The notes beneath the pieces are model-generated. The model ran no database searches and was not told the origin of the DNA. It worked only from the letters and a program-made list of their open reading frames with translations. A stretch of 28,098 nt of DNA, taken from positions 1 through 28,098 of IMG/VR virus record IMGVR_UViG_3300010430_000379. One strand, 5' to 3'. This DNA is from a virus. Each line of letters opens with the position of its first letter. Position 1 is the stretch's first letter. Shown here piece by piece: positions 1 through 28,098 of the stretch. The translations under genes were made by a program, and so were the position numbers.

Positions 1-1
1 A

Positions 2-172
2 ACCACCGCAACGGCGGTCAGCCTCGCCAAGTGGCCGCAGTCAGCCCAAGACGCGGCCATTACCGAGTCAATGGCGCAGCAGTACCAGGGGTTATTCCCT
101 GAGAAACACGCCCCAAAAACGCGCAAAACGGACGCAACCACCAACGCAATGCGGGAGTTCGCAAATGGATAA
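2..172 (+). CDS. 3' end of a probable phage replication protein (partial)
   Basis: An open frame enters from the left edge and ends in TAA at 170-172, giving about 56 C-terminal residues. The visible part is rich in A, T, Q and K and ends in a basic tail (EKHAPKTRKT, then MREFANG). The next gene's ATG at 165 overlaps this stop by 8 bases, so the two are likely translated together. The position directly before a helicase-loader-like gene fits a replication initiator or O-like protein, but no catalytic or DNA-binding motif lies in the visible part. The function is inferred only from the neighbour. Confidence 0.55.
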   Translation, partial: TTATAVSLAKWPQSAQDAAITESMAQQYQGLFPEKHAPKTRKTDATTNAMREFANG

Positions 173-692
173 CGGCGACAAACAGGCGTTTGCCCTCGCA
201 ATGGGCGAATTACAGATGGTGACTCAGGGGGAACTGAGCAGGGAGAAGTTGGCGGCTTACTTCCATCGGCTCAGTCCGTACACGATTGAGCAGGTGCAAG
301 CGGTTTGTGCGCGACTTGGCAACCAGCCGGGGCGGGTGTTCTTTCCCGCCATAGGCGAGTTCATGGAGGCGTTGCAGGGTTCGCACAAAGGTAACGCAAA
401 GGCGGCTTGGCTTGAAATTTCGGCGCTGGCTGGAAAGTACGGCCCGTCAGGTGAATACCACGGTCGGGACAATCCGCCGAAAACAGACGACCCTGCTGCG
501 CGTCGAGCGATCGCAGCCTGCTGGTTCGACATGTGCACTCAGCCGCCGAGCGAGCAGCAATGGGTTCAGAAGCGGTTTGAGGAAGCCTACGAGACAACGG
601 CAGATGTGATGCAGCGGGAGGCGATAGGGCATGAAGGCAACGTCCTGTCGTACTCCGATTTGAAACGGTTGGCCGGGGAGCGGTTCCAATGA
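165..692 (+). CDS. G39P/DnaC-type helicase-loader-like protein
   Basis: This is a 175-residue soluble protein. Residues about 23-65 follow the pattern of small phage helicase loaders of the G39P type: a helical segment with YFHRLSPYTIEQV, then FFPAIGEFMEAL. The C-terminal half is charged and helical. In known phages such proteins bring the replicative helicase to the origin. The start ATG has a good ribosome site (GGGAG at 152-156) and overlaps the previous stop by 8 bases (ATGGATAA). The stop overlaps the next start as ATGA. Family assignment is from pattern memory only; a generic replication-accessory protein is the main alternative. Confidence 0.5.
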   Translation: MDNGDKQAFALAMGELQMVTQGELSREKLAAYFHRLSPYTIEQVQAVCARLGNQPGRVFFPAIGEFMEALQGSHKGNAKAAWLEISALAGKYGPSGEYHGRDNPPKTDDPAARRAIAACWFDMCTQPPSEQQWVQKRFEEAYETTADVMQREAIGHEGNVLSYSDLKRLAGERFQ

Positions 693-763
693 ACCCCTCA
701 TGGATCGCAGCGGGTCTGCTGTGCATAACCGGGATGCTGCTGATCGCGGGGATGTACGGGTGA
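689..763 (+). CDS. 24-residue membrane micropeptide, copy 1
   Basis: A 24-residue ORF is joined by ATGA to the helicase-loader-like gene and by GTGA to the PAPS-reductase-like gene. It begins MNPSW and is then almost wholly hydrophobic, ending LLIAGMYG, so it could be a single membrane helix. A second micropeptide at 1614-1697 ends in the same seven residues, LIAGMYG, and is also coupled through GTGA to the gene after it. Translational coupling at both ends and the protein-level match support real translation. It may be a regulator, a small membrane effector or only a coupling leader; no function can be assigned. Confidence 0.5.
   Translation: MNPSWIAAGLLCITGMLLIAGMYG
740..763 (+). repeat. 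24-bp direct repeat, left copy
   Basis: This is the 3' end of the first micropeptide gene plus its TGA. It matches 1674-1697 at 22 of 24 bases. Both mismatches are silent, and both copies end in GTACGGGTGA, providing a GTG start for the following gene. Confidence 0.8.
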
Positions 764-1617
764 GCAAACCAACGCTCTTTGTCAGCTTTAGCGGGGGTCG
801 TACCAGCGGCTATATGTGTCACTGGTTGCTTGAGAATAAGGCGAACGAGTATGACCTGCGGTTCGTTTTCGCTAACACAGGCTTGGAGCATGAGAAAACG
901 CTGGACTTCGTTGACCGCTGTGACCGCGAGTTCGGGCTGAACCTGGCATGGCTTGAGGCAGTTGTGAACACGGAACACGGCAAGGGCATCCGACACAAGG
1001 TCGTTACCTATGAAACGGCCAGCAGGAATGGGGAGCCATTTGAGAGGGTGGTGCGCAAGTACGGGGTCACAAACGCAGACTACCCGCACTGCACCCGCGA
1101 CCTCAAATTGTTGCCGATGTTCGATTGGATGCGAACTATGGGATTTTCGCCCAATCACAAAAAGGCCATAGGCATACGGGCCGATGAAATTGATCGCATG
1201 AGCGACAAGGCTTCGGAAACGGGGTTGATTTATCCGCTCATTGAGTGGACGCAAGTCACTAAAGCAGACGTTCGCCACTGGTGGGCGGGCCAGCCTTTCG
1301 ATCTTGAACTGTCTGAACACTTGGGAAATTGCGTTACCTGTTGGAAAAAGTCAGACCGAAAGCTATGGACGATTGCGAAACATGAGCCAGAACGGTTTGA
1401 GTTTATGGACAGGATGGAAAGGGAATTTGGTCATGCGGGGGCTGGCGATGCAAAGAGGGTTTTTTTTCGTAGATACCGCACGGCGCAGGACATTTTGCGC
1501 GAAGCCCGCGAGGGCAAATTTAAGGAGTACCGCGACACTATGCCAGAACTTCAGCAGAGGTTATTCGACCCGGTGGATTTAGAAGCCGATTGTGGCGCGG
1601 GCTGCGAAATCGGATGA
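760..1617 (+). CDS. PAPS reductase-like PP-loop enzyme
   Basis: The GTG at 760 gives a 285-residue protein and overlaps the micropeptide stop as GTGA. This is preferred to the in-frame ATG at 700, which would run through the micropeptide. Residues 11-17 (SGGRTSG) are the PP-loop of the adenine nucleotide alpha-hydrolase superfamily, followed by VFANTGLEHEKTLDF and HCTRDLK (C111), as in PAPS reductase-like phage proteins and DndC relatives. Further cysteines occur as CxxC (191-194) and CGAGC (278-282), possibly binding a metal or Fe-S cluster. Known relatives reduce PAPS or carry out ATP-dependent sulfur chemistry; the substrate here is unknown. No dnd partners are visible. Confidence 0.75.
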   Translation: MSKPTLFVSFSGGRTSGYMCHWLLENKANEYDLRFVFANTGLEHEKTLDFVDRCDREFGLNLAWLEAVVNTEHGKGIRHKVVTYETASRNGEPFERVVRKYGVTNADYPHCTRDLKLLPMFDWMRTMGFSPNHKKAIGIRADEIDRMSDKASETGLIYPLIEWTQVTKADVRHWWAGQPFDLELSEHLGNCVTCWKKSDRKLWTIAKHEPERFEFMDRMEREFGHAGAGDAKRVFFRRYRTAQDILREAREGKFKEYRDTMPELQQRLFDPVDLEADCGAGCEIG

Positions 1618-1697
1618 AGAAGGCGCTGGCAATTTACGTTGTTCTGCTGACATTCGCGGCAGTGTCGGGCGCACTCATCGCGGGCATGTACGGGTGA
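1614..1697 (+). CDS. 27-residue membrane micropeptide, copy 2
   Basis: This 27-residue ORF overlaps the PAPS-reductase-like stop as ATGA. It starts MKKALAIYVVLL and continues as one hydrophobic stretch ending LIAGMYG, so it resembles a lone signal-anchor helix. Its last eight codons, stop included, differ from those of the 689-763 micropeptide only at two third positions (CTG/CTC and GGG/GGC), both silent. The rest of the two peptides is only loosely similar. The next gene starts within GTGA at its stop. Role unknown. Confidence 0.5.
   Translation: MKKALAIYVVLLTFAAVSGALIAGMYG
1674..1697 (+). repeat. 24-bp direct repeat, right copy
   Basis: Partner of 740-763 (22 of 24 bases identical). It ends the second micropeptide gene and supplies the GTG start of the gene at 1694. 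Confidence 0.8.
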
Positions 1698-1936
1698 AAG
1701 TCCACTACCGCTACAAATGGACGGAAGGCCGCTGGCGGGTGGTTGGGCTATTTGATGCAGAACAGGCACGGCATCGGAGGTGGCAGCGAGGATATGACGT
1801 GATTCGCGGCATTCAGTTTTCGCGGCGCGACGCACTCCACCTCCCGGCTAATTGGATGCAGCAACAGAACGACGCGGCGAACCGGGCGATTGCAGAAAGC
1901 GTTTGGTGGGCATGGAAAGTAGGGCGATTCGTGTGA
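1694..1936 (+). CDS. small basic hypothetical protein
   Basis: GTG at 1694 overlaps the second micropeptide stop as GTGA and gives 80 residues. An upstream in-frame start at 1592 would read through the preceding genes and is rejected. The protein is rich in Arg, Trp and Gln (WTEGRWRVVGLF, WWAWKVGRFV), suggesting a small nucleic-acid or protein-binding fold, but no family is recognised. It is followed with no gap by the ATG of the next gene. It belongs to a run of small early ORFs. Confidence 0.6.
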   Translation: MKVHYRYKWTEGRWRVVGLFDAEQARHRRWQRGYDVIRGIQFSRRDALHLPANWMQQQNDAANRAIAESVWWAWKVGRFV

Positions 1937-2122
1937 ATGAATACCGCCGACATATCTTATTTGGTATGGCGCGAACCCGACAAGCTCAAGGGTGCGCGTC
2001 TGGTGCTACCGCACAGGTCGAACCGGGGGATTGTGAGGTCGTGGGAGCTTTATCACCGCGACTGTTGGGAAACGTACACGGACAAACTGATAGCGCAGGG
2101 ACGCGCTAAGGAGGCGACATGA
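1937..2122 (+). CDS. small hypothetical protein (61 aa)
   Basis: The ATG directly follows the previous TGA, and the stop overlaps the next start as ATGA. The 61-residue product is charged, with YLVWREPDKLKGARLVLPHR followed by an amphipathic YHRDCWETYTDKLIAQGRAKE segment. No membrane segment or known motif was seen. Tight coupling on both sides is the main evidence that it is real. Confidence 0.6.
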   Translation: MNTADISYLVWREPDKLKGARLVLPHRSNRGIVRSWELYHRDCWETYTDKLIAQGRAKEAT

Positions 2123-2322
2123 GTAACGACAAGCCGCTGTCGGAGCATTTGAAAGACTTAGAAGCGTGGCTCTCGGAGCGCGGCCTTTCGATGGATGTCG
2201 AAAGTGACCCGTATGACGGTTATCACTGGTATTTGCACCGGGGATTACCGTGGAGGCCAAGCGAGAGCATCTCGATCTACGGTTATATAGGTCACGCGGG
2301 GAGCCGACATGAAACAGACTGA
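2119..2322 (+). CDS. small hypothetical protein (67 aa)
   Basis: The start lies in an ATGA overlap with the previous gene, preceded by AAGGAGG (2108-2114), a strong ribosome site. The 67 residues begin with an acidic helix (LSEHLKDLEAWLSERGLSMDV) followed by an aromatic, probably beta, section (YHWYLHRGLPWR, ISIYGYIGH). No family is recognised. The next gene starts 14 bases before its stop. Confidence 0.65.
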   Translation: MSNDKPLSEHLKDLEAWLSERGLSMDVESDPYDGYHWYLHRGLPWRPSESISIYGYIGHAGSRHETD

Positions 2323-2515
2323 GCGAGTGTTGCGCCATATGCAACAGGTAGGCCCGATCACGGCGATGGATGCTGTGCGTGAGTACGGAATCATGCGGCT
2401 GGCGGCGAGGATTTACGACCTTCGTCGGCAGGGTTATCAAATCGTCAGCGATGATGATTCCGGCGCTAATCGTGAAGGCAAGTCGGCAAATTGGACGAGT
2501 TACAGGCTGGCATGA
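2309..2515 (+). CDS. HTH_39-like winged-helix DNA-binding protein
   Basis: The 68-residue protein matches the small phage helix-turn-helix pattern of Pfam HTH_39: an N-terminal helix (TERVLRHMQQVGPIT), then AMDAVREYGIMRLAARIYDLRRQGYQI, followed by a short beta wing. Proteins of this type are common in early phage operons and are presumed to bind DNA; their targets are mostly unknown. The start overlaps the previous gene by 14 bases, and the stop overlaps the next likely start as ATGA. A local regulator role is inferred. Confidence 0.7.
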   Translation: MKQTERVLRHMQQVGPITAMDAVREYGIMRLAARIYDLRRQGYQIVSDDDSGANREGKSANWTSYRLA

Positions 2516-2895
2516 TCCCCGAAGCGAAAGTAGAGGCAGGCGAGCCGCAAGCGAAAACGTGGCGCATGACGCTTGAGGATGTAGAGCCGCAAATTCCGCT
2601 GTGCCTTGACTTCATCCGTGACAACGCGGGCGAGCTTGGCCGACTGCGGGGGCTTTGCATTGCCTTGCAGGAAAAGAAAAAGACTGTCAGGGCGCAGGAG
2701 TTCTTGAAGGCGACCGGAACGGTTGCCGAGCGCACGGCAGAGGCAGAGGCGAGCGAGGCATATCAGGCGGTCACAAAGGAAATCGAGGACGCCGAAGCGG
2801 AATACAGAACCCTGTCTGTCCTGATTAGCGTCAGGGAAGCGAAGGTAGAAGTGTGGCGCAGCCTTAACAGCAGGGCGAACAGGGGGCATGTGTGA
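2512..2895 (+). CDS. coiled-coil hypothetical protein
   Basis: ATG at 2512 forms ATGA with the preceding stop and gives 127 residues. An ATG at 2491 in the same frame would overlap the HTH gene by 25 bases and is less likely. The protein is highly charged and predicted helical, with an Ala/Glu/Lys-rich segment at about residues 60-110. It has no obvious catalytic motif. Its place between the HTH and HNH genes suggests a recombination or replication accessory, but this is inference. Confidence 0.6.
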   Translation: MIPEAKVEAGEPQAKTWRMTLEDVEPQIPLCLDFIRDNAGELGRLRGLCIALQEKKKTVRAQEFLKATGTVAERTAEAEASEAYQAVTKEIEDAEAEYRTLSVLISVREAKVEVWRSLNSRANRGHV

Positions 2896-3398
2896 GCAGT
2901 CACGCCTGGGCATGGGAGCCGCAGCGGGTTCGCAACCCCCGTAGCACTAAGGCAGCGAAGGCGGAAGCAGACCGCGCTACCTCAATAGCCATACGAGAGG
3001 GCGCAGACTGGTCGTGCCAGTTCGTCACGAATTTCGATACTGGGGAACGCTGCGGGCATTGTTTCCCGCCGCCCACAAAGCAGCTCCAGTGCAGCCATAT
3101 ACAAGGGCGTGGCAATACAGCAACGCGGTTCCGAGTGAGCAATATGCTGGCCTTGTGCGCGCATCATCATGCGTGGATAGAAATCCGCCCGCTAAGCCAT
3201 CGCTTGCTTGCCGAGCATTATCTGGGCGAAGAAGCGACGGACGAATTGGAGCGGCTCAGCCATACGGTAGCGCGCTACAGGAAGGCCGATTACATGGCGA
3301 TAGCCGACCACATGTGGGCAGAGTTTGACCGGATACGGGCGCTCCGCGCAGCGGGGCATCGGGGATATATACAGCCGGAGGATTGGGATGCGGGTTAA
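2892..3398 (+). CDS. HNH nuclease, NinG/Rap-like
   Basis: GTG at 2892 overlaps the previous stop as GTGA; the product has 168 residues. A metal-binding core is visible: C42, C54, C57, then QCSH (C67, H69), an Asn at 84 and CAHHHAW (C89, H91-H93). This C/H pattern with QCSHIQGRGN resembles the lambda NinG (Rap) and HNH endonuclease group, which cut branched recombination intermediates or act in packaging. Its place just before the late-regulator region matches the nin region of lambdoid phages. Holliday-junction resolution is possible but not shown. Confidence 0.65.
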   Translation: MSSHAWAWEPQRVRNPRSTKAAKAEADRATSIAIREGADWSCQFVTNFDTGERCGHCFPPPTKQLQCSHIQGRGNTATRFRVSNMLALCAHHHAWIEIRPLSHRLLAEHYLGEEATDELERLSHTVARYRKADYMAIADHMWAEFDRIRALRAAGHRGYIQPEDWDAG

Positions 3399-3825
3399 CT
3401 ATCAGACGAAGAAGGACAAGATGGGGCGAACGCTGTACCTGATTGACGGGAAATACATGTCAAAGACGGAGGCGGGCAAGCGTTACAACATCGCACGGCA
3501 TACGGTGGCGACACGGATAGAGCTTGGATTACCGCTTTGGGTGCGGAAAACCGATGTGTACGTGGAGGCGGGGCCGCTGGCGGGTCAATGGTTGCCGAGA
3601 GTCGAGATAGAGCGTTTTTATGACAGATCGAACAACTGGGTGGATTACCGCACAAAGATCGTTGACGGAATCGCGGTGTTCAATCCCGGCGAGATAACGG
3701 CAGACCGCCGCACGAAGGCATATCAGCGGCTGAACGAGCAGGCAAGGGTCAGCGAGTCGAGCGAGACCTTGGTTAAGGCGAATCTAGCGGCAGCGAAGCA
3801 AGGGCCGATGGCAGCGTGGAGATAG
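3388..3825 (+). CDS. HTH-containing hypothetical protein
   Basis: ATG at 3388 has a strong ribosome site (GGAGGA at 3377-3382, five-base spacer) and overlaps the HNH stop by 11 bases. This is better than the in-frame ATG at 3325. The 145-residue protein begins basic. Residues about 24-46 (MSKTEAGKRYNIARHTVATR) form a helix-turn-helix-like segment similar to NUMOD1-type DNA-binding motifs. The rest is mixed and charged. It may bind DNA together with the neighbouring nuclease or the late regulator; no closer family is recognised. Confidence 0.6.
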   Translation: MRVNYQTKKDKMGRTLYLIDGKYMSKTEAGKRYNIARHTVATRIELGLPLWVRKTDVYVEAGPLAGQWLPRVEIERFYDRSNNWVDYRTKIVDGIAVFNPGEITADRRTKAYQRLNEQARVSESSETLVKANLAAAKQGPMAAWR

Positions 3826-3827
3826 GC

Positions 3828-4229
3828 GTGGATAGCGATATTCTCAAGCACTATGAACGCGAGTGTGACAGATGGGGTGTTCATATGCGCCGATGTGAAA
3901 CTGGATTTTCAAGCACCAACACGCTGGCCCGGATACGTGACGAGAGGCATGGAGCATCACATGGCGATTTTGGCCCCACGGTGCCGATTCGGGGGATGCC
4001 GAAAGATCTTCACTATGTCCACCAGGTCTATCTGCGGCTGCGCGACCAGCGGAGCAGTTTGGCGAACGTGATGCGGGTGTGTTTCGCGGTGGGTGACACG
4101 AAAAGCCGCGACCAGAAGGCCGAAGCGTTGGGCATGAGCAAAACGCAAATGTATGCAGAGCGCCGGGTGATATTGAATATGGTTGCCGTTAATTGTCCGG
4201 ACAAAGATTGCGGACAAAACCCACCATGA
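3828..4229 (+). CDS. possible Q-like late-gene antiterminator/regulator
   Basis: The likely start is GTG 3828, with GGAG at 3818-3821; GTG 3816 is possible but lacks a site. The 133-residue product has a C-terminal helix-turn-helix (about 95-116, RDQKAEALGMSKTQMYAERR) like those in phage antitermination Q and RinA/ArpU-type late regulators, and its length fits. It is the last gene before a non-coding control region with palindromes and a terminator, and everything downstream is structural. The role rests on position and HTH, not on a clear family match. It could instead be a repressor-like HTH protein. Confidence 0.45.
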   Translation: MDSDILKHYERECDRWGVHMRRCETGFSSTNTLARIRDERHGASHGDFGPTVPIRGMPKDLHYVHQVYLRLRDQRSSLANVMRVCFAVGDTKSRDQKAEALGMSKTQMYAERRVILNMVAVNCPDKDCGQNPP

Positions 4230-4257
4230 TATGCCATGACTTGTTACACTTGAAGTG
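4193..4257 (+). promoter_or_regulatory. palindromic control region, candidate late promoter/operator
   Basis: The perfect 12-base palindrome TTGTCCGGACAA lies at 4193-4204, with an extra half-site GGACAA at 4212-4217. An 11-base palindrome, CACTTGAAGTG, lies at 4247-4257. Possible core elements are TTGCGG (4208-4213) with TATGCC 16 bases on, or a TGTTACACT extended -10 (4243-4250); none is strong. The terminator is 18 bases further. The layout resembles a Q-type late promoter followed by an early terminator, but promoter activity is unproven. Confidence 0.35.
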
Positions 4258-4274
4258 CAGAACGAACTGACGAT

Positions 4275-4297
4275 GCCGCCTCCGGGGCGGCTTTTTT
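4275..4297 (+). terminator. Rho-independent terminator
   Basis: GCCGCC (4275-4280) pairs with GGCGGC (4286-4291) around a five-base loop and is followed by six T (4292-4297). It separates the early genes from the spike cassette and may be the read-through point for the Q-like protein. Confidence 0.85.
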
Positions 4298-4339
4298 GTG
4301 CGCGGGAAAAGCGTTAAGTGTCTGAAATATATAGCAAAG

Positions 4340-4426
4340 ATGAGGAAATACACCGTTATTCGCCAGCCGAAGTGGCAGCACTTGTGTCGGCTGATGATTG
4401 GTGTGGGAACAAGACTCGATGGATGA
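4340..4426 (+). CDS. 28-residue basic peptide gene upstream of fibre adaptor
   Basis: ATG at 4340 opens a 28-residue ORF (begins MRKYTVIRQPKW, ends GVGTRLDG). Its stop overlaps the adaptor start as ATGGATGA, the same kind of 8-base overlap as at 165, 4930 and 14306. Third codon positions are mostly G or C like the neighbours, unlike the competing frame from GTG 4318. It may be a translational leader for the spike cassette or a small protein; there is no recognisable family. Confidence 0.4.
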   Translation: MRKYTVIRQPKWQHLCRLMIGVGTRLDG

Positions 4427-4937
4427 CTACGGAACCGAAATCCCGTACTGCATACCCGAGCGGGAAAAGCGGGCCGGTGAGAGTCGGGACTTCACTATCC
4501 CCTGGGCGGTCTTGCTCAACGGCGACACCATTGCTGCGTCCAGCTGGACTGCGGCTGATCTCACCATAGAGGATTCGTCCAGCACTGACAGCACAACGAC
4601 GGTTCGACTATCTGGCGGCGAAGGTGGCCGCACTTACAAGGTTTACAACACGATCACCACGGCGAGCGGCTACGTTTATCGCCGGGTGTTCGTTCTGGCT
4701 GTAACCGGGAAGGTTACGGCGCCAATCACAGTGCCTGACCCCTCCCCGGGCGTGGGCAACGTCCTGCTCTTTGGTGACGGGGATTATGTGCTGTTTGGCT
4801 CTCAGGACTTCTTCGGACTTGGTGGCGGTGCGCCATCTGACGATGAGGTCACAACCCCTGCAAATGCTTTCAAGCTCGGTTCCGGCGACCACTTCCTGCT
4901 GGGCTCGGGCGATTATTTGGTAACAGCGAATGGCTGA
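4419..4937 (+). CDS. Gp77-like phage fibre-tail adaptor, copy 1
   Basis: ATG at 4419 gives 172 residues; TTG 4398 is an alternative. Residues about 23-100 form an Ig-like beta domain with the signature WAVLLNGDTIAASSWT, then TTVRLSGGEGG, YKVYNTITTASG and a final beta strand, matching the Gp77 fibre-tail adaptor group. These small proteins link fibres or spikes to the virion. The C-terminal 60 residues carry glycine-rich repeats of the form GxGDYxLFGS/GSGDHFLLGS, absent from the second copy at 10387. The next fibre gene overlaps by 8 bases (ATGGCTGA). Confidence 0.65.
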   Translation: MDDYGTEIPYCIPEREKRAGESRDFTIPWAVLLNGDTIAASSWTAADLTIEDSSSTDSTTTVRLSGGEGGRTYKVYNTITTASGYVYRRVFVLAVTGKVTAPITVPDPSPGVGNVLLFGDGDYVLFGSQDFFGLGGGAPSDDEVTTPANAFKLGSGDHFLLGSGDYLVTANG

Positions 4938-5652
4938 GAAAAATCTTTCACAGGTATCTGGTACACGAACGCGCTCCAGCGTAGTTGGCACGGATTGGAT
5001 CTATCTGCTGTCGTCCGGTCTGGTTGACTACAAGATGACCGCTACCGAGTTCTTCACCCTGACGGGTGATGTGACTGCGGGCATCGACGGGGTTACGACG
5101 ATTGGCGCCGGCAAGGTGCTGACAGCGAACGTGGCTGACGATAACGTCACGTTCGCAAAAATCCAGAATATCGACACTGACCATATTCTGTGCCGCTCGA
5201 CATCTGGCACGGGTGATGTCGAGGCGAAGAAGATTTCGGAGCTAGACGCCCACTCGCCGGTCGTTAGTACGACGCTGATTCCTGGTGAGACAGCAGCGGG
5301 CAATCTGGTTCATATGACCGCTGCCGATTTATTGGCGCTGGCGTCAAGTACCGCCCGCACGGTAAATGCGCAGACGGGCACGACCTATACGGTGCAGGAG
5401 TCTGATGTTGGCAACATTGTCACGCTGGACAATGCCGCCGCGATAACGGTGACGGTTCCGGATGTGATTGGTGAGGGTGAGTTTGTTGACTTCAAGCAGT
5501 TGGGCGCGGGGCAGGTTACGTTTGTTGGGTCAGGCTACACCATCAACACGCCGGAAACTCTCAAGATCGAGAAGCAGTATGCACCTGCGCGCATTGAGGG
5601 TCTTGGCTCCAGCGCCGGCATTCTTTCCGGTCAGTTAGAACTCGCGCCCTAA
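4930..5652 (+). CDS. tail fibre / minor structural protein
   Basis: A 240-residue protein, starting 8 bases inside the previous gene. The N-terminal half has short fibre-like units (TIGAGKVLTANVADDNVTFAKI) typical of trimeric fibre shafts. Residues about 142-238 form a beta domain widespread in phage structural proteins, with TGTTYTVQESDVGNIVTLDN, AAITVTVP and GAGQVTFVGSG. It probably joins the adaptor to the large spike encoded next, whose ATG shares TAATG with this stop. It has no enzymatic motif. Confidence 0.65.
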   Translation: MAEKNLSQVSGTRTRSSVVGTDWIYLLSSGLVDYKMTATEFFTLTGDVTAGIDGVTTIGAGKVLTANVADDNVTFAKIQNIDTDHILCRSTSGTGDVEAKKISELDAHSPVVSTTLIPGETAAGNLVHMTAADLLALASSTARTVNAQTGTTYTVQESDVGNIVTLDNAAAITVTVPDVIGEGEFVDFKQLGAGQVTFVGSGYTINTPETLKIEKQYAPARIEGLGSSAGILSGQLELAP

Positions 5653-8600
5653 TGCCATACGCCCGCCCCGCACCTGACCGCACAAGCGTTGCGCAGACGT
5701 TTGGTCGCTTTGTTGATACGTTCGGAGGATCGGCAGTAGGTGATGCCTCGCGCACGGTGTCGGGGTCGAGCCACGACTATTATCCCGATTATTGGCAGGC
5801 GGTAACGCCCGCGAACACAAGTATTTACGAGGGCTTGCTTTCGTCTGGTCGGCTGGAAATGTCGGCTATGGGTTCGGATGCCTATAACGCCGCAGAATTG
5901 CGCGGTGTCAATGATGCAACGCTGAACTTTTTCGCGCAGCCCGTCCAGATAAAGCTGACAGGTATTGAGTTCGACCTGACCGGCGGCGGCAACGCCCCGT
6001 ATCGTCATTTGTTGACGGTTTCGATCAACAGTACGCGGGAAAACTGGTGGGATACGCCTTCCAGCATCAAGCTGTATTTGATGGAAAACGAGCGGGTATC
6101 GTTGTCAGGCAAGGCCAATGACGATGATGAAAACCCCGAAAACGTCAACGAGTATGTAGCTGGTGGTGTAGGTGAGAGCGGCGACATCACGGCCACGCTT
6201 TCATCTGCGCCTGATAACGCTACCCTGCGGCTTGATCGCACTTCGTACCATCTGGAAGTGGCCGATAGCAGCGGCAATGCCGCGACGTTCTCCGGCGAGC
6301 ATGGCCTGACGCAATCGGCATGGGGTAAGGGGTTCCATCTGTGTATAGAGGGGCGCTACAACGACGCGACGATTGACGATTCGCCTGTTGCTTCGACCTT
6401 CGGCATCGGTGAGATAGAGGTCGAGAACCTTGTGGCCTTTGATGCCTTCCAGAATGGCAGCATCATCAGTTCGGGGCATACCTTCCGGCAGTACACAAGC
6501 AACGTAACGAACACCGACACGGCCCCGACATCCGCAGACGGTCTGGTATTAACGGCAGACGGGACGGGCACAACCCGCGAATCGTTTGTTATTTCGGACG
6601 TTCGCCCGCAAATCAACCCGTTTTCCAAGCAGCAGACGTTTAGCGGCGATGTTGCTTATTCGGGCACGGCGGCATCTGGCAAACAGGTTTTCAAGTTCGG
6701 TTATACGTCGGAACAGAAAACCCCTACGGCAGCGGCGGATTGCATTGAGGTGCATCTGTCCGATAGTGGTGCATGGGCGGTTTATGAGAAGGCTAACGCA
6801 GCCGGGACAGACCCGTCCAGCCTGACAGCGGTTGACAGCGGGAATATCGGCGCGACCCCAACATCGTTCTCGCTCACGACTACAGAGGACTACTTCTCGC
6901 TGACGCTGAACGGGTCGCGGGTTGGCGAGGCCGATACGTGGGCGGGCAGCACCGCATATTCGCTGAACAACACCGTGTATAACGACACGGGCCGCAAGTA
7001 CATCTGTGTGCAGGCGGGCACATCGGCTGGTTCGGGCGGGCCGACGGGAACCGGCGATGACATAACCGATGGCACGGCGAAGTGGGATTTCGTGCAGACA
7101 GGTTACGATCATGGGTTCCGCGATTCTGGTGATTCATCGGTAACAAACCCGGCGTACAAGTTTGGCACGGCCAGCAGTTTCAACCAATCGGGCGATGCGG
7201 CGTATTTCTTCGCGGGCGAGCGTGACGAGAACACGGCGAACACGGCGGTAATCACGCTCACGAACTTTGCAATCGAAATGGATACCGAGGAGCAGTATGC
7301 GCCTACGGTGTTCGGCACGGTGGGCGATGGCATTACGCTATCGCGCCCGAAGTTGCCCCGTGCGCAGTCGAAGGCGAAATACGGCTATATCGACATCACG
7401 AAAGCGCCGTTTTACGCAGACCCTACGGGCGTACTGGATTCAACAGCGCCGATTAATCTGGCGATCCGCTTCGGCATAGACCACAACCTGATGGTTTATG
7501 TGCCAGCGGGCACGTACAAAGTCACGGACACGATTGGCGGCATCTACGGTTATCAGAAGCGCCGCATTCGCACATCTGGCGGTGATGAAACAACGCAATG
7601 GAACGGGCCGGTGCAGATTTACGGCTCGTACGCCGGGGCGCGTCCGAAGTTCAAGCTAGCGGCTAACTCTGACGGGTTTGATAACACGATTGCGGCGGGT
7701 CGTAAGCCCGTTGTCGAGTTGTGGGCGCAGAAGTATTCAGCCGATTGGAAGTCGGGCGAGAACGACATGATGTGTTCATATTTTATGAACATTGACATAG
7801 AGGTCGAGTCTGGCAATCCCGGCGCTATCGGCATCCGCTTCCAGGGCGCGCAGCAGAGTATTACTAAGGATGTCTGCGTAATCCTACAGTCTGGCTATAC
7901 CTGTTTTGAAGGTGTCCACGGTTCGGGCGGGCTTACGGTCAACTGTCATGCGATGGGCGGGCAGTTCGGGTTCGACATGGAAGCCAGCCTAAAGCCGAAA
8001 TTCGTGGATTCAAACCGCAACGGCGGCGGCGCGCAGCCGTGCCCGGTGCTTATCGGCTGCATTGCAGAAGGTCAGGTGCAATACCCGATCCGTTATCAGG
8101 GGCCGGGTAGCCTGGTTCTGGTCGGGTGTGAGATTTACGTCACATCTGAGTCCACGACGAACACAGCGGTATCCGTGCCATTAGCGAGCTACAACACGGC
8201 TTGCTTTAAGGGCACGGTTAACGCGATAGATACAAGGATAGAGTTTGAGGACTACAACGCGGCGAATACTGCGTTCGATATGGGTTACTCCATATTCCTG
8301 CAAAACGTCTATGTGAATAAGGCGGGCACGGGTTCTGGCGGTATCGTTGTATTCGACGGTAGCGCGGTTAAGGGTGCGAGTTCGTCCACATCGCCAACCG
8401 ACCTTACTGGCTATAACGGCTGGAAGAAGGTCACAGAATTTGCCGAGGGTACTAACCGCGCATCCTCGTCTACTGGCGGCTTTGGCACCTACCGTTATAT
8501 CCATTCGGTGTTCATTGACGGTGAGCGTGGCTTTACTGAGGTCAGCAACACAACAACGTCTAGTGTGTCTGTCCCGTCAACGCTGAGAACCGCGCACATC

Positions 8601-9701
8601 CCGACCCTTCCGCACTTTGAGGAAGCCGGGACGCTCAATGCGATGGATTACGGCGCGGTCGGTGACGGTATTACTGACGATACAACCGCGCTACAGGATG
8701 CGATTGATGCGGCAGAGGCGGCGGGCGTAAACCTGTTTTTGCCGAAGGGTTACTTTAAGGTTCGGGATAAGCTGGATGTAGACGATTGCAAGATTGTCGG
8801 CGTTGGCCCTGGCTTGTCGCAGATTATAGCTAGGGAGGAGGTTGTCGGGATTTTCGACAACGACGCATCACCAACGCCGCTGATTCAGACTACCGACTCC
8901 GCGACTAAAGACCCGACGCTGTGTAACCTCACCCTTCATGCGCCGAGCGATGTAGCGGGCGCGTACTGCCTGCGGCAGCGGGCGGGATTGGCGACGGTAT
9001 TTAATGTTCAGTTCGCAGATCGTAACCATTACGGTTATGGCGGTGTCCCGAGCAAGCCGAGCTACGGGCGCAGGGCGGTGAAACTTGTTCATTACTCTGG
9101 CAATGCTGGTGGGTGGTTCGGGCCTTTCGTACAGGGCGATCATTGGGAACAGAAGGCCGACACACGGCAGTTCTACGGCGATGGTCTGCGCGAGGCGTTG
9201 AATATCTACAGTTTCAACCCTGAGCATACGAAGGCAGACGCGCAAACCGAGTTCAACGACTGCCGGAATTTTAATATCTTCGGCGTTAAGAGCGAAGCCC
9301 CCTATTGCTCAATCTGGATGAGTAACGGCTCCCAGGATTTCAACGTCTACGGGTATGCTGGTAACAAGACGGGCATCCCTGCGGCAGAATTTAACGCTAC
9401 CGATTGGCACCAAGCGGGCGGCGACGAACACGACTACCACGCCACTAATCCGGCCCCTTCTGATCTGGATTATTCGCTGACGCACTCTATCTATCGGATA
9501 GATGCCGACTGTGACAATTACCGATTCACAACGGTTATGCCGAGCGGGTGCGATGGCGCGGGTTATCAAAACGTGTACGTGCGCGGGTTTGACCCGAATA
9601 CGTGGCCTGCCATTTGGGACGATGCGAAAACCGAATCCCCGGCAGACGAAACGCCAGCCCTTGACCGTCCGGTGTTGTACAAGCGGGGGTCGCCGCCGTG
9701 A
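5652..9701 (+). CDS. giant tailspike/depolymerase with two beta-helix domains
   Basis: 1349 residues, by far the largest gene here. Residues about 1-240 form a beta-rich base. About 250-560 resembles a laminin-G/concanavalin-like region, interrupted near 425-485 by a CBM5/12-type insert (TWAGSTAYSLNNTVYNDTGRKY, then DGTAKWDFV). The first pectate-lyase-like helix starts near 575 with a YVPAGTYKV edge. A second starts near 989 with the classic MDYGAVGDGITDDTTALQDA and FLPKGYFKV. Such proteins bind and often cleave capsule or O-antigen. Catalytic residues cannot be named from sequence alone. Two helices in one chain suggest fusion or duplication with divergence. Confidence 0.75.
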   Translation: MPYARPAPDRTSVAQTFGRFVDTFGGSAVGDASRTVSGSSHDYYPDYWQAVTPANTSIYEGLLSSGRLEMSAMGSDAYNAAELRGVNDATLNFFAQPVQIKLTGIEFDLTGGGNAPYRHLLTVSINSTRENWWDTPSSIKLYLMENERVSLSGKANDDDENPENVNEYVAGGVGESGDITATLSSAPDNATLRLDRTSYHLEVADSSGNAATFSGEHGLTQSAWGKGFHLCIEGRYNDATIDDSPVASTFGIGEIEVENLVAFDAFQNGSIISSGHTFRQYTSNVTNTDTAPTSADGLVLTADGTGTTRESFVISDVRPQINPFSKQQTFSGDVAYSGTAASGKQVFKFGYTSEQKTPTAAADCIEVHLSDSGAWAVYEKANAAGTDPSSLTAVDSGNIGATPTSFSLTTTEDYFSLTLNGSRVGEADTWAGSTAYSLNNTVYNDTGRKYICVQAGTSAGSGGPTGTGDDITDGTAKWDFVQTGYDHGFRDSGDSSVTNPAYKFGTASSFNQSGDAAYFFAGERDENTANTAVITLTNFAIEMDTEEQYAPTVFGTVGDGITLSRPKLPRAQSKAKYGYIDITKAPFYADPTGVLDSTAPINLAIRFGIDHNLMVYVPAGTYKVTDTIGGIYGYQKRRIRTSGGDETTQWNGPVQIYGSYAGARPKFKLAANSDGFDNTIAAGRKPVVELWAQKYSADWKSGENDMMCSYFMNIDIEVESGNPGAIGIRFQGAQQSITKDVCVILQSGYTCFEGVHGSGGLTVNCHAMGGQFGFDMEASLKPKFVDSNRNGGGAQPCPVLIGCIAEGQVQYPIRYQGPGSLVLVGCEIYVTSESTTNTAVSVPLASYNTACFKGTVNAIDTRIEFEDYNAANTAFDMGYSIFLQNVYVNKAGTGSGGIVVFDGSAVKGASSSTSPTDLTGYNGWKKVTEFAEGTNRASSSTGGFGTYRYIHSVFIDGERGFTEVSNTTTSSVSVPSTLRTAHIPTLPHFEEAGTLNAMDYGAVGDGITDDTTALQDAIDAAEAAGVNLFLPKGYFKVRDKLDVDDCKIVGVGPGLSQIIAREEVVGIFDNDASPTPLIQTTDSATKDPTLCNLTLHAPSDVAGAYCLRQRAGLATVFNVQFADRNHYGYGGVPSKPSYGRRAVKLVHYSGNAGGWFGPFVQGDHWEQKADTRQFYGDGLREALNIYSFNPEHTKADAQTEFNDCRNFNIFGVKSEAPYCSIWMSNGSQDFNVYGYAGNKTGIPAAEFNATDWHQAGGDEHDYHATNPAPSDLDYSLTHSIYRIDADCDNYRFTTVMPSGCDGAGYQNVYVRGFDPNTWPAIWDDAKTESPADETPALDRPVLYKRGSPP

Positions 9702-10402
9702 TTTACAACGGTTCAAAGCTGCACATCTGCGGCCTGCCTGTCATTGAAACATTATGGCCGATGAACAATATGTTTGAAACGTCGGATTTCACGGCGTTGG
9801 ATGAGACATATTTCAAGTCGGTTATTCGGACATTGCCGGTTTATCAGCCCACCGCGACAAAGGTGTTGCTCGACCTTGAAGGAACGCCAGCGGCGAGCGA
9901 GGGCGTGTACGGCCAGCGTTACTGGTACTACGACGAGTTCCCCGCCGAGACTATTGCCAACTTTGACAACGCGATCACGTGGGCGCAGGAAGTCAATGCA
10001 GCGGATGGGTTGGGGCTGGAGTTTGGTATTTACGGCTGGCCCAACCGCACAACGTCACCCGCCACCCGCGAGACCGCGATGGCTCCAATCATTGCTAAGG
10101 CTGATTTCGTTTCGTTCCGAGGCTACTGGTCAGATCCCGGGTGGAGCTTCGCCACATGGCAGAACGCGGTTAACATCCGCGAAACAAGTCTCGCCACATA
10201 TCACACGACCTTCAGCAATTCCGATTGCTATGTCTACGTGTCGGACTATACGGGCGGGAGTGACAAGCAGTTAACGGCTAGCGAGTTCGAACAAGTAATA
10301 GACGATATCCAGGGGCGCGGCATGAACCCGGTCTACTGGACAAACTACAGCCGGGAAGCAATTCCGTTCAGCATCCGAGCGAAGATGTGGGCAGCAAACT
10401 AA
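9698..10402 (+). CDS. putative glycoside hydrolase (TIM-barrel-like) spike enzyme
   Basis: GTG start within GTGA at the spike stop; 234 residues. The sequence shows alternating strands and helices of a TIM barrel: KVLLDLEG (56-62, acidic D59 and E61), LEFGIYGWP (107-115), ADFVSFRGYW, CYVYVSDYTGG and MNPVYWTNYS. Strand-end acids followed by aromatic residues are typical of carbohydrate-active barrels. Coupling to the giant spike and the following adaptor suggests a virion-borne polysaccharide hydrolase. There is no signal peptide. The exact GH family is not recognised; a non-catalytic barrel remains possible. Confidence 0.5.
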   Translation: MIYNGSKLHICGLPVIETLWPMNNMFETSDFTALDETYFKSVIRTLPVYQPTATKVLLDLEGTPAASEGVYGQRYWYYDEFPAETIANFDNAITWAQEVNAADGLGLEFGIYGWPNRTTSPATRETAMAPIIAKADFVSFRGYWSDPGWSFATWQNAVNIRETSLATYHTTFSNSDCYVYVSDYTGGSDKQLTASEFEQVIDDIQGRGMNPVYWTNYSREAIPFSIRAKMWAAN

Positions 10403-10653
10403 CAGAGAAAGACCCGCAAAGCACCCGGCGCTTTGAGATGCCGTGGGCCGTTGACTTGAATGGCGAGACTATCGCGTCCAGCGAGTGGACTGGAGGTCTT
10501 ACCGTGGACTCTAGCGACATCAGCGGCAGCAAGACGACGGTAACGCTGTCGGGCGGCAATGATGGCGTGGATTACGAGATGGTGAACCAGATCGTAACGT
10601 CATCCGGCGAAACGCTGGAGAAAACCCTAACGGTAATGGTGAGAGACCTGTGA
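10387..10653 (+). CDS. Gp77-like phage fibre-tail adaptor, copy 2
   Basis: GTG at 10387 overlaps the glycosidase-like gene by 16 bases; 88 residues. The core WAVDLNGETIASSEWT, TTVTLSGGNDG, YEMVNQIVTSSG and a terminal LTVMV strand aligns with copy 1 at 4419 (for example LNGDTIAASSWT against LNGETIASSEWT). It consists of the Ig-like domain only, without the glycine-rich tail. Two paralogues on either side of the fibre/spike genes suggest separate attachment adaptors for two appendages. Confidence 0.65.
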   Translation: MGSKLTEKDPQSTRRFEMPWAVDLNGETIASSEWTGGLTVDSSDISGSKTTVTLSGGNDGVDYEMVNQIVTSSGETLEKTLTVMVRDL

Positions 10654-10841
10654 CACCCTTTGGCGAAGCCCTGATAAACCTGTTCGATGACGATCTGGCC
10701 GATATGCTGGTAATCGCAACCTACGCGAACGGGGATACTGGTGTTGTTTGCACGGACAACATCACCCAACGAGAAGCAATGCGCGAAGAACTGCTGGACG
10801 TACTGGAAACGCTCGATGCAGACGAGGGAACACGGCACTAA
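10650..10841 (+). CDS. small acidic hypothetical protein
   Basis: GTG in a GTGA overlap with the adaptor; 63 residues, acidic (FDDDLADM, LLDVLETLDADEG). A compact beta segment (MLVIATYANGDTGVVCTDN) is followed by an acidic helix. It sits between the fibre adaptor and the small terminase. No family is recognised; a small structural chaperone is possible but unsupported. Confidence 0.6.
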   Translation: MTPFGEALINLFDDDLADMLVIATYANGDTGVVCTDNITQREAMREELLDVLETLDADEGTRH

Positions 10842-10845
10842 CCAT

Positions 10846-10861
10846 GTTGCAAAAGTGCAAC
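10846..10861 (+). promoter_or_regulatory. perfect hairpin before small terminase gene
   Basis: GTTGCA and TGCAAC form a six-pair stem with an AAAG loop in the 28-base gap before TerS. There is no T-tract, so it is not a terminator. It could be an RNA element, an operator or a packaging-related site. Confidence 0.35.
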
Positions 10862-10869
10862 AGAATCAA

Positions 10870-11181
10870 ATGGCTGCAAGAAAACGCACAGTAAAGCTCG
10901 GTAGTGAATGGCGCGAGCGTATTCGCGTCGCCAAGATACTGGAGCGGGTTGAAAAACACGCGCTCGGTGAGGTGGAAATGAAAACGTCCGAGTTGAAGGC
11001 TGCGGAGATACTGCTGCGCAAGTCTCTGCCGGATTTAGCGTCTGTAGAACACACGGGCGAGCTTGCTGTGAAGCATTTAACCGAGATGGATCGTGACGAA
11101 TTACTCCGTATCGCCGCAAGAGGCCGCGAGGGAACTGTTGTTGAGGGGAGATGCGAAGAACTCCCTTCTGACGTTCACTGA
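10870..11181 (+). CDS. terminase small subunit
   Basis: ATG at 10870 gives 103 residues; the open frame extends upstream but would run back into the previous gene. The basic N-terminus (ARKRTVKLGSEWRERI) and the segment MKTSELKAAEILLRKSLPDLASVE match a common phage TerS group, which recognises phage DNA and regulates the large subunit. The acidic C-terminal tail would contact TerL. The gene lies directly before and overlaps TerL by 89 bases in another frame, a long overlap for this genome. The role is well supported by motif and order. Confidence 0.7.
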   Translation: MAARKRTVKLGSEWRERIRVAKILERVEKHALGEVEMKTSELKAAEILLRKSLPDLASVEHTGELAVKHLTEMDRDELLRIAARGREGTVVEGRCEELPSDVH

Positions 11182-12547
11182 GTACACGTTCCCGCAGTAT
11201 GAGGCTGCTGACCATCATCGGGAGATTGCCGAGGCGCTGGAAGCGGTAGAGCGGGGTGATTTACTCCGCCTGATGGTGTTTGAGCCGCCGCGACACGGCA
11301 AGAGCGAGCTATGCACACGGCGGTTCCCGGCGTGGTACATCGGGAAGAACCCGGATAAACAGATTATCTGCGGGGCGTATGCGGGTGACCTGGCGAGCGA
11401 CTTTGGCCGAGATGTCCGCAATATCATCACATCGCAGGAATACAGCAACGTATTTCCGGATGTGGAGTTGCGGGCGGATTCAAAAGCGGCTAATCGCTGG
11501 CATACGAATCACGGTGGTATCTATGTCTCGGTGGGTCGTGGCGGTGCTGCTACTGGCCGTGGTGCTGACATTCTTAACCTTGATGACTTGTTCAAAGATC
11601 GTCAGGAGGCGGATTCCGAGACTATCCGAGAGCAGGCGTGGCGGTGGTACACATCGGTCGCCAGAACGCGACTGATGCCCGGTGGCGCGATTGTCTACAC
11701 GACAACGCGGTGGCATGAGGACGACCCGGCTGGTCGGATACTGAACGGCAAGCGGGCGCATGAGTGGCATGTCATCGAGAAGCCGGCGATTGACGAGGAC
11801 GAGCAGGCTTTGTGGCCCGAGCGATACCCGCTAGAGGTGTTGCAGGCGATACGTGATGACCTGCATCCCCGGGATTGGGCGAGCCTGTATCAGCAGAACC
11901 CGACCCCGGATGAGGGCACGTACTTTAAGCGTGACTGGTTCTGGCGCTACGACCCGGACGATATACCGCCTGTCAGGAAGTATCTCAGTTCTGACTTTGC
12001 GGTAACGGACGATGAGAACGCGGATGACACAGAACTAGGTGTTCACGGGTTGTCTCAAGAGGATGGAAAGCTGCGGGTCTATGCCTGTTTAGACGGGTGG
12101 GGCGGGCAGACAGCGCCTGACCAGTGGATTGAGGAATACATCAACCTCTGCTTGCGACATAAGACGCAGGGCGAGTTTAACGAGGCGGGCGTTATCAGGC
12201 GGTCTATCGAGGGATTTCTGACCCGCAGGCGGCATGAGCGCCGTTGTTACGGGCTGACGGAGTGGATGCCTTCTATTCACTCCAAAGAGGCCAGGGCGAG
12301 GGCGCTACAGGGTATGGCAAGCATGGGAATGATCGGCGTGCCAAACAATGATTACGGCGAGCGGGTACTGAGCGATTTGCTTAAGTTCCCCGCTGGCAAG
12401 AAAGACCACACGGTGGACATGCTCTCGATATTCGCAAGGGCGATAGACGAAGCGCACCCGGCGATTGTGACGCCGGCCAAGCCGGAACAGAAGCGGGACG
12501 CATGGGACGATGCGTTCGACGAGGAAGAAGATAGTTGGCGAGTGTAG
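11093..12547 (+). CDS. terminase large subunit
   Basis: 484 residues from GTG 11093. The ATPase has a Walker A motif EPPRHGKSE (64-72), a Walker B motif ILNLDD (160-165) and a coupling motif TTTRWHEDD (203-211). The C-terminal RNase-H-like nuclease begins at YLSSDFAVTD (D301), with a later acidic site near KKDHTVDML. It pumps DNA into the procapsid through the portal and cuts the concatemer. The 89-base overlap with TerS leaves the start a little uncertain, as later in-frame starts are only TTG. The next gene overlaps its end by 13 bases. Confidence 0.92.
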   Translation: MTNYSVSPQEAARELLLRGDAKNSLLTFTEYTFPQYEAADHHREIAEALEAVERGDLLRLMVFEPPRHGKSELCTRRFPAWYIGKNPDKQIICGAYAGDLASDFGRDVRNIITSQEYSNVFPDVELRADSKAANRWHTNHGGIYVSVGRGGAATGRGADILNLDDLFKDRQEADSETIREQAWRWYTSVARTRLMPGGAIVYTTTRWHEDDPAGRILNGKRAHEWHVIEKPAIDEDEQALWPERYPLEVLQAIRDDLHPRDWASLYQQNPTPDEGTYFKRDWFWRYDPDDIPPVRKYLSSDFAVTDDENADDTELGVHGLSQEDGKLRVYACLDGWGGQTAPDQWIEEYINLCLRHKTQGEFNEAGVIRRSIEGFLTRRRHERRCYGLTEWMPSIHSKEARARALQGMASMGMIGVPNNDYGERVLSDLLKFPAGKKDHTVDMLSIFARAIDEAHPAIVTPAKPEQKRDAWDDAFDEEEDSWRV

Positions 12548-14313
12548 GCAAAACTGACAATTCCGATGTACTCGGGATGCTGGTCAAGAATTTTGAAGAT
12601 GCCGAGCAGGCCACGCAGGACAGCCGCGCAGAGGCAGAGCAGGCCCGCGACTATTTTGATGGCAAGCAGTGGTCGGACGACGAAATTGCGGAGCTTGCGA
12701 AGCGCAAGCAGCCCGTTATTACCGACAACAAGCTCAAGGACAAAATCGAGTACCTGATTGGTCTTGAGGCGGCATCGCGGACAGACCCGAAAGCGTATCC
12801 GCGCACCCCGATGGACGAAGAATCGGCGGAGGCGGCGACGGACGCACTGCGGTTCGTTGCGGAGAACAACGATCTCGATTCGGTCGTTTCGGACATAGCC
12901 GAGAACATGCTCATCGAGGGCGCTGGTGGCTGCGAGGTCACGGTTCGCCGGAAGGGTGATGATGTTGAAATTGTCATCCCGGTGATTCCGTGGGATCGCA
13001 TGTATTTCGACCCGCACAGCATGAAGCGTGATTTCTCCGATGCTCGCTACCTGGGGCAGTTCGTGTGGATGGATCAGGAAGAAGCGGCGTCAAAGTGGCC
13101 GGATGTTGATTGGGACTCGGTGGCGACCGAGATTGCCCGCACAGCCGGCGACACGTTTGACGACAAGCCGAAAACACGCTGGTTTGACAGCAACCGCAAG
13201 CGGGTTCGCGTTGTTGAGCAGTATTTCCGCAAGGACGGCAAATGGTGTGTTTGCAAGTTCGTCAATGGGGAATTTCTGGAGGAGCCGAGGGAATCGGCTT
13301 ACCAGATGGAGGGCGAGAGTGACCATCCGTATGCGTGGATGTCTGCCTATGTAGACCGGGATGGGAACCGCTATGGCGTCGTGCGGCGTTACAAGACGCT
13401 ACAGGACGAGATTAACCACCGCCGCTCAAAGGCGCTTCACATCCTCAACAACCGGCAGATATTTGCCGAAACGGGTGCATTTGACAATAAGGTCAAGGCC
13501 CGGAGAGAGGTCAATAAGCCCGATGGGTTTGTTGAGTACAACAAGGGTTTCGATGCAGAAATCCGCGACAACACGGAACTGGCGGCGGGTCAGGCGCAGC
13601 TATTAGCGGACGCCATACAAGCCCTGTCCACTACTGGCCCGACCGCGATGGACGGGGCGAGCTCGGCATCGGGTAGGGCAAAGCTCATTGACCAGCAGAC
13701 GGACGTTCTGGAGTTGGGTCGTCTGTTTGACCAGTTGCGCGCATTGAAACGGCAGATATACCGCAAGATTTGGGCGCGGGTGCAGCAGTTCTGGACGGAT
13801 GAGAAGTGGATTCGCATTCGTGACGAGGAGGGGCGGGCGAAGTTCGCGCAGTTGAATCAGCCGGTGACTGCAGAGATGGCGGCACAGGAGAACCCTGATC
13901 TTGCCGCACTAGCGCAGTACAACCCCAATCAGATTGTGGACATCCGCAACAACGTCGCCGATCTTGATGTGGACATCATTCTGGATGAGGCGCCTGACGC
14001 GGTGAACATCCAGATAGAGCAGTTTGAGGCATTGGTGAATCTATCTGGTGCTGGTGTTGTTTTCCCGCCTGATGTGTATATCGAGGCATCCAGCCTGCGT
14101 AACAAAGACCAGCTGCTTGAGAAGCTACGCGGCGGCGATGATCCGGCGGTGCAACAGCAGATGCAGCAGGAGCAGATGATAGCGATGCAGGAACGGATGT
14201 CGAAGATTGAGAAGGACATGGCAGCGGCCCGCAAGTCGAATGCGGAGGCTGACCAGACGGAGTTAGAGAACAAGGTTGGTTTAGCGGCGGCAGCGGGGAT
14301 GGCAAATGGTTGA
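12535..14313 (+). CDS. P22-like portal protein
   Basis: TTG at 12535, with GAGGAAG about seven bases upstream, gives 592 residues, somewhat shorter than P22 gp1 (about 725). The N-terminus (ARDYFDGKQWSDDEIAELAKR, ITDNKLKDKIEYLIG) and WDRMYFDPHSMKRDFSDARY are typical of the P22 portal family. A Gln/Met-rich helical C-terminus (VQQQMQQEQMIAMQERM) resembles the portal barrel region. It forms the dodecameric DNA gateway at one capsid vertex, docking with TerL and later the gp4-like adaptor. Confidence 0.9.
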   Translation: MASVGKTDNSDVLGMLVKNFEDAEQATQDSRAEAEQARDYFDGKQWSDDEIAELAKRKQPVITDNKLKDKIEYLIGLEAASRTDPKAYPRTPMDEESAEAATDALRFVAENNDLDSVVSDIAENMLIEGAGGCEVTVRRKGDDVEIVIPVIPWDRMYFDPHSMKRDFSDARYLGQFVWMDQEEAASKWPDVDWDSVATEIARTAGDTFDDKPKTRWFDSNRKRVRVVEQYFRKDGKWCVCKFVNGEFLEEPRESAYQMEGESDHPYAWMSAYVDRDGNRYGVVRRYKTLQDEINHRRSKALHILNNRQIFAETGAFDNKVKARREVNKPDGFVEYNKGFDAEIRDNTELAAGQAQLLADAIQALSTTGPTAMDGASSASGRAKLIDQQTDVLELGRLFDQLRALKRQIYRKIWARVQQFWTDEKWIRIRDEEGRAKFAQLNQPVTAEMAAQENPDLAALAQYNPNQIVDIRNNVADLDVDIILDEAPDAVNIQIEQFEALVNLSGAGVVFPPDVYIEASSLRNKDQLLEKLRGGDDPAVQQQMQQEQMIAMQERMSKIEKDMAAARKSNAEADQTELENKVGLAAAAGMANG

Positions 14314-14503
14314 GATTGCGTTTTCTTTGCTGGTGTCGGTATTCACGATATGGGCCGGGGTTCACCTTGCACGGTCGGTGCGCAATCGGCGTGGCAAGAA
14401 GTATCTGGTTTATTTCAATGATGGCGGCACGGGTGTTTACGGCCCCAACCTTCATGCCCGCTTGATTAAGGCGGGTGTAGTGGCTCGGAGCGTGGCCCTG
14501 TGA
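14306..14503 (+). CDS. small single-helix membrane protein
   Basis: 65 residues. The start ATGGTTGA overlaps the portal stop by 8 bases. Residues 2-23 form one membrane helix (IAFSLLVSVFTIWAGVHLA) followed by a basic stretch RSVRNRRGKK and a soluble domain. The positive-inside rule places the C-terminus in the cytoplasm. Small membrane genes between portal and scaffold are not usual; a role in superinfection control or membrane-associated assembly is speculation. The next ORF begins in GTGA. Confidence 0.6.
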   Translation: MVEIAFSLLVSVFTIWAGVHLARSVRNRRGKKYLVYFNDGGTGVYGPNLHARLIKAGVVARSVAL

Positions 14504-14628
14504 GGGTCTACCCGGTCTACCACGAACGATTCCTGTTCGGTGTGTCGGTTTATGACATATCGGGCAGTCAGTCAGAGCCGATGTGGCGACTGACGCTGTA
14601 TTTCTGGAGATGGGAACTCCGGTTCTGA
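14500..14628 (+). CDS. 42-residue hypothetical protein
   Basis: GTG in GTGA overlap with the previous gene opens 42 residues (begins VRVYPVYHERFLFGV, ends WRWELRF). It is aromatic- and arginine-rich, probably a short beta structure. The coupling and a terminator 55 bases downstream support it as the last gene of the packaging operon. Confidence 0.5.
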   Translation: MRVYPVYHERFLFGVSVYDISGSQSEPMWRLTLYFWRWELRF

Positions 14629-14647
14629 TCCTCTCCCCCCCCAGTTA

Positions 14648-14668
14648 GCGGCTCTGGAAAAAAGCCGC
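14648..14668 (+). other. inverted repeat upstream of terminator
   Basis: GCGGCT and AGCCGC form a six-pair stem with a nine-base A-rich loop. There is no T-tract. It lies 15 bases before a true terminator and may stabilise the transcript end. Confidence 0.45.
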
Positions 14669-14682
14669 ACTGATTCAGAGAG

Positions 14683-14703
14683 CCCGCGAGAGCGGGTTTT
14701 TTT
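14683..14703 (+). terminator. Rho-independent terminator after portal operon
   Basis: CCCGC (14683-14687) and GCGGG (14692-14696) with a GAGA loop are followed by seven T. It separates packaging genes from the scaffold/capsid genes, so the latter need read-through or their own promoter. Confidence 0.85.
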
Positions 14704-14742
14704 ATGCCCGCCGCCGGGGTTTCTCGGGCGGACGCGCCAACG

Positions 14743-14783
14743 GCGAAACGGTTGTTACGTGATTCGCACGATACGCGAAACGG
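14743..14783 (+). promoter_or_regulatory. alternative hairpin leader before scaffold gene
   Basis: GCGAAACGG occurs twice (14743-14751 and 14775-14783), flanking TTCGC (14763-14767), which can pair with either copy. The right copy abuts the GGAG ribosome site (14782-14785). No clear promoter was found in this 163-base gap. Confidence 0.25.
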
Positions 14784-14791
14784 AGTGATAT

Positions 14792-15562
14792 ATGGACGAT
14801 TTGGATCTGGACGATGTGCTGAACGGCACTGTTGCGGACGATTTGCCGGAACAGGAAGATCAGGACACCACGGGCGAAACCGAAGTTGCGGCGCAAGCTG
14901 GGACGGAGGAACAGGCTGAACCTGAGAAGGTAGCCGACGATGCGCCGCCGGCATCGGCAGAGAAACCACCTGAGGGGTACGTTCCGCAGGCCGCACTGGC
15001 TGACGAACGCACGAAACGACAGGACTTGCAAAGGCAGTTGGATGAGTTGCGCGGGATGGTTACTGCGCAACAGAAACCAGTGGAGCCCGAGGTCGAACCT
15101 GACCTGCTCGATGATCCCAAGCAATGGGAGGAGCATGTTAAGAACAGTTTCCGCAAGGAACTGGACGAGGTTCGGCGGGATTTCAGCCTGCGCACCCTTA
15201 ATGCCCTGGAAGCTGCTGCGCGTGGTCGCTATGAGGACTATGACACCGCACAGCAGGCATTTGCAGAGCATGTTAAGAGCAACCCCGCATTGGCACAGGA
15301 AGCGGCGGCGGCAGTAGACCCTGCCGAGTACGTGTACAGGGCCGGCAAGAACTTTCTCACGCTCTCGCAGAGTGGCGGCGATTTGGATGCCGTTATAGCG
15401 AAGGCGAAAGAGGACGCGATTGCGGAATACCTCGCACAGAACCCGACTCCTGCTCAGAAGGCGACCAACGTGCCCGAATCACTCTCAACCGTTACCGGTT
15501 CAAAAGCGCCCACGGCGCCGCAGGAACCGGCGTTTGAATCTCTCTTTAACGATGGTTTGTGA
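14792..15562 (+). CDS. scaffolding protein
   Basis: 256 residues, with a very acidic N-terminus (MDDLDLDDVLNG, many E and D to about residue 60). Charged helices follow, including LADERTKRQDLQRQLDELRGMV, typical of a coiled-coil scaffold. It is placed directly before the capsid gene, as in P22 (gp8 before gp5). It would guide capsid assembly from inside and then exit or be degraded. ATG 14792 has GGAG upstream. Sequence identity between scaffolds is low, so the call rests on composition and position. Confidence 0.75.
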   Translation: MDDLDLDDVLNGTVADDLPEQEDQDTTGETEVAAQAGTEEQAEPEKVADDAPPASAEKPPEGYVPQAALADERTKRQDLQRQLDELRGMVTAQQKPVEPEVEPDLLDDPKQWEEHVKNSFRKELDEVRRDFSLRTLNALEAAARGRYEDYDTAQQAFAEHVKSNPALAQEAAAAVDPAEYVYRAGKNFLTLSQSGGDLDAVIAKAKEDAIAEYLAQNPTPAQKATNVPESLSTVTGSKAPTAPQEPAFESLFNDGL

Positions 15563-15573
15563 GGTAAATCGAA

Positions 15574-16665
15574 ATGGCAGACACAACTGTCGCAACCGGT
15601 TTGCGCGTCCAGCAGTGGGATAGTAAATTCTTCACTGAGTACGTGCAGGCCAACCGCTTCAAGCGGTACATGGGCACGACTGAGAACTCTCTCATCCAGG
15701 TCAAGAAAGACCTGACCAAGAAGAAAGGTGACTCGATCACCATCGCTCTGGTCAACCGTCTGACGGGCAATGGTGTCACTGGCACCAACACGCTGGAAGG
15801 CAATGAGGAAGATCTGGAGTCGCGTTCGCACCGGCTGTACGTTGACAAAGTCCGCAACGCTGTACGTGTTGCTGAGATGGAGCAGCAGAAATCCGCTATT
15901 GACCTGCGCAATGCTGGTCGTTCCACGCTGAAAACGTGGATGATGGAGAAAACCCGCGACGACATCATTGCCGCGCTGGGTGCTGTCCACACCGGCACTT
16001 CACAGGTGCTGTATGCGGACGCCTCCGAGGCGCAGAAAGACGCTTGGCTGGTGGATAACGATGACCGTGTGCTGTTCGGTAATGCTGTCGGCAACGGCGG
16101 TTATACCGATCACAGTGCTGATCTGGCGACCGTCACCAGCGCGATGGAACTGTCTCCGGACATCATCTCGCTGGCGAAGCGTATGGCGCTCCGTGCGAAC
16201 CCGAAAATTCGTCCGATCACAGTTGACGGTGACCAGCAGTGGTATGTGTTTTTTGCCAATCCGCTGGCAATGCGTGATCTGAAGAACGATTCTACGTTCG
16301 TGCAGGCCAACCGCGATGCCCGTGCCCGCAACAAGTCGAACCCGCTGTTCTGTGATGATGACTATGTGTGGGATGGCGTCATCATCCGTGAGATTGCGGA
16401 CATCGACGTTCTGTCTGGTGTCGGTGATAGCGGTATTGACGTTGCACCGGGCTACCTGTGCGGCGCGCAGGCGCTGGGTATTGGTTGGGCCAAGATGACC
16501 ACGTCGAAACAGAAAGAGTTCGATTACGGCGACAAGATTGGCGTGGCTATCGAGGAAATCCGTGGCATCGAGAAGCTGCACTTCGGTTCGGGGTCTACGG
16601 ACACCGCTGATGTGAAGCAGAACGGTGTTGTAACCGTCTACACCGCTGGTGTGGCTGACAGCTAA
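15574..16665 (+). CDS. major capsid protein, N4-gp56/DUF4043-like
   Basis: 363 residues with a good ribosome site (GAGG near 15561). The N-terminal signature is characteristic of the N4-gp56/DUF4043 capsid group: W15, FFTEYVQANRFKRYMG, KKDLTKKKGDSITIALV, TLEGNEEDLE and VRNAVR. Family members have the HK97-type fold. Synonymous sites look enriched for C/G (CTG, CGT, GGC, GTC) compared with neighbours, as expected of a very highly expressed gene. It pairs with the upstream scaffold and downstream decoration protein. Combining this capsid type with a P22-type portal and gp10 is known in several phage groups. Confidence 0.85.
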   Translation: MADTTVATGLRVQQWDSKFFTEYVQANRFKRYMGTTENSLIQVKKDLTKKKGDSITIALVNRLTGNGVTGTNTLEGNEEDLESRSHRLYVDKVRNAVRVAEMEQQKSAIDLRNAGRSTLKTWMMEKTRDDIIAALGAVHTGTSQVLYADASEAQKDAWLVDNDDRVLFGNAVGNGGYTDHSADLATVTSAMELSPDIISLAKRMALRANPKIRPITVDGDQQWYVFFANPLAMRDLKNDSTFVQANRDARARNKSNPLFCDDDYVWDGVIIREIADIDVLSGVGDSGIDVAPGYLCGAQALGIGWAKMTTSKQKEFDYGDKIGVAIEEIRGIEKLHFGSGSTDTADVKQNGVVTVYTAGVADS

Positions 16666-16678
16666 GAGGTGATATGAA

Positions 16679-17176
16679 ATGGCTGCTGAAACTTTAACAG
16701 CAACTCGGGCTGCTGCCGGATTCCCGGTGTTCAAGCCCACTGGTGCGGGTCTGCTCTGCGTTGCCTATGGCACGTATGAGGTTGCCGCTAACGTCGAGGA
16801 CGGTGACATCTTTGAGATGTGCAAAGTCCCCGCAGGCGCCACCATCGTCGGTGGTTACTTTTACGCGGACGACCTGGACACCGGGACGGAGGCGCTAGAC
16901 CTCGATGTTGGCTGGGCTGCAAATGGCGGTTCTGGTGACTTCGATAGTGCTGACCCGGACGGTCTGGGCAATCTGGGCACCCTGACGGGTGATGCGTTTG
17001 CCGCTGGCAACGTCAGCCCGGTCGCCGGCCTGATTTACCCGTTTTCTGGTGTGTTTGCAGATGGTGATCTGCCGACATTCACTGAGGAAACGACTATCCA
17101 GGTCGAGGCCAACACGGCTGCTGGCACGTTCACGGCGGGCGCTATGTCTGTCGTGGTGTTCTACACCGTGAGCTAA
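16679..17176 (+). CDS. head decoration/stabilisation protein candidate
   Basis: 165 residues, small-residue-rich and beta-rich (TATRAAAGFPVFKP, CVAYGTYEVAANVEDGDIFEMCKVPAGATIVGGYFYADD). A strong ribosome site, GAGGTGAT, precedes ATG 16679. It directly follows the major capsid gene and is bounded by a terminator-like hairpin, as expected for an abundant virion protein. Related proteins after N4-gp56 capsids are usually called decoration or head-fibre proteins. The function is inferred from position and composition. Confidence 0.55.
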   Translation: MAAETLTATRAAAGFPVFKPTGAGLLCVAYGTYEVAANVEDGDIFEMCKVPAGATIVGGYFYADDLDTGTEALDLDVGWAANGGSGDFDSADPDGLGNLGTLTGDAFAAGNVSPVAGLIYPFSGVFADGDLPTFTEETTIQVEANTAAGTFTAGAMSVVVFYTVS

Positions 17177-17182
17177 AGGACT

Positions 17183-17213
17183 GCCGGGGTGGGGTAAAAC
17201 CTGCCCCGGCTTT
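17183..17213 (+). terminator. partial terminator after decoration gene
   Basis: GCCGGGG (17183-17189) pairs with CCCCGGC (17204-17210), followed by only TTTCTCC. A strong stem with a weak T-tract suggests partial termination. That would make scaffold, capsid and decoration mRNA more abundant than the neck genes. Confidence 0.6.
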
Positions 17214-17218
17214 CTCCT

Positions 17219-17587
17219 ATGACACTAACTGATTTTTACACGCGGGTTCTGAGGAAGCTCAAGGTTGTTCCGCCGAATGGCGCTGCGCTTTCTGAGGACT
17301 TGCAGCGGGTCATAGACGTTTACCCGCAGGTACACGCCATGTTGCTCTCGGAGGGCATGGTGGAGTGGGGTGTGGCGGAGGCCATCCCCGATAAATTCGC
17401 ATTGCCTATGATTGACATTGTTGCCTGCCATCTTCTGGACGATTTCTCAGTCCCGCAAGAGGACATGGCGAAATTGAAGATGGAAGGCGAGTTGTTCGGC
17501 AATCCTCCGTCGAGTGCGGAGCGAAAGCTAAAGAAGCTGCTAGACCCTGACTATGTTGAGTCCACGGGGCAGAGCCTGTACTACTGA
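17219..17587 (+). CDS. head-tail adaptor, P22 gp4-like by position
   Basis: 122 residues, mostly helical (LTDFYTRVLRKLKVV, LSEDLQRVIDVYPQVHAMLLSEG), with a conserved-looking core IVACHLLDDFSVPQEDMAKLKMEGELFG. Directly before the gp10-like gene it occupies the place of the P22 gp4 / T7 gp11-type connector ring that docks under the portal. The P22 gp4 lysozyme motif is not evident. The start lacks a clear ribosome site (TTTCTCCT precedes ATG), so efficient expression may depend on coupling or on the upstream hairpin. Confidence 0.6.
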   Translation: MTLTDFYTRVLRKLKVVPPNGAALSEDLQRVIDVYPQVHAMLLSEGMVEWGVAEAIPDKFALPMIDIVACHLLDDFSVPQEDMAKLKMEGELFGNPPSSAERKLKKLLDPDYVESTGQSLYY

Positions 17588-18951
17588 TGCGCATTCCGTT
17601 CGGGATTCAAACCTACCAGCATCCGGCTCGGCAGGCGGTGAACTCACGTTTGCAGAATTGCTACGTCGAGCCGCTGCCGAAGGGGTCGAAAGCCCCCCTC
17701 GCAATCATCGGCACCCCGGGTATTTCTACTTGGGCAACGGTAGGCAGTGGCACCCTCCGGGGCGCTAAGTATTGGCGAGAATGGTTATGGGTGCTGTCTG
17801 GTGAAACCCTTTACCGCACCGATGGCACGACCACAACGACCGTTGGCACGATCCCCGGAACGGACAGGGTATCTATGGCGGCGGGTGAATACCTGGCTAT
17901 TTGCTCCCACGGCAACGTCTATTGGACAGAAGGTGGGGCGCCAAAGCGCGTTGATGACCCTGACTTCAAGGGAGCATCGAAAGTTGCGTGGTTGGCGGGT
18001 TACTACATCTACGTTAAGCCGGGGACGGGGGTATTTTACATCTCGGCTGCTGGCGATCCATCGTCGGTGGACGCGCTCGACTTTGCGACTGCCGAGGCGC
18101 AGCCGGACAAGACCGTTTCTGTTCTGACGGATTCGACGCAGATCATATTCTTCGGTGAAGAATCAACCGAGGTATGGGCATTGCGTGGCGGGGCGTTCCC
18201 GTTCGTCAGGAACTATGGCGGGGTTCTGGATATTGGTTGTCTTGCCCCGGAATCAGCGGCAAAACTCGGGAACATTGCGTTCTGGCTGGCCCATGACCGG
18301 ACGGTGTGGATGCTGTCGGGTGGGGCAAAGAAAATATCGACCGAGGGGATTGACCATGAACTTGCCAATCTGACGAACCCAGCCGATGCGATTGGCATGA
18401 CCAGTTCTGTCTCGGGGCGTGGTTCGTACATCCTGACGTTCCCGACGGATGGTCGGACGTTTGAATACTCGGTCAACACGGGGCTGTGGAACGAGCGCAA
18501 GTCGTTCGGATATGACCGCTGGCGCGGTGATTTGACCCTGACTGCGTTTGGCAAGCCGCTGGTATTGGATGCGTATTCGTCGGTTATTGGGGTGCAGGAC
18601 ACGGACGTACATACGGAGTTCGGAACGCAGTTGGTATTCCGTGCCGCATCGGCCCCGGTCTCCGAAGGCAATCGGTGGCTTTTCCACAACAGTTTATATC
18701 TGGATTTTGAGACCGGCAGAAGCACGGTCTATGACAATCCGGAAGTGATGATTAGATGGTCAGACGACGGTTATAACTGGCAACCGCAGTTAACCCGTTC
18801 GATGGGTAACGCGGGCCAGTATTCGGAGCGCATCAGTATCAACCAGACATTGGGGCGGGCGAAGAACCGCATCTATGAGGTTGCAATATCTGACCCGGTC
18901 TACCGGCATTTCTTAGGCGCAGAAGGGGATATTCAGCTTGGCGGATATTAG
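17587..18951 (+). CDS. packaged DNA stabilization protein, P22 gp10-like
   Basis: 454 residues, starting in a TGATG overlap. The N-terminus MRIPFGIQTYQHPARQAVNSRLQNCYVEPLPKG and later beta-propeller-like repeats (LRGAKYWREWLWVLSGETLYRTDG, VSVLTDSTQIIFFGEESTEVWAL, DRTVWMLSGGAKKISTEGIDHEL) are typical of the gp10/Phage_stabilise family; P22 gp10 has about 472 residues. The protein forms the tail hub beneath gp4, helping retain packaged DNA and carrying spikes and needle. Family match and order make this secure. Confidence 0.88.
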   Translation: MRIPFGIQTYQHPARQAVNSRLQNCYVEPLPKGSKAPLAIIGTPGISTWATVGSGTLRGAKYWREWLWVLSGETLYRTDGTTTTTVGTIPGTDRVSMAAGEYLAICSHGNVYWTEGGAPKRVDDPDFKGASKVAWLAGYYIYVKPGTGVFYISAAGDPSSVDALDFATAEAQPDKTVSVLTDSTQIIFFGEESTEVWALRGGAFPFVRNYGGVLDIGCLAPESAAKLGNIAFWLAHDRTVWMLSGGAKKISTEGIDHELANLTNPADAIGMTSSVSGRGSYILTFPTDGRTFEYSVNTGLWNERKSFGYDRWRGDLTLTAFGKPLVLDAYSSVIGVQDTDVHTEFGTQLVFRAASAPVSEGNRWLFHNSLYLDFETGRSTVYDNPEVMIRWSDDGYNWQPQLTRSMGNAGQYSERISINQTLGRAKNRIYEVAISDPVYRHFLGAEGDIQLGGY

Positions 18952-19210
18952 CGTAAGACTGCCCCCGGCGGGCACACCGCTCAATGACCCTGCATGGCAG
19001 GAGATGTTAATCGACATCTACGAGCGTTCGGGTGGGCAGTCGGACAAGGTGGAGACAGCCAGCACGACTGCGGACTCTGCACAGGTGGCGGCGATCAATG
19101 CGCAGTTCAGTGCGGACGCTGCCCAGGGCACGGCGAACAGCGCGCAGGCGTCAGTTGCGTCTAACGCCGCTGACATTGCGGACATCCGTTTCGTATTGGG
19201 TGCGCTATGA
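18938..19210 (+). CDS. short coiled-coil protein, minimal tail-needle candidate
   Basis: TTG at 18938 (AAGGGGA upstream) gives 90 residues and overlaps gp10 by 14 bases. A short globular N-terminus (RLPPAGTPLNDPAWQEMLIDIYERSGG) is followed by a heptad-like coiled coil of A, S, N, D and Q (TADSAQVAAINAQFSADAAQ). In P22 the gene after gp10 is gp26, the trimeric coiled-coil needle plugging the tail. This protein is far shorter than gp26 (233 residues), so it might be only the plug, or the needle may be split with the next gene. Confidence 0.45.
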   Translation: MADISVRLPPAGTPLNDPAWQEMLIDIYERSGGQSDKVETASTTADSAQVAAINAQFSADAAQGTANSAQASVASNAADIADIRFVLGAL

Positions 19211-19530
19211 CCCCGGTGACTGCAAACGTGGCGCCATCTGCGACAACGGACACAGAGATTTACACGGTCGGCGCCGACACGGTGGCGAAGATCGAGAAGG
19301 TTTGGGTTGTTGAGCGGGCCGGCGGTACGCCCACATTCCGTTTGGCGTTGGTGCCGGATGGGCAGACACTGAACAATAAACACTACATCGTGTATGACGA
19401 CGGGCTCGCCGCGAATGAAACGCTGGAATTTGGCCCGTTCTATCTGAACGCGGGCGATTCGCTGCGAGCCTATGCGAGTGACGCAAACACGACATTTATA
19501 GCGAACGGGTACGAGAATGACGCAAGTTAA
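19207..19530 (+). CDS. beta-sandwich virion protein
   Basis: 107 residues, ATGA overlap with the previous gene. The pattern TEIYTVGADTVAKIEKVWVVERAGGTPTFRLALV, NETLEFGPFYLNAGDSLRAYASD resembles small beta-sandwich structural proteins found in many phage tail and head regions. After the coiled-coil gene it could form a needle tip or a small decoration. No enzymatic motif was seen. The next gene begins 14 bases before its stop. Confidence 0.55.
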   Translation: MTPVTANVAPSATTDTEIYTVGADTVAKIEKVWVVERAGGTPTFRLALVPDGQTLNNKHYIVYDDGLAANETLEFGPFYLNAGDSLRAYASDANTTFIANGYENDAS

Positions 19531-19975
19531 ACGGGTATCACTGGCGGAAATGCTTGAAGAAACGGGCACACCGGCACTCGGGTATTCCAAGCCGCAGAAA
19601 AACACTATCTACATTCGTGACGGGATGCCGAAAGGTCTTGAGAACGAAGTGATGGCGCATGAATACGATCACATGAGCAGGGGCGAGGAGGGGCCGTTTG
19701 ACCCGATTTCTGCTCTTGCGGTTGGTGGGTCATTGGTGAGCGGGTTTCTTGGTGCGAAGGGCGCGAAGGACGCGGCGCGGGCATCGGCGGAGGGATCGCA
19801 GGCGGGTATTGCGGAGAACAGGCGGCAGTTTAACCTGTCCCTGCTTTCTAATTTGCTCTTGAACGCCCCGGCCATCAATACCGCCAACACGGCTCGCTCC
19901 ACCCTCTCGGGTCTGCTGGGGCTTAATGTCCCGGGCACACAGTATCGGGCGAAAGACATTCGGGGGTTAGTGTAA
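19517..19975 (+). CDS. ejection-region protein with HExxH zinc-protease motif
   Basis: 152 residues. Residues about 25-60 contain NTIYIRDG and EVMAHEYDHM: H48-E49-Y50-D51-H52 fits HExxH of zinc metallopeptidases, with E57/E58 as possible third ligands. After this come a glycine/alanine-rich hydrophobic segment (about 63-82, ISALAVGGSLVSGFLGAKGA) and an amphipathic tail. The gene opens the ejection block and abuts the gp7-like gene (its TAA at 19973-19975 shares a base with the next ATG). It may be a peptidase carried into the cell or used in virion maturation; activity is not demonstrated. Confidence 0.6.
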   Translation: MTQVKRVSLAEMLEETGTPALGYSKPQKNTIYIRDGMPKGLENEVMAHEYDHMSRGEEGPFDPISALAVGGSLVSGFLGAKGAKDAARASAEGSQAGIAENRRQFNLSLLSNLLLNAPAINTANTARSTLSGLLGLNVPGTQYRAKDIRGLV

Positions 19976-20499
19976 TGCTGCCATTTGCCAGCAAAGCCAT
20001 TCTTAATAGCATCAAGTCGAAAGAACGGGCGGAGAACAACAACACCTCCGACGCGGCGAAGGCAATCGCTTCGGCGTTTGCGAACTTACATGCGCCGGCA
20101 TCGAGAGCGGTGCCCCCGGGGCAGTTAGATAATCGTCTGCAAGCGACCCCGGGCTACCAGTTCGCCAAGAATGAAGCGGTTGACTCCATCATGGGCAACG
20201 CATCGGCGCTGGGTCTGCGACAATCCGGCGCGAACATTCAGAATATCGCCAGTGCGGTTGGCAATCAGGTGGCATTGCCGGCCTATCAGGACTACATGAA
20301 TCGGCTCGGCAGTTTGTCTGGTGCGGGCACTTCGACGAGTCTTGCGCAGACGATTGGCAACCTAGCGACAACGTCCGGGGCGCTGAATGCGAACCTGATG
20401 CAGAATGCGGGCGATGCAAAAGCGGCGGGCGCGTTGGGTCAGGCGGGCGCGTGGCAGAACACGATTGGTGGCCTTTCCAGCATTCTTGGAGGGTTGTGA
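19975..20499 (+). CDS. DNA ejection protein, gp7-like
   Basis: 174 residues. The segment LQATPGYQFAKNEAVDSIMGNASALGLRQSG, then YQDYMNRLGSLSGAGTST, matches the widespread phage injection pattern (PGYQF..N.....A...G...SG, then Y.NRL..L.G.G). It is Ala/Gly/Ser/Gln-rich, as ejection proteins are. P22 gp7 is one of three proteins released ahead of the DNA to span the envelope. The gene follows the previous stop directly and is followed by the gp20-like gene after five bases. Confidence 0.7.
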   Translation: MLPFASKAILNSIKSKERAENNNTSDAAKAIASAFANLHAPASRAVPPGQLDNRLQATPGYQFAKNEAVDSIMGNASALGLRQSGANIQNIASAVGNQVALPAYQDYMNRLGSLSGAGTSTSLAQTIGNLATTSGALNANLMQNAGDAKAAGALGQAGAWQNTIGGLSSILGGL

Positions 20500-20504
20500 T
20501 ATAG

Positions 20505-21689
20505 ATGAGCAACGTATTAAACAGCATCATCGCCACGGCGTTCAATTCGGCCAATCAGGCTGGCGCAGACCCGGCGAGCCGGTTTGTTAATGCGCGGCAG
20601 GGCCGTGAGCAGTTGGATTCCATGAATGCGCTGCGGGATACGCAGACGCAGGCGAGCCAGATGGCGCTTGAGGACGAGCGGGCAACCCGCGACCTCATGG
20701 GGCAACTGCATGCCATCCGTGAGAAGCAAGCGGCTTTACCGCAGGCTCAATCGGAAGCAATAAACAACTTCATGGGAGGTGTTGAGAGGGGCACGATTAA
20801 CCCTGACCTTGCCGAGCGCGCTGTGCAGATGCTACAGCAGCCGGGTGTTGAGTTGAGTCAGGAGCAGGACAGGTTGATAAACCAACTCGCCCAGGTGAAC
20901 CCGTCTGTTCGCGATGCGTACATTTCTGCCCTGTTCCCGCAGGAGCAGGGGCCGCAGACGAACATCGGCAAGCTGATCGCGGAGCGTGATTCGCTTCCTG
21001 AGGGTGATCCGCGCAGGGCAATCTATGACGATGCAATCGCAGAGGCCACGCAGCAAGACCCCGGCGTTAATGTGACGACGAATGTGGATACCGGCAAGGC
21101 AGAATCCGCTGGCGTCAAGAAGGCGGCGGAAGTCGCCGCTACTCGTCTGGACGAAGGCGACCAGGAAGTGCAGAAGGCGCATAATATGCTCGGCGTTATT
21201 TCTACCGCCAAGCAGCAACTTAATCAGGGCATCATTGCTGGTACGGGCGCGGATTTGCGGCAGAACTTCGCCACACTGCTTTCGACAATTGGGATCGGTG
21301 ACGGTACTGCTGAGAACACTCAGACTTACATAGCCGCAACTGCTGGGCTGGTTGCTGACGTTATCAAGCAATTCGGTTCCGGCTCTGGCCTGTCGGACGC
21401 AGACCGAGAGTTTGCCAAGATCATGGCTGGTGCATCGACTAATCTGACCCCGGCAGCACTGGCGCGCATTCTGGACATCAACGCACGGGCGCAACTGGCG
21501 AAGATACAGAGTTTTAATGACACCCGTGGTCGAGTGGCCGAGAAATTCCCGACGCTGGGCGGGCTATATCAGGACTATGCGCTGCCGGAATTTGAGTTTG
21601 AGCCAAGCCCGGTAGAGTCATATGACACAGATGGTATGAATCCGCGAGATGTCGCGGAGCTTGAGGCGCTATTGCTGGGTGTCGAATGA
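20505..21689 (+). CDS. DNA ejection protein, gp20-like
   Basis: 394 residues, mainly helical and Gln/Ala-rich, with long coiled-coil-like stretches in the first 180 residues. The C-terminal part has the motif SGLSDADREFAKIMAGASTNLTPAALARIL, frequent in phage injection/internal virion proteins. The position between gp7-like and gp16-like genes fits gp20. It probably forms part of the tube or pore used for DNA entry. The stop overlaps the next ATG as ATGA. Confidence 0.7.
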   Translation: MSNVLNSIIATAFNSANQAGADPASRFVNARQGREQLDSMNALRDTQTQASQMALEDERATRDLMGQLHAIREKQAALPQAQSEAINNFMGGVERGTINPDLAERAVQMLQQPGVELSQEQDRLINQLAQVNPSVRDAYISALFPQEQGPQTNIGKLIAERDSLPEGDPRRAIYDDAIAEATQQDPGVNVTTNVDTGKAESAGVKKAAEVAATRLDEGDQEVQKAHNMLGVISTAKQQLNQGIIAGTGADLRQNFATLLSTIGIGDGTAENTQTYIAATAGLVADVIKQFGSGSGLSDADREFAKIMAGASTNLTPAALARILDINARAQLAKIQSFNDTRGRVAEKFPTLGGLYQDYALPEFEFEPSPVESYDTDGMNPRDVAELEALLLGVE

Positions 21690-23539
21690 AACCAAGCGGT
21701 AAGGAAAAACTGGAAGAACTGCGAAAGGCCAAAGGTGGTGGCGATAAGCCGAGCGGAAAAATAGCCCTGGAGTCGTTGCGCGAGAAGTCTCGCATAAAAA
21801 AGATGGGCGCACTTGAGCAACTAGGGCGTCAGTTAGGATTGACAGCCCGTGCGGTTGGGGAGGGCGTCGCAGACTTGGGCGGGATATTCAGCGACCCGCT
21901 TACACTTGCGATCAACAAAGGGCTGGAGGCTCTTGGCGCAGATTATCAGCTCATGCCTGCGTCTGAGGCGATGTCTGATGTCCTCACTGATGCGGGCCTG
22001 CCTGCACCAGTGACAGGGCGTGAGAAGGTGGTCAATTCAGCAGGCCGAGCCGCAGTAGCCGCTGGGCTAACAATGGGTGGTGGTGCAGTATCGGGCACGA
22101 AATCAGGGGCCACTCTGGCAGAGGCGCCGCTTGCCCAGTTAATGGGCGCAGAATCTGGCGGGGCTGCGGCGGAACTTGCTCGACAGCAAGGTGTCGGCCC
22201 TGCTGGGCAGGCCGCTGCTTCTCTTGCCGGCGGCATTGCAGGCGGTGGCGCGGCTTCCGTTGCATCCGGTATTGCCAACACTACAGGCAGAATGCTCACG
22301 GGTTCTGTTCGTCCATTTACAAGGGGCGGGCAGGAAGATATAGCCGCGTCGGTTCTACGAAGTCAGGCAACAGACGCAGATGCGGCAGCACAGCGCCTCG
22401 CTAATTCGCAGGAGGTTGTGCCAGGCTCTGTTCCGACAACCGGCGCTGCCTCTGGTGATGTAGGTTTGCTCGGTCTTGAAAAGGCTGTCAGGACGCAGAG
22501 CAGGGAGCAGTTTGGCGACAGGCTATCTGAGCAGAACCTTGCGCGTCAGCGCGCACTGGATGACATTGCTGGTGACGAAGCGGACATTGTCGCCGCTAAA
22601 CAGCAGCGGGACGTTGAGACTAGCGCGATGAGGGACGCCGCATTTGAGAACGCGGGCAGCGCGGATGTGTCACCCGTGGTTGGGAAAATAGACGAGATAC
22701 TTGCGAGCCCGAAGGGCAAGAGAACCGCAGTTAATCAGGCGCTCTCTGACATACGCCAGCAGCTCGACGGAGTTTCAAACCCGGAGGAGCTGTATGCCAT
22801 CCGCCAGAACATTGGCGACATGATGAGCGGAAAAGTCAAAGGCGAGAAGTCAAACCTAAAACTCGCTCGCAGCCAGCTCATCGACGTGCGCGAGTCTCTT
22901 GATAATGCGATCGAGTCAGTTGCGCCGGGGTTCAAGGCGTACCTGAGCCGGTACCGCGAGCGCTCCAAGCCGATAGACCAGATGGAGGTATTGCAGGAGA
23001 TTCGCAAGCGAGGCCAGCTTGCAAGTTCTTCGGACATACAGACCGGACGGGAGTTTCTGTCTACAGCTAGTTTCAAGAGGGCCGTGCGTTCTGCCGACAA
23101 GAAAGGCGATCTTAAAGTCCTAACCCCTGCTCAGAGAGAAACTCTAAACGCGGTCGCTGCGGATCTTGAGCTTGGCGGGGCCATAAGCTCAAGCCTTCTC
23201 CGGGCGCCTGGCTCGGACACCATGCAGAACATATCAGCCGCGTCAATGATGTCGGCAATGATCGGGCGCGAGGCGTCGGACATTCACCCACTATTTGCAT
23301 CACTTGTAAGGCCGATTAACTGGCTATACAGGTTGCCTGACGAAAAGATCACAGAGATATTGACTGAGGCAATGCTTGATCCCCGTACTGCCCAGAAATT
23401 GCTGCAAAAACCCCGCCCCAAGACGATGAGGGCGCTAAGTATAGACCTTCGACGGAAGGCGAGGGGGTTAGGTATTGGCTCTAGTGTAGCGTCGGCCACC
23501 ACGCCAAGAGACCAGCAAAGGCAGTCAGAAGGCCAATAG
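21686..23539 (+). CDS. DNA ejection protein, gp16-like
   Basis: 617 residues (P22 gp16 is 609). A basic N-terminus is followed by GALEQLGRQLGLTARAVGEGVADLGGIF, seen in many podophage internal proteins. A long Ala/Gly-rich hydrophobic region (about 112-205) could insert into membrane. The helical segment RTQSREQFGDRLSEQNLARQRALDDIAG and a basic C-terminus follow. It is the largest ejection protein and should assist DNA passage across the inner membrane. Its 3' end overlaps the minus-strand small gene by 59 bases. Confidence 0.72.
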   Translation: MKPSGKEKLEELRKAKGGGDKPSGKIALESLREKSRIKKMGALEQLGRQLGLTARAVGEGVADLGGIFSDPLTLAINKGLEALGADYQLMPASEAMSDVLTDAGLPAPVTGREKVVNSAGRAAVAAGLTMGGGAVSGTKSGATLAEAPLAQLMGAESGGAAAELARQQGVGPAGQAAASLAGGIAGGGAASVASGIANTTGRMLTGSVRPFTRGGQEDIAASVLRSQATDADAAAQRLANSQEVVPGSVPTTGAASGDVGLLGLEKAVRTQSREQFGDRLSEQNLARQRALDDIAGDEADIVAAKQQRDVETSAMRDAAFENAGSADVSPVVGKIDEILASPKGKRTAVNQALSDIRQQLDGVSNPEELYAIRQNIGDMMSGKVKGEKSNLKLARSQLIDVRESLDNAIESVAPGFKAYLSRYRERSKPIDQMEVLQEIRKRGQLASSSDIQTGREFLSTASFKRAVRSADKKGDLKVLTPAQRETLNAVAADLELGGAISSSLLRAPGSDTMQNISAASMMSAMIGREASDIHPLFASLVRPINWLYRLPDEKITEILTEAMLDPRTAQKLLQKPRPKTMRALSIDLRRKARGLGIGSSVASATTPRDQQRQSEGQ

Positions 23540-23651
23540 GGATGAGTAGGAGCGGGTGGATTAAATATGCTCCCGCAGAAAATCCAATTACCGCGAACAC
23601 AACGCCAATTCGGTAAAAGAGCAGGAAGGCTGTCTCAATAAAGGGCCACAT
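23481..23651 (-). CDS. small two-helix membrane protein, superinfection-exclusion candidate
   Basis: The minus-strand ORF runs from ATG at 23651 to TAG at 23481-23483; 56 residues beginning MWPFIETAFLLFYRIG and ending AWWPTLH. Two hydrophobic helices (about 7-30 and 33-52) are split by a short IHPLL turn; hardly any charged residues occur (one Glu, one Arg). It is the only convincing minus-strand gene. It lies between the gp16-like and tailspike genes, where P22 carries its divergent immI/sieA region. A role in exclusion or lysogenic conversion is inferred. No clear promoter or ribosome site was found. A chance frame in antisense DNA is the alternative. Confidence 0.5.
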   Translation of the reverse strand: MWPFIETAFLLFYRIGVVFAVIGFSAGAYLIHPLLLIPIGLLTAFAGLLAWWPTLH

Positions 23652-23668
23652 TCTATAAACATACCACG

Positions 23669-23691
23669 AAACCCGCTACGGCGGGTTTTTT
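23669..23691 (+). terminator. Rho-independent terminator after ejection genes
   Basis: CCCGC (23672-23676) and GCGGG (23681-23685) around TACG, extended by AAA/TTT pairs and six T (23686-23691). It ends the head/ejection transcript. On the minus strand the same hairpin lies just upstream of the small membrane gene, with only three T after it. Confidence 0.85.
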
Positions 23692-23705
23692 ATTGGATTT
23701 AACAT

Positions 23706-25820
23706 ATGCAAACGAAGTTTTTTCCCCCGAGATTTCAAGGAGTTGACGGAAACGGTGATGTGATCGTTGGTTCCGTCGGTTTCTACCAAACGGGGACAAC
23801 GACCAAGATAACCACCTATTCGGACTACAACCGGGCGACTGCCAACGCTAATCCGCTGAACACGGACAGCAACGGTCGGTTGGGGCCGGTGTTCTTTGAC
23901 CCGTCCGACCTTTCTACGGGTGTGAAGGTGGTTTTCTACGACGCTGCTGATGGCGGTGGGTCTGTTGTGTACACCGACGACCGTTATGCGTATGACGAGC
24001 CTATTGCGTGGTCGGATATTTCCTCGCTGATTACGCAGGCGCGGGTGGGGGAGATTCTATACCCGAGGACGCAGGCAGAGATTGACGCATCTGTCACGCC
24101 GACCGATTACTCGGCGGAACCCGGTTATGCGGTGCGGTATGGCGTGGGGTCGGGCTCCACGGCTGCGGCGAACCAGACTGGCCTACAGGCGGCGTTGAAT
24201 GTCGCACGGCAGGCGACTGCGAATAAAGAGCGCCACATCATTCTCCCGGGTGGTCAGATTGACATCGCTGGCCCCGTCTATGGGCAGTACGACGCATCGA
24301 ACAACGCGGTGAGCCCGTCGGATGATCGCTCGGCGGGTCGCATCACCATCGAGGGTCAGGGGTGCGGCGATAAGAACAATGCCGGCCACGGTGAGGCGCG
24401 TGGCACCGTCTTAAATTTCACGGCAACGACGGGCAATCAGTTCGTCATCACCAACTACCGCGACTCGGTAACGCCGGCAGGCATCATTGCGCGTGGTGTT
24501 TGCTTGGCGAACTTCGCCATATGGGGCGCGACCACTGGAATCCTGCTCTATGGGCGCGGTGCGCAGTGGCACGATTGGAAGAACCTCGTTGTTTTCAACA
24601 GCGAAGATGGCACGACCATTGACACGACTGACGGGCTCGTTTTTAGCCGATTCAAGAATATCCAGGTTGTCCCGAAGGGCGACGGGACAGGCACCGGCTG
24701 GGTGGCAGATTGGGTTGTTTCCGGTGGCGGATCTACCCGGTTCGACAATGTTGTATTTGACGAACACAACAACAGTTCGACGGGCGGATTTGCTGTCAAC
24801 ATGGATTTAGGCTCGGCATATGACGGGTCGCGCACAGCCTTTGCGAAGAATGTCCGTTTCCACCAGTGCGCATTCCAAGACGGAACCATTCAACTGCGCA
24901 TTCGTCATGGCCTTGCTGATGCGCTGTTTGATGATTGTTGGTGGGAGGGGTCAACGGGTGCATCGGGTCGTTCAGTCGTAATTAGCGATTCCGCTGGGTT
25001 CTCTGCGGTATCCGGTGAAGAACCGATGGGGTTGACCTTCCGCGATTGCCATTTTGCTGACGTTGGCGACAACACATCAGGGCGTAAACAGATCGTATTA
25101 GGGTCGACGGGTGGGAACGATAATACCGACTCGCATGGCCCGGTTTCGTTTATTCGCCCAACAGTTGTTGGCACTCCGTCGAATGTCCCGTTCATCACAA
25201 AATACAACAACACATATGACCAGCAAGTGCTGATCGAGAACCCGATTGCGAACCTTACGGGCAATGGCTACCTGATTATGCACATGTCAGATACCGGGCA
25301 CTATGGGCCGGTGAAACTGGTTGGCGTGGCGGGGTTGCATGAGGTATCGCCCGCCCGCTGGACTGTGGATTCTGGCGGAACCGACCTCAAAGGGCGTTGG
25401 CTGGCTAATGGCTCGGATATGCCTGCTGACCTAGTGGCGACGAATAGCGGTTCGCCCGACTATGACTATTCCAACGCACCATCCATGCCATCAGAAATAT
25501 TCTCGACGGTCGGCGCGGGTGATACACAGACTGTTTACCTGCCAAACGGCCCGCGAGTCCAGGTGGGGCAGGTGTTCACCGTGACCGTCTATAACAGCGA
25601 GACAACCAACCTGCTGATATTTGACGCACGGACTGACATTGCCGGAACCCCGGTTGACAACGAGATAATCGACCAGACGAACGACGCCTCTGCCAAGACG
25701 CTGAACATTCTTCCCGGCTCTAGCGGGTCAGGTAACAAGCGGGCGGTGTGGCGGTTCGTCCTGCGGGATTTCAACAAGAGTACGCAGCACTGCATATGGC
25801 ATGCGGCTGAGATTGTCTAG
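23706..25820 (+). CDS. tailspike with P22-type head-binding domain and beta-helix
   Basis: 704 residues. Residues about 1-100 form a head-binding/collar domain: PPRFQGVDGNGDVIVGSVGFYQTGTTTKITTYSDYNRATANANPLNTDSNGR, then VKVVFYDAADG. Such domains attach podophage spikes to the gp10 hub. From about 150 a right-handed beta-helix is expected (TGLQAALNVARQ, IILPGGQIDI, then repeated strand runs to about 520). The C-terminal 120 residues form a beta trimerisation or carbohydrate-binding tip. It probably binds and cleaves a surface polysaccharide. The gene starts 14 bases after a terminator, so it needs read-through or its own promoter. Confidence 0.8.
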   Translation: MQTKFFPPRFQGVDGNGDVIVGSVGFYQTGTTTKITTYSDYNRATANANPLNTDSNGRLGPVFFDPSDLSTGVKVVFYDAADGGGSVVYTDDRYAYDEPIAWSDISSLITQARVGEILYPRTQAEIDASVTPTDYSAEPGYAVRYGVGSGSTAAANQTGLQAALNVARQATANKERHIILPGGQIDIAGPVYGQYDASNNAVSPSDDRSAGRITIEGQGCGDKNNAGHGEARGTVLNFTATTGNQFVITNYRDSVTPAGIIARGVCLANFAIWGATTGILLYGRGAQWHDWKNLVVFNSEDGTTIDTTDGLVFSRFKNIQVVPKGDGTGTGWVADWVVSGGGSTRFDNVVFDEHNNSSTGGFAVNMDLGSAYDGSRTAFAKNVRFHQCAFQDGTIQLRIRHGLADALFDDCWWEGSTGASGRSVVISDSAGFSAVSGEEPMGLTFRDCHFADVGDNTSGRKQIVLGSTGGNDNTDSHGPVSFIRPTVVGTPSNVPFITKYNNTYDQQVLIENPIANLTGNGYLIMHMSDTGHYGPVKLVGVAGLHEVSPARWTVDSGGTDLKGRWLANGSDMPADLVATNSGSPDYDYSNAPSMPSEIFSTVGAGDTQTVYLPNGPRVQVGQVFTVTVYNSETTNLLIFDARTDIAGTPVDNEIIDQTNDASAKTLNILPGSSGSGNKRAVWRFVLRDFNKSTQHCIWHAAEIV

Positions 25821-25822
25821 CC

Positions 25823-26293
25823 GTGACGCAAGTGACCGTAGAGACGCGGCTCAATGCCGTTGAGCGTGACTTAGCCGGTGTCGCGGCGGAGCAACACGCA
25901 CAGCGTCAATCGCTTACGTCAATTGAGAGCAAGCTCGACAACATCATCGCGGCGAGGGGTGAAGAAGGTCGCCCCAACTACGCGGTGTGGGCGGGGTTTG
26001 CCGGAATCATGCTGACGATGATGGGGATGGTCGGTGCGGTCGCTGCCTTCGCTATAAAGCCACTCTATTCGCATATGCGCGACGGTCATCCGGTGCGGGT
26101 CGAGTCACTTGTCGGCGCGGAGTCGAAGCGCGTAGACAAGATAGAGAGCGAACTGGACAAGCACAAGCATCAGGGCGCGCATACCAATGCAGCGGAGCGA
26201 ATGTCGAACCTCGAGGCACGCATGAGCGAGGCCGAGAAGAACATCGAGGATATAGATAAGTTCGGTTCGCGCAACTGGGCGCACGGCGAATGA
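25823..26293 (+). CDS. coiled-coil single-pass membrane protein, lysis-associated
   Basis: GTG at 25823, two bases after the tailspike stop; 156 residues. Residues about 5-45 are an amphipathic helix (VETRLNAVERDLAGVAAEQHAQRQSLTSIESKLDNI), 53-82 one membrane helix, and 95-148 a second coiled coil (SKRVDKIESELDKHKHQ, MSNLEARMSEAEKNIEDID). It directly precedes and overlaps the amidase gene, so a lysis role, such as an i-spanin-like linker, is plausible. No lipobox or companion o-spanin was seen. Function uncertain. Confidence 0.55.
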   Translation: MTQVTVETRLNAVERDLAGVAAEQHAQRQSLTSIESKLDNIIAARGEEGRPNYAVWAGFAGIMLTMMGMVGAVAAFAIKPLYSHMRDGHPVRVESLVGAESKRVDKIESELDKHKHQGAHTNAAERMSNLEARMSEAEKNIEDIDKFGSRNWAHGE

Positions 26294-26700
26294 GGCCGCA
26301 AACGAACTATATCGTTGTCCACTGCTCCGCGACCGAGCCTAACCAGAACATCGGCGTTGAGGAAATCCGCCAGTGGCACATGGCCCATGGGTGGGATGAC
26401 GTTGGTTATCACGTTGTCATCAGGCGAACGGGGAAGATTGAATTTGGCAGGCAGATGGACGCGGTCGGGGCGCATGTTCGGGGGCACAACCGGGAGTCCG
26501 TCGGCATCTGCATGATTGGCGGTCTGGACAGCGAAGGTCGTCCGGCCAACACATTCACACGGCAACAGTTTGACGCACTCCATGAGGTATTGGATGTGCT
26601 GTTGCTCGCATATCCCGGGGCCGAGATATTGGGTCATAGGGACTTCCCCGGGGTGCAGAAAGAGTGCCCGTGTTTCGACGTTAAGGATTGGTTTGAATGA
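26290..26700 (+). CDS. endolysin, N-acetylmuramoyl-L-alanine amidase
   Basis: 136 residues, ATGA overlap with the previous gene. This is the Amidase_2/T7-lysozyme-type fold. Probable zinc ligands are H11 (YIVVHCSAT), H116 (GHRDFPG) and C126 (QKECPCFD); Y40 and K124 match the catalytic Tyr and Lys of T7 lysozyme. Length is close to T7 gp3.5 (151). It lacks a signal peptide, so it should reach the peptidoglycan through the holin encoded next. An extra cysteine, C128, stands where T7 has Gly. The enzyme cuts the bond between muramic acid and L-Ala. Confidence 0.9.
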   Translation: MRPQTNYIVVHCSATEPNQNIGVEEIRQWHMAHGWDDVGYHVVIRRTGKIEFGRQMDAVGAHVRGHNRESVGICMIGGLDSEGRPANTFTRQQFDALHEVLDVLLLAYPGAEILGHRDFPGVQKECPCFDVKDWFE

Positions 26701-26993
26701 TCGCAAAATTGGCTTTTGAGTTGCTCGGTCAGGTTGTCGGCGTGTTCGGTGAGCGCGGCAAGGCAAGGCAGGAGTGGTTAGTTGAGCGGGCGAGCGCGCT
26801 CCAGCGTTCTGGAACCGACGAGATTATTACCGTGGTGTGGTTTTCGCCCGCCGTGGTCGCCTGGTTCTCACCAGACCGGGCAAATGCGTGGATTGACACC
26901 ATTCTGGGCGGCAATCCTGAGTACGTTTACATCGTGTCCGCTATCACCGCCGCAGTATTTGGGCTCGGCAAGGTGAACGGGCGCAAAACTTGA
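26697..26993 (+). CDS. holin, GTA_holin_3TM-like
   Basis: 98 residues, ATGA overlap with the amidase. A charged N-terminal helix is followed by DEIITVVWFSPAVVAWFSPDRANAWIDTILGGNPEYVYIVSAITAAVFGLGK, matching the pattern of GTA_holin_3TM proteins (first described from gene transfer agents and common in phages). Two clear hydrophobic helices, perhaps a third weak one. It would form inner-membrane holes releasing the amidase. The order amidase then holin is reversed relative to lambda. Confidence 0.72.
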   Translation: MIAKLAFELLGQVVGVFGERGKARQEWLVERASALQRSGTDEIITVVWFSPAVVAWFSPDRANAWIDTILGGNPEYVYIVSAITAAVFGLGKVNGRKT

Positions 26994-27002
26994 GGAAATG
27001 AA

Positions 27003-27242
27003 ATGAGTGCTAATGGAATTCACTCTGCGGATGATCTGGTTGATGTGACACCGGACGGTTCGGATGTTGAGGTAAGCGGCCCGATGCGCGCCTTGCTGAT
27101 TGGCTCGGCTGGGTACGTGAAGATCGACACGCCACTCGGCAGTACCGTCACGCCATATCTACAGGCCGGCATGAACTCTGTCAAAGCGACGAAGATTTAT
27201 GACAGTGGCACAACCGCAACCGACATATTCGCGGTGTACTAA
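27003..27242 (+). CDS. spike base protein, GTA head-spike (GhsA)-like
   Basis: 79 residues with GAGGAAATGA before the ATG. The sequence pattern DLVDVTPDGSDVEVSGPMRALLIGSAGYVKIDT, then TPYLQAGMNSVKATKIYDSGTTATDIFAVY is that of the small spike-base family known from the Rhodobacter capsulatus GTA (RCAP_Rcc01079), which anchors capsule-binding head spikes. TAATG couples it to a beta-helix spike gene, as GhsA precedes GhsB. Assignment is from pattern memory and gene order. Confidence 0.65.
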   Translation: MSANGIHSADDLVDVTPDGSDVEVSGPMRALLIGSAGYVKIDTPLGSTVTPYLQAGMNSVKATKIYDSGTTATDIFAVY

Positions 27243-28098
27243 TGGCGACTTACTACATTAGCCCGACCGGCGATGACTCGACCGGTGACGGTAGTGAGGG
27301 CAATCCGTGGTTTTCCTACCAGAAGGCCGAGGCGACCGCTGCGAGTGGCGACACGATTATCCTTCAGGACGCCACCTACGACGATTATGGCAGCGAAACT
27401 TATCTGCATATACGTGATGGTGTCACGGTAAAAGCTGACAGTTACCGAGGGGCGACAATAACGCCGGAGGACGGTGAGACAAGCTTTGCTATGCGGTTCT
27501 CAGGCGATCTCGGGTCCACTGATGGAGCCGTCACCGTTGAGGACATTGTCGTAGACGGAGAAGGCTCAGTTACATCGGCAATCTACTTGCCAGCAGACGC
27601 ATCGAATTACATCCCGCTATATCGCCTCCATAACATCCTTGTGAAGGGCGGTGCAGCGAACAATATCCTTATTTCGGCTACTCACTCGCGGCAAGAGTTT
27701 TTTAACCTTGAGATGGAGGGGCTGATCGAAGGCTACGGGCTGGTAAATAGTGCTAGCACATCATCGACTGCCGATCAGGCGCTTATTGTCAGTTCGCTGC
27801 GCCTCACAGACGTTGAGATGGACAGCGATTCCTACAACGTGGTTCTGGTAAAAAACGGCTCAAACACCGGCAACACGTTTGATGCTGAAGTTAACAACGT
27901 CACCGGCACCGTCACCTGCACGGACACCGGGAATCCGTACACGCCATTTGTGTTTGAGGGGGTGGATGCCCCGGTCATTACCGGATGGGATGTCACGATC
28001 ACCGCGCCGGATAGTAACACGCTCAATTCGGTCTATGGCCTGTCGGTCTATGGCCTGGACGCGAACACGCAGGTATCTGATGCCGTAATTTCCAATGG
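27242..28098 (+). CDS. beta-helix spike protein, partial
   Basis: The open frame from ATG 27242 runs to the window end without a stop; at least 285 residues. The start MATYYISPTGDDSTGDGSEGNPW, then YQKAEATAASGDTIILQDATYDD is a typical N-terminus of right-handed beta-helix (pectate-lyase/NosD-like) proteins. Repeated short strands follow (VTVEDIVVDGEG, YRLHNILVKGG, EFFNLEMEG, LRLTDVEMD). Coupled to the spike-base gene, it probably forms an additional capsid or tail spike binding polysaccharide. It is the third spike of this phage; its C-terminus is outside the window. Confidence 0.65.
   Translation, partial: MATYYISPTGDDSTGDGSEGNPWFSYQKAEATAASGDTIILQDATYDDYGSETYLHIRDGVTVKADSYRGATITPEDGETSFAMRFSGDLGSTDGAVTVEDIVVDGEGSVTSAIYLPADASNYIPLYRLHNILVKGGAANNILISATHSRQEFFNLEMEGLIEGYGLVNSASTSSTADQALIVSSLRLTDVEMDSDSYNVVLVKNGSNTGNTFDAEVNNVTGTVTCTDTGNPYTPFVFEGVDAPVITGWDVTITAPDSNTLNSVYGLSVYGLDANTQVSDAVISN

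Follow-up and report, generated by a model that had tools for sequence, protein, structure and literature searches.

An environmental phage carries one small ORF on the strand opposite to its late genes, at the junction between its DNA-ejection genes and its tailspike gene. Is this ORF a gene, and could its product act like SieA, which P22 encodes at the corresponding place? The window analysed is a 28,098-nt stretch of a virus in IMG/VR (record IMGVR_UViG_3300010430_000379, positions 1–28,098). Its late region has a P22-like order of terminase, portal, capsid, gp7-like, gp20-position, gp16-like, tailspike and lysis genes. The features around the junction are listed here, with loci given by L numbers.

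19975–20499, plus strand: gp7-like DNA ejection protein (phrog_598 'DNA ejection', E 1.1e-11).
20505–21689, plus strand: 394-aa protein in the gp20 position, placed by gene order; its Pfam match is sub-threshold.
21686–23539, plus strand: gp16-like ejection protein of 617 aa; its gene runs towards the small gene, and the two share 59 nt.
23481–23651, minus strand: putative gene for a 56-aa two-helix membrane protein (ORF calls, homologues in L002/L003 and L140, frame-specific conservation, AlphaFold2 hairpin).
23658–23666, minus strand: predicted extended −10 promoter, TG-g-TATGTT, with its end 6 nt upstream of the start codon; transcription would begin (+1) at the A of that codon.
23668–23692, plus strand: intrinsic terminator hairpin, GAAACCCGC-TACG-GCGGGTTTTTTA, closing the transcription unit of gp16 and lying directly upstream of the minus-strand promoter.
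23706–25820, plus strand: tailspike/fibre-like gene, 704 aa, the right bound of the junction (ORF call, N-terminus conserved with L002, weak phrog_26190 match).

The 617-aa gp16-like gene has no Pfam or PHROG match; its name rests on gene order and relatives, as does the tailspike assignment. The strong terminator hairpin folds at −16.2 kcal/mol (z −4.5). The small ORF starts 17 nt to its left, and L002 has a similar hairpin at the corresponding place. Positions 23666–23711, with the terminator and the tailspike start, match 45 nt of Citrobacter phage CF1 (L005 3001–3045) at 93.5% identity. In that unrelated phage the stretch precedes a tail fibre gene, and terminators of this kind may be points where fibre modules are exchanged. 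The match was rejected as a relative of the small gene because its span is limited to the terminator and the start of the fibre gene. Elsewhere the window encodes a phosphoadenosine phosphosulfate reductase (700–1617), possibly an auxiliary metabolic gene, and two further spike- or fibre-like ORFs: one of 1349 aa with a pectate-lyase-like domain (5652–9701) and one of 285 aa that is open at the contig end (27242–28096). No integrase and no S24-type repressor were found in the fragment.

The small ORF has an ATG start, 56 codons and a TAG stop. All other credible genes of the fragment, including the open fibre-like ORF at the right end, are on the plus strand, in agreement with a preliminary description of a lone minus-strand ORF of 56 residues. 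That description also set the ORF between the gp16-like gene and the tailspike. The position at the junction stands, but the ORF is not strictly intergenic, as its final 59 nt lie within the 3′ end of the gp16-like gene. The two-helix membrane build it proposed was recovered: hydrophobicity extends along the entire protein, with 19-residue Kyte-Doolittle peaks of 2.01 and 2.05, and AlphaFold2, run on a 9-sequence alignment, predicted helices at residues 2–31 and 33–50 (pLDDT 87). Pinholins are typically two-helix proteins of 50–70 aa, and by build and size the product could be a lysis component, a pinholin or antiholin, encoded on the opposite strand. This is improbable: the window already has a lysis cassette on the late strand (an amidase at 26290–26700 and small neighbours, one with weak holin-like PHROG matches), and a gene on the minus strand under its own promoter would be uncoupled from late transcription.

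Frame-specific conservation argues that the small minus-strand gene very probably exists. The closest relative reaching the junction, L002/L003 (gp16 58% identical), encodes MWSLTKRAALIYYRVNLVAIYAALTVAAFMLHPLLAAPTALLLTFAAVLVWTPEIR at the same place and on the same strand. The window protein, MWPFIETAFLLFYRIGVVFAVIGFSAGAYLIHPLLLIPIGLLTAFAGLLAWWPTLH, aligns with it ungapped over 56 codons, with the stop in the same column (36% identity; BLASTP E 6e-9 for the pair). The BLOSUM sum of this pair is 119 in the gene frame and at most 76 in the other five frames; column shuffles gave 33 ± 18, and 0 of 5000 reached 119. A more distant relative, ...VERSIIILYRTAQCAFTAALVVGAWLIHPVLGIIAGWL..., is encoded by L140 (gp16 35% identical) and has the motifs YR and GA(Y/W)LIHP in common with the window protein. 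The second pair, L096/L011, was tested wholly outside gp16 and scored 117, against at most 74 in other frames, with 17/11/23 changes by codon position. When only the intergenic part of the window was shuffled, an ATG ORF of at least 30 aa with a TM-like segment arose in 2% of cases. Searches in wider collections added little: the 56-aa protein had no tblastn match in 50,697 phage records, IMG/VR pattern searches based on it or on its small alignments returned nothing or L002/L003 only, and PADLOC, Pfam and PHROGs gave no convincing match. Matches to the hairpin of a pore-forming colicin (8iom, a weak profile match at E 0.012) and to ZorA, and Foldseek matches with E above 1, were judged generic helical-hairpin noise.

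Relatives were gathered by gp16 alignments, and the ejection|tailspike junction of each was then read. A junction was scored positive if it held a minus-strand ATG ORF of at least 30 aa with a strong TM segment. Among relatives with a gap at the junction, 14 of 17 had such an ORF, where about 1 was expected from shuffling the intergenic part only. Another gapped junction, L004, would be the fifteenth; its ORF, read as 52 aa, is just under the cut-off. The ORFs of L011, L096 and L137 were found in a scan allowing wider antisense overlap. Two gapped junctions, L014 (4893–4956) and L132 (753–831), have no minus-strand membrane ORF and are natural 'empty' forms; that of L014 retains its terminator. 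A bacterial prophage match, L144, was rejected as an added case, as it has its own gp16-like architecture and no usable junction.

The antisense strand of hydrophilic gp16 ends favours hydrophobic frames, and the ORF could in principle be a chance frame of this kind with no gene behind it. Some antisense hydrophobic frame does occur in 11 of 58 gapless relatives (Fisher p 3e-6 against the gapped set). This explanation is nonetheless very improbable given the two independent frame-specific conservation tests, the enrichment at the junction and the promoter motif described below. Because such frames are not rare, single cases without conservation (e.g., L137 and L012) are weaker than the ensemble. 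The preliminary description had named a reading frame not conserved in relatives as grounds against the gene; the frame is instead kept in L002, and the feature recurs in many relatives.

The junction proteins form several families, most of them unannotated, and their sequences are very diverse. A two-helix group contains the window, L002 and L140, and perhaps also L012, L016, L023, L011, L096 and L137. One one-helix group has the pattern M..D(Y/F)(I/L)..K...F.TG(R/N)S (L004, L134, L142 and L210), and another contains L013/L098/L101 and perhaps L131. Profile links between subfamilies (A7–A8 96%, A5–A8 70%, A5–L023 68%) suggest one two-helix superfamily. A single family is not claimed, because hydrophobic profiles inflate such scores and A5–A7 reached only 3.7%. 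A DUF2852 match of L011 was below the cut-off.

Among named genomes with this gene order, the small minus-strand membrane genes at the junction are annotated in CBW1004C-Prop1 and Pam5. In the cyanophage Pam1, in Pan3 and in Rhodoferax phage P26218 the minus-strand ORFs there are unannotated. Pam1, Pan3 and Pam5 are Pseudanabaena phages. The junction of Pseudanabaena phage Pam5 (L153 14167–14692) is filled by two adjacent minus-strand small membrane genes, annotated as hypothetical proteins only. In CBW1004C-Prop1 (L009 25882–26235), a second minus-strand gene beside the junction membrane gene encodes a secreted Tyr/Asn/Ser-rich 117-aa protein. Integrases are present in five relatives, namely the contig of L002 and CBW1004C-Prop1, Pam1, Pan3 and Pam5; four of the five are complete genomes. 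Not all carriers are clearly temperate, because no tyrosine or serine integrase was found in P26218 and several longer contigs.

The window ORF has no Shine-Dalgarno site upstream. An extended −10 element (TGn-TAnnnT) instead lies exactly 6–7 nt before the ATG in six of 18 junction ORFs, the window included. The other five are L002 (TG-g-GATACT, 7 nt before the ATG that aligns with that of the window), L140 (TG-c-TATCCT, 6 nt), L009 (TG-g-TAAAGT, 6 nt), L096 (TG-c-TAGACT, 7 nt) and L137 (TG-g-CATACT, 6 nt). This arrangement precedes 0.41% of all ATGs in these loci, and shuffled upstream regions predict 0.07 cases in 18. Across the 153 hydrophobic ORFs of the 18 loci, the six that have it are exactly the six junction ORFs. 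The only junction match in a strict held-out scan of 1.04 Mb was Pam1 (TG-c-TATTCT, 6 nt), whose ATG has its A at position 14338 of the record, on the minus strand; the one other match was a sequence present twice (L230/L231), outside any junction. Since the rule was framed after the first three members had been seen, independent support comes from L009, L096, L137 and Pam1. Looser forms occur in Pan3, L165, L166 and L201. Most junction ORFs without an extended −10 have a Shine-Dalgarno site, and the two classes are nearly mutually exclusive (p 0.001). In L012 (7880–7905), L098 (1348–1375), L131, L134 and L172, the GGAGG of the minus-strand gene is inside the plus-strand terminator hairpin, 7–9 nt before the ATG, so that a single element seems to act on both strands.

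With the −10 element ending 6–7 nt before the ATG and no Shine-Dalgarno site, the window ORF has the form of a leaderless gene, so a leaderless mRNA is predicted. Leaderless phage mRNAs are known for lambda cI and for PY54 cI and cro (PMC4488713). The likeness lies in a promoter that places the first transcribed base on the start codon, and the known cases include prophage-expressed genes. They encode repressors, whereas the window gene would encode a membrane protein and its start site is predicted. The same promoter faces the 3′ end of gp16, and a P22 moron is thought to affect the tailspike level (PMC2629481); the transcript might thus matter as an antisense RNA tuning gp16 or tailspike expression, and the protein not. 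Such a role is quite improbable, as conservation is at the protein level where gp16 does not overlap, the spacing from promoter to ATG is fixed, and other junction ORFs have Shine-Dalgarno sites.

The preliminary description had likened the position to that of the P22 exclusion genes, and rightly so. In P22, sieA occupies the interval between genes 16 and 9; it is read from the minus strand towards gene 16 and lies 22 nt from the end of that gene. The sieA genes examined in detail sit in this interval (Leavitt et al. 2024, PMC10883804), and the position is constant across other sieA types despite strong sequence divergence. P22 SieA is a multi-helix membrane protein with its own promoter, as proposed for the window protein. 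The differences are as clear. P22 SieA has 164 aa and the window protein 56; sieA does not overlap gene 16, whereas the window ORF overlaps its neighbour by 59 nt; and the P22 record annotates the sieA promoter about 31 nt upstream of the start, so sieA is not leaderless, unlike the prediction for the window. No homology to P22 SieA was detected by hhalign (probability 0.2), and the SieA motif FxRYPxEAxxFNK is absent from the 56-aa sequence. SieA-family proteins have about 160–200 aa and several TM helices, against two helices here, and membership is further defined by escape mutations in gp16 and gp20. By sequence, with no homology, no motif and a third of the size, the window protein is not a member of the SieA family. 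HK97 gp15 is nearer in size, a 62-aa membrane exclusion protein whose gene adjoins a DNA-delivery gene (the tape measure). It differs in having one predicted helix, in being encoded on the same strand as its neighbours and in belonging to a long-tailed phage; the window protein has no homology to it and no match to phrog_5031.

The junction also corresponds to the 'ant moron' region of P22-like phages, where variable, independently expressed genes are inserted only at the 16|9 junction. The epsilon34 paper finds morons at this point only of the P22-like morphogenetic cluster, and larger P22-like phages carry mixed genes in the slot, including mnt/arc/ant and genes of unknown function (PMC2629481). 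The loci described here belong to environmental phages that are only distant relatives of Salmonella P22, and usually have a single gene of about 35–120 aa; overlap with gp16 and a leaderless-type promoter are both frequent. As in morons, which are independently expressed inserts variable among relatives, the gene is present or absent, occurs in unrelated versions at one junction and has its own promoter-like site, from which expression is predicted. A moron of this kind could have another membrane role in the lysogen, for instance altering the envelope by lysogenic conversion or acting as a small type I-like toxin or a membrane-stress peptide, with the ejection proteins not its target. Small hydrophobic proteins are typical of such genes, and the great diversity of sequences at the site and the mixed gene set of the larger phages would fit. 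This is possible but rather unlikely; the constant place beside the ejection gene, often overlapping it, is better explained by a link to ejection.

The favoured explanation, held at about even confidence, is an independently expressed moron whose SieA-like exclusion protein hinders the ejection conduit; it is close to the block on DNA entry that the preliminary description had suggested, which is plausible. The explanation is preferred because the junction is the sieA slot, morons occur only there, and the integrases fit expression in a lysogen. A SieA-like mode of working is read from place, orientation and membrane character. We infer prophage expression from the promoter-like sequence and the integrases in relatives, and the course of transcription, membrane insertion, exclusion and its target as follows. 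Host sigma-70 polymerase would use the extended −10 promoter just past the terminator hairpin, and the resulting mRNA would be leaderless, beginning with the AUG itself. Its 56-aa product would sit as a two-helix hairpin in the inner membrane, either of the lysogen or of a cell just infected. As SieA does against P22, it may there disturb how related superinfecting phages assemble their ejection-protein conduit, or how that conduit functions. Within the conduit the most likely target would be the gp16-like component, the rival phages' counterpart of the protein encoded next door.

More tentatively, many environmental P22-like phages may carry, where ejection and tailspike genes meet, an unrecognised class of exclusion proteins of 35–120 aa. 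Often leaderless and encoded on the strand opposite the end of the cognate ejection gene, these would block conduits formed by relatives of that gene's product. If the proposal is true, the slot that SieA has in P22 would be general among short-tailed phages and house many miniature membrane proteins unrelated to one another. Annotation would overlook their genes, which are short and overlapping, encode hydrophobic products on the wrong strand and in many cases lack a ribosome-binding site. The proposal would then provide a ready list of candidate DNA-entry inhibitors, each with its likely target encoded next door, and how SieA-type proteins stop the conduit would become testable with very small proteins.
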